DNA of 64,000 nucleotides, from NCBI RefSeq assembly GCF_026015965.1, contig NZ_CP110383.1:1615501-1679500 (forward strand). The letters are read 5' to 3'. The position numbers and the translations under genes are program-made. Below the pieces are notes generated by a model. The model was not told the DNA's origin and did not search any database. It worked only from the letters and a program-made list of their open reading frames with translations. This document shows, piece after piece, positions 1 to 64,000 of this stretch. Within the stretch, counting starts at the first letter, position 1, and each line of letters begins with the position of its first letter. This DNA is from Selenomonas sputigena (GTDB lineage Bacteria > Bacillota > Negativicutes > Selenomonadales > Selenomonadaceae).

Positions 1-518
1 TATCCTTTTTGAATATAAGTACCATTATCATATTTGTCGTTGCCATCTTCATAACAGATATATGGATATAATGACAAATACTCTGCGCCTTTATAAAAAC
101 CATCATAACTGCCCTTTGGCTTCAACGGGAACAGTGCGATATGGGCTTTAAATTTTTGAGCATCACCATATCCAAGTTCCCAATTACACCACTTGGAGTC
201 TATTGCAGCATTTGTAGCAAGCAGAATAAATTTGTCACATTTTTTAATTCGATCCTTCAAATTAGCCGCGGTCGCTGCTGTGGTAATTGGGGACATTGAG
301 GTGTCTTGGCTGTCGATATAGGCTTTTACATCGTATTGCTCTTGCAAAAAACCAAGTACGCCTTTAAGTTCTTGGAGGTCATCATGCTTATGTGAAATAA
401 AAACGGTGGTCTTTCTCTTTCTAGTGTATAGTGCGCATTCGTTAATATTTGACATTGCTTCATTTAAACGAACATCCGCATACGCTTGAAACGAGCCTTG
501 CTCAATCAACTTTTCCAT
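1..518 (-). CDS. TIR-domain protein (C-terminus cut by window edge)
   Basis: The minus strand reads open from an ATG at 518 to the window edge (172 codons). After about 35 residues comes a TIR-like core: a first beta strand TTVFISHKHDD, then helix and strand segments, then WCNWELGYGD. The Glu in that last motif sits where bacterial TIR NADases keep their catalytic glutamate. AGAGG lies 8 nt before the ATG. The gene begins 51 nt after the resolvase stop on the same strand, so the two may be cotranscribed. Bacterial TIR proteins often serve in NAD-depleting anti-phage defence (Thoeris and others), but the partner gene would lie outside the window, so the system cannot be named. Its low GC matches the rest of the island. 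Confidence 0.8.
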   Translation of the reverse strand, partial: MEKLIEQGSFQAYADVRLNEAMSNINECALYTRKRKTTVFISHKHDDLQELKGVLGFLQEQYDVKAYIDSQDTSMSPITTAATAANLKDRIKKCDKFILLATNAAIDSKWCNWELGYGDAQKFKAHIALFPLKPKGSYDGFYKGAEYLSLYPYICYEDGNDKYDNGTYIQKG

Positions 519-569
519 CTTTGCATCCTCTTTATCATCTTGGTTCTAAAAACTTATCTCCGTTCAAAT

Positions 570-1139
570 TCATCTTTTCCCTCGCACATATCGCGAAAGC
601 GTCGAGACGCTCAGGTTCGTTACAGCAGCCACATCCTTATAGGAACGTCCTTCGCGCAGCAGGGCAAGCGCATGTTCCTTCCTCGCCCTATCGATCGGAG
701 GCCTGCCCTCACGAAACCCCTGTTTCGTCCTGGCAATCGACTTGCCTTCCTGCATACGTTCCAGAATCATGCTCCGCTCAAGCTCGGCCACCGCAAGAAG
801 CGTCGTAATAAAGAACTTGCCCATGGGCGTCTGGTCGAGCAATCCTACATTTAAGACATTGACTTTCACGCCTCGCTCAATCAGAGAACGGATCACATGG
901 ATTCCCTCCTCCACGTTGCGGGCAAGGCGATCCAGCTTTGTCACAATCAAAACGTCGCCCGCTTCCATGCGGCCAAGCAGACCTTGAAGCTTCGGCCGCT
1001 CCATGGATGCTCCGGAAAACTGCTCCACCGTAACCGAAGAGGCTCCATTTTCTCTCAGGCGTTGCTCCTGTTCCTCCAAGGAATTTCCATGAGCCTTCTG
1101 CCCCTTTGTCGATACTCGAGCATAGCCCCAAACCGTCAT
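570..1139 (-). CDS. Serine recombinase, resolvase/invertase family
   Basis: This 189-aa protein has the small serine-recombinase layout. The N-terminal catalytic domain starts WGYARVSTKGQ, with the nucleophilic Ser in RVS, followed by TKLDRLARN and the helix E segment LLAVAELERSMILERMQEG. A short C-terminal helix-turn-helix follows (KDVAAVTNLSVSTLSRYVRGKR). I chose the ATG at 1139 because GGGGGA precedes it by 6 nt; an in-frame extension to 1196 has no comparable site. The family resolves cointegrates or inverts DNA at short inverted sites, and two strong inverted repeats lie just upstream (1204-1259). It is probably a mobile-element gene. Confidence 0.92.
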   Translation of the reverse strand: MTVWGYARVSTKGQKAHGNSLEEQEQRLRENGASSVTVEQFSGASMERPKLQGLLGRMEAGDVLIVTKLDRLARNVEEGIHVIRSLIERGVKVNVLNVGLLDQTPMGKFFITTLLAVAELERSMILERMQEGKSIARTKQGFREGRPPIDRARKEHALALLREGRSYKDVAAVTNLSVSTLSRYVRGKR

Positions 1140-1203
1140 TTCAATCCCCCGTTTTGACCAAAAGTTTTGATTATCCTTTCCCTCTGATTCTACCATAAAA
1201 GTT

Positions 1204-1239
1204 TAAACCGGTCAAAACTCTTAGGTTTTGACCGGTTTA
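1204..1239. repeat. 15-bp perfect inverted repeat upstream of the resolvase
   Basis: Arms TAAACCGGTCAAAAC (1204-1218) and its exact reverse complement (1225-1239) flank a 6-nt spacer. A related half-site, TTTTGACCAAAAG, lies closer to the resolvase start (about 1152-1164). The position and the repeated half-site suggest a recombinase-binding (res-type) site or an operator. It has no T-run on either side, so it is not an obvious terminator. Confidence 0.75.
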
Positions 1240-1259
1240 GGTGTCCATCATGGACACCT
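1239..1259. repeat. 9-bp inverted repeat next to the res-like palindrome
   Basis: AGGTGTCCA and TGGACACCT flank a 3-nt centre. It abuts the larger palindrome and lies 24 bp beyond the 3' end of the fic gene. It could be part of a compound recombination site, an operator or a weak fic terminator. Confidence 0.65.
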
Positions 1260-1283
1260 TTCAACATGACGGGTTCTTCCGCT

Positions 1284-1931
1284 TCATTCCCTCCCCTTGC
1301 TCTTGTCCTCGTCCGTTCTTCCTTTCAACAAGACTTTCCGCTTCGGGTACTTCTCCTTCGGCATCTCCTTTATGGTTTCTCTCATGAGCCCTGCCATGAA
1401 ACGACTGTCAACTGCGCCCAGGATAGCTCTTGCCATGAGCTTTTCTCGATCGACATTTGCCATGTCCAACTCATAGCCGGCATTCTTCGCCACTTGGTAG
1501 ATCAACATGTGCTGCGTCCTGCCGTTTCCCTCTCGGAACGGATGCAGCATGTTCAGATCGCAATAGAGATCGGCGGCCTTTTTGCAAAACCTCTCAGCAT
1601 CGAGTCCCTGTAGATTGTTGTCCTTTTTCAGTCGTTTGAAGATGTCCGCGCCCTGTTCTTCAAGATATGGGCAATGGCAGAATACAGTACCCTTTTTTGC
1701 AATGTCCACGGTACGGAATTTCCCGGCCCAATCGTAGACATCCTGAAACAGCTCGTAATGGATTTTCTTCAACGTACTCAAATCGAACTCTCGAAAGGTT
1801 TGCTTCTTCAAGTCAATATATCGCGTCGCCGCAAAATTCTTCTCGTAATCCAAGAGTTCATGTCCATCCTGTATCCCCAGCTTGTTCCGCAGCACCCCGT
1901 TGGGTTGAAGATATGGATCCCTTGCACTCAT
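1284..1931 (-). CDS. fic: Fic-domain protein, toxin of a VbhA/Fic-type pair
   Basis: 215 aa, Fic/DOC fold. Fic enzymes transfer AMP or another nucleotide part to target proteins. The catalytic motif is HPFREGNGRTQH: the His, the acidic residue and GNGR are canonical, but the usual final Arg of HxFx(D/E)GNGRxxR is His (codon CAC, one transition from CGC). The N-terminal flap region (DVYDWAGKFRTVDIAKKG) is typical of stand-alone class I Fic proteins. Its ATG overlaps the stop codon of the upstream antitoxin-like gene (ATGA), so the two are translationally coupled. Activity is uncertain because of the Arg-to-His change. Confidence 0.9.
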   Translation of the reverse strand: MSARDPYLQPNGVLRNKLGIQDGHELLDYEKNFAATRYIDLKKQTFREFDLSTLKKIHYELFQDVYDWAGKFRTVDIAKKGTVFCHCPYLEEQGADIFKRLKKDNNLQGLDAERFCKKAADLYCDLNMLHPFREGNGRTQHMLIYQVAKNAGYELDMANVDREKLMARAILGAVDSRFMAGLMRETIKEMPKEKYPKRKVLLKGRTDEDKSKGRE

Positions 1932-2119
1932 ACGATTTCCGCCTCTTTTTTCCCCGCCAGCTTCTCACGGAATATCTCTCTTGCCTCCTCTGTCGTAATC
2001 TCGAGATTCGCAATGCGATCGAAAACCGCCAATTCTTCCTCCGTGAATTTGAATCCTTCCAACTCATGCACCTTGATTGCAGAATCCACACTTTTCCGCA
2101 TTTCTTCCTTAGACACCAT
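1928..2119 (-). CDS. VbhA-family antitoxin-like protein
   Basis: A small helical protein of about 63 aa just upstream of fic. It aligns over its length with the VbhA antitoxin family: an N-terminal helix, the inhibitory helix ending LEG, then a C-terminal three-helix tail (FDRIANLEITTEEAREIFREKL). In class I antitoxins the inhibitory motif is (S/T)xxxE(G/N). Here it reads VHELEG, with Val where Ser/Thr is expected. The ATG at 2119 follows GAGGG at 6-nt spacing; upstream in-frame ATGs at 2125 and 2140 are poorly placed. A TATAAT on the minus strand at 2170-2175 is a plausible -10 box for the operon. Confidence 0.8.
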   Translation of the reverse strand: MVSKEEMRKSVDSAIKVHELEGFKFTEEELAVFDRIANLEITTEEAREIFREKLAGKKEAEIV

Positions 2120-2140
2120 ATCCATTCCCTCACATTTCAT

Positions 2141-2618
2141 ACAGCAGAACTACTTATATCATGTCTTATATTATACCATATATTGCCGAAAAATCGAGTT
2201 TAAAGCGTATCTCATGTATATCTCCACAAGAATATCCCTGCATAATACCTTATTTAAAGTTTATATTCTCAGGGCGTTCCCTTCGGGACGGGCGGTCGTG
2301 AACAGAGCCAGCTTCGCTGTCTCTGTCCTTCGGGCTTCCATCCCTAACGCAAAACCATTTGAAATGATGGCAAGAGGAATTTGCACCGTTATCTTTCTCG
2401 TTCCGCTTCCGCATTGCTTCACAGCGCTTCATGATATTCCACTTCTGTTCCGCAATGCACGCTCCACGAAAAACATCACGAGAGCGTGCAAATCCCTCTT
2501 GTCTTGAACAACAACGCCGCAGGCACAAGCCAAGAACTAAAGTTCATGGCCTATGCCCGCGGCTTGCTTACCACCACCCCAACCACCACCGCAGGAGGCT
2601 TCGTCCCCTGCACCCCTT
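2141..2618. other. Intergenic stretch without a recognisable gene
   Basis: It carries the promoter-like TATAAT for the VbhA/fic operon (2170-2175, minus) and then GC-richer sequence with several short open frames on both strands (for example plus 2486-2707 and minus 2250-2528). None has a convincing ribosome site or a family I recognise. It lies where the missing part of the truncated topB gene would be, so it may be foreign sequence joined to the topB break. Confidence 0.5.
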
Positions 2619-3347
2619 TCATCGGTCTCGCCGACAAGGCAGGAGGGGGAAGGAGCACCCTTTATATGCAAAAATCCCTTGCAGCACATAATACTTTTTC
2701 GGTTTGAAAGACAAAATATCTTTTTCGCGCTGCACGACTAGCGCCAGCGTCGGCACTTTCACACGGCCAATCCGATATGTCCCATCATGTCCGGCTTTTC
2801 TCGCATTAACCGTATATGCACGCGACAGATTCATGCCGATGAGCCAATCTGCGCGGGCACGGCCAAGCCCGGCTTCATACAGACCATAGAAATCTCTGTT
2901 GTCACGCAAGGAAGAAAATGCCCTTTTCAAAGATTCATCATCCTTCGCATTGATCAAAATACGCCGGACTTCACCCTTGTAATGCAGAAAATCCAGAATC
3001 TCATCAATCAGAAGCTGCCCTTCCCTGTCGGGATCCCCCGCATGAACAACAACATCGGCCTCTTTGATCAGACCCTTGATTATATCCAGCTGCTCCTTTT
3101 TTTGCGGATCGGGCTTCATAAGCCAAGTGCTCGGCAAGATGGGATAGTTGCTCCATACCTTATATTCTTCTCCGTAAAGCTCGGGCGTTGCCATGCCAAG
3201 AATATGCCCGAATGCCCATGTAACGGCAATATCCCCTTTCCAAAAACAACCTTTCCCCTTTTCCATACCGCCATCCGGCCAGAGATACGCAGCCACAGCT
3301 CTTCCTATATCCGGCTTTTCTGCGATGTAAACGGTCTTTTTCAACAT
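2619..3347 (-). pseudogene. topB: Truncated DNA topoisomerase III (TOPRIM part only)
   Basis: The start is the second ATG of an ATGATG (3347), 5 nt after AAGGAG. The product begins MLKKTVYIAEKPDIGRAVAA and runs through the TOPRIM domain, including HAGDPDREGQLLIDE with the metal-binding acidic residues and the RADWLIGMNLSRAYT segment of type IA topoisomerases. Homology stops at about residue 230 (YYVLQGIFAYKG), followed by about a dozen unrelated residues and a stop. Full-length TopB is roughly 650-750 aa, and its catalytic tyrosine lies beyond this point, so the fragment cannot be an active topoisomerase. TopB genes of this kind are common on conjugative elements, so this is probably the relic of one. 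Confidence 0.88.
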
Positions 3348-3414
3348 CATCACTCCTTGTTGTTTTATTGTATATATAGTATTATTAAGTAAAAAATAAG
3401 TGGCGGTGTATTTT

Positions 3415-4011
3415 ATGGATTTGAAAATATTTTCCACAAAACTAAAATACCTACGAAAAAAAGCAAATCTCACACAAGTGCAGCTGGCAGAAATGCTGCA
3501 TATTTCTCAGGCACAAATATCGCGGTATGAAACCGGCTTGGATGAACCCTCGGAAGATTGTTTGCAGGCTTTGTCCGCTGCCTTCGAGATCGACGGACAA
3601 TCTGCTGCTCTGTTCTGGTCATCGCCTCTACCCGACATCCCCAAAGGTTCTTCAGACGGCACTTCAGAAAACTTTGCTCGTCGCCTCCGTGCCATACGGC
3701 AATATCACGGCAAATCACAGAAAGACTTTGCTCAATTCCTAGGCATCAGTCAATCCCTCATGTCCGCTTTAGAAATCGGGAAAGCAACGCCGGATCTCGT
3801 GCTGATCCAAAAACTCGGCAAAATGGGGTTCGATCTGGAATGGCTGGTCTTTGGCTCACATGCGCGAGACTCCCCAAAAGAAATCCTTGATGATCTGATG
3901 CCTAAACGTACCATGCAGCAAATTCAGCAAATACTGAGAAAAATGCCGCCGCAACGTCTTGACTTTATCCGCCAATTCCTAGCGCTTATTCTCACAGACA
4001 TGAAAAAATAA
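3415..4011 (+). CDS. Transcriptional regulator with two XRE-type HTH domains
   Basis: 198 aa. The first Cro/CI-type HTH covers about residues 6-60 (LRKKANLTQVQLAEMLHISQ). The second covers about 85-140 (LRAIRQYHGKSQKDFAQFLG). A short helical tail follows. It is divergent from the truncated topB across a 67-bp AT-rich gap, so it may control that promoter. The ATG at 3415 is preferred over a GTG at 3400; neither has a strong ribosome site. It is probably an element-borne repressor. Confidence 0.85.
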   Translation: MDLKIFSTKLKYLRKKANLTQVQLAEMLHISQAQISRYETGLDEPSEDCLQALSAAFEIDGQSAALFWSSPLPDIPKGSSDGTSENFARRLRAIRQYHGKSQKDFAQFLGISQSLMSALEIGKATPDLVLIQKLGKMGFDLEWLVFGSHARDSPKEILDDLMPKRTMQQIQQILRKMPPQRLDFIRQFLALILTDMKK

Positions 4012-4097
4012 AAGGTGTTGTGGTCAAGCGTTTTTGTAACACGAGTGTCCAATCAACTTATGTCGAATACCTCGCTTCGAATGGCGTACGATAGCCG

Positions 4098-4529
4098 TTA
4101 TAAGAATGCGGTCGTACATGGTTGTATGTGGTATAAGCAATCCACTGCGCGATAGAGAGATTCCTCATCTCGATACTCATGAAGATAAATTTCTTCGTTC
4201 TTCAGCGTATTGAAATAGCGCTCCATAGGGGCATTATCAATCGTACAGTTATATCGAACATCGCCTCCATGGAGAAATAAATAGGTGAAATCTGTCGCCC
4301 ATTTTTGATTGATTTGTGGTGCTGTAAAATCTTGCTTGAGCAGATTTTCGAACTTCTTATGTTGCGTGCCCCCTTGATATCTCGGAGCTTTTCGTCGCAC
4401 AATGGAGCGCAGCCCCAGTTCCGTATTCATATACTTATGAACCGTGAGGCAGAAAGATCGATGCCCTTGCGTGCCAAATAAATCCGCATCCTGCGATATC
4501 CGACAGATTTTCTTTTCTCGCTTCTGCAA
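4098..4529 (-). pseudogene. IS3-family transposase OrfB remnant, DDE core deleted
   Basis: The translation keeps the N-terminal part of an IS3 OrfB (YMNTELGLRSIVRRK, QKWATDFTYLF) and then jumps at NCTI directly to the C-terminal DNAPMERYFNTLKNEE block. The second catalytic Asp and most of the rve core are missing. In-frame sequence before the first of these blocks is degraded, and the OrfA-OrfB junction is scrambled. Confidence 0.85.
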
Positions 4530-4758
4530 GTTTTTCGCGTAAGCGACGGTTCTCCTTCATAAGCTCCAGATCATTCTGGGCGGTTGGTTTTTTTGAGGCG
4601 TTTTGCTGGCATTCTTCGCTGAATTCTTTGCACCATTTGCAGATGCTTACTTTGGAAACTCCATACTCTGCCGTTAGGCTTCGGTATGTGCGTCCCTCGT
4701 CGATATGAAGACGGACAATCTGTTGCTTGAATTCTGGTTCATAGTGTTGTTGTGACAA
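4435..4758 (-). pseudogene. IS3-family transposase OrfA, degenerate end
   Basis: The first 85 or so residues are a normal IS3 OrfA: an HTH (YEPEFKQQIVRLHIDEGRTY, SLTAEYGVSKVSICKWCKEF) and a leucine-zipper-like helix (LELMKENRRLREKLAEARKE). The frame then runs into nonsense where the shift into OrfB would occur, and it overlaps the OrfB remnant. Confidence 0.85.
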
Positions 4759-4831
4759 GAATCGAATCTCCTTTCATTCGATGTTTTTCTTTAGACACTT
4801 CTGTTACAATTTTAGTTTATCACAACATCTC

Positions 4832-5416
4832 ATGGCAAAAACCGCGGAAAAAAACCTGGCTGAATTAATGTAGCGCCTGGAAGGTGAAAAGCGCAACACG
4901 GTCATCTTCTCTGAACGATTGCCCAAGGCTTTAACCCGCCGCATGAAACTCTATGGAAAAGAACGTATAGGCAATCTGAAATTCCGTGTTTTGCAAGGAC
5001 AATCGTTCGCAATCTTGCCAAATAAAAAAGACGAACAAACGAACATTATATTCGCTGTGCGTCTGGGAGACAATATAAAGGATGGATGCGTCCCTCTTTA
5101 TGAACTACGAGAAACATCTTCCGAAAGGACAGGGAACTCTCGTCTCGCTGCCTATCGGACAGACAAAAAGATGCCACTATACGATGCAAACAAACCCAAG
5201 AAAGCCAAAGAAACAACAATCTCTTCGTCTCCAACACTTGAAGCTGCAAAGAGGCATCAGTATGCAGAAATTCAAAACAAAGTGTCTTCTATCGTGAGCC
5301 ATCTGACAAAAGCTCAAGAACCTGTCGGAAAACTGCGTGCTCATTGGGAGGAAGAACAGCTGCATGACAAAGCCGTGCAACAAGAAGAAAAAATGTATCG
5401 CGGTTGGTCGATGTAA
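4832..5416 (+). pseudogene. Unidentified gene interrupted by a stop codon
   Basis: One frame runs from ATG 4832 to a stop at 5416 with a single TAG at 4871-4873, after 13 codons. Beyond it the frame codes for about 180 residues, including RLPKALTRRMKLYGKERIGN and a Lys/Glu/Gln-rich helical C-terminus. I do not recognise the family; the content would fit a mobilisation-type accessory protein. The IS3 remnant ends 23 bp upstream, so the promoter and 5' end were probably displaced. A shorter product could start at TTG 4919. Confidence 0.55.
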
Positions 5417-5448
5417 CTCATATACTTTATGCTCTAAACTTTGAAATA

Positions 5449-5457
5449 TGATATACT
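5449..5457 (+). promoter_or_regulatory. Extended -10 promoter of the putative type I toxin mRNA
   Basis: TGATATACT is an extended -10 element (TGn plus TATACT at 5452-5457), 54 nt before the toxin start codon. No good -35 box lies at 16-18 nt, which is usual for extended -10 promoters. The mRNA would start near 5464. Confidence 0.55.
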
Positions 5458-5470
5458 ATCACTGCCACGG

Positions 5471-5499
5471 CCCTCATCAAGCCAATCCGGCTAGGAGGG
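5471..5499 (+). promoter_or_regulatory. 5' stem-loop that covers the toxin Shine-Dalgarno
   Basis: CCCTC (5471-5475) pairs with GAGGG (5495-5499) inside the AGGAGGG ribosome site, and AGCC (5480-5483) pairs with GGCT (5489-5492) within it. The fold would hide the toxin ribosome site, as the 5' stem-loop of fst RNA I does in the enterococcal par locus. Confidence 0.6.
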
Positions 5500-5500
5500 A

Positions 5501-5528
5501 GGTTGACACAATGTCATTGATTGATTTC
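5501..5528 (+). repeat. Direct repeat DR1 across the toxin start codon
   Basis: This 28-nt stretch contains GGTTGAC, ATGTCAT and TGATTTC, and the same three blocks in the same order recur at 5693-5719. DR1 covers the toxin start codon (5511). Confidence 0.75.
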
Positions 5529-5600
5529 ATGGTTTCCCTGCTCATCAGTATCCTTGGGAGCATCCTCGGGACGCTGATCCTGCAGATGCTGGCGCAGTAG
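5511..5600 (+). CDS. Small hydrophobic peptide, candidate type I toxin (Fst-like)
   Basis: A 29-codon frame starts at ATG 5511, 8 nt after AGGAGGGAGG. The peptide starts MSLIDFMVSLLISILGS and continues ILGTLILQMLAQ: one acidic residue near the N-terminus and then a single membrane-spanning helix. Fst/Ldr-type toxins are membrane peptides of about this size. Confidence comes mainly from the locus: an SD-masking hairpin, two direct repeats, a shared bidirectional terminator and a convergent consensus promoter. I do not claim sequence homology to Fst. It is too short for ordinary ORF callers. Confidence 0.65.
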   Translation: MSLIDFMVSLLISILGSILGTLILQMLAQ

Positions 5601-5648
5601 AAACCAGCTGCGATGTGGCACCAGCAAGATGCGCCTCATCAGCGCACC

Positions 5649-5687
5649 AAAAAGCCCCTTCGGGTCATCACTCCCGTCGGGGCTTTT
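5649..5687. terminator. Bidirectional terminator shared by the toxin mRNA and antisense RNA
   Basis: Stem AAAAGCCCC / GGGGCTTTT with inner CGGG/CCCG pairs. A T-run follows it on both strands (four Ts on plus, five on minus). Confidence 0.8.
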
Positions 5688-5692
5688 CGGTT

Positions 5693-5719
5693 GGTTGACG
5701 TATGTCATCAACTGATTTC
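5693..5719 (-). repeat. Direct repeat DR2
   Basis: Second copy of the GGTTGAC / ATGTCAT / TGATTTC block series, here at the 5' end of the predicted antisense RNA and read in the opposite sense. Confidence 0.75.
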
Positions 5720-5726
5720 TTTAAGC

Positions 5727-5755
5727 ATTTTATCACTACCGAAAACAGAAGTCAA
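5727..5755 (-). promoter_or_regulatory. Consensus sigma-70/A promoter for the antisense RNA
   Basis: Read on the minus strand: TTGACT (5755-5750), a 17-nt spacer, TAAAAT (5732-5727). No protein gene lies downstream in this direction before the terminator, which argues for a short RNA product. Confidence 0.75.
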
Positions 5756-5801
5756 GATATGAATATGCAGTTCCATGGATGGTCACGATGCAAAACAAAA
5801 C

Positions 5802-5834
5802 GCCGCAACTCCTTTCATATCAAGGGTTTGCGGC
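5802..5834 (-). terminator. Terminator after guaA
   Basis: GCCGCAACTCCTT (5802-5814) pairs with AAGGGTTTGCGGC (5822-5834) apart from one or two bases. It lies just beyond the guaA stop, with a T-rich tail on the minus strand. Confidence 0.75.
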
Positions 5835-5844
5835 ATTTTTGCAA

Positions 5845-7398
5845 CTACTCGAACTCAATCGTCCCCGGCGGCTTGCCAGTGCAGTCGTAGAGCACGCGGT
5901 TGACGCCCTTGACCTCGTTGACGATGCGGCTCGTGACCTTCTGCAGGACGTCCCAAGGGAGAGGCGCACTCTCGGCGGTCATGAAGTCGCTCGTGAGGAC
6001 GGCTCTGAGCGCGATGGCATGGTCGTACGTCCTGCCGTCGCCCATGACGCCGACGCTTCTCATATTCGTGAGCGCGGCGAAGTATTGGCCGAGGGTCTTG
6101 TCGATGCCAGCTCTGGCGATCTCTTCGCGATAGATGGCATCGGCCTCCTGGACGATCTTGACCTTCTCCGCCGTGACCTCGCCGATGATGCGGATGCCGA
6201 GGCCGGGGCCAGGGAACGGCTGGCGATTGACGAGATGCTCGGGGATGCCAAGCTCGCGGCCAGCCTTTCGCACCTCATCCTTGAACAAGAGGCGCAGAGG
6301 CTCGACGATCTCCTTGAAGTCAACGCAGTCGGGCAATCCGCCGACATTGTGGTGGCTCTTGATGACGGCGGACTTGCCGAGGCCGCTCTCAATGACGTCG
6401 GGATAAATCGTCCCCTGCACGAGGAAATCGACCTTGCCGATCTTCTTCGCTTCGGCTTCAAAGACACGGATGAATTCCTCGCCGATGATCTTGCGCTTCT
6501 TCTCCGGCTCGGTCACTCCCTTGAGCTTTTCATAGAAACGCGCCTTGGCGTCGACGCGAATAAAGTTCAAGTCATACGGGCCTTCCGCGCCGAACACGGC
6601 CTCGACCTCGTCGCCCTCATCCTTTCTGAGAAGGCCGTGATCGACGAAGACGCACGTCAGCTGCTTGCCGATCGCCTTCGAGAGCAAGACCGCCGCCACG
6701 GAGGAGTCGACGCCGCCCGAAAGCGCACAGAGCGCCTTGCCCGCGCCGATCTTCTCGCGCAGGGCCTCGACCGTCGTCTTGACGAAGGACGACATCTGCC
6801 AATCGCCCTTGCACAGCGCGACGCGGCGCACAAAGTTTTCAAGAATCTTCGTGCCGTATTCCGTGTGCATGACCTCGGGATGGAATTGCACGGCATAGAG
6901 CTTTCGTGCCGCATCTTCCATCGCCGCGACGGGGCAGTTCGCGGTCTTTGCCGTCACGCGAAAGCCTTTGGGCGCTTCGGCGATGTAGTCGGTGTGACTC
7001 ATCCAACAGACGCTCTTTTGCGGTACATCAGCGAAGAGCACGGACGCCCCGTCCGCAACTTGAAGCTCCGTCCTGCCGTACTCGCTGACAGGCGCTGTCT
7101 CAACCTTGCCGCCAAGTTTGTGTGCCATGAGCTGCGAACCGTAGCATATACCGAGGACGGGCACGCCAAGGGAGAAAATTTCCTCGCTGTACGTCGCGGA
7201 ATCCTCCTTATAGACGCTCTCAGGGCCGCCCGTAAAGATAATCGCCTTGGGCGCGAGCGCACGAAGCTTCTCCAGCGGGAGCGTATGCGGATGCACCTCG
7301 CAGTAGACGCTGCACTCGCGCACGCGGCGTGCGATCAGTTGGTTGTACTGACCGCCAAAGTCCAGTACGACAATCAATTCATGGCTATCCTTCTGCAA
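5845..7398 (-). CDS. guaA: GMP synthase (glutamine-hydrolysing)
   Basis: 517 aa, normal for GuaA, which converts XMP, glutamine and ATP to GMP in the cytoplasm. The N-terminal class I amidotransferase has the nucleophile in [17 protein letters not shown] and the His/Glu pair in [15 protein letters not shown]. The ATP-pyrophosphatase domain has the P-loop [14 protein letters not shown], and the dimerisation domain ends KPPGTIEFE. The start is TTG at 7398, 7 nt after GGAGG, which gives [20 protein letters not shown]; upstream frame extensions lack a ribosome site. It lies 13 nt after recX on the same strand. Confidence 0.97.
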
Positions 7399-7411
7399 GG
7401 CAAATCCTCCT

Positions 7412-7924
7412 TCAATCCTCTTCCTCTTCGGTGAAGTCAGCGACGGCGGCGCGGCAGACGGCAGTCGAGAAGCCGCGCCGATAAAGATGCTGCAGCATCT
7501 TCTGCGCATCGGCATTTTTCTTGAAATGCAGGACGAGGCATCGTCCCGCCGCATCCCGCTCGCGCTCAAATGTATCGCCCGGCACGCACTCGGCGATGAG
7601 CGCCGCGGAAAACCCCTTCTGCATGAGTTTCGCCGTAATCTGGCGCACACTCTGGCGGCTCTCTTCGTAAAGAAACGCAAACTGGTGGCGGCACGCCTCT
7701 TCGTCGTCGAGATAGCCGCGCTCCGTCAAGGTGGCGAGCGCCGCTTTGATTTCTTCCTCCTCATAGCCGCGCTGTGCGAGTTTTCGCGCGAGATGCGCCG
7801 TGCTGTGCTCGGCACGCGCGAGGAGGTCGACCGCCTTCATCAGCGCCGTCTTCTCAATCTTCGTCCGCTGCCGCTTCCGACTGTTTTCCTGCGGTTTCTC
7901 GCTCATTCTCGTCATCGGGGACAC
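7412..7924 (-). CDS. recX: Regulatory protein RecX
   Basis: 170 aa with the three-helix-repeat layout of RecX, which binds RecA filaments and limits recombinase activity. Typical pieces are [40 protein letters not shown] and [16 protein letters not shown]. The start is a GTG at 7924, 6 nt after GGGGAGG, placing the first 71 nt inside the end of recA. The overlap implies coupled translation, so RecX would be induced with RecA. Confidence 0.93.
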
Positions 7925-8939
7925 GCTCTACCTCCCCATCTTTTGCTGCCGTCGCCTGCTCCATGAGCTTGGCACGCACCTTCTCCTCGATCTCAGCGGC
8001 CAGCTCGGGCTTTTCTTTCAGAGCCTTCTTCGCATTTTCCTTGCCCTGGCCGAGGCGCGAACCGTCGTAGGAATACCACGAGCCGCTCTTTTCGATGATG
8101 TCAAAGTCTGTCGCGATGTCGAGCACCGTGCCGACGCGCGAGACGCCCTCACCATACATGATGTCGAACTCTGCCGTCTTGAAAGGAGGCGCAACCTTGT
8201 TCTTGACGACCCGGACTTTCGTGCGGTTGCCGATCATCTCCTGCCCCTGCATGATCTTGTCCGTCTTACGCACGTCGAGGCGCACGGTCGAATAAAACTT
8301 CAGGGCGCGGCCACCCGTCGTCGTCTCGGGGCTGCCGAACATGACACCGACCTTCTCACGAATCTGGTTGATGAAGACGGCGACCGTGCGCGACTTGCTG
8401 ATGAATCCCGTGAGCTTTCGCATGGCGCGGCTCATGAGACGCGCGTGCATGCCGACGACCTGATCGCCCATATCGCCGTCGATTTCCGCCTTCGGCACGA
8501 GTGCCGCCACGGAGTCAACGACGATGATGTCGATCGCGCCGCTGCGCACGAGAGCGTCAACAATGTCAAGCGCCTGCTCGCCCGTATCGGGCTGCGAAAT
8601 CAAAAGCTCGTCGATATTGACGCCGAGCTTCTTCGCATAGACGGGATCGAGCGCGTGCTCGGCGTCGATGAATGCCGCGATGCCGCCATTCTTCTGCGCC
8701 TCAGCGATCATGTGCAAGGTGACCGTCGTCTTGCCCGAGCTTTCAGGGCCATAAACCTCGACGATGCGCCCGCGCGGCAGACCGCCGACACCGAGCGCGA
8801 CGTCGAGCGGCAGAATGCCCGTCGGAATCGTCTCCACGTTCATGTTTGCCGACGCCTCGCCAAGGCGCATGATCGATCCTTTGCCAAATTCTTTCTCTAT
8901 ATGCTTTAAGGCATTTGCCAAAGCTTCTTCTCTATCCAT
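7854..8939 (-). CDS. recA: Recombinase RecA
   Basis: 361 aa. Strand exchange and LexA-cleavage coprotease of the SOS response. The Walker A is [13 protein letters not shown], the Walker B region is [21 protein letters not shown]1/L2 loop residues are present ([20 protein letters not shown]), and the acidic C-terminal tail expected of RecA is there. The promoter and a candidate SOS box lie just upstream (8978-9006). It overlaps recX. Confidence 0.98.
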
Positions 8940-8977
8940 AAAAGTATGATCTCCTCCTTCGATTGACTCTTCCTCCT

Positions 8978-9006
8978 ATTATATAGAACAGCGATTCTTT
9001 ACGCAA
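8978..9006 (-). promoter_or_regulatory. recA promoter with an SOS-box-like element
   Basis: On the minus strand: TTGCGT (9006-9001), a 17-nt spacer, TATAAT (8983-8978). The spacer contains AGAATCGCTGTTCT (8998-8985), one base from the Gram-positive LexA pattern GAAC-N4-GTTC. LexA bound there would block the promoter. Confidence 0.7.
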
Positions 9007-9047
9007 CGTCTTCAAAAAAGAAATCACTCGAAACGCAGTGATATGCA

Positions 9048-10871
9048 CTATTCCTCCCCCGCAAGCATCTTCTCCTGCGCGAGGAAGAAATTCTTCACGG
9101 CCTCCGCTGCAGGAAGCGTCATACCGTCGACGGCGGCAAGCTCCTCGACGCTCGCCGCCTTGATCTTCGCGATCGTGCCGAAGTGATTCCAGAGCGCCTT
9201 GCGCCGCTTGGGGCCGATGCCCGCGATATGGTCGAGCACGGAGACGAGGTTGCGCTTGCCGCGCAGTTTGCGGTGGTAGGTGATGGCGAAGCGGTGCGCC
9301 TCGTCGCGGATGCGCTCAATGAGGTAGAGCGCCTGACTGCGGCGCGGCAGGATCACGGGATCGGAACTGCCCTCGGTGAAGATGTACTCGAACTGCTTGG
9401 CAAGCCCGACGACGGGTACATCGAGATGCCCCGCGCCGCGAATGATCTCCAGCGCGGACGAAAGCTGTCCCTTGCCGCCGTCGATGATGATGAGGTCGGG
9501 CATTTCGTCTTCCGCGAGCTTGGTGTAGCGACGCTCCGTCACCTCGCGCATCGAGAGGAAATCGTCGGGCTTTCCCTCGGCGCTTCGGATCTTGAAGCGC
9601 CGATAGTCGGACTTCTTCGGCAAGCCGCCCTCGAAGACGACCATCGAGGCGACCGTCTCCGAGCCTTGATTGTGCGAGATGTCGAAGCACTCCATGCGCA
9701 TCGGCTCTTCCTTGAGTCCGAGATAGCGTCCAAGCTCTCGAACCGCGCCGAGCGTCTGATCGTTCGCCTGCTCGATGCGCGCCGCCTCGTCCGCGATGTA
9801 CTTTTCAGCGTTGGAACGTGCCATTTCGACGACATCGTGCTTCGTGCCGCGCTGCGGTACGGCGAGCGCCACCTTCGCCCCCTTACGCTCAGCGAGCCAA
9901 CCCTCCAAAAGTTTTGTCTCCTCGATGGGAAACGGCAGCAGGATCTCGCGCGGTACGAATGCCGCGCGATGGTAGTACTGCTTCAAGAATGCCGTAAGAA
10001 GCGCCTCGTCCGTCTCCTCCTCACTGCCCGAGAGCAGGAAGTGCTCGCGCCCGACCATCTTGCCCGCGCGTATGAGAAAGACCATGACGACCGCGCCCAG
10101 CCCCGATCGCGCCATGCCGATGGCATCCTGGTCGCCCGAGCCCGTCACGATGTTCTGCTTCTCCGCCACCTTGCGCACGGCGGCGAGCTGATCGCGCAGA
10201 CGCGCCGCCCGCTCGAAGTCGTAGTCCTCCGCCGCCTCCGTCATGCGGCGCGAAAGCTCCTTCTCCATCTGCTCCGTCCGCCCTTCGAGAAACAGGCAGA
10301 CCTCGCGGATCATCGCGCCGTACTCCTCCTTGTCGACCGGCTCGCAGCACGGCGCAAGACAGCGCTTGATGTGATACTCCAAGCATGGACGCTCGACCTT
10401 CATGTTCTTGCATGTGCGCAGCGGGAAGAGTCTCTTCAGGAGCTTCACGCTCTCGTGCATCGCGCCCGCCGACGTATAGGGGCCGAAGTAGCGCGAGCCG
10501 TCTTTCGTGACGCGCCGCGTGACCACGACGCGCGGATACTCATCGGCCAGCGTGACCTTGAGGTACGGATAGCTCTTGTCATCCTTGAGGCTGATGTTGT
10601 AGCGCGGGCGGTGCTTCTTGATGAGGTTGCATTCCAAGATCAGCGCCTCGACCTCCGAATGTGTGAGAATCGTCTCGAAGTCGGCAATCTTCGCGACCAT
10701 AGCTCGCACCTTCGGCGCTTGGTGCTTGCCGCTCTGGAAGTACTGCCGCACGCGGTTCTTGAGGACGACGGCCTTGCCGACGTAGATGATGCGCCCCTTC
10801 GCGTCCTTCATGATGTAAACGCCGGGCGAATCCGGCAGCAGCTTGAGCTTCTCTTCCACGATTTCCGTCAC
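9048..10871 (-). CDS. uvrC: Excinuclease ABC subunit C
   Basis: 607 aa. Makes the dual incisions in nucleotide excision repair with UvrA/UvrB. Domains in order: GIY-YIG nuclease (SPGVYIMKDAKGRIIYVGKA), Cys-containing linker (RPCLEYHIKRCLAPC), UVR motif near residue 205, RNase H-like 3' nuclease domain (MECFDISHNQGSETVASMVV; LIIIDGGKGQL), and C-terminal HhH (HIAGIGPKRRKALWNHFG). The GTG at 10871 is preferred because GAGGGGG lies 6 nt upstream; a GTG at 10886 is possible. Confidence 0.97.
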   Translation of the reverse strand: MTEIVEEKLKLLPDSPGVYIMKDAKGRIIYVGKAVVLKNRVRQYFQSGKHQAPKVRAMVAKIADFETILTHSEVEALILECNLIKKHRPRYNISLKDDKSYPYLKVTLADEYPRVVVTRRVTKDGSRYFGPYTSAGAMHESVKLLKRLFPLRTCKNMKVERPCLEYHIKRCLAPCCEPVDKEEYGAMIREVCLFLEGRTEQMEKELSRRMTEAAEDYDFERAARLRDQLAAVRKVAEKQNIVTGSGDQDAIGMARSGLGAVVMVFLIRAGKMVGREHFLLSGSEEETDEALLTAFLKQYYHRAAFVPREILLPFPIEETKLLEGWLAERKGAKVALAVPQRGTKHDVVEMARSNAEKYIADEAARIEQANDQTLGAVRELGRYLGLKEEPMRMECFDISHNQGSETVASMVVFEGGLPKKSDYRRFKIRSAEGKPDDFLSMREVTERRYTKLAEDEMPDLIIIDGGKGQLSSALEIIRGAGHLDVPVVGLAKQFEYIFTEGSSDPVILPRRSQALYLIERIRDEAHRFAITYHRKLRGKRNLVSVLDHIAGIGPKRRKALWNHFGTIAKIKAASVEELAAVDGMTLPAAEAVKNFFLAQEKMLAGEE

Positions 10872-10930
10872 TTGCTTCCCCCTCACTTTCCGCGTGCGCT
10901 CTTTGATCTTGACAGATTTCTATTCGCCGC

Positions 10931-10951
10931 ACGGCAGGAAATTCCTGCCGC
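10931..10951. repeat. Palindrome upstream of uvrC
   Basis: CGGCAGGAA/TTCCTGCCG is a perfect inverted repeat with almost no loop, about 60 bp upstream of the uvrC start. It may be an operator; it does not fit the LexA pattern. Confidence 0.5.
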
Positions 10952-10973
10952 AGCAGAGCTTCGTGGACAAAAG

Positions 10974-11045
10974 TGCGCCGCCCTTAATGAAAGTTACCCA
11001 ATCAGTCTGCGCCCTTCGGGCTTGACTTCTTGGACTTTCATAGTA
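10974..11045 (+). repeat. 72-bp hairpin-forming repeat, copy 1
   Basis: 70 of 72 bases match the copy at 11081-11152. Within it, ATGAAAGT pairs with ACTTTCAT at the ends, then CCAA/TTGG, AGTC/GACT and GCCC/GGGC around a TTC loop, so the unit folds into one long imperfect hairpin. Confidence 0.85.
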
Positions 11046-11061
11046 AACTACACGCACAAAC

Positions 11062-11076
11062 GTCCACTTTGTGGAC
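11062..11076. repeat. Small palindrome between the two 72-bp repeats
   Basis: GTCCAC-TTT-GTGGAC. The right arm GTGGAC also occurs just before copy 1, so the full duplicated unit may be about 107 bp. Confidence 0.6.
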
Positions 11077-11080
11077 ATTG

Positions 11081-11152
11081 TGCGCCGCCCTTAATGAAAG
11101 TTTGCCAATCAGTCTGCGCCCTTCGGGCTTGACTTCTTGGACTTTCATAGTA
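11081..11152 (+). repeat. 72-bp hairpin-forming repeat, copy 2
   Basis: Second near-identical copy. Its right part contains TTGACT and, 16 nt on, TACTAT followed by ATAA, so it could supply a promoter for the exporter gene at 11189. A diverged third copy lies at 42277-42343. Confidence 0.8.
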
Positions 11153-11188
11153 CTATATAAATACAACATTAGTGGGGAGGCTTGAATC

Positions 11189-11947
11189 ATGGGCTTGGAA
11201 ATGCTGCTCTTCATCTGCATCATGGGCTTCTTTTCAGCGTTCATCGACGCTGTCGTCGGCGGCGGCGGGCTGATCTCTATCCCTGCGCTGATGATGACGG
11301 GGCTGCCGCTCCTAGAGGTGCTCGGCACGAACAAGGCGGCTGCCGTCATGGGCGCGTGCACGAGCTTCATCTCCTTCATCAAGAGCGGAAAGGTCGATAT
11401 GAAGCTCATCCGCCTGCTCTTTCCCATCACGCTCCTCGGCTCCGCCGTCGGCGTGCTCGTCGTGCGGCAGGTGCCGCCCGACTTCCTGCGCCCTCTCGTC
11501 GTCGTCATGCTCGCACTCGTGCTCCTCTACAGCATATTCCGCCGCGACTGGGGACGCGAGAACAAGTACCGTGGCATGACACGCCGCGTTCTCCTGCTCT
11601 CCGCCGTCGTCGCCTTCACCTTCGGCTTCTACGACGGCTTCTTCGGACCGGGTACAGGCTCCTTCATGCTCTTCGCCTTCCTGCTCGTGGGCTTCGACTT
11701 TCTCGGCGCGGCGGCAAACGCGCGCGCACTGAATTTTGCGAGCAACCTCGCCGCCGTCGTGCTCTTCGCCTACTTCGGTCTCGTCGATTTCACCTACGCC
11801 ATCCCCATGGGCATATCCATGATCGTCGGCGCCTGGTGCGGCGCGCGCCTCGCCATCAAGAAGGGAAGCTCCTATGTACGGCCGCTCTTCATCGCCGTGA
11901 CGACCGTGCTCATCGGCAAGCAGCTCTTCGACCTTTTTGACAAATAA
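11189..11947 (+). CDS. TauE/SafE-family membrane exporter
   Basis: 252 aa with about eight hydrophobic segments and the family signatures near the N-terminus (IDAVVGGGGLISIPALMMTG, followed by LGTNKAAAVMGA) and middle (GFYDGFFGPGTGSFMLFAFL). TauE/SafE proteins move sulfite, sulfoacetate or related anions across the inner membrane; the substrate here is not set by context. The ribosome site GGGGAGG lies 9 nt before the ATG. It is 12 nt upstream of the Ppx gene, so the pair is probably one transcript. Confidence 0.9.
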   Translation: MGLEMLLFICIMGFFSAFIDAVVGGGGLISIPALMMTGLPLLEVLGTNKAAAVMGACTSFISFIKSGKVDMKLIRLLFPITLLGSAVGVLVVRQVPPDFLRPLVVVMLALVLLYSIFRRDWGRENKYRGMTRRVLLLSAVVAFTFGFYDGFFGPGTGSFMLFAFLLVGFDFLGAAANARALNFASNLAAVVLFAYFGLVDFTYAIPMGISMIVGAWCGARLAIKKGSSYVRPLFIAVTTVLIGKQLFDLFDK

Positions 11948-11959
11948 CGGAGGATTCCC

Positions 11960-12886
11960 ATGATACACGCAATCATCGACATCGGCTCCAACACCGTGCG
12001 CATGGCGGTCTACCAAATCAAGGACAGCGCCGTGGAGCAAATCATGAAGAAAAAGGACACGACGGTGGGACTCGCCTCATTTATGCACGACAACGTGCTC
12101 GAAGAGCGCGGCATCAAGCGGCTCGTCTACGCGCTCGAAGATTTCCAAAAGTTCCTTGCGGCGCTGCACATCGAGAACGTCTCGATTTTCACAACGGGCG
12201 CTCTGAGGAACGCCGCGAACAGCCGCGAGGCAATCGCGGAAATCAAAACACGCACAGGACTGGATATTTATGTAATACGCGGCGAAGAAGAAGCGGAGCT
12301 TGACTTCATCGGCGCGACGCACGACCTTGCCGCTGAAGAAGGACTGCTCTTCGACATCGGCGGCGCAAGCACGGAGATGGTTCACTACAAGGCGCAAAAA
12401 ATCGTGCGCAAGACGAGCCTTCCCGTCGGCTCTCTCTACCTGCACACGAAATTCACGAAAGAGCTCCTGCCGTCTCGCGAGGAAGTCGCGAAGATGCGCA
12501 CGGACGCCGCACGCATCCTCGATTCCGCCGCAGATTTCACAGGACTCCAGGGGCTTCCCGCCTGCGGCATCGGCGGCACTTTCAAGGGCGCAGCGGCGCT
12601 CTCTGCCGCTCTCTTTTCTGCCTCGGACGGCCGGACGATCACACGCGCGGCAATCGATGCGCTGCTCGCGCGCTTCCTGCGCGATCGCCATCTCACAGAA
12701 GATGACGCCGTGCATCTCATGCGCACCGTTCCCGACCGCATGCACACGCTCCTGCCCGGCCTCGTCATCGCCGGCCTTCTCACCGAACGCTTCGCACTTT
12801 CTTTCATCGCCTACAGCGACTCGGGCGTGCGCGAAGGCTACATCTACGACCGCATTTTGAAGGAATCAAGCAGGAGAACGATATGA
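11960..12886 (+). CDS. Ppx/GppA-family phosphatase (exopolyphosphatase type)
   Basis: 308 aa, the short form of the family, without the C-terminal HD-like domain of long Ppx. The ASKHA fold is shown by the phosphate-1 loop IIDIGSNTVRMAVYQ, TTGALRNAANS, the EEAELDFIGA motif with the catalytic Glu, and LLFDIGGASTEMVHY. Family enzymes release phosphate from polyphosphate or from pppGpp. It follows the exporter by 12 nt, with a GGAGG site. Confidence 0.92.
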   Translation: MIHAIIDIGSNTVRMAVYQIKDSAVEQIMKKKDTTVGLASFMHDNVLEERGIKRLVYALEDFQKFLAALHIENVSIFTTGALRNAANSREAIAEIKTRTGLDIYVIRGEEEAELDFIGATHDLAAEEGLLFDIGGASTEMVHYKAQKIVRKTSLPVGSLYLHTKFTKELLPSREEVAKMRTDAARILDSAADFTGLQGLPACGIGGTFKGAAALSAALFSASDGRTITRAAIDALLARFLRDRHLTEDDAVHLMRTVPDRMHTLLPGLVIAGLLTERFALSFIAYSDSGVREGYIYDRILKESSRRTI

Positions 12887-12907
12887 ATCGAAGGAGAGAC
12901 ATGACCG

Positions 12908-14365
12908 ATGGCAAAAACAGGCAAGGCAGCAGAAGACACGGAAAGCATCCTGGAACGCCTGAGACGCGAGAGCTTTTCGAGTGAAGCGGCGCTCGAAGAA
13001 ATGCTGCTCCCTTCGGAAAAAGCGAAAGAACCACCGACAGACGACAGCGATGGCTCTGAGGATATAGACGAGCTGGACAGACTAGACGGGCGAACCGACA
13101 CGAACAGCCTTGACACGACAGAGATATCGGCAGAAAGACAGACACAGGCAGAAAAAGACGGCATCGAGGAAAGAACACCGCCGAGCGGCGAAGCGCGGCC
13201 GCGCCAAAGTGCCGCCGAACTCTTGCAGGAATTGCTCGCAGACGAGGAAAAGCGCAGCGAGATGGCAGCCGAATTGGAAGAAGATGTGAAGCCGCCGCCG
13301 CGCGGCGGCTTCCTGCAGGGGCTTTTCGAAAAATGGCTCTCGCCCGAAGGCCGCATGGGGCAAAAGCTCTTCGTCCTGCACCTCATCGGCAGTCTGCTCG
13401 CGGCGGCAGGCCTCGCCGCGCTCGTCACGGGTGTGACGGCTGCCGTCCTCTCATGGCTCGGCGCAGGCCGCCCCATGCCGTCGGAAAACATCTCGCTCGC
13501 GGCCGCTTTCGCCGCCATCCTCCTCATCAGCGTGCCTCTTGCACTTCTGCTGATCGTATTCTTGCGCGCGGCCATGCGGCGCTGGCATGACCTCGGCTAC
13601 GGCGATACAGCATGGCTCATCGCCGTCATCTACCCGCTCATTATCCTCGCGCTCGCCGAAGAGGGTCGTATACTGCTCCTCTTCCTCGATCTGCCGCCGC
13701 TTTTAGGCGTCGCTCCCGATCATCTGCTGCTCAAGAGCGCCCTGCCCTATGGGGGCGCGGCACTCGCCCTGCTCATCCTCCTGCACGTCTATCTGATCTT
13801 TGCCGAAGGAGAGTTTTCGAGCAATGCTTCCGGCTCACCCGAGAGCGCCGCTGATTTGCACCCCCATATCGCGGAGCGCCCCAAGGAGGACTATCCGTTC
13901 TTCCTGCGCATGCTCCAACTCAAGGGGCGCATGAACCGCAAGCGCTTCTTACTGCGCCTGCTCTTCCTCCTCTTCTTCGTCTCGCTGCTCGTCTTCGTCG
14001 TGCTGGAAACGGCGGAGCGCCTGCCGCAGCCTCTCGGCAATCTCGTCGCTCTCTACGGCACATCGGTCTCCTGCGCCCTCGCTGCCATCCTGCCCATCGG
14101 CATCGTCACACAGCGTCTGCACGACATCGGCAGAAGCGGCTGGCTCGCAGGCATGCCGCTCGTGCTCACGCTCGCTTTCATCGGCTGCCTCGCATTCTTC
14201 GGCGGCGACCCTCGCATCCTCGCACGCGAACCGTTCGGTCTCGAAATCATCGCCGCCGCCTTCGCCCTCGAAATCTACGAAGTCTTCCTGCTCGCCGCCC
14301 TCGTCTTCGTCAAAGGCTCCGTGACCGTCAACGATTATGGCGAATCGACGCTGGAGCGGCAGTAG
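12908..14365 (+). CDS. Membrane protein with two DUF805-like domains
   Basis: 485 aa. The first 130 residues are hydrophilic, Glu/Asp-rich and probably disordered or coiled (with repeated EEML, ELLQELLADEEKRS). Two DUF805-like membrane domains follow. The first begins SPEGRMGQKLFVLHLIG and has RRWHDLGYGDTAWLI. The second begins LKGRMNRKRFLLRLL and has QRLHDIGRSGWLAG. The domain's function is unknown. It follows ppx by 21 nt, probably in the same operon. Tandem DUF805 with a long acidic N-terminal tail is unusual. Confidence 0.85.
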   Translation: MAKTGKAAEDTESILERLRRESFSSEAALEEMLLPSEKAKEPPTDDSDGSEDIDELDRLDGRTDTNSLDTTEISAERQTQAEKDGIEERTPPSGEARPRQSAAELLQELLADEEKRSEMAAELEEDVKPPPRGGFLQGLFEKWLSPEGRMGQKLFVLHLIGSLLAAAGLAALVTGVTAAVLSWLGAGRPMPSENISLAAAFAAILLISVPLALLLIVFLRAAMRRWHDLGYGDTAWLIAVIYPLIILALAEEGRILLLFLDLPPLLGVAPDHLLLKSALPYGGAALALLILLHVYLIFAEGEFSSNASGSPESAADLHPHIAERPKEDYPFFLRMLQLKGRMNRKRFLLRLLFLLFFVSLLVFVVLETAERLPQPLGNLVALYGTSVSCALAAILPIGIVTQRLHDIGRSGWLAGMPLVLTLAFIGCLAFFGGDPRILAREPFGLEIIAAAFALEIYEVFLLAALVFVKGSVTVNDYGESTLERQ

Positions 14366-14417
14366 GCAAAAAGAGAAGCACAAACCTTCATAAAAAGGCT
14401 TGTGCTTCTCTTTTTGC
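14366..14417. terminator. Bidirectional terminator inside the 3' end of rnhA
   Basis: An 18-bp stem, GCAAAAAGAGAAGCACAA (14366-14383) and its complement (14400-14417), with A- and T-runs at the base. The right arm encodes the last codons of rnhA (Ala-Lys-Arg-Glu-Ala-Gln), and the DUF805 gene ends at its left foot. Confidence 0.88.
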
Positions 14418-15092
14418 CAACATGTCGCAGATCTCATTGTACTTATGCCCCGCATGACCCTTGACCCAGCGGAAAATGATGCTTCGCCCGGCAATCAGGC
14501 CATCGAGTTTCTGCCAAAGCTCCTGATTGAGGACGGGAGTCCCATCCGCTTTCTTCCAGCCGCGCCGCTTCCAACTGAAGATCCACTTCGTGATGCCGTT
14601 CTTCAGATACTGGCTGTCCGTCGACAGCACGATCGGCTCTCGCTTGGGCAGATGACGCAGCGCCTCGATTGCCGCCGTCATCTCCATGCGGTTGTTCGTC
14701 GTCGAAGGATTGCCGCCTGAAAGCGTCTCCATCTCCTCGCCCGGGCGCACGATACAGACCGCCCAGCCGCCCGGTCCGTTCGGATTCCGAAGGCACGAGC
14801 CGTCCGTATAGACATGGCAGAGAGATGCATCGTCCGCCGCTTCATTCGCTGCGCCGCCCCTTGCGGCGCTTTTTTTGCGCACAGGCGCACGGCGCGTCGG
14901 CGCGGCTCCCTCTTCCTCGAAGAGCGCCGATAAAGGCTGCGCCGCCGTAAGCCAGGCACGGGCTTCCTCCTCCGTCGGAAAGCTCTTGTATCGTGCGCCG
15001 CGAAAGCCTTCCACCTGCGCGCGGCAGTCCTCCCATGTAAGAAAGATTCCCGTTGCACGTCCCGCACGCACGGCATAAAATTTTTGAGCCAT
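14388..15092 (-). CDS. rnhA: Ribonuclease HI with N-terminal hybrid-binding domain
   Basis: 234 aa. Degrades the RNA of RNA:DNA hybrids. Residues 1-50 are a hybrid-binding (RHBD) domain (KFYAVRAGRATGIFLTWEDC, RYKSFPTEEEARAWL). A 40-residue linker leads to the RNase H fold with the DEDD acids in YTDGSCLRNPNGPGG, NRMEMTAAIEAL, LSTDSQYLKNGI and the C-terminal EICDMLAKREA. The start at ATG 15092 has only a weak ribosome site; GTG at 15104 is an alternative. Confidence 0.94.
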   Translation of the reverse strand: MAQKFYAVRAGRATGIFLTWEDCRAQVEGFRGARYKSFPTEEEARAWLTAAQPLSALFEEEGAAPTRRAPVRKKSAARGGAANEAADDASLCHVYTDGSCLRNPNGPGGWAVCIVRPGEEMETLSGGNPSTTNNRMEMTAAIEALRHLPKREPIVLSTDSQYLKNGITKWIFSWKRRGWKKADGTPVLNQELWQKLDGLIAGRSIIFRWVKGHAGHKYNEICDMLAKREAQAFL

Positions 15093-15144
15093 TTTCTTAT
15101 TCACACCCAAACCTTGTTTCCACTTCTTCCGAAAAGCCGTTCCG

Positions 15145-15957
15145 TCAAGACTTCGCAGTCTCCTGTTCTCTATAGGACATCGCCAAAGCCGCAAGTTCCG
15201 GCTTCCTCCTCTGCAACTCCGGCACATCCATGTGCAGGGAATACATCGTGAAGAACGCCTCCAATTCCCTCTCCATATTCTGCTGCAGCAACTGCAAGAA
15301 CGACGTAAGACGCCCGCCCACGGAGTACTCTTCCAAAGCAGCGAAATACGCGCCTCGATTCTTCAACTTGATGGAAGTCGGCGGAAAACCCTGCGCCAGT
15401 AAATGATAGTTCATAAGAAGGCGCGCCGTCCGCCCATTTCCATCTTGAAACGGATGAATCCTGACAAACTCCGCATGAAGCCATGCCGCCTTTTCGAGCG
15501 GATCGGCAAAATCGTCATGCTCCATGCGATAGGCGAAATCCTTCATCGCCTCCCACACCTTGCGCGGATTCGGCGGCACATGACGCGCACCGCGGATATA
15601 CACGGGAATATTGCGATAAATGCCGCCGACGCCCCGCGCGGGAACGACTCTTTCATGAATATCCTTGATGATGCCTTCCGTCAAAGGAACGTGCCGCTTC
15701 ACGCAATCCTTGACAAACTGCCACGCTTCTGCGTGGCCGCGCACTTCATCCAATTCGCGCAGTGTCGTTTCCGTCGGAACAATCTTGTCGGCAAGAATCA
15801 TCTTCGTTTCAATCAATGTCAGGGTGTTTCCCTCGATGGAGGTCGAATCGTGCGTAAATTCCACGAGAAAATTTTCTTCCCAATCCTCCTTCTCAAAGTC
15901 GCTGAGTTTGGGAAAGACCTCGCAAAAAAGCTCGATCTTCTTCTCCAAACTTCCCAT
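15145..15957 (-). CDS. Fic family protein, class II (self-inhibited)
   Basis: About 270 aa. The Fic motif HPFQDGNGRTARLLMNY is fully canonical. Upstream, STSIEGNTL is the (S/T)xxxE(G/N) inhibitory motif carried in cis ahead of the Fic core, which defines class II proteins. These modify target proteins by AMPylation when inhibition is relieved. The ATG at 15957 (GGAGGTGAG 9 nt upstream) or the GTG just before it could start translation. The C-terminal 60 residues are helical. It is 52 nt upstream of rnhA but with no sign of coupling. Confidence 0.92.
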   Translation of the reverse strand: MGSLEKKIELFCEVFPKLSDFEKEDWEENFLVEFTHDSTSIEGNTLTLIETKMILADKIVPTETTLRELDEVRGHAEAWQFVKDCVKRHVPLTEGIIKDIHERVVPARGVGGIYRNIPVYIRGARHVPPNPRKVWEAMKDFAYRMEHDDFADPLEKAAWLHAEFVRIHPFQDGNGRTARLLMNYHLLAQGFPPTSIKLKNRGAYFAALEEYSVGGRLTSFLQLLQQNMERELEAFFTMYSLHMDVPELQRRKPELAALAMSYREQETAKS

Positions 15958-16072
15958 CACGCCTCACCTCCGTCTCTTGCATCTCACAACTCCAGACATA
16001 TCTCCCACATTGGTTTTCATTTAGGCAAAAACAACCAATTCATTGCTTCTCCACAAATTTCCCCCAACTCCC

Positions 16073-16155
16073 TGTGGATAACCAGTGAATGATTGAGCGT
16101 ATTTCAAGGTTTATCCACAGGGTCACCTTTTTTATCCACAAAAAAATGTGTATAA
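16073..16155. other. Cluster of four consensus DnaA boxes
   Basis: Four exact matches to TTATNCACA lie within 83 bp: 16073-16081 (minus), 16111-16119 (plus), 16132-16140 (plus) and 16147-16155 (minus, TTATACACA). AT-rich sequence follows, then a tRNA gene. No dnaA, dnaN or gidA is nearby and gene orientation does not flip here, so this fits a DnaA-binding locus (datA/DARS-type) better than oriC. Confidence 0.8.
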
Positions 16156-16180
16156 CGGCGATTTTTTTACTTTTCAGGGC

Positions 16181-16209
16181 TAGTCAAAGGACAAAAAATC
16201 GTGTATAAT
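16181..16209 (+). promoter_or_regulatory. tRNA-Val promoter
   Basis: TAGTCA (16181-16186), a 17-nt spacer, perfect TATAAT (16204-16209), 25 nt before the mature 5' end of the tRNA. Confidence 0.7.
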
Positions 16210-16233
16210 ACATCTTATGTTCAACCCAATACT

Positions 16234-16310
16234 GCTCATGTAACTCAGTTGGTTAGAGTGTCACCCTCACATGGTGGAAGTCGGGGGTTCGAGTCCCTCC
16301 ATGAGCACCA
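16234..16310 (+). tRNA. tRNA-Val (anticodon CAC), CCA encoded
   Basis: It folds as a cloverleaf: acceptor GCTCATG/CATGAGC, D-stem ACTC/GAGT, anticodon stem TCACC/GGTGG with loop CTCACAT, variable loop AAGTC, T-arm GGGGG TTCGAGT CCCTC, discriminator A and a genomic CCA. Anticodon CAC reads GUG valine codons. Confidence 0.96.
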
Positions 16311-16318
16311 GAATCTTC

Positions 16319-16348
16319 GCCGCTGCGCCTCGCGCAGCGGCTTTTCTT
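16319..16348 (+). terminator. Terminator after tRNA-Val
   Basis: 10-bp perfect stem GCCGCTGCGC / GCGCAGCGGC with a 3-nt loop, followed by TTTTCTTTT. Confidence 0.88.
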
Positions 16349-16367
16349 TTATATCCGACAGGCTTTG

Positions 16368-17516
16368 CTATCCTTGCGCCGCCCGATAGAGCAGAAGCGC
16401 CTGCCGCACGGTCTGCCTGAGATTGCGGCACGCCGTTTCTTCCTCCATCGCTTCTGCGACCGTCATCGGCAGGTGGAGAATCGGGAAGTAGGCGTCAATG
16501 CCTTCTTCGTTCACCGCCTCGGCATCAGGCAGGGCGCAGCCGCACAGCGCAATCGCCTTGAGTTTCGGACTCTTCATCTTGGCGAGCTTGGCGACGCCGA
16601 CCGGCGCTTTTCCCATCGCGGTCTGCCGATCCATGCGCCCCTCTCCCGTCAGGAGGATGTCTGCGTCCGCAAGCGCCTTCTCTATGCCCAGAGCGTCGAG
16701 CACGAGCGTGATACCGGGCTTCAACTCCGCCTTGAGAAACGAGTGAAAAGCAAAGCCGAGCCCGCCCGCCGCTCCCGCGCCGGGCACCTGTGCACCCTCG
16801 ATGCCAAGTTCCCTTTCCGCCAATCCGGCGAAAGCCCGGATCGCCGCATCCATTTCCTCGACGATCTCAGGCGTCGCCCCCTTCTGCGGACCGTAGACAT
16901 GCGAGCAGCCCAAGGGGCCATAGAGCGGATTCGTCACGTCGCAGGCGACGTGGATGCGGCACTCCTTGAGCGCAGGATGAAGCCCCGCAAGATCAATGCG
17001 CCGCACGGCGGCAACATCGCCGCCCGTCCTTCCCACAACCTTTCCCGCCGCATCGAAAAAGCGTGCGCCGAGCGCCGTGAGCATGCCGAGTCCGCAGTCG
17101 TTCGTCGCACTGCCGCCGATGCCGATGATGAAGTCACGGCAGCCGCGATCGATGGCGGCGAGCATGAGTTCGCCGAGTCCGTACGTCGTCGTACGGCGCG
17201 GATCGCGCTCGTCTTCGGGCACGAGCGGCAATCCTGCCGCATCTGCCATTTCGATGACCGCCGTATGCAACTCGGGCAGGAAGCCGAAGCGGCTCTCGAC
17301 GGGCTTTTCCAAAGGACCCGTGACGGCAAGATGCACGACCTCGCCTGAAAGTCCCTCGACAAGCGCATCGACCGTGCCCTCGCCGCCATCCGCCAGCGGA
17401 AAGACCTCCACCTTGGCCTCGGGAAACACCTCGCGTGCCGCCTGCGCCGCCGTCTCGCCTGCCGTAAGAGAGGAAAGACTTCCCTTGAAAGAATCAATCG
17501 CCACGATGATTTTCAT
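16368..17516 (-). CDS. glxK: Glycerate kinase
   Basis: 382 aa, the usual length for glycerate kinase type 1 (GlxK/GarK), which phosphorylates D-glycerate, normally to 2-phosphoglycerate. Signatures: MKIIVAIDSFKGSLSSLTAG at the start, PLADGGEGTVDAL, FIIGIGGSATNDCGLGMLTA, PGAGAAGGLGFAF and LLTGEGRMDRQTAMGKAPVG. Its ATG lies 16 nt after the PanE-like gene stop, so the two are likely cotranscribed. The ribosome site (GGGA) is weak. Confidence 0.94.
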   Translation of the reverse strand: MKIIVAIDSFKGSLSSLTAGETAAQAAREVFPEAKVEVFPLADGGEGTVDALVEGLSGEVVHLAVTGPLEKPVESRFGFLPELHTAVIEMADAAGLPLVPEDERDPRRTTTYGLGELMLAAIDRGCRDFIIGIGGSATNDCGLGMLTALGARFFDAAGKVVGRTGGDVAAVRRIDLAGLHPALKECRIHVACDVTNPLYGPLGCSHVYGPQKGATPEIVEEMDAAIRAFAGLAERELGIEGAQVPGAGAAGGLGFAFHSFLKAELKPGITLVLDALGIEKALADADILLTGEGRMDRQTAMGKAPVGVAKLAKMKSPKLKAIALCGCALPDAEAVNEEGIDAYFPILHLPMTVAEAMEEETACRNLRQTVRQALLLYRAAQG

Positions 17517-17532
17517 AATTTCCCGTCCCATT

Positions 17533-18459
17533 TCATTTGATGCCCTTCGCCTTGCCCCAGTCGCTGATCTTCTTGTAGAGCGGCACGGGCACATGATAGC
17601 GCTCGCCGAGAGCAACGATGCGGTTCACGAGTCCGTCGAACTCGGAAAGTCCGCCCTTTTCCACATCGCGCTGCATGCTCGTCTTGAGTCCTGGCTCGAA
17701 CGCATCGATGAAGGCGATGCCCGTCGCCACGAGGTCTTTCTCGAAGACAATCCCCATCGCCTTGCCGAGCGCCTCGACCTCACGAATCAGGCCGAGATAT
17801 GTGTCGCGCACCGCGCCCTCCTTCTGAAACGCCTCGCTCGTCGCATCGTGATAAAGCCCTGCCGCGCCCATCGGCGAGACAAAGCCGAACTTCGTCAGCG
17901 CATCGCGGCGGATGTCGAAGCTGTAGTGTCCGCGGATGTCAGCATCCTGCAGGAGCTTTTCGAGCGCCTTTGCCTTCGCCTCCAAGCGTTTATCCTGATC
18001 GGGACGGAAGCCGAAGATCACGCGCAGGATCTTCTGCGGCTGCTCCAATACGCCCGGCGCCTTGAGATTTCCGAAGATGTAGATGCAGCCGTCGAGCACG
18101 GTCAACCCCGGCAAATCCTTCTGCATGACCTCGCCCGTGCCGAAGACGTTCAAGATCGGAATGATGAGCGTATCGGGGCCTGCCGCACGCTTCGCGAACG
18201 CGATGGCGTCGGGAAGCGCGTAGTACTTGCAGCAGACGAAGAGCACATCGGGCGTTTCATCGTAAGCCTCCGCCGTCTGCGCCTTCACGTTCTTGATATG
18301 GAGCGTGCCTCGGTGCGCCGACTCGATCGTCAGACCGTCCTTCTGAAGAGCCTCCAAGTGTCTGCCGCGTGCAATCAGCGTCACATCATGCCCCGCGAGC
18401 GCGAGATAGCCGCCGAGCACCCCGCCCGTGCCACCCGCGCCGAACATCGCAAATTTCAT
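17533..18459 (-). CDS. Ketopantoate reductase family protein (ApbA/PanE)
   Basis: 308 aa. An N-terminal Rossmann domain with FGAGGTGGVLGGYLALAGHD binds NADPH. The C-terminal helical domain carries the Lys/Asn/Glu region of the family (KFGFVSPMGAAG; EVEALGKAMGI). PanE reduces 2-dehydropantoate to pantoate. The window also has panC and panD 40 kb away, but adjacency to glycerate kinase and sequence divergence leave open another 2-hydroxyacid substrate. The start ATG follows GGAGGGAGG. Confidence 0.82.
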   Translation of the reverse strand: MKFAMFGAGGTGGVLGGYLALAGHDVTLIARGRHLEALQKDGLTIESAHRGTLHIKNVKAQTAEAYDETPDVLFVCCKYYALPDAIAFAKRAAGPDTLIIPILNVFGTGEVMQKDLPGLTVLDGCIYIFGNLKAPGVLEQPQKILRVIFGFRPDQDKRLEAKAKALEKLLQDADIRGHYSFDIRRDALTKFGFVSPMGAAGLYHDATSEAFQKEGAVRDTYLGLIREVEALGKAMGIVFEKDLVATGIAFIDAFEPGLKTSMQRDVEKGGLSEFDGLVNRIVALGERYHVPVPLYKKISDWGKAKGIK

Positions 18460-18514
18460 TGTAAATGCCTCCCTCCGTATAGTAGGAACCTGCCTGCAAA
18501 CTCCTTTGATTATA

Positions 18515-19717
18515 TCATAAATCATCCAATAGAAAATCAAGAATATTCACATTGCGGATTCCATTGAAATCCTTGATGTACGACTTGTCCATCGTCAGAA
18601 GCGTCTTCTCGTACTGATCGGGAATCGCGGCAAGGGCACGCAGTTCGCGCTCTCGCGTCACTTCTTCCAGCGCCGTGGCAGCCACTTGGAAATACTGCTT
18701 GCGATCGGTGCGCTGCGCCACGAAATCCACCTCCATCCGCCCGATCTTGCCGACGCCGACCGTATAACCGCGCCGCAGAAGTTCCAAATAGACAATGTTC
18801 TCCAAAATGTGCCCGTAATCGCCGTCGCGAAAGCCCAGCAAAGCGTTGCGGATGCCGTTGTCGACGATATAATATTTCTCCTGCGTCTTCAAATACAGCT
18901 TTCCCTTGATGTCATAACGCGGCGCACGATAAAAGATGAACGCACTCTCCAAGGTGTGCAGATAATTGTCGATGGTATATGTGCTGGCCTTCCTTCCATG
19001 GCTCGTCAGATAACCGCTGATGCGACTGCTCGAAACGGGATTGCCGATATTGTCCGCGAGAAAACGAAGCATATGCGAAAGGAGCGCCGGGTCGCGCACA
19101 GCACTCCTTTCCACGACGTCTTTCAACAAGACCGTATGATAAATCCCCGACAAAAAGAGTTCGATCGTCTCATCCTGCTGCGGCAGCCCGGGAATCGCAG
19201 GCAAGCCGCCGTAGCGCAGGTACTGCGCGAAAGCAGCGTCCCGATCCTTTTCGCCCTCGGGCAGGAAATCCATGTACTCGCGAAAGGACAGCGGCAGCAT
19301 CTGAATCTCCACATAGCGTCCCGCTAGAAGCGTAGATATTTCCGAAGAGAGCAACTTCGCGTTCGACCCCGTGATGTAAATATCGGCGACGCCCTCGACA
19401 AAAAGCGAATTGATCGCCTTTTCCCAATGCTCTACCTGCTGCACTTCATCGAGCAGCAAATACACCTGCTTCTGTGTACCGATTTCTTCCTGCACCCGTC
19501 GATAAAGTTGCCGATAATCGTGAACGTCATCAAACATCATGGACTCGAAATTCATGCGAATCACTTGCTCTTGACGCACACCATCCTGCAATAGCCGCTC
19601 CGCCAGCATGGTGAGCAACGTGGATTTTCCCGCGCGCCTCATGCCTGTGATCACCTTGATGATGGGTTGGCGCACAAATGCGAGCAATCGATCTAAGTAT
19701 AGCTTACGAATAATCAT
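18515..19717 (-). CDS. AAA_14/DUF4143 family ATPase
   Basis: 400 aa. The N-terminal ATPase has Walker A GMRRAGKST, Walker B VYLLLDEVQQVEHWE and sensor ITGSNAKLLSSE. The C-terminal DUF4143 nuclease-like domain has FILENIVYLEL-type sequence (GHILENIVYLELLRRGY) and MEVDFVAQ. This family is widespread, often in multiple copies, with unclear cellular role. The promoter and an overlapping inverted repeat lie directly upstream. Confidence 0.9.
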   Translation of the reverse strand: MIIRKLYLDRLLAFVRQPIIKVITGMRRAGKSTLLTMLAERLLQDGVRQEQVIRMNFESMMFDDVHDYRQLYRRVQEEIGTQKQVYLLLDEVQQVEHWEKAINSLFVEGVADIYITGSNAKLLSSEISTLLAGRYVEIQMLPLSFREYMDFLPEGEKDRDAAFAQYLRYGGLPAIPGLPQQDETIELFLSGIYHTVLLKDVVERSAVRDPALLSHMLRFLADNIGNPVSSSRISGYLTSHGRKASTYTIDNYLHTLESAFIFYRAPRYDIKGKLYLKTQEKYYIVDNGIRNALLGFRDGDYGHILENIVYLELLRRGYTVGVGKIGRMEVDFVAQRTDRKQYFQVAATALEEVTRERELRALAAIPDQYEKTLLTMDKSYIKDFNGIRNVNILDFLLDDL

Positions 19718-19765
19718 GTTTTATCACCTTTTTTCCATTATACTGATAAAACTTTTATTATTCAA
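19718..19765 (-). promoter_or_regulatory. Promoter with an inverted repeat over the ATPase ribosome site
   Basis: On the minus strand: TTGAAT (19765-19760), 17 nt, TATAAT (19742-19737). GTTTTATCA (19718-19726) and TGATAAAAC (19744-19752) form a 9-bp inverted repeat spanning the -10 box and the Shine-Dalgarno, suggesting an operator or an RNA hairpin that blocks translation. Confidence 0.65.
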
Positions 19766-19900
19766 GGTTTTTTTCAATATACTTTAGAAATATGTACCAA
19801 TTTTTCTCCTTGCTCATATTTTCCCTCTTCCTGCCCTTGGGAAAATTCAATTCTTATGGTATAATAAAAGACGATTAGATAATGCAGGGAGGCTTTTGTC

Positions 19901-20335
19901 ATGGGAGAGATACCACAGGCCGCTTGGGTCGTCATATCGATCATCGGTTTTTTCGTCGGTCAGTACGTCGTCATGGCGGTGCTACACCATTTCGGCTATT
20001 CCATCCGCGTGCTTTCCTCAGGGAAGATGAAGAACACGTTCGTGCTGGGCTTCGCCTTCACGATGCTCGCCGCGTGGCTGCCCGTTGCCGTCCTCTGGAT
20101 CTTGGGGCCGCGCTTCGTAGAAGCGACGGGATATCCGCATTCCTTCATCGCGATCACGGCAACGGCGCTGACGATCACACTCCTCTACATCGCGTGCCGC
20201 CGCACGGAAGGCGCTGTAGAGATGGTGGATGAAGAGGAACTTGCCGCCTTCAAGGCGCGGGCAGTCGCGCGCGCGCGCGAAGAGAGGAAGAAGCGTGACG
20301 CCATGATCGCCAAGGTCAGAGCGCTGCAGCGTTGA
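19901..20335 (+). CDS. Conserved-type membrane protein of unknown function
   Basis: 144 aa. Three predicted membrane helices (about residues 8-28, 46-68 and 82-98) and a charged, Arg/Lys/Glu-rich cytoplasmic tail (FKARAVARAREERKKRDAMI). I recognise no family. The ATG follows GGGAGG by 8-9 nt, and a TATAAT at 19860-19865 gives it its own promoter. It is convergent with metY across a shared terminator. Confidence 0.75.
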   Translation: MGEIPQAAWVVISIIGFFVGQYVVMAVLHHFGYSIRVLSSGKMKNTFVLGFAFTMLAAWLPVAVLWILGPRFVEATGYPHSFIAITATALTITLLYIACRRTEGAVEMVDEEELAAFKARAVARAREERKKRDAMIAKVRALQR

Positions 20336-20350
20336 AAACGCACTGCAAAA

Positions 20351-20389
20351 AAATACGGCAGAGGCTTCGCAAAAGCCCCTGCCGTATTT
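20351..20389. terminator. Bidirectional terminator between 19901-20335 and metY
   Basis: 17-bp stem AAATACGGCAGAGGCTT / AAGCCCCTGCCGTATTT with one mismatch and a 5-nt loop. Confidence 0.88.
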
Positions 20390-20397
20390 CCTTTTCA

Positions 20398-21690
20398 TCA
20401 GAGTGCCTTGAATGCCTGCTCCAAATCGTAGAGAATGTCGTCAATATGCTCCGTACCGATGGAAAGGCGGATCGTACCGGGCGCGATGCCGCTCTTTTTC
20501 AATTCCTCCTCATTCATCTGGGAGTGCGTCGTGCTCGCCGGATGGATGACGAGCGACTTCACGTCGGCAACATTGGCAAGCAGGCTGAATACCTTGAGAT
20601 GGTCGATGAACTTCTGCGCCGCCTTGCCGCCGCCCTTGACCTCGAAGGTGAAGATGGAGATGCCGCCCTGCGGGAAGTAGCGTTCGTAGAGCGCATGATC
20701 GGGATGCGAGGCGAGCGAGGGATGGTTGACCTTCTCGACCTGAGGATGTTTCGCGAGATAGTCGACAACCTTCAAGGCGTTCTCCACATGGCGCTCAACG
20801 CGCAAGGAAAGCGTCTCAACGCCCTGCAGCAGGAGGAACGCATTGAACGGCGAGATCGCCGCTCCCGTGTCGCGCAGAAGGAGCGCACGCAAATAAACGG
20901 CGAAAGCGGCGGCACCGACGTCCTTCGCAAAGGAAAGTCCATGGTAGCTCGCGTTCGGCTCAACGAGCCACGGGAAGCGCCCCGATGCCGTCCAGTCGAA
21001 CTTGCCGCTGTCGACGACGATGCCGCCGAGCGTCGTGCCGTGTCCGCCGATGAACTTCGTCGCCGAGTGAACGACGATGTCCGCGCCGTGCTCGATGGGA
21101 CGCAGCTGATACGGCGTCGCAAACGTCGAATCGACGACGAGCGGAATGCCGTGCTTGTGCGCAACGGCGGCTACCGCCTCGATGTCGACGAGGTTCGCAT
21201 TCGGATTGCCGATGGACTCGATGTAGATGACCTGCGTGTTTTCCCGAATTGCCGCCTCGAAGGCCGCCGCGCCGCCTGCCGGATCGACAAACGTCGTCTC
21301 AATGCCGAAATCAGGGAAGGTGTGCGCAAGGAGATTGTAGGTGCCGCCATAGATCGTCGTCTCGGCGACGATGTGCTGCCCCGCATGAACGAGTCCCTGC
21401 AGTGCTGTCGTCACGGCCGCTGCACCCGAGGCAAAGGCGAGCGCCGCGACGCCACCTTCAAGCGCCGCCACGCGCTTTTCGAGCACGTCCTGCGTCGGAT
21501 TCATGAGCCTGCCGTAGACATTGCCCGCATCCTTCAAACTGAAACGATCCGCCGCATGCTGCGAATTGCGGAACACGTACGACGTCGTCTGGTAGATCGG
21601 CACAGCGCGCGAATCCGTCGCCGGATCAGCTTCCTCCTGCCCAACATGGAGCTGCAGGGTTTCAAACTTATACTTTCTCTCGTCGCTCAT
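20398..21690 (-). CDS. metY: O-acetylhomoserine sulfhydrylase (MetY type)
   Basis: 430 aa, Cys/Met-metabolism PLP enzyme family. The PLP-lysine lies in DIVVHSATKFIGGHGTTLGG. Other landmarks are ETLQLHVGQEEADPATDSRA at the start, YGRLMNPTQDVLEKRVAALE and HPASTTHSQMNEEEL. The length and the inserted loops fit O-acetylhomoserine aminocarboxypropyltransferase rather than MetB/MetC. It makes homocysteine directly from sulfide. It is monocistronic, with a clear promoter. Confidence 0.93.
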   Translation of the reverse strand: MSDERKYKFETLQLHVGQEEADPATDSRAVPIYQTTSYVFRNSQHAADRFSLKDAGNVYGRLMNPTQDVLEKRVAALEGGVAALAFASGAAAVTTALQGLVHAGQHIVAETTIYGGTYNLLAHTFPDFGIETTFVDPAGGAAAFEAAIRENTQVIYIESIGNPNANLVDIEAVAAVAHKHGIPLVVDSTFATPYQLRPIEHGADIVVHSATKFIGGHGTTLGGIVVDSGKFDWTASGRFPWLVEPNASYHGLSFAKDVGAAAFAVYLRALLLRDTGAAISPFNAFLLLQGVETLSLRVERHVENALKVVDYLAKHPQVEKVNHPSLASHPDHALYERYFPQGGISIFTFEVKGGGKAAQKFIDHLKVFSLLANVADVKSLVIHPASTTHSQMNEEELKKSGIAPGTIRLSIGTEHIDDILYDLEQAFKAL

Positions 21691-21740
21691 CAAAATCTCC
21701 TCTTTCCTCGGGCTTGCCCGCAATACAAGAAAACATACCT

Positions 21741-21786
21741 GATTCGTAGGTTAGGCTTATTATAGCATAATATCATACTTTGTCAA
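21741..21786 (-). promoter_or_regulatory. metY promoter and downstream inverted repeat
   Basis: Minus strand: TTGACA (21786-21781), 16 nt, TATAAT (21764-21759). Near the start site, AACCT-ACGAATC-AGGTAT has ACCT/AGGT arms and could be a repressor site. I see no SAM riboswitch or T-box in the roughly 60-nt leader. Confidence 0.75.
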
Positions 21787-21884
21787 TAGGTTTTATAAAA
21801 GCTAACAACTCTATGTCCATACAAGAGAAAGAGACGACACATGTATCAAACCGATTCATGTATCGCCTCTTCTATCCTATTTCC

Positions 21885-24800
21885 TTAGAAACGGAAATTC
21901 AACTGTGCCATGACGTTATGACTGTCGGAATCGTCGCTGTGGCGATATTGGTAACCGATTCCCCATGACATCGTCTTGCTTTCAGCATTCACACCGATAC
22001 TGCCGGAGATTGTCGAGTGGTCATAGATATCGTAGTGAACAACGCCCGATGCGCCGTTGACACCCGGAACAGATACGCGCATATCAGCTTCCGTGCCACC
22101 GAGAGCGGCGATGTAGGAAAGGTCGGCGTAGAACTTGTGCGTCCAGTCCTTCGACTTGGAAACACTTTGGATACCGACACCCACGGGAAGCGTCACGAGA
22201 CTCTTGCGACCCGGCTCATAACGGAGTGCCATCTGACCATCGCAATAACCGTCATAAGCTCCCATATCAACGCTTGTCCAACGCAGGCCAATGTGCGGGA
22301 TGATCACTTGATTTCCGCTTGCAATACGCGTTTCATGCGTGACACCGAGCGTAAAGAGATCGAGATCGGCATCGGCAGAAACGAAGCCATCCACCTCGTT
22401 CGTCGCCTTGTAAGCGCCGATATCGAACAGGAGGTTGTTGTTGCCGTTTCGCAGGCCTGCATAAGCATGTACACCGCCCATGCGCAAATCATTATTCTCC
22501 ACCCGGCCTGAGGTCGAACCTTTCACATAGCTCGCCGCAATTCCGCCGCGTAGCTTATTCTTTCCTGCAAAATCGTAACCAATCGTGATACTGTTTGTAT
22601 TACCATCAAAATTGGCATCCATGCCCTCAAGATTAAGTCCATCGACGTTAACGTGACTATGTCCATATTTGACCCATAAACTCTGCGGAACTATTTTATC
22701 GTCCGCATTGAGGAAGGACAGGCGCTGCTGGGCATCTGAGGCAAGATCGAAGACAGAACGCGTCGCCATATAGGAAACACCTGCCGCCTCGGCAGGCTGC
22801 ACACCTGCATTGGCGACTACATCAGAGTAGCGAGGATTGGTGGCAACCGAGACAAATTTTCTGGCGCCAGCATAGTAAGGGCTTGTGCTCGATGTAACCG
22901 CCGATACGGCATCAACGATATTAGTAACAGCACGATTTCCCTGCGGCATTGCCTCGACAGCAGCCACGCGCCGGAAAACCAACTTATCCGCATCGGCTGC
23001 TTCTGTGCTGAAACGATAATTCTTCGGCAGGATGACATTCTCCTCACGTGGCTTCGTCAACCAGTTATTTACTGTTGGATCAGCATTTTTGATCGTAGTA
23101 CCGTTGATAATATTGTACGCGATTCCCGGTGTGAGTATACCCGTCAGCTGCAAGCGCGAAGTCGGATCGACGGATATGGTCGTCGTTTCCGTGCCAGTGA
23201 CAAGTGAGTTGGAAGGACCTGTAAACGCAGCGGCATCGGCGATCAAGAGCGACTTTGCCTTGAACGTGATATTTCCCGCTGTCGCGAGGTCAGCCAAAGC
23301 AGTGCCTGTCGCAAGGGAGCCGTCGACTTTGACACCGCCCGTCGCATTGATCTTGAGTTGCTTACCGAGGTAGAGCGCCGCCGTAATCCCTTGTTCACCC
23401 CACGTTTTTCCTGACTTCTCGAAAGCCTCTTCAGCGACTGTTTCATTGTCAGCACCGAGCGAAGCTACAGAGTTGCGTCCAACGGTCAAACGGTAGTCAA
23501 GCTCAGCACTTGGATTGACGAATTTGGAAGCATTTTCGATATGGTTTGGCGCATTATTAATCCAATTCGGGTCGAGGAATACATCGGCATTCGTAAGCTT
23601 TGATCCTTGAGCGAGGAGCAGTTTACCAGCGTTATCATTATTACCAATATTGATTTTTACACCATCATCGGCATTGACCACAGTATCGTATATGCTTCCT
23701 TCGATATCGAGCGTAGCATTCTTTTCCAGCGTAATGCCGTTTTTCACCTTGAGTAGTGCATCTTTGTCAACTGTCACACTCGTATTTTCCTTCGCTTGAA
23801 CAGAGCGCACTGTTTGCTGCCCACTCACAACTTTCAATTTCGCCTTCGAAGCACCTATGCCCGCTTCACTGGCAGCGAGCGAGATATCGGCATTTGTATT
23901 GCCGATGAGCGACTTGTCGCCACGCCCGAGTGTCAGCGTGCCGCCACTCTCTATATCAACAGATACGCTCGTCGCAGCATCATCAGACGGCGTGCTGCCG
24001 CTGACCGTGATGAAGTCACCGCTCGCATCCTTATAGCCGAGGTTTAGCGTCGAACTGTTAGCGACGGTGATTTTATGCGGCTTCGTCGCATCCGTGAAGT
24101 CAATGGTCTGGATATGGTGTGTCTTGCCTGCCGCCGTCTGGATGTTCTGCTCCGTCGTGTGCGCAGCAGGTGGTGCGCTCGAAGCAGCAGCGTCCGTGCC
24201 CAGTGCATCAGACCACTGCGCATACTGCAAAGACTTCCTTGCACCGTTCCACATCTCAACCGTCGCATTCGAACTTTGCGCCTGAATGATCCCCTTTGCC
24301 TTTTCGAGGTACACATCGTTGTAGAAGCTGTCATCGAGCACAAGTCTGCCGCCGTTGATCGTGACATTATCGGTAAAGTTTTTGCGCAGGCTCTCGGGAT
24401 TTTCATTCGTTCCCACGGCATTAAGGCCCTTTGTAAAAAAGAGCTTGGATTTCCCCATGAGCGTGCCGTTGGGATTCAGCTGAATGGGGGCTTTATTCCC
24501 CGCTGCCTTCTCCTGGAAGTCGGAATCTCCCACCATGTGCAAAGTGGCATGCGTTTGCATCCCCGTGCCATACTTTTCGGTATTCTCGGGCGCAACAATA
24601 TCACCGGGCGCGACCGTGACGTTGAAGCGTCCCTGTCCGCTCTTAAAGTTCTTCGGCTCCGCTTCGATCGTGCCGTTGATGAGGTCGATATTGCCGCTCT
24701 CAAGATGGAACGTCACATCCTTCAGATCAGCAACAGCATCCGTATCCTGCACCGTATTTTGGATGGCACCCGAACCTTTTCTCCAATCGGGCGAGCCAAA

Positions 24801-26003
24801 ATTCAATGTGATGGAGCCGCCCTCACTTCCCTTCGGCCCCGCACCTGCTCCGACAGCAAGATCCAGCTGTTTTATCTTGTCGCCATCTTTGAGATCAAGA
24901 GTCGTCCAACTATAACCCCGATCGCGGATCCTCAGGATGCCGTCCTTTTTGATGTCAGAAGCTGTGAAATGTTCATGATGAAAATATTTTATGTCCCAAG
25001 GCTGCGGAATACCGTCCTTCACGGGGCGTTGGGTAGCCACATGGCGGATGCTTTTCTTCTCACCCAAAATCGTACGGATTGTAATCTCTCGGTCCTTAAG
25101 CAAATCGCTCGCCTTGAGGAGATACTCGTCATTGTGATGCAAGTCATTAAGGGCAAGCGTACCGCCGTTGAAATCGAGAGCATTTTGGGCGTCGTCGCGC
25201 ATCGCCTCGGGATTTTCCTGTTTGCCGTCATCTCCGAGCCCCTTTTGAAAAATCAAGGAGGAGGGCACCTCAAGCGTGCCTGTCTTATTCACATGGATAA
25301 AACGACTTCCAAAATATGGATTACCTGCTTCATCCTGCCAGTTACCATTAAACTTTGAATCCGAATCGGCGACGAGTTTCAGCGTGGCGTGCGTCTTTTC
25401 CAGAGCCGTACCTATTTCATTGGGATTATCCTCCGGTCGAGCTCCGATATCGAAGTCGCCGTGACCTTGACCTCCATAGATATTCTCGGGGCGGGCAATG
25501 ATCGTGCCGTTATAGTGGTGGAAACCGCCTCGATCCGCTTTGAAGATCACATTCGTCATATCCGCGACGGCAGTCGTATCCTTAAGACCGCTTGGATCAT
25601 TCGCGGCAATTTTCTCATAGTCGGCACCGAAGCTGAATGTCATTTCACCGCCTTCGTTAGAAACGGTCACATTTCCATTTGCATCGATGTTCTTATCACT
25701 TGTCCTGAGTTCCATGGCATTCGCTTTGTCACCATCTGCCAGATCAACGGAAATCCATCCCTGACCGACGACGCGAGCCTGCTTTATGCCCTCTTGATTA
25801 AGCCTGTTGACAGTCACACGGCTAGGGCTTCCTTCTTTATTCGTTTCTCTGTAATCGACAAACACCTTGCCTTCTGCCAGCGCCTGCTTGTACTCGTCGA
25901 GCGTCATCGCCGAGGCGTCGTTCGCTGTCAGCATGCCTGTCATGGAGCCGGCGGCTAACCCTGCCAGGACGGCGCGCGCAATCCTTTGTTCCTTTCGCTT
26001 CAC
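21885..26003 (-). CDS. Large autotransporter (type V secretion), beta-barrel C-terminus
   Basis: About 1,372 aa. Signal peptide: a basic start, then VLAGLAAGSMTGMLTANDASA. The passenger begins with two tandem modules of about 230 residues (roughly 70-300 and 385-620), each ending in a ...LIFQKGL / LFFTKGL ... NGGTL-type unit, followed by beta-helix-like repeats (~680-1,000). The autotransporter barrel is about residues 1,100-1,372 (VKYGHSHVNVDG; GGIAASYVKGSTSG) and ends NVMAQLNFRF with the C-terminal Phe of outer-membrane proteins. It is surface exposed or secreted; its ligand is unknown. GTG 26003 (AAGGAG 9 nt upstream) is preferred; ATG 26012 or 26054 are alternatives. Confidence 0.9.
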   Translation of the reverse strand: MKRKEQRIARAVLAGLAAGSMTGMLTANDASAMTLDEYKQALAEGKVFVDYRETNKEGSPSRVTVNRLNQEGIKQARVVGQGWISVDLADGDKANAMELRTSDKNIDANGNVTVSNEGGEMTFSFGADYEKIAANDPSGLKDTTAVADMTNVIFKADRGGFHHYNGTIIARPENIYGGQGHGDFDIGARPEDNPNEIGTALEKTHATLKLVADSDSKFNGNWQDEAGNPYFGSRFIHVNKTGTLEVPSSLIFQKGLGDDGKQENPEAMRDDAQNALDFNGGTLALNDLHHNDEYLLKASDLLKDREITIRTILGEKKSIRHVATQRPVKDGIPQPWDIKYFHHEHFTASDIKKDGILRIRDRGYSWTTLDLKDGDKIKQLDLAVGAGAGPKGSEGGSITLNFGSPDWRKGSGAIQNTVQDTDAVADLKDVTFHLESGNIDLINGTIEAEPKNFKSGQGRFNVTVAPGDIVAPENTEKYGTGMQTHATLHMVGDSDFQEKAAGNKAPIQLNPNGTLMGKSKLFFTKGLNAVGTNENPESLRKNFTDNVTINGGRLVLDDSFYNDVYLEKAKGIIQAQSSNATVEMWNGARKSLQYAQWSDALGTDAAASSAPPAAHTTEQNIQTAAGKTHHIQTIDFTDATKPHKITVANSSTLNLGYKDASGDFITVSGSTPSDDAATSVSVDIESGGTLTLGRGDKSLIGNTNADISLAASEAGIGASKAKLKVVSGQQTVRSVQAKENTSVTVDKDALLKVKNGITLEKNATLDIEGSIYDTVVNADDGVKINIGNNDNAGKLLLAQGSKLTNADVFLDPNWINNAPNHIENASKFVNPSAELDYRLTVGRNSVASLGADNETVAEEAFEKSGKTWGEQGITAALYLGKQLKINATGGVKVDGSLATGTALADLATAGNITFKAKSLLIADAAAFTGPSNSLVTGTETTTISVDPTSRLQLTGILTPGIAYNIINGTTIKNADPTVNNWLTKPREENVILPKNYRFSTEAADADKLVFRRVAAVEAMPQGNRAVTNIVDAVSAVTSSTSPYYAGARKFVSVATNPRYSDVVANAGVQPAEAAGVSYMATRSVFDLASDAQQRLSFLNADDKIVPQSLWVKYGHSHVNVDGLNLEGMDANFDGNTNSITIGYDFAGKNKLRGGIAASYVKGSTSGRVENNDLRMGGVHAYAGLRNGNNNLLFDIGAYKATNEVDGFVSADADLDLFTLGVTHETRIASGNQVIIPHIGLRWTSVDMGAYDGYCDGQMALRYEPGRKSLVTLPVGVGIQSVSKSKDWTHKFYADLSYIAALGGTEADMRVSVPGVNGASGVVHYDIYDHSTISGSIGVNAESKTMSWGIGYQYRHSDDSDSHNVMAQLNFRF

Positions 26004-26174
26004 TTTCTCCATCTCCTTTGAATGTCTTCCCTGTGAAACGCCGTTGCGAGCCATAAAGATTAAAATAACCTAGCTTATACTTCGACATCCCATTAGAAGT
26101 TCCCCACTAAAAATTAAAATTTAATAAAAATTTTAATTTGCAGCAATTTTTCACAACAGCACCCCTGCCAATGT
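26004..26174. other. AT-rich upstream region of the autotransporter gene
   Basis: It contains a near-perfect AT palindrome at about 26115-26150 (AATTAAAATT...AATTTTAATT) that could bind a regulator or serve as an UP-like element. No gene seen. Confidence 0.5.
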
Positions 26175-26226
26175 ACACAAACGCCCGTACATGCAACATT
26201 TATGTCACATGTACGGGCGTTTGTGT
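26175..26226. terminator. 19-bp perfect hairpin between the autotransporter gene and nrfA
   Basis: ACACAAACGCCCGTACATG (26175-26193) and its exact complement (26208-26226). A TTTT follows on the plus strand, but there is no T-run in the direction in which nrfA is read, so its role as the nrfA terminator is uncertain. It might instead protect the nrf mRNA 3' end. Confidence 0.6.
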
Positions 26227-26266
26227 TTTGGGAGCAAGGCCCCCTTCTCACTTCACAAGCAATTCA

Positions 26267-27616
26267 TCAGAGATGATCAAACGGCTTGTCCGGCAGATTG
26301 TCCATCGGGAACGCGCCGCGCGTGGCGGCATTTGCGGCTTCGATCGCCTGATGTGCGAGGTCGATCGAGAGGCCGAGCGTCCTCATGCACTGGTCGGGAT
26401 TGTGGAAGCCGACGCCGTTTTCGGCTTCGACGTAGTCCCAATACCACTGCGCTTCGCGAATCAGCTCACGCGCGGGAGCGAGCTGCTCGTCCGTCGCGCC
26501 GGCTTCTGCCGCCGCCTTGATGGCGAGATGCGCCTTGGCGCACGTGATGCCCGCCGTCCTCTGCAGCTTGAAGGTGTTGTCGTGGATCGTCTTGACGCGT
26601 GCGATGAGCACTTCCTTGCTTTCATCGTGGCACTTGAGGCATGCGTCCTCGACGTACTTCAACGGGCTGGAAATATAGTGCGACGTGTACTTCTGCCCAT
26701 TCTTGCGCATGTACGGCATGTGGCAGTCGATGCAGGTGACGCCCGCGTCCGCATGGACGCTCGTCTTCCAGACATCGTAGTCGGGATGCTGCGCCTTGAG
26801 CATCATCGCGCCCGAGTCGGGATGCTTCCAGTCGCCCTTGAAGCCGCCCGGCAGATCGGTGCGCTTGTAGTACTCGTACATCTGCTCCGCTGTGTAGCCG
26901 TTGTCACGCGGGAACACGACGCGGCCCTTCTTGCCCTGCTCGAAGTAATACTCCGTATGGCACTGGCCGCAGACGAGGGCGCGCTTGTCGTTGTCGCTGA
27001 GCTCGTCCCATGTCTTGCCCCAGTTGCGCTCAAGATCTTCGATCTGCGCAGGAATGACGAGACGCAGCTTCATCGTCTTGACGTCGTGGCACGTCGCGCA
27101 GGCGATCGAAGCGTCGTTCGGCACTTGATCGGCAAGCTCCTTGAAATCCTTCAGCGTGTAGTCCCAGCCCATCGTGTCGAAAAAAACGTCTTTCGTATAG
27201 GCGCTCTTACAGGTGATGCAAGAGCCCGACTGATTGACCTTGGTCGTGCGCAGCGAGTTCTTGACGTCCTCAAGCGCGTAGACATGGCCGCGGTCATCGT
27301 CATACTGCAGGGAAAAGGCATAGCCCTTCCAGTTTTCGATCATCTCGGGTTCGTCCATGAGCCTCGAATGGACGCCAGAACTGCCGTAGCCCGTCGGGGT
27401 CGGCGAATCGCTCGCCGTCATCTGATACGATTCGTATTCGAGCGGATATGCCTCCTTGAAGGCTTCCATGCCGAGATGGGCATTGTTCTCCGTCGGTATC
27501 TGAGCGAGCTTGACGGAACTCGATGGCTGGGCGATGCCGATGCGCACGATGACGAAACCGAAGAACGCAACGCAGACGACGATGACGCCCAGCAAACACT
27601 TTTGCAGCTTACTCAA
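26267..27616 (-). CDS. nrfA: Cytochrome c nitrite reductase, catalytic subunit
   Basis: 449 aa. Reduces nitrite to ammonium with six electrons on the outside of the inner membrane. Five haem sites: the catalytic CITCK (Lys-ligated), then CATCH, CGQCH, CIDCH and CLKCH. An N-terminal hydrophobic signal/anchor (LLGVIVVCVAFFGFVIV) is followed by the mature domain. Translation starts at TTG 27616, 7 nt after AGGAGGG, overlapping the last codons of nrfH by 8 nt. It is the last gene of the ccm-nrf operon. Confidence 0.97.
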   Translation of the reverse strand: MSKLQKCLLGVIVVCVAFFGFVIVRIGIAQPSSSVKLAQIPTENNAHLGMEAFKEAYPLEYESYQMTASDSPTPTGYGSSGVHSRLMDEPEMIENWKGYAFSLQYDDDRGHVYALEDVKNSLRTTKVNQSGSCITCKSAYTKDVFFDTMGWDYTLKDFKELADQVPNDASIACATCHDVKTMKLRLVIPAQIEDLERNWGKTWDELSDNDKRALVCGQCHTEYYFEQGKKGRVVFPRDNGYTAEQMYEYYKRTDLPGGFKGDWKHPDSGAMMLKAQHPDYDVWKTSVHADAGVTCIDCHMPYMRKNGQKYTSHYISSPLKYVEDACLKCHDESKEVLIARVKTIHDNTFKLQRTAGITCAKAHLAIKAAAEAGATDEQLAPARELIREAQWYWDYVEAENGVGFHNPDQCMRTLGLSIDLAHQAIEAANAATRGAFPMDNLPDKPFDHL

Positions 27617-28088
27617 CTTTGATCCCTCCTTCCAGGTGATTGGAGCCATGTGCCACACTCCTGTGGCACTTCAGGCAATCGGTATTGGCGTCCATCGGAC
27701 CTGCGTGGACGACTGCCATCGTCGCGCTGTGGCAGCGCAGGCAGTTGCCGTTCACGATCTTTTCTGCGTCTTCCGAGATGCGGATCTTGGCAGGATAGTC
27801 GCGCTTCAGCTCGTGGTAAACGTCGATCATGCCGCTTCGTCCCTTCTCGACGAAGTACGCCGTCATGCTGTCGTGCGGCAGGTGGCAGTCCACGCACTCG
27901 CGCTCCCGGTGCGACGATTCCATGAACGTCGCCTTCTCCATCTTCATCGCATGGCACTGTCCACAAAATGTGGGAGAGCCGGAAAACGACAGCCCCGCCG
28001 AAGTGCAGACGGAAAAGATGACGCCTGCGGCGAAGCCTCCGATGATGCACTTCAGCGTGTTCTTCTGAAAGAATTCCTTTGCTTCCAA
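27609..28088 (-). CDS. nrfH: NrfH tetraheme quinol dehydrogenase
   Basis: 159 aa, NapC/NirT family. One N-terminal membrane helix (IIGGFAAGVIFSVCTSAGL) and four haem motifs: CGQCH (with the downstream Met of the NrfH haem 1 site), CVDCH, CLRCH and CLKCH. It takes electrons from menaquinol and passes them to NrfA. It overlaps nrfA by 8 nt and follows ccmF by 54 nt. Confidence 0.96.
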   Translation of the reverse strand: MEAKEFFQKNTLKCIIGGFAAGVIFSVCTSAGLSFSGSPTFCGQCHAMKMEKATFMESSHRERECVDCHLPHDSMTAYFVEKGRSGMIDVYHELKRDYPAKIRISEDAEKIVNGNCLRCHSATMAVVHAGPMDANTDCLKCHRSVAHGSNHLEGGIKVE

Positions 28089-28142
28089 TCCCCTTCCCTC
28101 CTTTCCATAAACAAAGGGGTTCGTCTCCTCAAAAATATATGC

Positions 28143-30239
28143 CTAGCATCTCCTCCTTAGGGCGCACGATGTGCCGAAAAAGGTGAATGCCGCACCGAGC
28201 CACAGAAGCCAGAGCAGTGGCTTGTTGCTGACGGACGCCGTCAGCGGCAGCCGTGCTTCCTCCTCGATTGCCGGCAGTATTTGCAGCATGATGCTCTTCT
28301 TGTCCTCGGAGATGCCCAAGAGGCGCAATCGCCTCTTGCCATTGAGAACGGCAAAGGATTCCGTCGCCGCCTTCATGCCTGCAGCCGTCAAACTGACTTC
28401 GGCGAGGTCGACGGTCTCGCCGTCAGTGACGGCGATGTCCGCGAGAAAGAGGCGGCGGCCCTCATCATCGGGCTCTTCTTCCACGACATGCTCCAGACGG
28501 TAGGCTACATCCCCCTCCAAAATGGCCTTGCCGCGCTGCAGCACGATCTCGTGACCGACGGCAGCAGGCGAGGGAGCAATGTAGATGTCGCCCGCCGCGC
28601 CGTGCGCGATAGCAGGCTCTCTCGCCGCATCCTCGCCGCTCGCACTGAGTTTCGTCAAGGCGCGCACTTCCTCGCCGTCGACGCGGAACACATACTCCTT
28701 CTCCCTGCGGCTTTCAGAAAGATCCATGCCCTCGTAGAGAATCGAGTTTCTGCCGAAGGACTGCGGCTCATCCGGCACAAACTCAAGTGTCGTGCTCGTT
28801 CCCGCCGCGGCGAGCGCTATCGTAAAAAGAGCCAGAGCCGCGCCCGCGTGTGCGACGGCTGCGGCAAGGCGAAGTGCACCGCCGCGCCAGGCGAGAACAC
28901 TCGCGAAGACGGCGGCAGCCGCAGCGCCCGCGAGGACGAGCGAGGAGACTTCTCGGACGCCTGCGAGTCCTGCCGCCGCCGCACCCGCGAATATAGCACC
29001 GATGAGAGCCTTTGGCAGCGATGCCTGACCCTCGCCATAGTGCAGCAAGGAGCCAACTGCCATCGCAAGCAGCATACAGATGGCGAGCGGCAGGCTCGTC
29101 TTGACGTAGAAGCCCGTGTCGACGGCGGCGGAATCGCCGCCAAGCCCTGTGAGAAGCGGCATCGACATGCCGATGAATACGATGATGGCGAGAAAGGTCA
29201 GGGCAAGACAGCCGAGCAAGAGGAAGAATTCGCGGCTTCGATGCACCGGGTACGGGGAGCCTTTGGGGAACTTTCCCGCACGCCAGACGAGAAGCGAAAG
29301 CCCCGCCAGCGCTACGATCGCATCGACGGCGACGAGCCAGAGGCCGACGCCCGTGCCGCTGAAAGAATGCACGGAGAAGTCGCCCAAAAGGCCGCTTCGC
29401 GCGAGGAACGTGCCGTAGAGCGCAAGCGCATAGGAGAAGATAGCAGAAAGGTGAGCGAGTGCGAGATTCGTCGGGCGCACGCGAGCGGCAGAGAGCAGGT
29501 GGACGAGGACGCCCGCCGCGAGCCACGGCACGAGCGAAGAGTTCTCCACGGGATCCCAGCCCCACCAACCACCCCAGCCGAGCACCTTGTACGCCCAGAA
29601 AGCGCCGACGAAGATACCCGCGCCGAGGAGCGCCCATGCAGCGAGCGCCCAGCTTCGCGCAAGCGCGAGCCACGCCGTGCTGTCCGCCTTTTCAGATAGC
29701 AGCGCCCCCAAGGACGCCGCATACGGCACGGCGAGCAGCGCGTAGCCAAAGAACACGAGCGGCGGATGAATTGCCATCCATGGGTCTTGCAGGAGCGGAT
29801 TCATTCCCGCACCGTCAGCAGGCGTATAGCCCTCCGTCACAGCAAACGGACTGTAGAAGAGGACGAGCGCCGCCAAAAGAGCCTGCAGAAAGAAGAACAC
29901 GGCCTGACCTGCATTCCCGAGCCGTGCGCGAAGGGCAAGCGCCGCGCCCGCCGCCGCATGGAAGAAAAGCCACAAGAGGAATGAGCCTTGCTGCCCTGCC
30001 CAGAAGGCAGAAACCTTGTAGACGAGCGGCAGATCGAGCGAGGAATAGCTCCACACATAGTCGATGTCGAAGCGATCGTGCAGAATCAGCCAGAAGAGCC
30101 ATGCGCTCGCCAAGGCCGCCGCGAAGAAGGAGGCGAGTGCGAGCGCCTTGCCCGCCGCCGCCTTTCCGCGCCCCCACGAAACTGCCGCCGCCAGCGCAAA
30201 GATGAGCGAGAGTACGAGGAATGCCGTGCCGGCTGTCAT
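28143..30239 (-). CDS. ccmF: Cytochrome c haem lyase subunit CcmF
   Basis: 698 aa with about 14 membrane helices and the tryptophan-rich haem-handling motif WGGWWGWDPVENSSLVPWL. It joins haem delivered by CcmE to apocytochrome c outside the membrane. Its ATG overlaps the ccmE stop (ATGA). The large soluble C-terminal loop (about residues 510-660) is typical. CcmH, the usual partner, is not in the operon. Confidence 0.95.
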   Translation of the reverse strand: MTAGTAFLVLSLIFALAAAVSWGRGKAAAGKALALASFFAAALASAWLFWLILHDRFDIDYVWSYSSLDLPLVYKVSAFWAGQQGSFLLWLFFHAAAGAALALRARLGNAGQAVFFFLQALLAALVLFYSPFAVTEGYTPADGAGMNPLLQDPWMAIHPPLVFFGYALLAVPYAASLGALLSEKADSTAWLALARSWALAAWALLGAGIFVGAFWAYKVLGWGGWWGWDPVENSSLVPWLAAGVLVHLLSAARVRPTNLALAHLSAIFSYALALYGTFLARSGLLGDFSVHSFSGTGVGLWLVAVDAIVALAGLSLLVWRAGKFPKGSPYPVHRSREFFLLLGCLALTFLAIIVFIGMSMPLLTGLGGDSAAVDTGFYVKTSLPLAICMLLAMAVGSLLHYGEGQASLPKALIGAIFAGAAAAGLAGVREVSSLVLAGAAAAAVFASVLAWRGGALRLAAAVAHAGAALALFTIALAAAGTSTTLEFVPDEPQSFGRNSILYEGMDLSESRREKEYVFRVDGEEVRALTKLSASGEDAAREPAIAHGAAGDIYIAPSPAAVGHEIVLQRGKAILEGDVAYRLEHVVEEEPDDEGRRLFLADIAVTDGETVDLAEVSLTAAGMKAATESFAVLNGKRRLRLLGISEDKKSIMLQILPAIEEEARLPLTASVSNKPLLWLLWLGAAFTFFGTSCALRRRC

Positions 30240-30610
30240 AATGAACCGCCTTTCATCTTTTCATACTTCGACGGACACTTGATGAGCAGCCGATCCGCCT
30301 CGAACGCGCCGTCCTTGTACGAGCCGACGGCAACGATGTGATGCGCCGAGCGGAATTGGTCAGGCTCCGTGCCGTGATAATGCACTTCCATCTTTTCTCC
30401 CGATTCATCGACGAGTCCGAAGACGAAATTCTTCCCCTTCTGTGCGGGTGCCGGAGCATCCGGATCGAGAAGCCCCTTGACCTGCACGGAGCCGTGCGCC
30501 GACCGCGCCTCGGCGATGTCGACATAGGGCGTGATGCTGTCGGCGAACGCCCAGCCCGCATAGAGGACGAAGAGGGCGATGAGTCCGAAGAGCACATACG
30601 ATTTTTTCAT
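30236..30610 (-). CDS. ccmE: Haem chaperone CcmE, CxxxY variant
   Basis: 124 aa. N-terminal membrane anchor (SYVLFGLIALFVLYAGWAFA), then an OB-fold (VQVKGLLDPDA; EKMEVHYHGTEPDQF). The haem-attachment segment is LLIKCPSKYE. The residue that binds haem covalently is Cys in a CxxxY motif rather than the common His of HxxxY; the codon is TGT. This variant defines the 'System I*' type of Ccm machinery known from some archaea and sulfate reducers. It lies between ccmC (3 nt gap) and ccmF (overlap). Confidence 0.94.
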   Translation of the reverse strand: MKKSYVLFGLIALFVLYAGWAFADSITPYVDIAEARSAHGSVQVKGLLDPDAPAPAQKGKNFVFGLVDESGEKMEVHYHGTEPDQFRSAHHIVAVGSYKDGAFEADRLLIKCPSKYEKMKGGSL

Positions 30611-30613
30611 GCG

Positions 30614-31231
30614 TCAGTCCTCCTTGACAGACCGAAAGAGCAGTGCGAAATAGAGCAAGGTCGCGTCGACAAGGCCGAGCGCGAGCACGCCGATCATCAA
30701 CGGCTCCATCGCCACATGTGCGCCGCTATTCAGAAGAGGCTCGGGATGCAGCGAGAAGTAGAGGCGCGGCAAAAGGAAGACGAGGAACGGCACGGTCAGA
30801 AAGGAAAAGAGCGAGTAGACCGCCGAGACGAGCGCGCGCCCACGGTTTTCGGGCACAGCCGAGCGCAGCGTGAGATATGCGCCGTAGATAAGGATGAGTA
30901 CGAAGATCGTCGTCTGGCGCGGATCCCAATTCCACCATGCGCCCCACGAAAGGCGGCTGAAGAGCGCGCCCGTCGCCGTGGCGAAGATCACGAAGAAGAA
31001 GCCGAGCTTTGCCGAGCGTGCGCTCAAGGCGTCGAAGCGTTCCCTTCGGCATCGCAGGAAGCGAAGCGCCCACCACGCGCTCAGAAGAAAGGCGAGAACC
31101 GAGACCCACGCCGCCGGGACATGGAAGAAGACGAGGCGCACATAGTCGCCTAGGCCTTCTGCGGGCGGCACGAGGAAGAACACAGCGGCGAAGAGCGCTG
31201 CTGTCAGCACGATGATGAGGACGCGAAGCAT
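30614..31231 (-). CDS. ccmC: Haem exporter/handling protein CcmC
   Basis: 205 aa, six membrane helices. The WWD motif reads WGAWWNWDPRQT. The two haem-ligand His sites are in VFFHVPAAW and SGAHVAMEPL. It loads haem onto CcmE. Start ATG 31231. Confidence 0.95.
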   Translation of the reverse strand: MLRVLIIVLTAALFAAVFFLVPPAEGLGDYVRLVFFHVPAAWVSVLAFLLSAWWALRFLRCRRERFDALSARSAKLGFFFVIFATATGALFSRLSWGAWWNWDPRQTTIFVLILIYGAYLTLRSAVPENRGRALVSAVYSLFSFLTVPFLVFLLPRLYFSLHPEPLLNSGAHVAMEPLMIGVLALGLVDATLLYFALLFRSVKED

Positions 31232-31285
31232 AGATTCACCCCTTGTTCTTGAAAGAATCGGCGAGCATTCTTTTTCGCCGCCGTT

Positions 31286-31966
31286 TCAGATTTCCTGCCA
31301 TACGAAGTCGAAGAGCCACGAGGCGCCGAGCGTCAGGATCATGTCGTAGAGCGCCATCGCACCGAGCAGGGAAGAGGACGGCAGGAGGGAGCTGAAAAGC
31401 TCTCCCGTGAGATTGAGCGCGGGCAGGAACACGGGCAAAACGACGGGCAGCAGCAGCACGGAAAACAGTCCGCTCTTCGCGCCCGCCCCGACCGTCAGCG
31501 CCGAGACGATGACGCCCGCCGCCGCCAAACCCCAGATGCCCAAGAATACGACGAGGAGAAAGACCAGGGCGGCGAAGAAGTCCGCCAGCGAAAAGCCGAG
31601 AAAGACTTGAAAGAGCGCTAGGTCAAAGACGGCGAGCGCCGTGAGCATGAAGAGCGTGTAGCAGAATTTGCCGACGAACACCGCCTGCGCTCCGGCATAG
31701 ATGCGCAGGGCGAGCAGCGTGCCGCTCGCCGCCTCCTCGTAGAACGCCCGGCCGACGCCCGCCTCCGCCGAGAAAAACAGCACGACCCACAAGAGTCCCG
31801 CCGCTACCTGCGGCTCAGGCGGCGCACAACGAAGCGCAAAGGAAAGCGCCGCGATCGCCGTCAACGAAAACATGAACATCGCCGCCCAGGAGGAGCGGCT
31901 GCGCATGGCACAGGCGACCTCCCTACGAAAGATGAGCCGCGCCCCCTGCAATGCAGATCCTTGCAT
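31286..31966 (-). CDS. ccmB: Haem ABC exporter permease CcmB
   Basis: 226 aa, six membrane helices. It begins MQGSALQGARLIFRREVACA, as CcmB proteins do. With CcmA it forms the ABC transporter that releases holo-CcmE. The ATG at 31966 follows GGAGGTG and lies inside the end of ccmA (44-nt overlap); the longer frame upstream is ccmA shadow. Confidence 0.92.
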   Translation of the reverse strand: MQGSALQGARLIFRREVACAMRSRSSWAAMFMFSLTAIAALSFALRCAPPEPQVAAGLLWVVLFFSAEAGVGRAFYEEAASGTLLALRIYAGAQAVFVGKFCYTLFMLTALAVFDLALFQVFLGFSLADFFAALVFLLVVFLGIWGLAAAGVIVSALTVGAGAKSGLFSVLLLPVVLPVFLPALNLTGELFSSLLPSSSLLGAMALYDMILTLGASWLFDFVWQEI

Positions 31967-32576
31967 CGGCAGCCACCTCCTCTTTTTGCTCGTTCGTCGC
32001 CCAGAGCACGAGCCGGCCTTCTGCCGCCGCTTCGCGTGCGAGCGAGGCGAGGAGCGTGCGCCCTTCCTCATCGAGGTTCGCGCCAGGCTCGTCGAGCAGC
32101 CAGAAGGGCGCATCCGCGCCGAGCAGCACGGCGAGCTTCAGACGCTGGCGCATGCCCGTCGAGAAGCTTGCCGTCTGCATCCGCCAGGCCTCTGCCCCCT
32201 TGAGTCCCACGCGCGCGAGGAGCGTCCGCCGCGCCGCATCGGAAAGCGCAATGCCGCGCAGTCCAAGGAAGAAGTCGAGGTTCTCCGCCGCCGTCAGCAG
32301 CGGGTAGAGCGAAAGCTCGGGCGAGAGATAGGCGAGATTCGCCTGCCACATCGCTCCCTCGGCCTCTCCCGCCGCCGTCCGCAGCGCGACACGCCCTTTT
32401 GTCGGACGCAGAAGCCCCGCCGCCAGGCGCAGGAGCGTGGACTTGCCGCTGCCGTTCGCCCCGCGCACGCTGGCGACGATGCCGCCCGCAAGCTCAAAGG
32501 AAAGTCCCCGAAGTACGCTACGACCCGCGAAGGATATGCCCGCATCCTCGAAGGAAAGCGTCAAGGATTTTTCCAA
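31923..32576 (-). CDS. ccmA: Haem ABC exporter ATPase CcmA
   Basis: About 217 aa. Walker A GANGSGKSTLLRL, signature FSTGMRQRLKLA and Walker B FWLLDEPGANLDEEG. The start is taken at TTG 32576 after AAGGAGAG, giving MEKSLTLSFED; a GTG at 32597 is possible. It is the first gene of the ccm-nrf operon. Confidence 0.93.
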   Translation of the reverse strand: MEKSLTLSFEDAGISFAGRSVLRGLSFELAGGIVASVRGANGSGKSTLLRLAAGLLRPTKGRVALRTAAGEAEGAMWQANLAYLSPELSLYPLLTAAENLDFFLGLRGIALSDAARRTLLARVGLKGAEAWRMQTASFSTGMRQRLKLAVLLGADAPFWLLDEPGANLDEEGRTLLASLAREAAAEGRLVLWATNEQKEEVAADARICIAGGAAHLS

Positions 32577-32634
32577 CGGCAGCACTCTCCTTCGCACTTC
32601 GTCACAATAAGAAATGTTATCGATTTAATTTATC

Positions 32635-32661
32635 TTATGATATGAATATATTATATCATAA
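32635..32661 (-). promoter_or_regulatory. Inverted repeat over the ccm-nrf promoter
   Basis: TTATGATAT (32635-32643) and ATATCATAA (32653-32661) form a perfect 9-bp inverted repeat with a 9-nt spacer. On the minus strand it contains TATAAT, the probable -10 box of the operon, about 75 nt before ccmA. A repressor bound there would control nitrite respiration. Confidence 0.6.
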
Positions 32662-32709
32662 TTTTTTCCATACGCTAGCAATTTTTTATGATTCTTTATG
32701 ATTTTGTAT

Positions 32710-32775
32710 CAAAAAACCGCACTCTTGAAACAAATGCATCGCCGAAGCTTATGCAAATTATTTCAAGAATGCGGT
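32710..32775 (-). terminator. Terminator after the yoeB-like gene
   Basis: ACCGCACTCTTGAAA (from 32716) pairs with TTTCAAGAATGCGGT (to 32775), with one mismatch and a structured loop. A six-T run follows on the minus strand. Confidence 0.8.
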
Positions 32776-32779
32776 ATTG

Positions 32780-33037
32780 TCAATCGTAGTGACCTTTACA
32801 GGACAAAATCTCCAACGAATCTCGCGACACCCGATAAAGCAGACGGTTCTTCTCGTCAATTCTCCGACTCCAAAAGCCGCTCAACTCTCCTCTGAGCGGC
32901 TCAGGCTTGCCGAGTCCCTCGAACGGGTGACGTTCGACATCCTTAAGCAGCAGGTTGATCCGTTTCAAGGTTTTCTTGTCCTGCATCTGCCAAGCAATGT
33001 ACTCTTCCCACGCATCGTCCGACCAGACCTTATTCAT
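32780..33037 (-). CDS. YoeB/Txe-family mRNA interferase toxin
   Basis: 85 aa. Typical Txe/YoeB sequence: WSDDAWEEYIAWQMQDKKTL, GKPEPLRGELSGFWSRRIDE and NRLLYRV, ending with His-Tyr near the C-terminus (SCKGHYD). These toxins cut mRNA at the ribosome A site. The ATG overlaps the antitoxin gene by 8 nt. Confidence 0.92.
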   Translation of the reverse strand: MNKVWSDDAWEEYIAWQMQDKKTLKRINLLLKDVERHPFEGLGKPEPLRGELSGFWSRRIDEKNRLLYRVSRDSLEILSCKGHYD

Positions 33038-33305
33038 CGTCTGCAACCTCGATCAAATCGTGCTGCACGCCTTTTCCAGCATCAAGCTGCGCAATGCCGC
33101 GACGCAAACGTGCCAGGCTCTTCTCCGAATAGAGCGAATCCGTCAGAGGAGCGGCTCTCAGTTCAAACGGAATCCTGCGCTCCCGCGCGACGCGCCGCGC
33201 AAAGATCAAGATAGCGGAAGGCGCAGAAAGTCCGATATCCGCACACACTTCTTCAAAATTCGATTTCAAATCATCGTCCATGGATACAACAATATCCTGT
33301 GCCAT
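33030..33305 (-). CDS. RelB/DinJ-family antitoxin
   Basis: 91 aa with an N-terminal ribbon-helix-helix (DIVVSMDDDLKSNFEEVCAD, then SAPSAILIFARRVARERRIP). It would dimerise on its own promoter and neutralise the adjacent YoeB-like toxin. The ATG at 33305 follows GGAGGTG by 6 nt. RelB with YoeB is a mixed but known pairing. Confidence 0.9.
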   Translation of the reverse strand: MAQDIVVSMDDDLKSNFEEVCADIGLSAPSAILIFARRVARERRIPFELRAAPLTDSLYSEKSLARLRRGIAQLDAGKGVQHDLIEVADDE

Positions 33306-33475
33306 TCGACGCACCTCCATAAGCTTTATTTCTTTCATTATATACCATTGCCAATGAATCCTCAAACGAAATTCCTCGCGAATTCTGCGGCTGAGAACTG
33401 GACGCAGATGCGTTTCACGCTTATAATATAGGGAAAGACGGATTACATATCGGTTAAAGACGAGGACGATGCTTT

Positions 33476-35251
33476 ATGAACAAAAATTTCTTCCAAGCGG
33501 CGCGAGAGACGGATCTCGCCGAGAAGCGGCGGCTGGATCGGCGCGGACAGCTGCTTTCCTGGCTGCGCCTCACGACGTTCTTCCTGTGCCTTCTCGCGCT
33601 CGCCGCCGCCTGGGACACGGGCGCACTTGAGATATATCTCGTCGCCGTCGCGCTCGCCTGCTGCTTCACCGCGCTCCTGCGCCGTCACGGCAGGCTCTTC
33701 GAGCAGCGCCTGCTCTTGGAGAGCCACATCGCCGCGCTTTCAAACTTCCTCGCACGATTTTCGGGAGAGTGGCACAACTTTCCTGTGACGGGCGCGGAAT
33801 ATCTGAGGGACGAATTGCCGCAGGCGCAGGATCTGAGCCTCTTCGGCGCTGATTCCATCTACCAGTACCTTTGCGCCGCACGCACGAAGGCGGGGCGCGA
33901 CCGCCTCGCCGACGCGCTCTCCCCCTTCCCTGCCGATCTCACGCTTGCGAGGAAGAGGCAGAAAGCCGTCGAGGAACTGATCGCCCGCCCCAGGCTCGTC
34001 CTCGACCTCACGGCAGCAGCCGCCCTTCTGCCCGACGGGCACGATACGAAGCCGCTCCTCGCAGCGCTGCAAAGAAATACAGAGAAGCCCTACGCGGGCA
34101 CGGCCTTCATCGCGTGGGTTCTTCCCGCCGCCCTCGCGCTCGCCGTCGTCGGCGCATCGCTTTCCCTCATCGGCTGGACGATGCCCGCCATGCTCGTGCT
34201 GCTGCAGTTCCTCATCGCCTTCGCGCTCGGCAGGCGCACGGCAGCCGCGCAGAAGCCGCTCGCCGCCATGCACCGCGAATTGCGCCTCTACGAGCGTCTC
34301 TTTTCGCGCCTCGAAGATGCGACATTCCAAAGCCCGCACCTTATCGCACTGCAGGCGCAGCTCAAGGCGGGCGGCGCCGCGCGCTCCCTGCGCCGCCTCG
34401 CCGCCCTCGCCGATCATGCGCACACGCGTCACAACCTCATCTTCCTGCTGCTCGCCAACGCCTTCTTCCTCAGCGACCTGCACTTCGCGCACCGCATCGC
34501 ACACTGGCAGGAAAAGGCCGCCGCGCACCTCGGCGACTGGCTCGCCGTCTGGGCGGAGACCGAAGTGCTCCTCTCCCTCTCGACCGTGGGACTCGTGCGC
34601 GAAGTGTACACGTTCCCCGAACTCCTCGAAGACGCTTCGCCGCGCCTCGAAGCCAAGAACTTGACCCATCTCCTGATTCCCGAGGAAAAGGCTGTGCCGA
34701 ACGACATCGACGCGACGGCAAGCACGCGCATCATCACGGGATCGAACATGTCGGGCAAGACGACGTACCTCAGAACCGTCGCAAGCGCCTGCGTCCTCGC
34801 CTACGCGGGCGCCCCCGTGCCGGGCGAACGCTTTCGCCTCTCGCCGCTTCACATCTTCACCTCGATCCGCGTGACGGACGACGCGGCGCACGGCCTCTCC
34901 ACCTTCTATGCCGAAATCCTGCGCATCAAGAGCATGATGGCGTTCAAGGAAAAGAGCCTGCCCATGCTCATCGTCATCGACGAAATCTTCAAGGGCACGA
35001 ACAGCGCCGACCGCCTCATCGGCGCAAGGGAAGCCATTTCGCGCCTCACAGGCGCGGACTTCATCACTCTCGTCTCCACGCACGACTTCGAGCTTTGCGA
35101 GATCGAGAGCGACGCCGCCCCCGTAACGAACTGGCACTTTGAAGAAAGCTACGAGGATGACAAACTCCTCTTCGACTACAAGATCAAAGAAGGACGCTGC
35201 ACGACGCGCAACGCTCAGTATCTGCTGAAGATGGCGGGCATCATGGAGTGA
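33476..35251 (+). CDS. Membrane-anchored MutS-family ATPase
   Basis: 591 aa. It lacks the mismatch-recognition and connector domains of MutS1. It starts with two membrane helices (about residues 28-45 and 50-66), has a second hydrophobic pair around 205-245, then a MutS core and ATPase: Walker A GSNMSGKTTYLR (~421), Walker B MLIVIDEIFKGTNS and switch STHDFEL. Proteins of this layout occur sporadically in bacteria, with no established role in mismatch repair. A TATAAT at 33422-33427 is the likely -10. Confidence 0.85.
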   Translation: MNKNFFQAARETDLAEKRRLDRRGQLLSWLRLTTFFLCLLALAAAWDTGALEIYLVAVALACCFTALLRRHGRLFEQRLLLESHIAALSNFLARFSGEWHNFPVTGAEYLRDELPQAQDLSLFGADSIYQYLCAARTKAGRDRLADALSPFPADLTLARKRQKAVEELIARPRLVLDLTAAAALLPDGHDTKPLLAALQRNTEKPYAGTAFIAWVLPAALALAVVGASLSLIGWTMPAMLVLLQFLIAFALGRRTAAAQKPLAAMHRELRLYERLFSRLEDATFQSPHLIALQAQLKAGGAARSLRRLAALADHAHTRHNLIFLLLANAFFLSDLHFAHRIAHWQEKAAAHLGDWLAVWAETEVLLSLSTVGLVREVYTFPELLEDASPRLEAKNLTHLLIPEEKAVPNDIDATASTRIITGSNMSGKTTYLRTVASACVLAYAGAPVPGERFRLSPLHIFTSIRVTDDAAHGLSTFYAEILRIKSMMAFKEKSLPMLIVIDEIFKGTNSADRLIGAREAISRLTGADFITLVSTHDFELCEIESDAAPVTNWHFEESYEDDKLLFDYKIKEGRCTTRNAQYLLKMAGIME

Positions 35252-35374
35252 TGCGGGAAAAGCCTTGCCAACCGCGCCTTCGTCTGCTATGCTTATAGCC
35301 TGCACGCACGCTCCCCGCTTTGCGGACACTCGTGCACGGCCTTATCTTCACTCTGCTTGTTGGGAGGAATCATC

Positions 35375-37372
35375 ATGGAAATCCTGCGCTCGGTCTGTCC
35401 CTACGACTGTCCCGACTGCTGCGGCCTTCTCGTCGAGGTCGAGGACGGGCTGGCACGAAAGGTCAAAGGCGATCCCGCACACAGCTTCACGCGCGGCACG
35501 CTCTGTCCGAAAATGGCGCATTACGAGCGCACCGTCCATTCGCCGCGCCGTCTCCTCACACCGCTCAAGCGCACGGGAAAGAAGGGCGCAGGCGAGTTCC
35601 GTCCGATTTCCTGGCCCGAAGCGGTGCAGGAAATCGCCGCACGCTGGCAGGAAATCATCGCGCAGTACGGCGCGGAGGCCATACAGCCCTACTCCTACGC
35701 AGGAACGATGGGACTCTTGCAGCACGACGCCTATCACGCGCTCTTCCGCGCACTCGGAGCGGCAGAGCTTGACCGCACGATCTGCTCCCCCGCAAAGCGT
35801 CATGGCTGGAACTCCGTCATGGGAGCGACCCTCGCCATCCGCCCGCAGGAAGCACAGCAAAGCGATCTCATCATCCTCTGGAGTCTCTCCATGCTCGCGA
35901 CGGACATCCACTTCGCGCACGATGTGCAGGTGGCAAAAAAGCGCGGCGCCAAAATCTGGTGCGTCGATACATACGAGACGGCAACGGCGCGCCAGGCCGA
36001 CCGCGCCTTCTTCGTGCGCCCCGGCACGGACGGCGCACTCGCGCTCGCACTGCTCCACGTGCTGGAAAAAGAGAGCCTCACAGACGAGGCTTTCCTCGCC
36101 GCGCATGTCCAAGGCTGGCAAGAACTGAAAAAAGATGTCCTGCCGCATCATACGCCGGAAAGCGCCGCTGCCGTCACGGGACTTTCTCCCGAGGCCATAC
36201 GAGAACTCGCCCTCGCCTACGGCAAGGCGCGCGCGCCTTTCATCCGTCTTGGCAGCGGCTTCTCGCGCTATACGAACGGTGCGATGACGACGCGCCTCCT
36301 GCTCGCTCTGCCCGCCGCCGTCGGCGCATGGAAGAAGCCGGGCGGCGGCCTCCTCTCCTCCGTGCCGGGCAGCCGCGCCTTCAGCAAGGACATCGTGCAG
36401 CGCCCCAACCTGCGGAAAAACGTGCGCCTCGTCAACATGTGTGAAATCGGCAACGCCTTGACCTCCGCCTCGAAGCCGCCCATCAAGAGCCTCTTCGTCT
36501 ACTCCTCGAATCCTGCCTGCACCGCGCCCGACCAGAAGAAAGTGACCGAAGGGCTTCTGCGCGATGACCTCTTCACCATCGTGCACGAACGCTTCCTGAC
36601 CGACACGGCGCTCTATGCCGACATCGTGCTGCCGGCGACGACCTCGCTCGAGCACAGCGACATCTATGCAGCCTATGGACACTACACGATCCAGCGTGGC
36701 GAAGCCGTTATTCCGCCCGTCGGCGAGTCGAAGCCGAACTGGGCAGTCGCCTGCCTGCTGGCCGATGCCTTAGGGCTTGACGACCCGTTCTTCAAAAAAA
36801 GCGAGGATGAACTCATCGACGAGCTGATCGCCTCGACCGACGCCTGGCCGCTTCCCGTAGACAAGGCAGCACTCGCCACAGGACTGCCCGTCGACCTTCC
36901 TCTGCCCGAGAATTACAAGCTCGACTTCAAAACGCCCTCGGGCAAGATCGAACTGCTGAACCCGAAGGAAGAGCCGCCCCTGCCCGACTACTTCCCCGCC
37001 CACGGCGACGACGAACCGTTCCAATTCATCAGCGCTCCCGATCCACGCATCCTCGACTCCTCTTTCAACGAGCGCGAAGAACTCTCGCGCGGCAAAGTCA
37101 TGGAACTGCTGATGCACCCCGACGATGCAGAAAAGCTCGGGCTTGCGGACGGCGATCCCGTCGTATGCAGCAACGAGCGCGGCGCGGCCGGCTTCACGCT
37201 CGCCCTGAGCCGCCGCGTCCGCCCCGGCACGCTCGTCAGCGAAGGCGTCTGGTGGCGTGCCTACTGCAAGGGAAGGCGCGGCCTCAACATGCTGACCAGC
37301 CAGCGCCTGACCGACAAGGGCGGCGGCAGCACCTTCTACGACGTAAACGTCCGCATCGAGCGGGAGTCGTAA
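35375..37372 (+). CDS. Molybdopterin oxidoreductase (bis-MGD, one 4Fe-4S cluster)
   Basis: 665 aa. N-terminal 4Fe-4S ligands in CPYDCPDCCGL and GTLCPKMAHY. The molybdopterin-binding domains follow (SDLIILWSLSMLATD; IRLGSGFSRYTNG; SLFVYSSNPACTAPD). The C-terminal MGD-binding domain has RGKVMELLMHPDDAEKLGL and EGVWWRAYCKG. There is no Tat signal and no partner subunit in the operon, so it is probably cytoplasmic. Substrate unknown. The ATG at 35375 follows GGGAGG. Confidence 0.9.
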   Translation: MEILRSVCPYDCPDCCGLLVEVEDGLARKVKGDPAHSFTRGTLCPKMAHYERTVHSPRRLLTPLKRTGKKGAGEFRPISWPEAVQEIAARWQEIIAQYGAEAIQPYSYAGTMGLLQHDAYHALFRALGAAELDRTICSPAKRHGWNSVMGATLAIRPQEAQQSDLIILWSLSMLATDIHFAHDVQVAKKRGAKIWCVDTYETATARQADRAFFVRPGTDGALALALLHVLEKESLTDEAFLAAHVQGWQELKKDVLPHHTPESAAAVTGLSPEAIRELALAYGKARAPFIRLGSGFSRYTNGAMTTRLLLALPAAVGAWKKPGGGLLSSVPGSRAFSKDIVQRPNLRKNVRLVNMCEIGNALTSASKPPIKSLFVYSSNPACTAPDQKKVTEGLLRDDLFTIVHERFLTDTALYADIVLPATTSLEHSDIYAAYGHYTIQRGEAVIPPVGESKPNWAVACLLADALGLDDPFFKKSEDELIDELIASTDAWPLPVDKAALATGLPVDLPLPENYKLDFKTPSGKIELLNPKEEPPLPDYFPAHGDDEPFQFISAPDPRILDSSFNEREELSRGKVMELLMHPDDAEKLGLADGDPVVCSNERGAAGFTLALSRRVRPGTLVSEGVWWRAYCKGRRGLNMLTSQRLTDKGGGSTFYDVNVRIERES

Positions 37373-37423
37373 GTCCACGACTCCCTGCCCTGCAGAAACT
37401 TCACGAACTGCGATGACATCCCC

Positions 37424-37446
37424 GCCGCCCTCACGGGCGGCTTTTT
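37424..37446 (+). terminator. Terminator after the molybdopterin oxidoreductase
   Basis: GCCGCCC-TCAC-GGGCGGC followed by five Ts. Confidence 0.88.
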
Positions 37447-37467
37447 ATTGCCACACGACAGTTGTGC

Positions 37468-37496
37468 TTGTTTTTTGATTACTTTTATGTTATCAT
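37468..37496 (+). promoter_or_regulatory. Promoter of the HigBA-like operon
   Basis: TTGTTT (37468-37473), 17 nt, TATCAT (37491-37496), 31 nt before the toxin start. Confidence 0.6.
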
Positions 37497-37526
37497 TTTA
37501 TTATCCAATCCGAAGGAGTCATGCGA

Positions 37527-37883
37527 ATGAATCCACTTTATGAAATCCTTATGACAGAAGAGGTCGATGACTATATCGCCTCATTGGACGAACACGCCAT
37601 GACAAACAAAGAGGTAAAGCAGCAACTGAAACGCCTTTATTATCAGCTGGAATTATTGGAACAGCTCGGAACCCGCGCACCAAAGAAAATCTGCCGTTAT
37701 TTGCGGGACGATCTTTGGGAACTGCGTCCAGGCGATGATCGAATCATTTTTTTCGTCTGGCAGAACGGCACGATCGTCTTGCTGCACACCTTCTCAAAAA
37801 AGTCACAGAAGACGCCTGTGCAGGAAATCCGTACAGCATTACGAAAAAAACAACAATGGGAAAAAGATTTTTCATCACGCTAA
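37527..37883 (+). CDS. HigB/RelE-type toxin (Gp49-like)
   Basis: 118 aa. Phage Gp49/HigB-type RelE fold: LYYQLELLEQLGTRAPKKIC, LRDDLWELRPGDDRIIFFVW, VLLHTFSKKSQKTPVQEI. It would be a ribosome-dependent mRNA interferase. The gene order toxin-then-antitoxin is typical of HigBA. ATG 37527 sits 8 nt after AAGGAG; ATG 37521 is too close. Confidence 0.9.
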   Translation: MNPLYEILMTEEVDDYIASLDEHAMTNKEVKQQLKRLYYQLELLEQLGTRAPKKICRYLRDDLWELRPGDDRIIFFVWQNGTIVLLHTFSKKSQKTPVQEIRTALRKKQQWEKDFSSR

Positions 37884-37911
37884 AAATCTACAGCTAAAAG
37901 GAGTCCTTATC

Positions 37912-38181
37912 ATGCGTAGTTGGCAAAGCAAAAAAAAGGAAATTCAATCCTTGACGGAAACTGAAAAAAGTGAACTGTCTCTTGCCGCAAGTCTGGTTGC
38001 GCAAATCATCGAAACTCGCGAGAAAAAGGGATGGACGCAGAGAGATTTGGCACAAAGATCAGGCATTGCACAATCTTCCATTGCTCGTTTTGAAAGATGC
38101 GGTGCCATGCCGAGGCTCGATACTTTTGCCAAAATTTCCAACTGCGTGGGACTTCGCCTCGCCTTAGTAGAAAATCCATAA
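37912..38181 (+). CDS. HigA-type antitoxin, XRE family
   Basis: 89 aa, one Cro/CI HTH (ETREKKGWTQRDLAQRSGIA, SSIARFERCGAMPRLDTF). It follows the toxin by 28 nt, with AAAGGAG before the ATG. It neutralises the toxin and represses the operon in homologous systems. Confidence 0.9.
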   Translation: MRSWQSKKKEIQSLTETEKSELSLAASLVAQIIETREKKGWTQRDLAQRSGIAQSSIARFERCGAMPRLDTFAKISNCVGLRLALVENP

Positions 38182-38197
38182 AGAGGCCTGTCCGTTC

Positions 38198-38224
38198 GCC
38201 GCCTTCACGGGCGGCTTTTTGTCG
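38198..38224 (+). terminator. Terminator after the HigBA-like operon
   Basis: A GCCGCC/GGGCGGC stem with a TTCAC loop, followed by five Ts. Confidence 0.8.
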
Positions 38225-38231
38225 TTTTCTT

Positions 38232-38260
38232 TTGCAAAAAGAGTTCATGTGTTATATAAT
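38232..38260 (+). promoter_or_regulatory. RNase J promoter
   Basis: TTGCAA (38232-38237), 17 nt, TATAAT (38255-38260). The leader is about 120 nt long, which is long for a gene of this kind. Confidence 0.75.
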
Positions 38261-38329
38261 ACTATGAGATGTGTATTGATCGGCTAAAACTTGCTGGACG
38301 TATGTTCAGCTATCACACAGGACACGAAA

Positions 38330-38356
38330 GGAAGATCTGATATATTCAGCGCTTCC
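38330..38356 (+). promoter_or_regulatory. Leader hairpin before the RNase J gene
   Basis: GGAAG/CTTCC with CTGA/TCAG inside, 15-20 nt before the ribosome site. An RNase that controls its own leader (as RNase E does) is a possible reason; this is inference. Confidence 0.4.
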
Positions 38357-38386
38357 TAAAACAAAATTTTCGGAGGTGTATATTTT

Positions 38387-40087
38387 TTGGCTTCAAATTC
38401 TTCAAACACACATTCTGCCAATCATTCGGCCAACGCAAAAAAATTACAGGTCATCCCCTTGGGCGGACTCGGGGAAATCGGCAAGAACATGACGGTATTG
38501 CGCTTCGGCAATGATATCCTCGTCATCGACGCGGGACTGATGTTCCCGACGGAGGACATGCTCGGCATCGACCTCGTCATCCCGGACATCACGTATCTGT
38601 TGGAAAACCGCGACTGTATCAAAGGCATCGTGCTGACGCACGGCCACGAGGATCACATCGGCGCTCTGCCGTACGTCCTCACGCAGATCGACGTGCCCGT
38701 CTACGGCACGCCGCTGACGCTCGGCATCCTCAAGGGACGCTTGGAGGAGCGCGGCGTTTCGACGCAGAACCTCCATCCCATCATGGCGGGCGATCAGCTG
38801 CGACTCGGCTGCTTCGCCATCAAGTTCGTGCGCGTGAACCACAGCATCCCCGATGCCGTGGCGCTCGCGATCCGCACGCCGCTCGGCACGATCTTCCACA
38901 CGGGCGACTTCAAGATGGACTACACGCCCGTCGACGGAAAACTCACGGACTTCAAGACGCTCTCAGAAATCGGCAACAAGAGCGTGCTGCTCATGCTTGC
39001 CGACAGCACGAACGCCGAGCGCACAGAGCCTGTACCGAGCGAAGCGACCGTCGGCGTCGCCTTCGACCGCGTATTTCGGCGCGCACGCGGGCGCATCATC
39101 GTCGCGACCTTCTCCTCGAACGTCTCGCGCATCCAGCAGATCATCGACTCCGCCGTGCGCTACCGCCGCAAGGTAGCGATCCTCGGCCGCAGCATGGTCA
39201 ACGTCACGAACATCGCTATGGAACTTGGCTATCTGACCGCGCCCGAGGGAACGATCGTCGACATCGACGAGATCGGCCGCTACAACGACAACCAGATCGT
39301 CATCGCGACGACGGGCAGCCAAGGCGAGCCGATGTCCGCCCTGACGCGCATGGCGATGAGCTCACATCGCAAGGTCAACATCACGCCGATGGACACCATC
39401 ATCATCTCGGCGACGCCGATCCCCGGCAACGAACGTTACGTCGGCAAGACCATCGATCTTCTCCTGAAGCTCGGCGCTGACGTCGTCTACGGCAGGAGCG
39501 AGGGCATCCATGTCTCCGGTCATGCCGGCCAGGACGCCTTGAAGCTCATGCACAATTTGATCCGCCCGCGCTACTTCATGCCCGTACACGGCGAGTACCG
39601 CATGCTTGTGCGCCATGCCAAGCTTGCAGAGAGCCTCGGCATGCCCAAGGAGAACATCTTTCTCAACGAAAACGGTGGCATTCTTGAATTCACGCGCAAC
39701 TCGGCGAAACTCAACGGCAAGGTGCAAGCAGGCATCGTGCTCATCGACGGCCTCGGCGTCGGCGACGTCGGCAACATCGTCCTGCGCGACCGCCAACAGC
39801 TCTCGCGCGAAGGCGTCATCATCGTCGTCGTGACAATCAACCGCTCTTCCGGACGCATAGTCTCCGGCCCTGACTTCGTGTCGCGCGGCTTCGTCTACGT
39901 GCGCGAATCCGAAGAACTCATGGATACCGCCAGAAAGCGCGTGTTCAGCGCCCTCAAGAAGTGCGAGGATGAGCACATAACCGAATGGTCCTCCATCAAG
40001 ACGACCATCCGCGACGTTCTCGGACGCTTCATCTTCGACGCCACGCGCCGTCGCCCCATGATCCTGCCGATCATCATGGAAGCGTAA
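38387..40087 (+). CDS. rnj: Ribonuclease J
   Basis: 566 aa. A metallo-beta-lactamase/beta-CASP RNase that acts as 5' exo- and endonuclease in mRNA decay and rRNA maturation. Motifs: LTHGHEDHIGALPYVL (motif II), HSIPDAVALAI, HTGDFKMDYTP, ADSTNAERTEP, ATTGSQGEPMSAL, HVSGHAGQDALKLM and FMPVHGEYRML. It starts with TTG at 38387, 8 nt after GGAGGTG. An N-terminal Ser/Asn/His-rich tail of about 20 residues precedes the core. Confidence 0.96.
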   Translation: MASNSSNTHSANHSANAKKLQVIPLGGLGEIGKNMTVLRFGNDILVIDAGLMFPTEDMLGIDLVIPDITYLLENRDCIKGIVLTHGHEDHIGALPYVLTQIDVPVYGTPLTLGILKGRLEERGVSTQNLHPIMAGDQLRLGCFAIKFVRVNHSIPDAVALAIRTPLGTIFHTGDFKMDYTPVDGKLTDFKTLSEIGNKSVLLMLADSTNAERTEPVPSEATVGVAFDRVFRRARGRIIVATFSSNVSRIQQIIDSAVRYRRKVAILGRSMVNVTNIAMELGYLTAPEGTIVDIDEIGRYNDNQIVIATTGSQGEPMSALTRMAMSSHRKVNITPMDTIIISATPIPGNERYVGKTIDLLLKLGADVVYGRSEGIHVSGHAGQDALKLMHNLIRPRYFMPVHGEYRMLVRHAKLAESLGMPKENIFLNENGGILEFTRNSAKLNGKVQAGIVLIDGLGVGDVGNIVLRDRQQLSREGVIIVVVTINRSSGRIVSGPDFVSRGFVYVRESEELMDTARKRVFSALKKCEDEHITEWSSIKTTIRDVLGRFIFDATRRRPMILPIIMEA

Positions 40088-40107
40088 CCATCGTACACAC
40101 AAGACAA

Positions 40108-40148
40108 AAAAGGCGTACAGACCAAAACCCACGGTCTGTACGCCTTTT
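40108..40148. terminator. Bidirectional terminator between rnj and the Crp-family gene
   Basis: 16-bp perfect stem AAAAGGCGTACAGACC / GGTCTGTACGCCTTTT with a 9-nt loop, Ts on both sides. Confidence 0.9.
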
Positions 40149-40155
40149 CTATCTC

Positions 40156-40884
40156 TTACAGATACTCCTCCAACTTCTCTCGATCCAAGATATGAATCGT
40201 GCGCGACTCCACTGCGAGGATGCCCTCCTTCTGCATGGCGCTCAGCTCGCGCGAAAGAGCGGGGCGCGACACGGCGAGATAGATCGCCGTGGACTCGCGG
40301 CTCTCCGATAAGCAGATCTTACCGTCCGCCTTCTGCGGCTGCAACATCAGATAGCGTGCGATTTTGCCGCGCAAAGAGCCGCTCGCGAGCACCTTAAGCA
40401 TATTGTTCATCTGGTACGCCTTGCGTGCGAAATCGCGCAGAAGATTGCGCTGCAGGAGTCCTTGCAGGCGCACGCGCTGCGCTCTTTCCGGATCGTCTGC
40501 CTCGCCGAAATCGTCCTCCGCAGCGCCCTGTGTCAACATGTGGCTCGAAATCTCCAAAAGCTCTGTCGCTGCGAGCGCCTGTGTGAACATATCGTAGGCA
40601 TGACGCTCGATGAAGAGATATACCTCGCCGAACATCACGCCCGGTTTTCGTATCTCCCCTAGAAAGATCTGCCGCCCCGAATACGTGTCCTTCAGTATAC
40701 GCACAGCACCTGAGACGAGCAGAAAAAGGCGCTCGGGCACATCACCCTCGTGAAAGATGATCTCGCCCTTCTTGTAGTGTACGAGGCGCACTTGGCTCGA
40801 CGCGAGAAGCGCCTCGACATCATCATCCGTCATGCCGCGCGCAAGGCTCGTCCCCTTGAGCTGCTCCTTGATTTCCTGCCGCAT
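40156..40884 (-). CDS. Crp/Fnr-family transcriptional regulator
   Basis: 242 aa. Cyclic-nucleotide-type beta-barrel (residues ~15-115: YKKGEIIFHEGDVPERLFLL, GRQIFLGEIRKPGVMFGEVY), dimer helix, then a winged HTH (STAIYLAVSRPALSRELSAM). It has no N-terminal Cys cluster, so it is not an oxygen-sensing Fnr of the E. coli type. An acidic insert lies between barrel and helix (AAEDDFGEADDPERA). It is 18 nt downstream of the flavin reductase gene and probably cotranscribed. Targets unknown. Confidence 0.9.
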   Translation of the reverse strand: MRQEIKEQLKGTSLARGMTDDDVEALLASSQVRLVHYKKGEIIFHEGDVPERLFLLVSGAVRILKDTYSGRQIFLGEIRKPGVMFGEVYLFIERHAYDMFTQALAATELLEISSHMLTQGAAEDDFGEADDPERAQRVRLQGLLQRNLLRDFARKAYQMNNMLKVLASGSLRGKIARYLMLQPQKADGKICLSESRESTAIYLAVSRPALSRELSAMQKEGILAVESRTIHILDREKLEEYL

Positions 40885-40902
40885 GTCTGCCTCCCAGAAC
40901 TC

Positions 40903-41409
40903 TTAGACGCGGACGAGAACCTTCTCGATCTCCGCCACATACATCGTGTGGTAATCCTTCTCCGGATACCACTTCACATCACATTCGCGCTCAATGAAGC
41001 ACTCGGGCTTCATCTCCTGCGCATAGAGCTTGCGGCAAAAAAGCGCCAGACGCGACTCCGAAAAGTAGGTGAATCCCCCTTCCGAAAGCGGCGTAAGTCC
41101 CGCCTGCTCGATCTTCGCTTCATCGCGCCCCGACACCGTGCCGAGGTAGTTCAAAACCTTGCGCTTCGACTCGTCGAGCACGGAAAGCGTGAAGCCTTTC
41201 GCCCCATCGACGAATTCCTTCGTATAGCGCTGCGGACGGATGAAGATGAAGACGACAGGCTTGCCCCAGAGCACGCCCATGCCGCCCCAAGAAGCCGTCA
41301 TCGCGTTCGCCTTGCCATCCTTCTCGCCGCAGACGACGAGCCAATCCTTACCGATCAGCGTAAATACATTATCCTGCAAATCCTGCGGCTGAATCTCCTT
41401 GAATGCCAT
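40903..41409 (-). CDS. Flavin reductase-like (FMN-binding) protein
   Basis: 168 aa, flavin reductase/NADH:FMN oxidoreductase-like split-barrel: DWLVVCGEKDGKANAMTASW, FIFIRPQRYTKEFVDGA, FTLSVLD and YLGTVSGRDEAKIEQAGL. The ATG at 41409 follows GGAGGAGG. Proteins of this type bind FMN and often serve redox stress responses. Confidence 0.88.
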   Translation of the reverse strand: MAFKEIQPQDLQDNVFTLIGKDWLVVCGEKDGKANAMTASWGGMGVLWGKPVVFIFIRPQRYTKEFVDGAKGFTLSVLDESKRKVLNYLGTVSGRDEAKIEQAGLTPLSEGGFTYFSESRLALFCRKLYAQEMKPECFIERECDVKWYPEKDYHTMYVAEIEKVLVRV

Positions 41410-41484
41410 ATTGTGTTCCTCCTCCATTGGTTCGGTCAGGCTCTTGTATGCCATTTCCCCCTACACCTGACCTTTGCTAAAATG

Positions 41485-41527
41485 GGCGTTTTTATAAAGA
41501 TGAAAGCTTGATGTTTATAAAAATGCC
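41485..41527. promoter_or_regulatory. 14-bp inverted repeat upstream of the flavin reductase gene
   Basis: GGCGTTTTTATAAA (41485-41498) and TTTATAAAAATGCC (41514-41527) match with one mismatch around a 15-nt spacer that contains AAGCTT. A third related piece, CTATAAACGTC, follows at about 41532-41543. This is probably an operator in the gap between the HEPN gene and flavin reductase. Confidence 0.6.
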
Positions 41528-41552
41528 TATTTCTATAAACGTCAAGTTTCCA

Positions 41553-41942
41553 TCACAGCCATCTCTCCCGCAGCTCCTCCGCCAGCTGCTCGAACATTGT
41601 GATGAACTTCTCCTGGCTGTCACGAATGATGGAAAGCGCGATCGGTTCACTGTAAGATTGCGCCACATTGTTACGCGCCTGTAAGGCCGCAAGCCAAAGT
41701 TCTTCATCCTGGACCATCCGCGCCTGATACGCCAGCTTGATGACGCTCTTCGGCGAGCCGCTCTTATGCTCGCCATAGGCGCTCGCCTCCAACTGCTCCT
41801 TCATCGCCTTCCATGCCTGCTCAAAGCATATCTCGAAAAGCGACGCCATGCCCGCCGTCGCAATCGTATCATAGGGAGGATTCTTCCCCTCGATCTCCTT
41901 AAGATTCTGTAGCGCCTTGAAGAAATTCTCTGCCTTTTTCAT
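41553..41942 (-). CDS. HEPN-domain protein (HI0074/MNT partner family)
   Basis: 129 aa, four-helix HEPN protein. It begins MKKAENFFKALQNLKEIEGK and contains FEICFEQAWKAMKEQLEAS. The RxxxxH ribonuclease motif of toxic HEPN proteins reads RNNVAQ here: the His is Gln (CAA, one base from His codons). It overlaps the MNT gene by 44 nt. If the His is needed, this copy may be inactive or serve as a substrate-binding partner only. Confidence 0.9.
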   Translation of the reverse strand: MKKAENFFKALQNLKEIEGKNPPYDTIATAGMASLFEICFEQAWKAMKEQLEASAYGEHKSGSPKSVIKLAYQARMVQDEELWLAALQARNNVAQSYSEPIALSIIRDSQEKFITMFEQLAEELRERWL

Positions 41943-42213
41943 AAAGCAAAACACCATCCCTCTGAATCTCTTCCAAAAGCTCCGGCTGCACAGAACCATC
42001 CAAGTTGACGACATCGAACATCAAAAGCGTCGGCAGCTCTTCGTCCACATCGAGCGAGAAGCGCACAACGTCGCCGCCTGCAACCGCGAGATCGACATCG
42101 CTGCGTTCCCAGTTGTCCCCGCGCGCCCGCGAGCCGAAGAGCACAACGCGCGATAAACCGTATCGAAGCGCCAAGCGCACGATACCCTCTTGGATGTGAT
42201 TCGGCAGATTCAT
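41899..42213 (-). CDS. Minimal nucleotidyltransferase (MNT antitoxin-like)
   Basis: 104 aa, polymerase-beta superfamily. It has the exact GSx10DxD motif (GSRARGDNWERSDVDLAV). In characterised MNT-HEPN pairs the MNT protein inactivates the HEPN toxin by adding AMP. It is upstream of and overlapping the HEPN gene. Confidence 0.92.
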   Translation of the reverse strand: MNLPNHIQEGIVRLALRYGLSRVVLFGSRARGDNWERSDVDLAVAGGDVVRFSLDVDEELPTLLMFDVVNLDGSVQPELLEEIQRDGVLLYEKGREFLQGATES

Positions 42214-42276
42214 CAGAACTCCTCCCGCGCACCATCAGCCCTGCATGTATAAACTTTCAAGGCATATATCCTTACA

Positions 42277-42343
42277 CCCTTACAGAAAGCTCACCGCTCA
42301 GTCCGCGCCTTCGTCTTGACCTCTCGGGATTTCATGGTAATAT
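42277..42343 (+). repeat. Diverged third copy of the hairpin repeat
   Basis: About three-quarters identical to the 72-bp repeats at 10974 and 11081 over 67 bp, with the same order of blocks (CCCTTA, GAAAG, TCAGTC, GCGCC, TTGAC, TTTCAT, GTA). It covers the last 15 codons and the stop of the AlbA_2 gene. Confidence 0.6.
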
Positions 42344-43773
42344 CGCTGCTTCCTGCTTCTCGGCGTTTCCGGCAAGGTCATGCGCAAGGCGCCTGAAAGA
42401 AGCAAGGGGGCTATGTATCGTCGCTGCACATACCCCACGGTGGCGATCCCCAAGAACGCCGCGATCTCCGCCCGCGTCCGCGGAGTCTCGCAAAAAGCCA
42501 GCAAATCCCGCTCAGAGGGGTCGACTGCTTCGCCCTTCGCTCCTTCCGACCGCCGCGCATTGAAAAACGTAACGATGAAAGCATTGCGCCTGTTTTCAAA
42601 TTGCGGATCTGGCAATCCGAAAGTCCGCATCTCCCGATACATCGTCGGAATCCCCGAATTGCGGATCTCCGCCTCGGTAAGCGTCTCCGCCATAACAGCC
42701 AGCGCCGGATTGCGCAAATCCAACTGCGTCTTCCCCAACTGTTCGATCGTCATCCGCCCGTAAAGACTCCCCGGGCTATGAATCTCCAGCCGATCAGCAA
42801 ACATATAAAGCTGGATCGGCGACCCTTCCGTATATCTGCTATAATCGCGATGAATCAGCGCATTGAGTACAGCTTCACGAATCGCGGTGACAGGATATTC
42901 CGTCCGATCGTAGCGAGCACCGGTCTTCCTATCGATGCTCACCTGCATCCTCATATTGCGGCGACAAAAAGTCAACGCCTCGGACAGCATCTCAGAAAGC
43001 GTCCCCTCCATGCGCTTATTATCCAAAAAGCGCGCATGATTTTCATCCGTCTCACCGATTTCTGTACCTGAAACGACGACTGCCGTAATGCCGTATTGTG
43101 CGAAAAACCCTTGTGGATATATGCCGAAATTCATCAAGGCCGCCAATGTCGGCTTGCCATCCCGCAGCACATGCAGCAACTCATAAGCACGCTCTTGAGG
43201 AACCTGTGCAAATCCCGGCCTCTCCCTGCGCCTCTCCTGCCAATACGCCTCAACGGCTTCCATATGCAGATCCTCGCGTCCGGCATTCTCTACTGCCCGC
43301 TCATCATCGTGCAAATGCTTGCGGAATGCCTCGAAACTGTAAAGCTCATATTCCGACATACAGAAATCGGCATCCCCGACCCGCACATAAGAGCCTTTCA
43401 CCCGCCCCCTGCCTTTATAATAGCAAGGCCGCTCCGACAAGTCCAAGCCAGGAATCTCAGCGGCACAGACATCAAAGCCGTCCACCTCTGCCACCGTGAA
43501 AACAGCACGCACAGGAGGCTCCATCTGCAAGCATTGTTCCCCTACCTTTTTCTCCAAATCATGCAGATCGTACACACCGACCAGCGAGAATCCCCGCGAC
43601 TCATCCACCCCGAAGAGCAAGATGCCGCCGCCATCCTGATTGGAAAAGCTGGATAAGGTATCATACAGATTGCGCGGGCACCCTTCGTGCGCACTCTTGA
43701 CCTCCAACCCCTGCGTTTCCGTCTTCTTCTGCAAGACCCAGCGCGTCAGCGTCACCAGTTCTTCAACAATCAT
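42298..43773 (-). CDS. AlbA_2-domain DNA-binding protein with RecG-like ATPase part
   Basis: 491 aa. N-terminal AlbA_2 (Schlafen-like) domain: ETQGLEVKSAHEGCPRNLYD, SSFSNQDGGGILLFGVDES. The C-terminal HATPase_c_4-type region has PVTAIREAVLNALIHRDYSR and DRLEIHSPGSLYGRM. The end is a winged-helix-like segment (TRAEIAAFLGIATVGYVQRR). The family is usually called a putative transcriptional regulator or ATP-dependent helicase-like protein and is common in accessory loci. The C-terminal residues are encoded by a repeat element. Confidence 0.87.
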   Translation of the reverse strand: MIVEELVTLTRWVLQKKTETQGLEVKSAHEGCPRNLYDTLSSFSNQDGGGILLFGVDESRGFSLVGVYDLHDLEKKVGEQCLQMEPPVRAVFTVAEVDGFDVCAAEIPGLDLSERPCYYKGRGRVKGSYVRVGDADFCMSEYELYSFEAFRKHLHDDERAVENAGREDLHMEAVEAYWQERRRERPGFAQVPQERAYELLHVLRDGKPTLAALMNFGIYPQGFFAQYGITAVVVSGTEIGETDENHARFLDNKRMEGTLSEMLSEALTFCRRNMRMQVSIDRKTGARYDRTEYPVTAIREAVLNALIHRDYSRYTEGSPIQLYMFADRLEIHSPGSLYGRMTIEQLGKTQLDLRNPALAVMAETLTEAEIRNSGIPTMYREMRTFGLPDPQFENRRNAFIVTFFNARRSEGAKGEAVDPSERDLLAFCETPRTRAEIAAFLGIATVGYVQRRYIAPLLLSGALRMTLPETPRSRKQRYYHEIPRGQDEGAD

Positions 43774-43981
43774 CTCACAAACCCTCCATTTACGAAAATG
43801 ATAACAGAAGAACCCTGTTTTTACAAGAGCACTTATATAAATTCTATTATATTTTATAAATATCCGTAAAATATTGTAACAAATCCGCTCTTTCTATTAT
43901 ATTATACTCTATATTCTATCACATTTTATAAATCATTTTGCAAAAGATAACAAACTCACTCAATAAGGTAACAAGCAAGTA
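43774..43981. other. AT-rich intergenic region with 21-bp direct repeats
   Basis: ATTCTATTATATTTTATAAAT (43841-43861) recurs at 43913-43933 with two mismatches, and a partial third copy lies at about 43891-43903. No gene seen. It lies upstream of the AlbA_2 gene, so the repeats may be operator sites for it. Confidence 0.6.
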
Positions 43982-44710
43982 TCAAATCAATTCTTCCCAT
44001 CGCGCCGCAACTTCTTCATCGAGCGCTGCCAACATTGCAAAATACTTCCCTTTCACAGCCGCATAAATCACCTGCGCCGTTTGCTCGTTGTATGTATGTG
44101 CAGACAAATTCCTCTTTTCGAGCATATCGAGCCACGCTTCCGCCTCTTGCACCAGCCCCTGCTTCCAACCCTCGCGTATGCTGGCCCGCGGACTGCTGAC
44201 CTCGATTCCCTCGTAGGAAAGCACCGCTTTCATCAGCTTCCATGCCAGCTCAAAGCAAAACTCGAAGCGTTGAATCGTCGCGTCGAGGTACAAATCATCC
44301 ACGTCCGGCTCTTTTCGGAGCGCTGCCTGCAAGCGCTGCAACGCTCTATGATAGTCCTCCCACTTCAAGCAAATCTGTGCTTTTGTCATAAGCTGGTCAC
44401 CATCCTCTCCTATTTCCAGCAGCAATCTCCCTTCAGCATCAATCGCCTGCCGCAATCTCTCATTCGCTTGGCGCTCATAATCGACAAGGTCGAACGTATA
44501 CGGCAGGCCACTCTGCTCGAAAGCATCACACAAAAACCCGCACACTTCCGGCGCTCCCGCAAAGGCAAGATCAACGTCAGAAGTCGTCCGCGCCTCCCCC
44601 CGCGCTCGCGAACCGAAGAGCTTCACCCAGCGAAGCCGCGTCTTTTGCGCGTAGAAGATGCGATAAATCACTTTCCAATGCTCTGATGGCAGACCATACA
44701 CGCCTCTCAC
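43982..44710 (-). CDS. Fused MNT-HEPN protein
   Basis: 242 aa in one frame. Residues 1-105 are a minimal nucleotidyltransferase (GSRARGEARTTSDVDLAF, exact GSx10DxD). Residues 108-242 are a HEPN protein (LKWEDYHRALQRLQAALRKE; FCFELAWKLMKAVL) with an intact RxxxxH motif (RNLSAH). In most genomes these are two overlapping genes; here there is no stop between them. An internal Met at 108 could still start a free HEPN product. The GTG start overlaps the stop of the VirK-like gene (GTGA). Confidence 0.9.
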   Translation of the reverse strand: MRGVYGLPSEHWKVIYRIFYAQKTRLRWVKLFGSRARGEARTTSDVDLAFAGAPEVCGFLCDAFEQSGLPYTFDLVDYERQANERLRQAIDAEGRLLLEIGEDGDQLMTKAQICLKWEDYHRALQRLQAALRKEPDVDDLYLDATIQRFEFCFELAWKLMKAVLSYEGIEVSSPRASIREGWKQGLVQEAEAWLDMLEKRNLSAHTYNEQTAQVIYAAVKGKYFAMLAALDEEVAARWEELI

Positions 44711-45615
44711 CTCGACCGCAACATCTTCCCCATATTCTCCGCAATCTGCGCGTCCACATCATCTAAAAAGGCAAACCGCCTGCGATAGACGGCGCGCTTC
44801 CTCGTCGGCACTTCCTCCATCGTCTTTCGCATCTCGACGAGCGGAAGTTCATAGAAGCGTGCATCCGCCAGCACATGGCCGCCCGCTTCCTCCCAGAAAG
44901 CTCCGAAATCCGTCTTGAGTTTGCGATCACGACGGATATGATTGTTTGCGTAATAGCCCTCATTCGATACGGCATAGATGTGCTTAAGCCCCAAAGATCT
45001 TGCGACAGCCTGCGCCATATAGAGAATGAGATTCTTCGTGCGGTAGGCATGACACGCCTTCGTCACCTGCTTGACGACATCCTTGGCATTCTCCATATTC
45101 GGCCCCTGCATCGCGCCGATCCACATCGCCATCTCGCCATTCGGCGCTTTATTCAGCCAGAAGATGATCTGATAGAGCGCACTTTCTCCCAAGCGCAGCA
45201 TGACGGAAAGAAGTCCCTCCTTGCGCTGTCCTGGAGAAAACATGAGAAACGCCGCAAACTCTTTTTCCATACACGACTCGCCACGCCAAAGAAGCATCTG
45301 CTCATGCCGATACAAGGCAAGCAAAACATGCTCGTCCAACACATCGCATAAAAATCCGATATGCGCCTCAACAAGCGCGGCGCGTTCCTTGAACGTAGAC
45401 TTATGATAAAAAAATGCCCGCGTCGGCTGCTCATAAACGAACGGACACACATCCGCCACCTGCTGCAAGACTGCATCCCGATGGAAAAAATCATCAATCT
45501 GCCGCATCCGCGAGCGATTCGCCATCGCACGCGCACAAAACACCACGCAGCGACGCGCTTCGCGTGGGTTTGACATATTGTATATTTTCTTTCCTAATCT
45601 CCAAAAATTTTGCAC
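44707..45615 (-). CDS. VirK/YbjX-family protein (DUF535)
   Basis: 302 aa. DUF535 features: the FFYHKSTFKERAALVEAHIG region, GQRKEGLLSVMLRLGESALY, WIGAMQGPNMENAKDVVKQV and LGLKHIYAVSNEGYYANNHI. VirK/YbjX proteins affect outer-membrane or surface properties in enterobacteria; mechanism unknown. The GTG at 45615 follows AGGAG by 8 nt; ATG 45576 lacks a good site. It lies 36 nt downstream of the O-antigen ligase and is coupled to the MNT-HEPN gene. Confidence 0.87.
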   Translation of the reverse strand: MQNFWRLGKKIYNMSNPREARRCVVFCARAMANRSRMRQIDDFFHRDAVLQQVADVCPFVYEQPTRAFFYHKSTFKERAALVEAHIGFLCDVLDEHVLLALYRHEQMLLWRGESCMEKEFAAFLMFSPGQRKEGLLSVMLRLGESALYQIIFWLNKAPNGEMAMWIGAMQGPNMENAKDVVKQVTKACHAYRTKNLILYMAQAVARSLGLKHIYAVSNEGYYANNHIRRDRKLKTDFGAFWEEAGGHVLADARFYELPLVEMRKTMEEVPTRKRAVYRRRFAFLDDVDAQIAENMGKMLRSR

Positions 45616-45651
45616 AGCTTGTTCTCCTCATGATGCGAACAGCAACTGTTA

Positions 45652-46860
45652 TCAGATGCCCTTATGCAAGGATAATTTTTCCAACCGTAACCATTGTAGA
45701 CATAACGCAAGGAGTAACCAATATACTTTCATCACAAACGATCTTCCCAGATTATACTCGGTTAATCCTTGCAAAAAACTACCTAAAAAAACTGCTAAAA
45801 ATACTAGGGCTGCAACACTTCGCATTTTTCTCCACGAAGCAACGCCATAGGAGAACCACGTCAACCAAAAAACCAACAAGGCTAATACTCCTATAATACC
45901 GCACTCAGCGAGCATATGCATAATATTATTATGTGCATGATCGAGATACGGTTCCTTTGCTTCAGGCAAAATATAGCCACCTTGATATTCCTCACGAAAA
46001 CGTGAAAGCCCAACCCCCACAATAGGATGATCCTCAAACATATGAAAGGCACTTTTCCATAGAAGAAGCCTTTCCGAATTGCTCTGACACTGCATATCCC
46101 CGATCGTTGCAAGACGACCAGACAGGATCGGAGAAAAAGAAAAGATACCGCCGAAAACAAATACGGCGACCAACATCCCAAGGAGAAATCTCTTTTTTCT
46201 CTGTACTGCCATAAAACCTACCACAGTGCAGGAAACTGCAACAGCAATCCATGCACCGCGCGTCCCATTCAACAGTAAGGAGACAATCCCCAGAACTGTT
46301 AAAACTCCTAAAAAGAGCCGATATTTTTGCGTCACTTTTCCCGCCATACATAACAAAATCAATGCAGGAACAATCATCGACAAAAATCCGGCAGTCGTCA
46401 TAGGTTCAGCAAAGCCATCAGCACGATAATTTTGCTGAACGATCCCTTCGTATAAGATCGCAACGCCATTAATAGCAAAAGAAGCTGCAACACACAAAGC
46501 AATGCGCAAAAGTCTCTCTTTCTCTCGGATCATTAAAAGCACAGCATAAAGCGGCAGCATGTGATACCCATAATAATCAACGACTTTGCCTACCTTCAAA
46601 GGATCGACCGAACACAGCGCCGAAAGTGCCGTAGCACATATTAAAAGCAGCAAAGCAATCGTCAGTCTCCTATCTGGCAACGCTAGACGCCAATCGTCTC
46701 GCTTGTTGATTATGCGCAAAAAAAATACTAAAACAAGTGGAACAAGAAAAATATTTCCTCCAGCAATCGTCAAATTACTAAACAAAGCGAAACCACAGAG
46801 CAAATAATATCCCCATTTGTCCAATTTGTCTACGCTGGGAAGACCTATGCAACTTTTCAT
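45652..46860 (-). CDS. O-antigen ligase family membrane protein
   Basis: 402 aa with about 11-12 membrane helices and the Wzy_C/WaaL signature: LLLNGTRGAWIAVAVSC, SERLLLWKSAFHMFEDHPIV, GVGLSRF and the periplasmic YLDHAHNNIMHMLAECGIIG. It probably joins O-antigen to lipid A-core or polymerises glycan. The ATG at 46860 follows GGGGGATGG. GC is clearly below that of flanking housekeeping genes. Confidence 0.88.
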   Translation of the reverse strand: MKSCIGLPSVDKLDKWGYYLLCGFALFSNLTIAGGNIFLVPLVLVFFLRIINKRDDWRLALPDRRLTIALLLLICATALSALCSVDPLKVGKVVDYYGYHMLPLYAVLLMIREKERLLRIALCVAASFAINGVAILYEGIVQQNYRADGFAEPMTTAGFLSMIVPALILLCMAGKVTQKYRLFLGVLTVLGIVSLLLNGTRGAWIAVAVSCTVVGFMAVQRKKRFLLGMLVAVFVFGGIFSFSPILSGRLATIGDMQCQSNSERLLLWKSAFHMFEDHPIVGVGLSRFREEYQGGYILPEAKEPYLDHAHNNIMHMLAECGIIGVLALLVFWLTWFSYGVASWRKMRSVAALVFLAVFLGSFLQGLTEYNLGRSFVMKVYWLLLALCLQWLRLEKLSLHKGI

Positions 46861-46918
46861 TTTCCATCCCCCTGTATACACTATCGGGAATTAAAATTAA
46901 TCCTTAGCAGTTTGAACC

Positions 46919-48106
46919 TCATTCTTTTATAATAGCTATAATTCGATGAACGAACTCTCTCGGACTATAAACGTCAGCTGCTTTCTGCAGTTCTGCTATA
47001 TAGTGAAGGGATTCATCATCATACCCATTAACAAAAAGTTCCAATGTTTTACGTAACAACATAAGACTACCACTCGGGAAGAGCTTGCCGATGTCATACG
47101 CTGCAAAAACCTCGGGATTCATATCATCGCTCGTCACGACCGGCTTTTGAAAACCGATTGCCGTAAAGAGCATGCCGCCCCAGTGATAGCGATAGCGCGG
47201 CGCGGAATACGGCAGAAGGAGTGCATCCACCGAAGCGATGGCACGCTGCCACTCAGCGCCGATCAGTCCTCGATGCAAGAATCTAATACCGCCCTTGCCG
47301 CGATACTTCGCAATGATGCGCTCGAAATCTGCCGCGTCTTCGGGATGCATTGTCGCCCCCTGTACGAAAAGCTCGACCGGGCGCGTATAATGACCGCCGA
47401 GATACGCCTCCAAAAAGTCCTCCAACCGCTTTTCCCGCCGATACTGACCGAAGAATCCCAATACAAGCGGCTTCTTTCCTCCCGCTTCAGGCACATGAGA
47501 AGCAATCTGCAAAAATTCATCTGCTGGCGGCGGCATCCCCGGCTGCCATGCTATATCGCGCGGCACGAATGTCGGCGGATAGATCAGCCGCACATTCGCC
47601 CGCTTCTCGCCAAAAATGCTGTCGCCAAAAGAAAGTACCGTGGGTCGGATATTCAAGCAATCTGCGAGCGAATCCGCTTCCCGCAAGAACTTCGGCGCTT
47701 CCTTGGGATTGATGCCATGCAAAATGAAGAGCACAGGCACGGGCGACTTTCTGAGGACACTCCGTTTCAAAGCTCTGAGATAGCGATACGTCGAAGTCGG
47801 CACGATGAGCGCATCGACTTCTTCGCGCTTCGCCGCCTCGTAGAGCTGCCGATACCAGCGCAGGCGATGCAGCTCGCGCCGCACCGTGCGAACAAGCTTC
47901 CTGAATCCCGTCACTCCCGTATAAGAAACAACGCCGCCGCGAAGTTCCCGCACAGGCACATGATAGTCCATGGCAAAGCGAAAGCCCTCAGGCACATAGA
48001 AGCATACCTCATGCCCCAAGGCTTGAAGCTCTTCGACAAGAATGCGGTCAAAGTCCACCTCATGTCCACCCGGCGTCATGATGTTTTCAAAAATCCCGAT
48101 GCGCAT
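46919..48106 (-). CDS. Glycosyltransferase (GT-B fold, family 4/1 type)
   Basis: 395 aa. It starts MRIGIFENIMTPGGHEVDFD, with GGHE in the acceptor loop. The C-terminal nucleotide-sugar half has VLGFFGQYRREKRLEDFLEA and LLPYSAPRYRYHWGGMLFTA. Sugar and acceptor cannot be told from sequence; context says LPS or surface glycan. The ATG follows GGGGGG; it overlaps the next upstream gene by 20 nt. Confidence 0.85.
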   Translation of the reverse strand: MRIGIFENIMTPGGHEVDFDRILVEELQALGHEVCFYVPEGFRFAMDYHVPVRELRGGVVSYTGVTGFRKLVRTVRRELHRLRWYRQLYEAAKREEVDALIVPTSTYRYLRALKRSVLRKSPVPVLFILHGINPKEAPKFLREADSLADCLNIRPTVLSFGDSIFGEKRANVRLIYPPTFVPRDIAWQPGMPPPADEFLQIASHVPEAGGKKPLVLGFFGQYRREKRLEDFLEAYLGGHYTRPVELFVQGATMHPEDAADFERIIAKYRGKGGIRFLHRGLIGAEWQRAIASVDALLLPYSAPRYRYHWGGMLFTAIGFQKPVVTSDDMNPEVFAAYDIGKLFPSGSLMLLRKTLELFVNGYDDESLHYIAELQKAADVYSPREFVHRIIAIIKE

Positions 48107-49292
48107 TATCTCCCCCCTTCCCATTCACACACTCATCCAACAATTCTTCCCACTCTGCCCAGATCACGGACGCCTTATACTTTCGCATGGATGCTCTTGC
48201 TGCTTTTCCCAATCTCACTCGCAACTCTTGATTTTCCATCAGTGTTTTCATGCTTTGCGCCAATCCGTTTGCACCATCTTCGGCAAGAAGACCATTGATG
48301 CCGTCTTGAATCAATTCATTCACAGAAACACCATTTTTATAACCAATCGCCGGAAGCCCCATGCTCATCGCTTCGGTCAAAGCTAAGCTAAAGCCTTCAA
48401 ACGCACTGGGAAAAACAAATATATCCCCCGTCTGCAAAACCGAAGCAACATCATCTGTCGTTCCCTTAAAAAAGATCCGCTCGGACAATCTCTTGCGTCT
48501 TATCAATGCTTTCATCATCCACTGATACGACTTGTTCGAACCATCGCCCCAAATTTCCACGATCCAATGCGGAAAGGTATCTGCCAGCTTAGAAAATGCC
48601 TCGATCAGCAAATGCGGCCTTTTTATCTTTTTCACCAATCGTCCGATAAAGAGAATCTTATATTGCTCCTTCGCACGTGCCAACTCTGCTGCTTCTTCAT
48701 ACTGAGGCACAACATTGCCAACAACCGCGATCTTCATTTTAGGAAATCGTTTTTTTATCGGTTCCGCAAAAATCGGCAGCAAGACTTGACATGCTGCACT
48801 CTTCCCCAATGCTGGTATTTCTGCCTGTGGATAGATATGAAAAATATCCTCCGTAGTACCATGATTCATCGTGATTACAGGGATCTTTGTCTCTAAATCA
48901 CAAAGGAACAACTTGCTGGCAGCTGGCTGAAACGAAATGATAATATCGGGGCTAAACTTATGCAAGATACTATTTGCTGATTTCAATAAATATTCCTCAA
49001 CAAATTCATTATTCACCGCACGGGCTCTTTGAGTGCTGAAAGCTCGGATAATTTCCCGTTTAACTTTCAAACACTTTGGAAAAAGGATGTCCGTATCTTC
49101 GTAGTGCTGTAAATTATACAACTCAACACCATCATCCACAGGAAAAAACGGCTTGCCAATCTTATCATCGCAAAATACCATACCCACATCATGACCGCGC
49201 CGCTTCATCTCGTTCGCAAAGCTGCAATGCACCTTTGCCAAGCCTCCGGTATCATCCACCATATCCGATAGGTTTGCCAATAAGAGCTTCAT
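48087..49292 (-). CDS. Glycosyltransferase family 4 protein
   Basis: 401 aa, GT-B. N-terminal acceptor loop DTGGLAKVHCSFANEMKRRG, the UDP-sugar site KILFIGRLVKKIKRPHLLIE, and the EX7E region FPSAFEGFSLALTEAMSMGL. The best match by pattern is the LPS glucosyl/galactosyltransferase-like group. GC is low compared with the heptose genes that follow. Confidence 0.9.
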   Translation of the reverse strand: MKLLLANLSDMVDDTGGLAKVHCSFANEMKRRGHDVGMVFCDDKIGKPFFPVDDGVELYNLQHYEDTDILFPKCLKVKREIIRAFSTQRARAVNNEFVEEYLLKSANSILHKFSPDIIISFQPAASKLFLCDLETKIPVITMNHGTTEDIFHIYPQAEIPALGKSAACQVLLPIFAEPIKKRFPKMKIAVVGNVVPQYEEAAELARAKEQYKILFIGRLVKKIKRPHLLIEAFSKLADTFPHWIVEIWGDGSNKSYQWMMKALIRRKRLSERIFFKGTTDDVASVLQTGDIFVFPSAFEGFSLALTEAMSMGLPAIGYKNGVSVNELIQDGINGLLAEDGANGLAQSMKTLMENQELRVRLGKAARASMRKYKASVIWAEWEELLDECVNGKGGDNAHRDF

Positions 49293-49631
49293 GAGATTAT
49301 CCGCCTCATTTCTTTTTTCAGCATCACAAACATTCTTCCAACCAACTGCTCCAGATGATTCTCTAAAGCTCCAACGGACATTCGTTCAAGCAACATATCA
49401 CGCCAGCTTTTTTTACACAAGCACTTTGATTTTGACTCCTACCTTGACCATAAGTAGATTTTTCTTTGATTGCGTTCGGCGTATTCTCCAACTGCAAAAA
49501 GCGTCTTTGATAACCTCGCCTTTAAGTTCTATGAGATGCACATCCGGTTCCTCGATGATGCCAAAAGCGGATTCTTGGCTCAACATCAATATCTAGAGTT
49601 GGTTGAGCTTGAGCAGAAACAAAAGTTCTTT
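49293..49631. pseudogene. Degenerate coding remnants between glycosyltransferase and gmhB
   Basis: No intact gene. On the minus strand, 49308-49425 or so encodes about 40 residues (KKSWRDMLLERMSVGALENH and so on) ending in a proper stop at 49293, just before the glycosyltransferase start, but the frame is closed upstream by a TAG. On the plus strand a fragment near 49500-49620 reads FKFYEMHIRFLDDAKSGFLA and onward. Low GC. I cannot name the source gene; it looks like the scar of a gene replacement. Confidence 0.4.
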
Positions 49632-50150
49632 TTACTCCAACATCCCCAGCACACCTTCCACCACCCCCAACAAACTTCCGCCCTCATACCGCACGCCCCG
49701 CACACCTGCTCTTTTCGCACATTCCATATCGCTTTCACTGTCGCCGATGAGGACGGCACGCGTTCGGTCTATGTCATACTCTGCACAGGCGGCGTCGATC
49801 ATGCCTGTGGCGGGCTTTCGGCAGCTGCAGTTTTTTGTGTACTCGGGAATCTTGCCGTCAATATGGTGCGGGCAATAGAAGAGGGCGTCCAAGTGTGCGC
49901 CCTCTTTTTTCAGTTCTTCATTCATCCAGTCATGTAGGCGGCGGACGTCCTCTTCCGGGTAGTAGCCGCGCGCCACGCCCGATTGATTCGTGACGACGAT
50001 GGTGAGGATGCCGCACTCGTTGAGGCGGCGGATGGCGTTGGGCGCATCGGGCGTCCAGATGAAATCCTCAGGACGATGCAGGTAATGAATATCGACGTTC
50101 AGCGTGCCGTCACGGTCAAAGAATACAGCGGGGACGCCCTTATTCTTCAT
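49632..50150 (-). CDS. gmhB: Heptose 1,7-bisphosphate 7-phosphatase
   Basis: 172 aa, HAD family. Catalytic DxD in FFDRDGTLNVDIHYLH, VVTNQSGVARGYYPEED, the zinc-type Cys/His loop (CPHHIDGKIPEYTKNCSCRK) and the DSESDMECAKRAG motif. It removes the C7 phosphate in ADP-heptose synthesis. The ATG at 50150 overlaps the end of hldD by 11 nt. Confidence 0.94.
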   Translation of the reverse strand: MKNKGVPAVFFDRDGTLNVDIHYLHRPEDFIWTPDAPNAIRRLNECGILTIVVTNQSGVARGYYPEEDVRRLHDWMNEELKKEGAHLDALFYCPHHIDGKIPEYTKNCSCRKPATGMIDAACAEYDIDRTRAVLIGDSESDMECAKRAGVRGVRYEGGSLLGVVEGVLGMLE

Positions 50151-51111
50151 AGCGGAAGTAGCCTCCGTCCTCAAGGAAGTCGACGTATTCCTTGACGGCG
50201 GCGCGGAAGTCGTGGAAGCCTCCGTCGTAGCCAGCCTTCAGGAGCTGCTTCGGGTCGGCTTCAGTGAAGCTCTGATACTTGCCTTTGAGCACTTCGGGAA
50301 AATCGCGGTAGCCAATATATCCCTTGCCCAAGGCAGCGATGACGGCATCGGCGGCTTCGTTGTAGGTATGTGCCTTGCCCGTGCCGCAGTTGTAGATGCC
50401 GGACGGCCCTTTCTTTTCCCAGAACCAGAGGTTGACTTTGACGACATCTTTGACATAGATGAAGTCGCGGCGCTGCTCGCCGTCGTCGAAGCCGTCCGTG
50501 CCGCGGAAAAGACGCGCTTCGCCCGTTTCCTTAAGCTGGCGGTAGAGTTGGTAGAAGATTGACGCCATCTTGCCCTTGTGCTGTTCCTGCGGGCCGAATA
50601 CGTTGAAATAGCGCAGACCGACGATCGGACTGCGGCTCTCGCGCATGACCTGACGCACATAGCGGTCGAAGGCGAGCTTGCTGTAAGCATAAGGATTCAG
50701 CGCATCCTCCGCCGCGTCGTTCTCGGTGAAGCCGTGGCGGCCTGCGCCATACGTTGAGGCGGACGAGGCGTAGAGGAACGGCACGCGGTGCAGCAGGCAA
50801 AAGTGCAGCAGCGTCTTCGAGTATTCGTAGTTGACCTTCATCATATAGTTGACATCGTATTCCATCGTATCGGAGCAAGCGCCCTCGTGAAAGACGGCGT
50901 CGATGTCGCTGCCGCCGAACTCGTCATCTTCGATGCTCTCCAAAAAGTCATCCTTGTGTCGGTAATCAATGAAATGAAGTCCGCGCAAGTTCTTGTAGTT
51001 CTCCCCATCCTTGAGGTCATCGACGATGAGGATGTCATTTCTGCCCTTGCGATTGAGTTCCTTGACGATATTGCTGCCGATGAACCCGGCGCCGCCTGTG
51101 ACGATGATCAT
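50140..51111 (-). CDS. hldD: ADP-glyceromanno-heptose 6-epimerase
   Basis: 323 aa, extended SDR. TGGAGFIGSNIVKELNRKG binds NADP; the catalytic YxxxK is in NPYAYSKLAFDRYV; HEGACSDTMEYD and GPQEQHKGKMAS are typical of HldD/RfaD. It turns ADP-D,D-heptose into ADP-L,D-heptose. Confidence 0.96.
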   Translation of the reverse strand: MIIVTGGAGFIGSNIVKELNRKGRNDILIVDDLKDGENYKNLRGLHFIDYRHKDDFLESIEDDEFGGSDIDAVFHEGACSDTMEYDVNYMMKVNYEYSKTLLHFCLLHRVPFLYASSASTYGAGRHGFTENDAAEDALNPYAYSKLAFDRYVRQVMRESRSPIVGLRYFNVFGPQEQHKGKMASIFYQLYRQLKETGEARLFRGTDGFDDGEQRRDFIYVKDVVKVNLWFWEKKGPSGIYNCGTGKAHTYNEAADAVIAALGKGYIGYRDFPEVLKGKYQSFTEADPKQLLKAGYDGGFHDFRAAVKEYVDFLEDGGYFRYEE

Positions 51112-51165
51112 GAAGATCCCCTCTCTCTTTTCATGTAAGGCGCGTGCGAAATGCGCCCTTCAAAC

Positions 51166-52164
51166 TCATGCTTCTTCGCGCGGCAGTTTCCGCAATTCTT
51201 CCTTCAACTCCTCGCGGCTCACGGCGTAGGTGCCGAGCTTTCTTACGACGACACTTGCGGCGAGGTTTGCAAGGAAGGCAGCGTCCCTGCCCTTGAGTCC
51301 GCCCGCAAGGCCTGCGGCGAGGACGGCGATGACCGTATCGCCCGCGCCCGATACATCGAAGACTTCCTGCGCTCGCGTCGGAATATGCACCTCTTCACCC
51401 TCGCGCACGAGCGTCACGCCGCTTTCCGAACGCGTCACGAGCACATTCTTGATGCGGTACTTGCGCATGATGTAATGGGCGGCCTTGAGCACCTCGGAAT
51501 TCGTATTCTTGATGGGGTCGATGAGGATCTCGTTAATTTCCTTGACGTTCGGCGTGATGTAGTCTGCGCCGCGATACTTCGTCCAGTTCGCGCCCTTGGG
51601 GTCGATGATGACGGGAACGCCGTGCGCGTGCGCCGCTTCGATGATCGCCGTCGTCGTGACCTCGCTGCACGTTCCCTTCGCATAGTCGGAAACGACGATG
51701 GCGTCGATGCTCTCAGCGAGCTTGCAGCGCACGAAGGCGAGGAATTTGTCGATGTAGATCTTTTCAAGCGGCTCAGTGCTCTCAAAGTCGAGCCGCATCA
51801 TCTGCTGATGTCCGCCGATGATGCGCATCTTCGTCGTCGTCGGGCGGTTCGTCGGCACGAGTCCCGCATGGTCGATGCCGTTTTCCACGAGCTTTTCTTT
51901 CAAGGAACGGCAATGGTAGTCCTCGCCGACAAAGCCCGCGAGAAGCGTGTCGCAGCCGAGGAGCGCGAGGTTGTGCGCAACGTTCGCCGCGCCGCCGAGC
52001 GTCTCCTTCTGGCGCGTGATGTGATTGATCGGCACGGGCGCTTCGGGCGAGATGCGCGTGACTTCGCCGTAGTAGTATTTGTCGAGCATGACGTCGCCTG
52101 TGACGAGAATCCTGCAGCGAGAAAGGCGCTCCTCGACGAGGGTGAGCATTTTTTCGATGTCCAT
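51166..52164 (-). CDS. rfaE1: Heptose 7-phosphate kinase (HldE domain I type)
   Basis: 332 aa, PfkB/ribokinase fold. GDVMLDKYYYGEVTRISPEA, LGGAANVAHNLALLG and the catalytic FDVSGAGDTVIAVLAAGLAG. Like other stand-alone kinases it lacks the nucleotidyltransferase half of E. coli HldE, which is a separate gene at 54433. This copy is closest to canonical HldE-N. Confidence 0.93.
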   Translation of the reverse strand: MDIEKMLTLVEERLSRCRILVTGDVMLDKYYYGEVTRISPEAPVPINHITRQKETLGGAANVAHNLALLGCDTLLAGFVGEDYHCRSLKEKLVENGIDHAGLVPTNRPTTTKMRIIGGHQQMMRLDFESTEPLEKIYIDKFLAFVRCKLAESIDAIVVSDYAKGTCSEVTTTAIIEAAHAHGVPVIIDPKGANWTKYRGADYITPNVKEINEILIDPIKNTNSEVLKAAHYIMRKYRIKNVLVTRSESGVTLVREGEEVHIPTRAQEVFDVSGAGDTVIAVLAAGLAGGLKGRDAAFLANLAASVVVRKLGTYAVSREELKEELRKLPREEA

Positions 52165-52195
52165 AGAAAGCTCCCTTCCAACGAGATGATTTCTC

Positions 52196-53311
52196 TTATA
52201 ATTCTACAACCTTGCAGCAATATTGTCCATCGTGCGCGGGGATATTGCCGACTTTATTTTCATACTCATGCAGAAGTTCCTCCGCATAGCGCAGCACTTC
52301 CTTGACGGGGATGTTCTTCATGCACGCCATATGTTCTGCCCCCGCTCTCGGACATTCGTGCTTGCCGCACGGATGGCAGGCTTCGGGCGTCTTGAGCAGG
52401 ATGTCCTTGGCATCGTAGGGGTAAAACCCCGGCACGGGGCTTGCGCCGAACATCGTGACGATGGGCACGTTCATCGCGACGCCGACATGCATGGGGCCGG
52501 AATCCGTCGTGACGAAGAGCGCACACCGCTTGAGGAGCGCTGCAAGTTCTGCGAGCGTGACGCGCCCCGTGAAGGTCTGCAGCATCACATGATCGCCGTG
52601 GCGCATCTTGGCACGGCAGGCGCAAACGAGTTCTTCGTCCATCGGGCCGCCGAAGAAGGCGATGCCGTAACCTTTCTCCAGAAAATAGTCGGCGGTTTGT
52701 GCAAAATAGTCGTCAATCCAACGCTTCGTCTTCCAACTCGCGCCGATGTTCAAGGCGATGACCTTCGCTCCCGCAGGAAAGGCGTCCTGCCAGAGCTTTG
52801 CCGCGCTTTCTTCTGCGCCTTCGGGAAGCCACATCTCCAAGCCGCCATCGTCGATGCGCTCGATGCCGACGGCTTCTTGCAGCACGTCGAAGTGGGAATG
52901 GATCTGGTGCTTGATCGCCTTCTTGTTTTCCATGACCTTGTCGAAAAAGGCGGAAAAGAGGGGCTTTGCATAGCCGACGATGCGCCCTGCACCCGAGAAG
53001 GCGGCAAGCGCCGAAGCGCGTTCGTTGCGGTGCAGGTTGATGACGAGATCGAAATGCTCGCGGCGAACGCGGCGGATAAAGCGCAAAAAAGCGAGCGGAT
53101 GATTATCCGCTCCCTTCTTGTCAAGCAAAAGACAGCCGTCGATATGCTTGTTGCAGACGACGAGATCGGCGAGCTTCTTGTCTGCGAGAAGCGTGATGCG
53201 CGCCTTCGGGAAGTTCGTGCGAAGCGTCCGGAGGACGGGCGTCACAAGCATGAGATCGCCGATGTGCATGAGGTTGATGACGAGGATGTTGTCGTAGTTT
53301 TTCTGCTGCAT
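52196..53311 (-). CDS. Glycosyltransferase family 9 (heptosyltransferase)
   Basis: 371 aa. ILVINLMHIGDLMLVTPVLR at the start, LVINLHRNERASALA, and the donor site VTTDSGPMHVGVAMNVPIVT. A C-terminal Cys-rich segment (CHPCGKHECPRAGAEHMAC) is common in Negativicutes and clostridial GT9 proteins. It adds heptose to the LPS core; WaaF-like by position. The ATG at 53311 follows AAGGA. Confidence 0.9.
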   Translation of the reverse strand: MQQKNYDNILVINLMHIGDLMLVTPVLRTLRTNFPKARITLLADKKLADLVVCNKHIDGCLLLDKKGADNHPLAFLRFIRRVRREHFDLVINLHRNERASALAAFSGAGRIVGYAKPLFSAFFDKVMENKKAIKHQIHSHFDVLQEAVGIERIDDGGLEMWLPEGAEESAAKLWQDAFPAGAKVIALNIGASWKTKRWIDDYFAQTADYFLEKGYGIAFFGGPMDEELVCACRAKMRHGDHVMLQTFTGRVTLAELAALLKRCALFVTTDSGPMHVGVAMNVPIVTMFGASPVPGFYPYDAKDILLKTPEACHPCGKHECPRAGAEHMACMKNIPVKEVLRYAEELLHEYENKVGNIPAHDGQYCCKVVEL

Positions 53312-53376
53312 AAATGATTCCTTATGATGACTGGCGGCAGGCAAGAGATTTTTCTTTGCCTGTCATATTACCGTTT

Positions 53377-54399
53377 TCACCGTGCCAGAACCGCCCGAAC
53401 CTTCGCCTTTACCTCCTCGACGGAGAGGATCGCGAGGCAGTCGAGTCCCTTGGGACATCTCCTCTTCCAGCACGCCTTGCAGGAGCGTGGAATCTCCATG
53501 GCGTTTTCCTGCTGTCCGTAAGGGCCGTTGCGGTTGGCGTCGGTCGGGCCCATGAGCATGACCGTCTTCGTGCCGAGTCCTGCGGCGAGGTGGACGGGGC
53601 CGGTGTCGCCGCCGAGGACGAGGTCGGCGCGCTTGAAGATGTGCGCAAGTTCCTTGAGGCTCGTTCGTCCGACGAGGTTGACGGGCGGCACCTCGGTGAG
53701 CGCCTCAATGTCGCACACGAGGCTTTCGTCGAGGCGACCGCCGCCGACGAGCACAGGGATGAGCTTCTCGCCGTAGAGCCAATCGGCGAGAACGGCGAAG
53801 TACTTGACGGGCCAGCGCTTGTTCGGCCAGTTCGCGCCGATGGCGAGAACGGCGAAGCGATGGTCTTCGCGCACGCCCTCGGCGGCAAGCAGAGCGTCCG
53901 CCGAAGCGGCTTCCGCAGGGGAGACGGCAACGGGAAAACGCACCTCATCAACGCGGCAGCCAAGGGCGCGCGCGACGTCGAGGTAGCGCTCGACGATGTG
54001 CCCCGAGGCGTGTGCCCCCTTGATAGGGTGGCTCACATAGGCAGAGCCTTCGCGCATGTTCGCCGTGCCGAGGCGCAGTTTCGCGCCTGACTGCGCGACG
54101 ATCGCCGCCGACTTGAAGAGTCCCTGCAGGTCGAGCGCCGCATCGTACTTTCTCGCACGAAGCTCATGGCGGAAGGGGCGGAATTCTTCGAGGAAGCCGC
54201 GCACGGTGCGGAAACGCTTCTTTTCAAAGAGGATGATGTTGTCAATGAAGGGATTGCCCGCCAAGATGTCATACGCTGTCGGCTCGACGACCCACGTCAA
54301 ATGCGCATCGGGAAACGTCTCCTTGATGGCATAGGAGACGGGAAGCGCATGGATGACGTCGCCGATGGCGCTGAGCTTGACGACGAGGATGTTTTTCAT
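53377..54399 (-). CDS. Lipopolysaccharide heptosyltransferase (GT9, WaaC-like)
   Basis: 340 aa. ILVVKLSAIGDVIHALPVSY is close to WaaC. ALDLQGLFKSAAIVAQSGAK and GGDTGPVHLAAGLGTKTVML follow. It also has the Cys cluster near the end (CKACWKRRCPKGLDC). It probably adds the first heptose to Kdo. Confidence 0.92.
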   Translation of the reverse strand: MKNILVVKLSAIGDVIHALPVSYAIKETFPDAHLTWVVEPTAYDILAGNPFIDNIILFEKKRFRTVRGFLEEFRPFRHELRARKYDAALDLQGLFKSAAIVAQSGAKLRLGTANMREGSAYVSHPIKGAHASGHIVERYLDVARALGCRVDEVRFPVAVSPAEAASADALLAAEGVREDHRFAVLAIGANWPNKRWPVKYFAVLADWLYGEKLIPVLVGGGRLDESLVCDIEALTEVPPVNLVGRTSLKELAHIFKRADLVLGGDTGPVHLAAGLGTKTVMLMGPTDANRNGPYGQQENAMEIPRSCKACWKRRCPKGLDCLAILSVEEVKAKVRAVLAR

Positions 54400-54432
54400 G
54401 CAGCTTCCCGCCTTTCTCCTGCAAGCCTGTTT

Positions 54433-54897
54433 CTATCTCTGATGAATCTTCTCAATGATCTTTGTCGTCGAACGCCCGGGCACGAGGTCGATGAAATGCA
54501 CCTCACCGCCGTATTTTTCGACAATCTTCGCCTCAGGCAAAGTCTCGCGCGTGTAGTCGCCGCCCTTGGCGTAAACGGCAGGGCGCACCTTCTCTATGAG
54601 CGTTTCCGCCGTCGGCTCATCGAAGAGCACGACGTAGTCGACGGCGGCGAGCGCACCCACGACCACTGCACGGTCAAGCTCCGTGTTGACAGGGCGTGTC
54701 TCCCCTTTCAAGCGGCGCACGGAAGCGTCGGTATTGAGTCCGAGCACGAGGCAGTCTCCCAAGGCACGCGCCGCTTCCAAATAACGCACATGACCTGCAT
54801 GCAGGATGTCGAAGCAACCGTTCGTGAAGACGACGCGCTGCCCCGCTTCGCGCAGCGTTGCGCAGAAGTCCTCGATCCTTTCCTTCGGTATCAGCAT
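54433..54897 (-). CDS. rfaE2: Heptose 1-phosphate adenylyltransferase (HldE domain II type)
   Basis: 154 aa, nucleotidyltransferase fold: [20 protein letters not shown] (with the HxGH motif), [14 protein letters not shown] and [11 protein letters not shown]. It makes ADP-heptose from heptose 1-phosphate. It sits directly downstream of the second kinase (18-nt gap). Confidence 0.95.
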
Positions 54898-54915
54898 GTG
54901 AATCCCCCCAAGATC

Positions 54916-55923
54916 TTAGACGGAAAGCTCCCGTACCTTCCTCGTAAGTTCCGCTGCACTGACCGTCGCCGTGCCGAACTTCCGCACGGCGATACCTGAG
55001 GCGATGTTCGACAGCTGTGCCGCCGCGAGCGGCGAGGCGCCGCCCGCAAGCGCGAGGATGAACGCCGCGACGCACGTATCGCCCGCGCCCGAGACGTCGT
55101 AGACCTCGCTCTTGTCCGACACGGGAATCTCATGCCTTGCGCCGTCCGCAAGAAAGAGCATCATGCCCTTTTCGCCGCGCGTGATGAGCGCCCCCTTCGC
55201 GCCGAGTTCAGCGATAAGCTCGCGTGCCGCCTCTTCGAGCGCATCTTTCGTATCGAAGTGACGCTCGAAGGCGGCGGCAAGCTCTGCGTCGTTCTGTTTC
55301 ACATAGTCGACGCCCGAGAAGGATCGCACGCTGTAGCGCGAATCAACGATCGTCGGGATGCCGCGCTCACGGCAGGCGGCAAGAAGGCGCTCGCGAATCC
55401 CCTGCGTAATCGTACCCGAGCCGTAGTCGCTCAAGACGACGGCATCGACGTGCGCCAACGCCTGCAAGAGCCGCTCTTCCAACTCCTCTGCCAGCGCAGA
55501 GGAAAGCGGCTCACGGCTCTCCTTGTCGATGCGCACGATCTGCTGGCTGACCGTTGCCCTGCCGCCCGCGATGACGCGCGTCTTAGAAATCGTCGGTCGT
55601 TCAGAAGTAGCCAGAAGTCCCGCCGTATCGACACCAGCATGAGAGAGCACCGAGGCGATCCCCGCACCGCCCGCATCTTCGCCCAAGATGCCGAAAGCGC
55701 ATACCGCGCCGCCCAAGGTCGCGGCGTTGTGCGCGACGTTCGCCGCGCCGCCCGCGACGACACGCTCGCCCATCTCCTCCAAGACGAGCACAGGCGCCTC
55801 CCTCGAAATGCGCGAAATGCGCCCGTCGAGGTAGATGTCAGCCACCATATCGCCGAGGACGAGCACGCGCGCGCCCTTCATGCAGCCCACTGCCGATGCT
55901 GGATCATTTATCGATGCTGCCAT
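54916..55923 (-). CDS. Second HldE domain I-like kinase (PfkB family)
   Basis: 335 aa. GDMVADIYLDGRISRISREA, VAGGAANVAHNAATLGG and the catalytic YDVSGAGDTCVAAFILALAG. It is a paralogue of the gene at 51166, but the substrate loops differ. It is paired with rfaE2, as in a split HldE. One of the two kinases may act on a different heptose or sugar phosphate. ATG 55923 is 7 nt after AAGGAG. Confidence 0.88.
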   Translation of the reverse strand: MAASINDPASAVGCMKGARVLVLGDMVADIYLDGRISRISREAPVLVLEEMGERVVAGGAANVAHNAATLGGAVCAFGILGEDAGGAGIASVLSHAGVDTAGLLATSERPTISKTRVIAGGRATVSQQIVRIDKESREPLSSALAEELEERLLQALAHVDAVVLSDYGSGTITQGIRERLLAACRERGIPTIVDSRYSVRSFSGVDYVKQNDAELAAAFERHFDTKDALEEAARELIAELGAKGALITRGEKGMMLFLADGARHEIPVSDKSEVYDVSGAGDTCVAAFILALAGGASPLAAAQLSNIASGIAVRKFGTATVSAAELTRKVRELSV

Positions 55924-55939
55924 TTCCACACTCCTTCGC

Positions 55940-57493
55940 TCACCACGGCGTGAAGTTCAGACGGACGCTCCAACTGTTGCGCTTCGCACGGTAGCGCGTA
56001 ATGAGCTGCACGCAGTGCATGTCGTGATACCAGTAGTAGTCGACATCGCCCACGGTATGGCGATCGATGTCATACGCCGTGCCGCAGACGAAGCGATCGC
56101 GCTCCGTCAGCTGATAGCTGAGTCCCGCGTAGAGGGCTCGGCTGTAGTCCGAAACATTGTAATCAAAGAGCGAGTTCCCTGTATAAAGCTGTGCGTAGCT
56201 GTACCTGCCGTAAGTCGTCAGACGATCATTGAACTTCTTCACGAGTGTCGCCGACCAACTGAGGCCCGAGACTTTCGAATGATTGTACGATTCCTTCGTC
56301 ACGGAATAGTCCGCCGCCAGGGAAAGCGACGCGCCGCCACCCAACGGAATCGGATCGTGGTAGACATTGATCTTTCCATAGGTGTGTGTACTCTTGATCC
56401 CGTCGTTGTACCAGCGTCCGTAGTCTGCTTCGATTCCCCAGCCGATTGGCGCATCCTTGAAATGGTAACCAAACTCGTAATGCAGGCTTGGCTCACTGCG
56501 AATCCACCTGTCATCGTTGTCCTGCCAATAGCCATACTGCAGGCTCAGCGTCCCATAGCGCCCTCCATAGCGAAGTTCCGCCCTGCCATGCACGCCTTCC
56601 TTCGTCGATACCAAGAGCGTCGGGATAAAGTCTAGACGATTCGCTACAGGAAACGCGAAATCCTGCTCGATAATGAGCCCGTCCGACTTCGTGTAGCGCA
56701 CCGAAGGGAAAGGCGGCATATCCTTATGATCTGGTCGGATGTCCGCCGTATACTTGTCGCGATGACCGACGCGCGTCTTCTTGAGCCAAAAATCGCTGTT
56801 GTAGAAGATGATCTTGTCGTTCGGATAAATCTCAATGCGCTCGGCACTCACGCTGTAGTCTGGCGTCTTCGCATGGCATTTCGTCGCGCGTCCCTCGTGG
56901 ATGATGACCTTGTCGGGATAGACCTCGATGCGCTTGCCTGAGACGTACTGATGGTTAACCTTTCCCGAAGCATCCTCGATCTTGCCGATGCCCGTGCCGT
57001 AGTTGTAGGAGAGCTTCCAGCCACGAACATCCACTTGCGCCATGTCCGGCGTCACCTGCAGGATGTGCGCCTCGTTCTCGACGACCACGTCCTGCGTGAG
57101 AGCGTTTCCCTTGATCTCATCGGAAAGCACGCGGCGATTGTCGATCTCCGTGACCTTCACACTGCCGCGCGCGAAAAACTCGCCCGTCACCTGGTCATAA
57201 AACAGTTCGTCGCCCTCGAAAGCCGTGGGCAGAGGCTTCAGGTGGTCTTCCATGGGCTGGCGCAGATGCGCCTGCATCGCTGCCGTATCTCGGACGAGCT
57301 GTTCCTGCGCTTCCGACAGGCGATTCTCCCTTGCCGCACGCCGCTCGTTTTCGATGTAGTCGAGGACATCCGCCGCCGTATCTGTCGACGAATGGTACTC
57401 CGCAAACGCCGCCGAAGGCAGACAGGATGCCGCAAAGGCTACGGTCAAAAGGACAATTCTTCGAGGGAAAACGCACCGAACCATCATCTTCAT
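55940..57493 (-). CDS. LptD-like outer-membrane protein (OstA family)
   Basis: About 517 aa. Signal peptide (RRIVLLTVAFAASCLPSAAFA), a helical segment, then an OstA/LptA-like beta-jellyroll (FEGDELFYDQVTGEFFARGS; GNALTQDVVVENEAHILQV) and a beta-barrel of alternating aromatic strands (YGTLSLQYGYWQDNDDRWIR) ending NFTPW. LptD inserts LPS into the outer membrane. This copy is much shorter than the roughly 780-aa E. coli protein and I see no conserved inter-domain Cys pairs. It follows the upstream gene by 11 nt. Confidence 0.8.
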   Translation of the reverse strand: MKMMVRCVFPRRIVLLTVAFAASCLPSAAFAEYHSSTDTAADVLDYIENERRAARENRLSEAQEQLVRDTAAMQAHLRQPMEDHLKPLPTAFEGDELFYDQVTGEFFARGSVKVTEIDNRRVLSDEIKGNALTQDVVVENEAHILQVTPDMAQVDVRGWKLSYNYGTGIGKIEDASGKVNHQYVSGKRIEVYPDKVIIHEGRATKCHAKTPDYSVSAERIEIYPNDKIIFYNSDFWLKKTRVGHRDKYTADIRPDHKDMPPFPSVRYTKSDGLIIEQDFAFPVANRLDFIPTLLVSTKEGVHGRAELRYGGRYGTLSLQYGYWQDNDDRWIRSEPSLHYEFGYHFKDAPIGWGIEADYGRWYNDGIKSTHTYGKINVYHDPIPLGGGASLSLAADYSVTKESYNHSKVSGLSWSATLVKKFNDRLTTYGRYSYAQLYTGNSLFDYNVSDYSRALYAGLSYQLTERDRFVCGTAYDIDRHTVGDVDYYWYHDMHCVQLITRYRAKRNSWSVRLNFTPW

Positions 57494-57504
57494 GAAATTT
57501 CCTC

Positions 57505-58425
57505 TCACTTTTCCGTCGTCGGTATCGCATAGAGGACGGTCTCATCCTGCGTCTGGATGAAGAGCTCCGTCCCTTCCGGCAATTCGATATTCTTCCCCTT
57601 GACGAACGCGCCACCGATGATGCCAATCGGCCCTAAGAGCAACATACCCGCAACACTCGCGCCGGCAGCCATGGCGTAGCTCTTCATCTCCTGCTTCGAT
57701 TCCTCGCCGACGAACGTCTTTACCTCAGTGCCGTCCATCGCCTTCGTCGTATGGAAGTCTACATCGATCTCCGCATCGCGGCCGAAGTTGCGCGCCTGCG
57801 TGACCTTTTTCACTGTGCCCACGCCTGGCTGCCCCTTGGCGAATACGAGCATACCACCCTGCACGACATCCTCCGCGACCTTGTAGCGGATGGTATCTCC
57901 CGCCTTGAGGTTCTTCGCGTTGACCTCCTGCGTCAAGGCGATCTTGAGCACCGTGTTCTTCGGCACGGTCACCTGCTCAAGCGGCACGCTGTAGCCGCCA
58001 AAAGCCGCCGTTCCGAGATCTTGGATGCGCTTCTTGTAAGTGCCTGCGCTCGTCTTTCCTGCGACCGCCATCTCCATCTCCGTCACGCGCTTATCCACCG
58101 CCTTGGGGCTGACTTCGTGCATGAGTCCCCATTCGACGGCATTGAGCTGCGTCAAGAGGCCGGGTCCTGTCGTGTTGTCGTAGATGTCATCGTAGACGAT
58201 ATTGACACGGTCGAGCATGGAGCCTTTGTTGTGTTTTCCAAGATAGTCCTTCTCCAAATGATTGATGCGGTCGAGGAACGCGCCCGTCTGCTCTGCGCCC
58301 CACGTTTCCGTCTCAACGGCGGCGAGTTTTCCCTGCACCGTCTCCTCTGCGGCGCTCGCCATACCGACCTGCGTCACAAAAAGCGCGGCGCAAAGAGCCG
58401 TGCTCATGATTTTTTTCAAGAACAT
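57505..58425 (-). CDS. Secreted/periplasmic protein of unknown function
   Basis: 306 aa. Signal peptide MFLKKIMSTALCAALFVTQV...ASA. The N-terminal half is helical, with repeats of acidic-aromatic pattern (ETWGAEQTGAFLDRINHLEK; NAVEWGLMHEVSPKAVDKRV). The C-terminal half is beta-rich, with a Gly-rich hydrophobic stretch (MLLLGPIGIIGGAFVKG). I do not recognise the family. Position just upstream of the lptD-like gene suggests a role in the envelope. The ATG follows AAGGAGG. Confidence 0.75.
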   Translation of the reverse strand: MFLKKIMSTALCAALFVTQVGMASAAEETVQGKLAAVETETWGAEQTGAFLDRINHLEKDYLGKHNKGSMLDRVNIVYDDIYDNTTGPGLLTQLNAVEWGLMHEVSPKAVDKRVTEMEMAVAGKTSAGTYKKRIQDLGTAAFGGYSVPLEQVTVPKNTVLKIALTQEVNAKNLKAGDTIRYKVAEDVVQGGMLVFAKGQPGVGTVKKVTQARNFGRDAEIDVDFHTTKAMDGTEVKTFVGEESKQEMKSYAMAAGASVAGMLLLGPIGIIGGAFVKGKNIELPEGTELFIQTQDETVLYAIPTTEK

Positions 58426-58579
58426 GGAAGTTCCTCCTTTATGACAGCCATGAATTTCCATACGAAATAGAATTTCTCTTATGCCTTATTCTGCAAACAG
58501 CGGGGAAATCCTCCCTTAAAAGTCCACTAAACTCGCATAAGCGCGTATTCCTCTGTCGAAAGACGATCGACACATCCCC

Positions 58580-58608
58580 TTGCATTTTCCCATCCGCTAT
58601 GCTATCGT
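58580..58608 (+). promoter_or_regulatory. Probable promoter of the pan leader
   Basis: TTGCAT (58580-58585), 17 nt, TATCGT (58603-58608). A transcript would start near 58615. Confidence 0.45.
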
Positions 58609-58614
58609 AGGGGA

Positions 58615-58860
58615 GCGAAGATGATATCCTCAAGGAATCGTACTTCGCTGTATTTACCGTGCAGGTGCGAGCGACGCCCGCCCTGTTTTATGTCCTGCCA
58701 CAAATGAATACCGCAGCGGTAAACATCTGCTTAGATCCCTCGGGACTGAGACAGCAAGGTTTCGCACAAGATTACAGCGCACACGGTACATAGCCGTGAT
58801 GGTTCTGCATGCATTTCGGCCTTTCTGTCTTTTGGCAGGAAGGCTTTTTTGATGGGAGGA
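58615..58860 (+). promoter_or_regulatory. Candidate riboswitch/attenuator leader of the panS-panC-panD operon
   Basis: A roughly 240-nt untranslated leader full of stem-loops (AGCGAAG/CTTCGCT at 58614-58648; CACGG/CCGTG at about 58782-58798). It ends in an intrinsic terminator (58819-58850) only 4 nt from the ribosome site. GACAGCAAGG (58750-58759) is complementary to CCTTTCTGTC (58820-58829), the 5' arm of the terminator, apart from one central pair, so antiterminator and terminator exclude each other. I find no match to TPP, SAM, cobalamin, THF, lysine, glycine or T-box signatures. Confidence 0.7.
58819..58850 (+). terminator. Attenuator-type terminator upstream of the BASS gene
   Basis: GCCTTTCTGTC / GGCAGGAAGGC (11 pairs with two G-U) with a TTTT loop and a six-T run. 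Confidence 0.85.
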
Positions 58861-58866
58861 ATCCAT

Positions 58867-59817
58867 TTGCAAAACATCGGCCGCTTCATCGTCAAGAACA
58901 TGGTCTGGCTCGTCGTTCTCGTCGGCGCGGCGGGTGCGGTCTTTCCTGCGTCGCTCTCTTGGATTGCGCCGCAGGTGCCGCTTCTCCTGGGGATCGTCAT
59001 GTTCGGCATGGGCATGACGATCGAGTTCAAAGACTTTCGCCACCTGGCGCGCCACCCGTGGGATGTGGGCATCGGCGTACTCGCGCAGTTTACCATCATG
59101 CCGCTCGTCGCCTATCTCCTTACCCAAGCGTTTTCCCTGCCGCCCGATCTTGCCGTCGGTGTGATTCTCGTCGGCACCTGCCCGGGAGGCACGGCGTCAA
59201 ACGTCATCACCTACCTTGCCAAAGGCGACGTAGCCCTGTCGGTCACCATGACTATGGCGACGACGCTTCTCGCCCCCTTCGTCACACCGTTTCTGACGCT
59301 CCTCTTAGCGGGTGAAGAGATCGCTGTCAACGCTCCCGCGATGATGCTCTCCATCGCCGAAATGGTGCTTCTGCCCGTCCTCTTAGGCGCGGCACTCAAT
59401 CATTTCTTCCGCCGTCGTGTCGCGTACGCGCTGACGGTTCTGCCGCTCATCTCCACCCTGCTCGTCGCCCTCTTGGTCGGTGTCGTCGTCTCCATGAGCG
59501 CACCGCGCCTCGCCGAAGTCGGGACGCTCGTCGCCCTCGCCGTCGTCCTGCACAACGGATTCGGCCTCGCACTCGGCTACGCACTCGCCAGGCTGCTTGG
59601 ACTTTCTGCACCGAAACGACGCGCCATCGGCATCGAAGTCGGCATGCAGAACTCCGGCATGGCGGCATCGCTCGCGCTCCTCTACTTCAATCCCGCCGCC
59701 GCGATTCCCGCAGCGCTCTTCAGCGTCTGGCACAATATCTCCGGCTCGCTTGCGGCGAACTGGTTCACGCGCCATGATGCAGACGAAAGCAAGATTTCCG
59801 CCGATGTTTCTCTCTGA
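58867..59817 (+). CDS. BASS-family (bile acid:sodium symporter-like) transporter, PanS-like
   Basis: 316 aa, ten membrane helices. Family landmarks: GIVMFGMGMTIEFKDFRHLA, PDLAVGVILVGTCPGGTASN, VITYLAKGDVALSVTMT and GIEVGMQNSGMAASLALLYF. PanS of enterobacteria, in this family, carries the pantothenate precursors ketopantoate/pantoate. Placement 21 nt before panC supports that type of substrate here, but this is inference. It starts at TTG 58867, 7 nt after GGGAGG. Confidence 0.88.
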   Translation: MQNIGRFIVKNMVWLVVLVGAAGAVFPASLSWIAPQVPLLLGIVMFGMGMTIEFKDFRHLARHPWDVGIGVLAQFTIMPLVAYLLTQAFSLPPDLAVGVILVGTCPGGTASNVITYLAKGDVALSVTMTMATTLLAPFVTPFLTLLLAGEEIAVNAPAMMLSIAEMVLLPVLLGAALNHFFRRRVAYALTVLPLISTLLVALLVGVVVSMSAPRLAEVGTLVALAVVLHNGFGLALGYALARLLGLSAPKRRAIGIEVGMQNSGMAASLALLYFNPAAAIPAALFSVWHNISGSLAANWFTRHDADESKISADVSL

Positions 59818-59838
59818 CAAGCCACAGGAGGCAATCTG

Positions 59839-60699
59839 ATGAAAATCCTGACCACACCGAAAGAACTCCAATCCTATGCGCAAAGCGTCAAGAACGCAAA
59901 GGAAACGATCGCCCTCGTACCAACGATGGGAGCGCTCCACGCAGGCCACCTCTCACTCGTCGAAGCGGCGCGAAAGAGCGCCGACCGCGTCATCGTTTCC
60001 ATCTTTGTCAACCCCGTGCAGTTCGGTCCGAACGAGGACTTCGCGGCCTACCCGCGCACCTTTGAAGCCGATGCGGAGAAGCTCGACGCTGCGGGCGTCG
60101 ACGCCGTCTTTCACCCCGCCCCCGAGGCGATGTACCCCGCAGGCTATGCGACCTATGTCGAGGTCACGGGCACGCTCACGGAAAAACTTTGCGGTGCAAA
60201 GCGTCCCGGGCACTTTCGCGGCGTGGCGACCGTCGTCTTGAGGCTCCTCTTGCTCTCGCACGCAGACCGGGCTTTCTTCGGACAAAAGGACGCGCAGCAG
60301 GTCGCCGTCCTGCGCCGCATGGCCGCCGACCTCGGCGTCACGACCGAGATCGTCATGGCGCCCATCGTGCGCGAAGCATCGGGCCTTGCGCTCAGCTCGC
60401 GCAACACCTACTTATCGCCCGATGAACGCACCGCCGCCCGCGTCCTCTCGCGCAGCCTGCGAGAAGCACGCGATGTCTACGAAACAGGCGAAAAGCGTAC
60501 GAAAGTACTCAAGGAGATCACCGCCGTTGAGCTTTCCAAAGAACCCTTGGCAAAGATCGACTATGTAGAGCTTTACTCCTTTCCGGAGCTTGAAGAAATC
60601 GAGACAATCGAGGCGCGCGCGCTCCTCGCCGTCGCCGTATACATCGGCAAGACGCGTCTCATCGACAATATCATCTTGGGGGAAGAAACATGCTGCTGA
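59839..60699 (+). CDS. panC: Pantothenate synthetase
   Basis: 286 aa. Joins pantoate and beta-alanine using [23 protein letters not shown] with the HxGH motif, [50 protein letters not shown] and the KMSKS-like [15 protein letters not shown]. The start follows GGAGG. It overlaps panD by 10 nt. Confidence 0.97.
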
Positions 60700-61073
60700 A
60701 CTTGATGAAATCCAAAATCCATTGTGCGACCGTCACGGAAGCAAATCTCGCCTACATGGGCAGCATCACCATCGATGAAGCGCTCATGGAGGCAGCGCAC
60801 ATCCTGCCGCACGAACGCGTGCAAGTCGTCAACAACAACAACGGCGCACGCCTCGAAACGTATGTCATCAAGGGCGCACGCGGCTCCGGCGTCGTATGCC
60901 TGAACGGAGCTGCCGCACGCTGCGTGCAGCCCGGCGATATCGTCATCATCATGTCATACGCCATGATGACCGAAGAAGAAGCGCGCGCCCACACCCCCAT
61001 CGTCGTCATACTCGACGAAAAGAATCAGCAGAAAGAATTGCGCGGCGCAGAAGAGCACGGCACGATTGCATAG
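60690..61073 (+). CDS. panD: Aspartate 1-decarboxylase
   Basis: 127 aa, pyruvoyl enzyme that makes beta-alanine. The self-cleavage Gly-Ser is in [32 protein letters not shown] and [20 protein letters not shown] follow. The ATG at 60690 (after GGGGGAAG) lies inside the panC end, so the two are coupled. Confidence 0.97.
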
Positions 61074-61109
61074 AGAATGACGGCTGCATGCCGCACTTTC
61101 TGAGCAGAA

Positions 61110-61155
61110 AACTCCCTGCGAGGACAAGTTTTCCATCGCAGGGAGTTTTTTCTCT
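61110..61155 (+). terminator. Terminator after panD
   Basis: AAAACTCCCTGCGA pairs with TCGCAGGGAGTTTT around a 14-nt loop; six Ts end it. Confidence 0.88.
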
Positions 61156-61246
61156 TTCAAAGCCTTTACAAATCAAGGTAAGTTATGATACCATAAAATT
61201 CGTTATTTTATATGTACTATTGTCCTTTGTCAATGGAGGGAATTTT

Positions 61247-62611
61247 ATGGAAAATCTAATACCTCTTCTCAATTCCATCGATTCGGTGCTTTGGGGACCG
61301 CCTCTCATCACCCTGCTCGTGGGGACGGGCATCTTCCTTACCGTACGCCTGCGTCTCCTGCAGGTCGTGCACCTGCCGCTCGCACTCTCCTTAATCTTCC
61401 GCGCAAGGAATCGCGGCGAGGGCGACGTGTCGAGCTTCAAGGCTCTGTGCGTCGCGCTCGCCGCGACCGTCGGCACGGGCAACATCGTCGGCGTTGCGAC
61501 AGCGGTCAAGGCGGGCGGCCCGGGCGCGATCTTCTGGATGTGGATGGCGGCCTTCTTCGGCATGGCGACGAAGTACGCCGAAGGACTGCTCGCCATCAAG
61601 TACCGCACGACGGACAGTCACGGCGACATCGCGGGCGGCCCGATGTTCTACATCGAAAAAGGTCTCGGGCGCTCGTGGCGTCCCATGGCAATCTTTTTCG
61701 CGTGTGCCTGCGTGCTCGTCGCCTTCTTCGGCATCGGCACCTTCCCGCAGGTCAACGCCATCGTCGACAGCGTCGAGATCTCGTTCGGTGTGCCGCGCTG
61801 GGCGACGGACTTCGCCATCACGGCGCTCATCGCCGCCATCACGCTCGGCGGACTCAAGAGCATCGCGCGCGTCGCCGCCGCCATCGTTCCCTTCATGGCG
61901 CTTTCCTACATCGCGCTTTCTCTCGTCCTCATCGTCATGAACATCGACGCCTTGCCGCACGCCATCGCCCTCATCCTGCAGAGCGCTTTCACGGGCGAGG
62001 CGGCCGTCGGCGGCTTCGCCGGCTCGACCATCATGATGGCAATGCAGAACGGCATCGCGCGCGGCGTCTTCTCGAACGAATCGGGACTCGGCTCCGCGCC
62101 CATTGCGTCGGCCGCCTCGAAGACGAAGCGTCCAGCTGAGCAGGGCCTGATCTCCATGACGGGCACCTTCATCGACACGATCATCATCTGCACGATGACA
62201 GGGCTAGCTCTCGTCCTGACGGGCGTCTGGTCGGGGGATACGGCGGGCGCCGCCATGACGAGCGCCGCCTTCTCGGTAAACTACGGCGCAATCGGCAGCC
62301 ACCTTCTGACGATCGCCCTCGTGCTCTTCGCATTCACGACGATCCTCGGCTGGAACTACTACGGCGAACGCGCAATTATCTACCTCTTCGAGCGCAAGGG
62401 CGTGCTGCCGTATCGCCTGATTTTCATCGCACTCGTCGCCTCGGGCGCATTCTTGAAGCTCGAAGCGATCTGGATCCTCGCCGACATCGTGAACGGTCTC
62501 ATGGCGATTCCGAACCTCATCGCGCTCCTCCTGCTCTCAGGCGTCATCGTGCGCGAAACGAAGCTCTACATGGAATACGTCAAGCGCCATTCGAGAATCA
62601 AGCACTCGTAA
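61247..62611 (+). CDS. Alanine/glycine:cation symporter family protein (AGCS)
   Basis: 454 aa, about ten membrane helices. Family signatures: VALAATVGTGNIVGVATAVK, PGAIFWMWMAAFFGMATKYA, IAGGPMFYIEKGLG, NGIARGVFSNESGLGSAPIA and TILGWNYYGERA. Imports alanine or glycine with Na+ or H+. The ATG at 61247 follows GGAGGG; the longer frame upstream crosses the panD terminator and is spurious. Confidence 0.94.
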   Translation: MENLIPLLNSIDSVLWGPPLITLLVGTGIFLTVRLRLLQVVHLPLALSLIFRARNRGEGDVSSFKALCVALAATVGTGNIVGVATAVKAGGPGAIFWMWMAAFFGMATKYAEGLLAIKYRTTDSHGDIAGGPMFYIEKGLGRSWRPMAIFFACACVLVAFFGIGTFPQVNAIVDSVEISFGVPRWATDFAITALIAAITLGGLKSIARVAAAIVPFMALSYIALSLVLIVMNIDALPHAIALILQSAFTGEAAVGGFAGSTIMMAMQNGIARGVFSNESGLGSAPIASAASKTKRPAEQGLISMTGTFIDTIIICTMTGLALVLTGVWSGDTAGAAMTSAAFSVNYGAIGSHLLTIALVLFAFTTILGWNYYGERAIIYLFERKGVLPYRLIFIALVASGAFLKLEAIWILADIVNGLMAIPNLIALLLLSGVIVRETKLYMEYVKRHSRIKHS

Positions 62612-62624
62612 AGATCGAACCGAA

Positions 62625-62684
62625 CCAAGAAGCGCCCTCGTGATACCAAAAAGAATGGTATCATGAGGGCGCTTCTTGGTTTTT
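62625..62684 (+). terminator. Terminator after the AGCS gene
   Basis: A 23-bp stem (62625-62647 with 62657-62679, one G-U/mismatch) and five Ts; it lies head-to-head with the end of the dcu gene and could serve both. Confidence 0.9.
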
Positions 62685-62690
62685 GCAAAA

Positions 62691-64000
62691 TCAGAAGATC
62701 AGATGCGCGACGACGTAGCCTACGCAGCAGCCGGAGATGACGCCGATGAGACCGGGGATCATGAAGCTGTGGTTCAGCAGATACTTTCCGATGCGCGTCG
62801 TACCCGAGCGGTCGAAGCCGATGCACGCAAGATCCGACGGATACGTGGGCAGGAAGAAGTAACCATAGCACGCAGAGATGAACGACATGATGAGCACGGG
62901 ATCGACGCCGACGTTGAGCGCCATCGGCACGACGATAGCAATGGCCGCCGCCTGCGAGTTGACAAGCTTCGACGTGAAGAAGGCTATGATGGCATAGGCC
63001 CACGGATACGCCTGCACGGTCGTGCCGAGGAACTCCTTGAGGAGCGCCATGTGTGCGCTGAAGTACGTGTTCGCCATCCAGGCGACGCCGTAGACGGAGA
63101 GCAGCGCGACCATGCCCGAGCGGAAGACCTGGCTGTTGCCGACTTCTTTCGCCTTCACCTTGCAGAAAACGAGGATGGCGGCGGCGATCAGGAGCATGAT
63201 CATCTGGATGACCTCGGTCATGTCGATCGCCTTCATCTCGCCGAGCTTATCGGGAAAGTGCGGCAGAAGATCGGGATCGTTGCCAAGGATCGCGATGACG
63301 AGGATGCCGAAGAAGAAGATGAACATCGCATGGTAATACGAGCGCGGCAGTTCCTGCCCCTGCAGACTCTCCGAGTCGCCGTAGACATACTCCTTGTTCT
63401 TCGGATTCTTGATGAACTCTTGAAACGCCTCGTCCTTTTCCAGATCCTTGCCGCGGTGATAGCTCCAGAGCGCCGCGCAGATGACGCCCGTCAACGTCGC
63501 CGGGATCGTCACGCCGAGCACCTGCAGCACCGAGACGTGGTGCCCCGCCTGCGCCATGAAGGCGATGATGGAAACGACCGCGACGGAAACGGGCGAGCCG
63601 CATATTCCCATCTGCGCCGCGACGGAAGAAACCGCCATGGGGCGCTCGGGGCGGATGCCCTGCTTGATCGCCACGTCGTAGATGATGGGGAACATCGTGT
63701 AGACGACATGCCCCGTGCCGCAGAGCACCGTCAGAAGCCACGTCGTGACGGGTGCGAAGATCGTGACCTGCTTCGGGTTGTTGCGCAGGAGCTTCTCCGC
63801 GTACTTGAGCATGACCGTGAGGCCGCCCGAAGTCTGCAAAAAGCCCGCGCATGTGACAACTGCGAGAATCGTCAGCATGACGGAGATCGGCGGCACGCCC
63901 GGCTGGTAGCCGAAGACGAAGGTGTAGACGGCAAGTCCGATGCCGCTGATGACGGCAAGCCCGATGCCGCCGTGATGCACGCCAAAGAGCAGACAGCCGA
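62691..64000 (-). CDS. Anaerobic C4-dicarboxylate transporter, Dcu type (N-terminus cut)
   Basis: At least 436 aa; the frame is still open at the window edge. DcuA/DcuB pattern: LQTSGGLTVMLKYAEKLLRN, GTGHVVYTMFPIIYDVAIKQ, GIRPERPMAVSSVAAQMGIC, GSPVSVAVVSIIAFMAQAG and PTYPSDLACIGFDRSGTTRI near the C-terminus. It exchanges fumarate or aspartate for succinate in anaerobic metabolism. About 20 residues of the start are missing. Confidence 0.92.
   Translation of the reverse strand, partial: GCLLFGVHHGGIGLAVISGIGLAVYTFVFGYQPGVPPISVMLTILAVVTCAGFLQTSGGLTVMLKYAEKLLRNNPKQVTIFAPVTTWLLTVLCGTGHVVYTMFPIIYDVAIKQGIRPERPMAVSSVAAQMGICGSPVSVAVVSIIAFMAQAGHHVSVLQVLGVTIPATLTGVICAALWSYHRGKDLEKDEAFQEFIKNPKNKEYVYGDSESLQGQELPRSYYHAMFIFFFGILVIAILGNDPDLLPHFPDKLGEMKAIDMTEVIQMIMLLIAAAILVFCKVKAKEVGNSQVFRSGMVALLSVYGVAWMANTYFSAHMALLKEFLGTTVQAYPWAYAIIAFFTSKLVNSQAAAIAIVVPMALNVGVDPVLIMSFISACYGYFFLPTYPSDLACIGFDRSGTTRIGKYLLNHSFMIPGLIGVISGCCVGYVVAHLIF

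Follow-up and report, generated by a model that had tools for sequence, protein, structure and literature searches.

A CcmH- and CcmD-less CcmABCEF operon with its probable client NrfHA in Selenomonas sputigena and other Negativicutes

In Selenomonas sputigena, a compact operon found in the 64,000-nucleotide stretch of DNA analysed here (the window) very probably represents a minimal cytochrome c maturation machine of the System I* kind, CcmABCEF, together with its client NrfHA, a nitrite-to-ammonium reductase, and this reading explains the evidence as a whole best. In the proposed mechanism, CcmABC would load haem onto Cys112 of the chaperone CcmE without any need for CcmD, CcmE would hand the haem to the lyase CcmF, and CcmF would attach it to NrfHA, at eight CXXCH motifs and a single CXXCK motif. 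Machine and client are thus combined in one small bacterial unit, which bears on how System I* works without CcmH and on how haem is attached to the CXXCK motif of NrfA outside the few species tested.

The operon and its Cys-type haem chaperone

The seven genes lie on the minus strand in the order ccmA-B-C-E-F-nrfH-nrfA, from position 32597 down to 26267, and form an intact and almost gapless operon (Table 1), in which ccmE and ccmF overlap by the sequence ATGA. The start of ccmB at 31966 is an inferred one, the mechanical reading frame opening at 32113, and the real start of nrfA probably lies near 27613. Promoter and terminator scans of the operon region yielded nothing decisive. The surroundings comprise a YoeB-type toxin and RelB-type antitoxin pair directly upstream of ccmA (32780-33365, minus strand), the gene of an autotransporter-type surface protein of 1389 aa directly downstream of nrfA (21885-26054, minus strand) and, divergently upstream of the operon, the genes of a MutS domain V-type protein and a molybdopterin oxidoreductase (33476-37372, plus strand). 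In one relative (L037:5063-5734) a Crp/Fnr-like regulator gene, possibly regulating the operon, overlaps the start of ccmA.

Table 1. Features of the ccm-nrfHA operon, with positions counted in the window
Feature	Position	Strand	Description	Basis
ccmA	31923..32597	-	ATPase, haem-handling ABC module	TIGR01189 135.8 bits, exceeding cut-off 131.6
ccmB	31286..31966	-	membrane subunit	PF03379 49.9 bits, cut-off 24.9
ccmC	30614..31231	-	haem presentation to CcmE	PF01578 75.5 bits; TIGR01191 93.2 bits
WNWDP of ccmC	30920-30934	-	tryptophan-rich motif	motif read
ccmE	30236..30610	-	Cys-type haem chaperone, 124 aa	PF03100 62.2 bits, cut-off 24.6
CPSKY of CcmE	30263-30277	-	C112-P-S-K-Y116; C112 is the expected covalent haem attachment residue	motif read
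ccmF	28143..30239	-	haem lyase, 698 aa	PF16327 above cut-off; TIGR00353 242 bits, under its cut-off 569
WGGWWGWD of CcmF	29553..29576	-	WWD haem-handling motif	motif read
D1 of CcmF	28590..28805	-	first periplasmic beta-cap, residues about 479-550	profile comparison with CcmH-bearing CcmF tails, 97.4% probability; predicted strands
D2 of CcmF	28224..28589	-	inserted, most likely second beta-cap, residues 551-672	length; D1-D2 profile match; predicted fold
nrfH	27609..28088	-	tetrahaem membrane quinol dehydrogenase, 4 CXXCH	PF03264 above cut-off; TIGR03153 110.2 bits, under cut-off 134.2
nrfA	26267..27658	-	pentahaem nitrite reductase	PF02335 402.6 bits
CITCK of NrfA	27206..27220	-	lysine-type haem 1 (active-site) motif	motif read

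An earlier note on this DNA had read the haem-attachment motif of CcmE as CPSKY instead of HXXXY, and this is confirmed by the motif itself; when the protein is aligned by profile with its E. coli counterpart of known structure (1SR3), C112 takes the place of the haem-binding histidine and Y116 that of the conserved tyrosine. Since each of the 90 CcmE frames read at Negativicutes loci, which include overlapping ones, contains CP[ST]KY, CPSKY is not a chance occurrence. By analogy with characterized relatives, C112 would carry the haem covalently: the CcmE of Methanosarcina (PMC9084895) binds haem via the same cysteine, as does that of D. desulfuricans (PMC3601427, PMC9084895). Counter-evidence comes from D. 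vulgaris, for whose CcmE a non-covalent binding of haem in vitro was reported (cited in PMC3884852), and the literature searched yielded no experiment on any Negativicute. The occurrence of System I* with CPSKY among Firmicutes had been described as early as 2011 (FEBS J; PMC3601427), so that the core claim of the earlier note is not new.

Maturation genes in the genome and across the Negativicutes

The genome consists of one closed contig of 2,613,980 bases, of which the window covers positions 1615501-1679500 and which was searched by family profiles and sequence patterns. The CcmE family has a single member there, and the only matches to PF01578, the CcmC/CcmF/CcsA family, are the CcmC and CcmF of the operon, such that CcsA, and with it System II, is absent by this profile search. 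No CcmH match exceeded the cut-off of PF03918; a weak match at G000:C1:2306208 (E 0.28, under the cut-off, within a 629-aa frame) was taken as chance. The ccmH search proposed by the earlier note was run along with a search for what the note had named as contrary evidence, a separate HXXXY CcmE and a ccmH elsewhere, and the family searches detected neither of them, nor a second CcmE of any kind or a CcsA. With one CcmF only and no CcmH/NrfF, a dedicated lyase of the NrfEFG type is likewise not encoded in the genome. At the level of the class, CcmE was present in 140 of 380 Negativicutes genomes, while PF03918 detected CcmH in none of the 380, the same search being positive in four known genomes. 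At five loci (L056, L072, L075, L077, L084) ccmABCE copies occur without an adjoining ccmF, and three of the five genomes concerned (L072, L075, L077) hold more than one CcmE.

The statement that the operon contains no ccmD, ccmG, ccmH or ccmI holds for its gene content, and for ccmD and ccmH it extends to the entire genome. A TPR gene of the CcmI type is missing from the operon, by whose content CcmI was judged, and the absence of ccmG likewise applies to the operon: an unlinked gene pair for CcdA and a TlpA/ResA-like lipoprotein (82 bits against a CcmG cut-off of 123) is located at about 2.215 Mb, ~570 kb away. Because this pair exists, a route of thiol reduction outside the operon is possible; the thiols might be held reduced by the anaerobic periplasm and perhaps also by the pair. 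In Methanosarcina acetivorans, comparable ccmG and ccdA genes are present and non-essential under laboratory conditions (PMC9084895).

The loss of ccmD is a feature of the class. The ccmE start follows the ccmC stop after only 3 bases, which leaves no room for ccmD between the two genes, and a CcmD profile revealed no CcmD-like gene in the closed genome. When public genomes were scanned with the CcmE alignment, 566 confirmed relatives emerged, the best 80 of which were used and belong to Negativicutes, Acidobacteriota, Zixibacteria, Eisenbacteria, Calditrichota, a Desulfovibrio MAG and other Bacillota. Relatives from other phyla have an additional gene between ccmC and ccmE, about 35-54 codons long and encoding a single membrane span, and the Desulfovibrio MAG (L114) keeps ccmD too; in Negativicutes loci, ccmC and ccmE touch or overlap and no gene intervenes. 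A ccmD profile built from the intervening gene matched about 35 non-Negativicutes loci and no Negativicutes locus. Applied to whole genomes, it detected ccmD in all 11 control genomes (E 2e-11 or better) and gave no convincing match in any of 50 Negativicutes genomes (best E 0.002, for a 13-residue piece), with the limit that the divergent E. coli CcmD is missing from its hit list and very divergent CcmDs could escape it. A hidden ccmD overlapping ccmC or ccmE was rejected, since the same screen detects ccmD in nearly all relatives from other phyla. CcmH is also missing from 28 of 31 genomes of other phyla; hence, as these relatives keep ccmD yet mostly do without CcmH, the latter was lost in a wide group and ccmD additionally in the Negativicutes. 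A MAG labelled Clostridiales (L110), which branches within the Negativicutes clade, also holds a ccmD-less ccmABCEF-nrfHA operon.

The set might be less minimal than it appears if further, unrecognised partners were encoded elsewhere, such as a non-homologous CcmD or CcmH or a CXXCK-specific factor, an alternative that is regarded as unlikely. The absences were established by sequence profiles, or for CcmI by operon content, so an unrelated protein replacing CcmD or CcmH could have escaped notice, and the CcdA/TlpA-like pair does exist; on the other hand, CcmABCEF of Methanosarcina suffices in a naive archaeal host without CcmD, CcmG, CcmH or CcmI (PMC9084895), and the Negativicutes operon displays no recurrent extra gene.

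CcmF, its probable clients and its likely second beta-cap

NrfH carries four CXXCH motifs, while the haem motifs of NrfA follow the order K-H-H-H-H: CXXCK at haem 1, then four times CXXCH. Every one of the 42 full-length NrfAs that were read shows this arrangement. When the genome was scanned for these patterns on both strands, with clusters and not single motifs being judged, nrfHA was the only cluster of CXXCH motifs among the matches listed. Maturation of NrfHA would accordingly fall to the operon's own Ccm proteins, and because the genome holds one CcmF and no CcmH, this CcmF would have to serve CXXCK without NrfEFG or CcmH. For CXXCK attachment, NrfEFG in E. coli, CcmI in Shewanella and NrfI in Wolinella have been described in a 2025 review, which presents NrfHA as matured by System II (PMC12285233); the NrfHA of the window is an exception to that assignment. 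Depending on the genus, nrfHA is situated downstream of, upstream of or apart from ccm. Some Negativicutes ccm operons adjoin a five-CXXCH NapC/NrfH-like protein and FAD-binding proteins, which may be other clients (L044:3499-10000, L075:8434-16001). In Sporomusa malonica (L087, 10925-14189; same genome as L105), two tandem nrfHA pairs follow one ccm operon. NrfHA complexes are also among the few known cytochromes of Sporomusa ovata, a member of the Negativicutes used for microbial electrosynthesis (PMC9253864).

CcmF retains the four haem-ligand histidines H173, H261, H303 and H491 (E. coli numbering) as well as the WWD motif, and the AlphaFold model of the whole protein (mean pLDDT 91) has CcmF 6ZMQ as its best structural match (Z 38.3). 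A beta-cap above the active-site haem is known in CcmF and CcsBA (PMC10663686), and judging from profile comparison and predicted strands, D1 corresponds to the one cap that E. coli CcmF has. D2 is inserted ahead of the last membrane helix, after a conserved D[IL]Y, and comprises 122 aa, where the same segment measures 21 aa in the CcmFs of E. coli, Rhizobium, Serratia and Caballeronia and in E. coli NrfE. Nearly all CcmH-less bacterial systems read possess an insert of 119-142 aa, extended to 235-237 aa in three Acidobacteriota, while Metabacillus, with a CPSKY CcmE and CcmH (PF03918), has a segment of 22 aa, and the CcmF tails of Cytobacillus and Pseudonocardia, which also possess CcmH genes, are short as well. 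The Metabacillus and Cytobacillus systems, comprising a CPSKY CcmE, CcmH and a CcmF without second cap, are encoded on plasmids (L182, L183; 5791-12080).

D2 is most likely a second copy of the beta-cap, as suggested by profile comparison and structure prediction. The profiles of D1 and D2 match at E 1.4e-7, against 0.02 for the best of 60 reversed or column-shuffled controls, and CcmH-bearing CcmF tails match D2 as well (95.5%, compared with 97.4% for D1). The AlphaFold model of the insert alone reached a pLDDT of 93, the cap region is all-beta in this and in the whole-protein model, and among solved structures CcmF 6ZMQ and CcsBA rank first for the insert model (Z 10.7, 10.7 and 9.9; next 8.1), the Foldseek E-values being weak at 0.03-0.08. 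The D2 sequence gave no convincing match in Pfam or the PDB, and D2 as a CcmE-like domain was dismissed after a negative profile comparison. A literature search of limited reach returned no report of a duplicated CcmF cap.

The doubled cap is a candidate substitute for CcmH: it may keep the apocytochrome in place above the active site, a role in which CcmH takes part in E. coli, and it thereby offers a specific and removable candidate for the missing CcmH function. According to a more far-reaching account, which is put forward tentatively, a tandem duplication of the cap took over apocytochrome holding from CcmH in the common ancestor of the bacterial Ccm systems without CcmH and the Negativicutes later dropped CcmD, resulting in a five-protein machine with one CcmF for CXXCH and CXXCK. 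A quite plausible alternative, still short of probable, is that the second cap has nothing to do with CcmH and constitutes an inherited feature of one CcmF clade, for instance a docking site for Cys-type CcmE or CcmC, which is connected to the loss of CcmH by common ancestry only. In a CcmF tree built without the tail, the two-cap CcmFs form one clade (97/98), to the exclusion of the CcmH-bearing E. coli, Rhizobium, Serratia, Metabacillus and Pseudonocardia; since the second cap arose once on this tree, its association with CcmH loss is little replicated independently. Moreover, Propionispira-type CcmFs (L044, L045), which branch inside the two-cap clade and must therefore have lost the second cap, have no CcmH either, so that the cap is not strictly needed, and one MAG (L165) combines a second cap with a CcmH elsewhere in its genome. 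In opposition to a mere clade feature of this kind, the cap does not track the CcmE cysteine, as the CPSKY CcmEs of Metabacillus and Cytobacillus coexist with CcmH and a single cap, and an enlarged tail, with 256 aa after the last haem histidine, occurs too in a haloarchaeal plasmid CcmF (L184) that has no ccmH in its vicinity. Homology of this enlargement to D2 is not claimed because of a long branch and poor alignment. The CcmE of the same plasmid displays neither CXXXY nor HXXXY.

Ancestry and comparison with known maturation systems

The operon recurs across Selenomonadaceae and Sporomusa-type families, and its host is a member of the Negativicutes, not an archaeon, as attested by the sister genome and the named loci of the family. 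A tree of concatenated CcmABCF unites all Negativicutes and L110 in one clade (99), within which Sporomusa-type and Selenomonadaceae sequences separate and branching follows the families; the window groups beside its sister species, with 97% identity between their Ccm proteins across the columns of the concatenated alignment, and then with another Selenomonadaceae genome. Within the class, CcmF and NrfA distances correlate with r 0.85, a value as high being reached in 0 of 2000 permutations, which supports co-inheritance of ccm and nrfA, with the reservation that shared ancestry alone would also produce such agreement. The suggestion of the earlier note that the operon may have moved as one cassette finds no support: the relationships of the Ccm proteins reflect descent at the level of the class, while nrfHA shifts its place or is replaced by another client. 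A recent transfer of the whole unit between phyla is highly improbable; it would be in line with the frequent adjacency of ccm and nrfHA, with the two or three ccm copies of several Sporomusa genomes and with the position of the MAG labelled Clostridiales inside the class, yet the single Negativicutes clade, the placement of the window next to its relatives and the variable gene order argue against it, and the relatives in other phyla keep ccmD and show no linked nrfHA. Taken together, the data fit a succession in which a Cys-type CcmE accompanied by CcmH was followed by cap duplication and CcmH loss, and these by the loss of ccmD in the Negativicutes; the branches that set the order of the first steps are weak.

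Compared with System I of E. coli and its NrfEFG proteins, the operon shares a lyase of the CcmF/NrfE type with the same histidines and WWD motif and an NrfA with CXXCK. The E. coli system differs by its CcmD, CcmG and CcmH, by a His-type CcmE, by a CcmF with a single beta-cap and by the dedicated NrfEFG lyase for CXXCK. In Wolinella, NrfI, a CcsBA protein of System II, also matures an NrfA of the NrfHA type, whereas the genome of the window is devoid of CcsA.

The likeness to System I* that the earlier note had perceived stands as far as the Cys-type CcmE, the lack of CcmH and the tie to NrfHA are concerned, but the Desulfovibrio gene set differs and the set of the window is that of archaeal CcmABCEF. 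System I* of D. desulfuricans (Goddard et al. 2010, as described in PMC3601427 and PMC9084895) is likewise a bacterial operon system with a Cys-type CcmE and no CcmH or CcmG (for the window, CcmG in terms of operon content), the absence of CcmH being usual and not universal in the published System I* family. In contrast to the Negativicutes, D. desulfuricans has and needs ccmD (PMC9084895), and it possesses a CcmI that enhances output (PMC3601427), while the operon of the window has no TPR gene and, unlike the D. desulfuricans system, includes its client NrfHA.

The streamlined set of M. acetivorans (PMC9084895) has in common with the window CcmABCEF without CcmD, CcmH or CcmI (for the window, CcmI in terms of operon content), a CXXXY CcmE and unlinked CcdA and thioredoxin-like genes. 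It differs in that its CcmF is split in two, whereas the window combines a bacterial host, one operon, a one-piece CcmF and an NrfHA client with CXXCK. The CcmABCEF set has been called archaea-specific, and the missing CcmD was tentatively linked to archaeal membranes (PMC9084895), an explanation that is weakened because a whole bacterial class has the same set; a literature search of limited reach found no report of a ccmD-less set in bacteria. Hence, the ccmD-less five-gene set across a bacterial class and the doubled CcmF cap, with its putative role, are what this operon adds to the known System I*.
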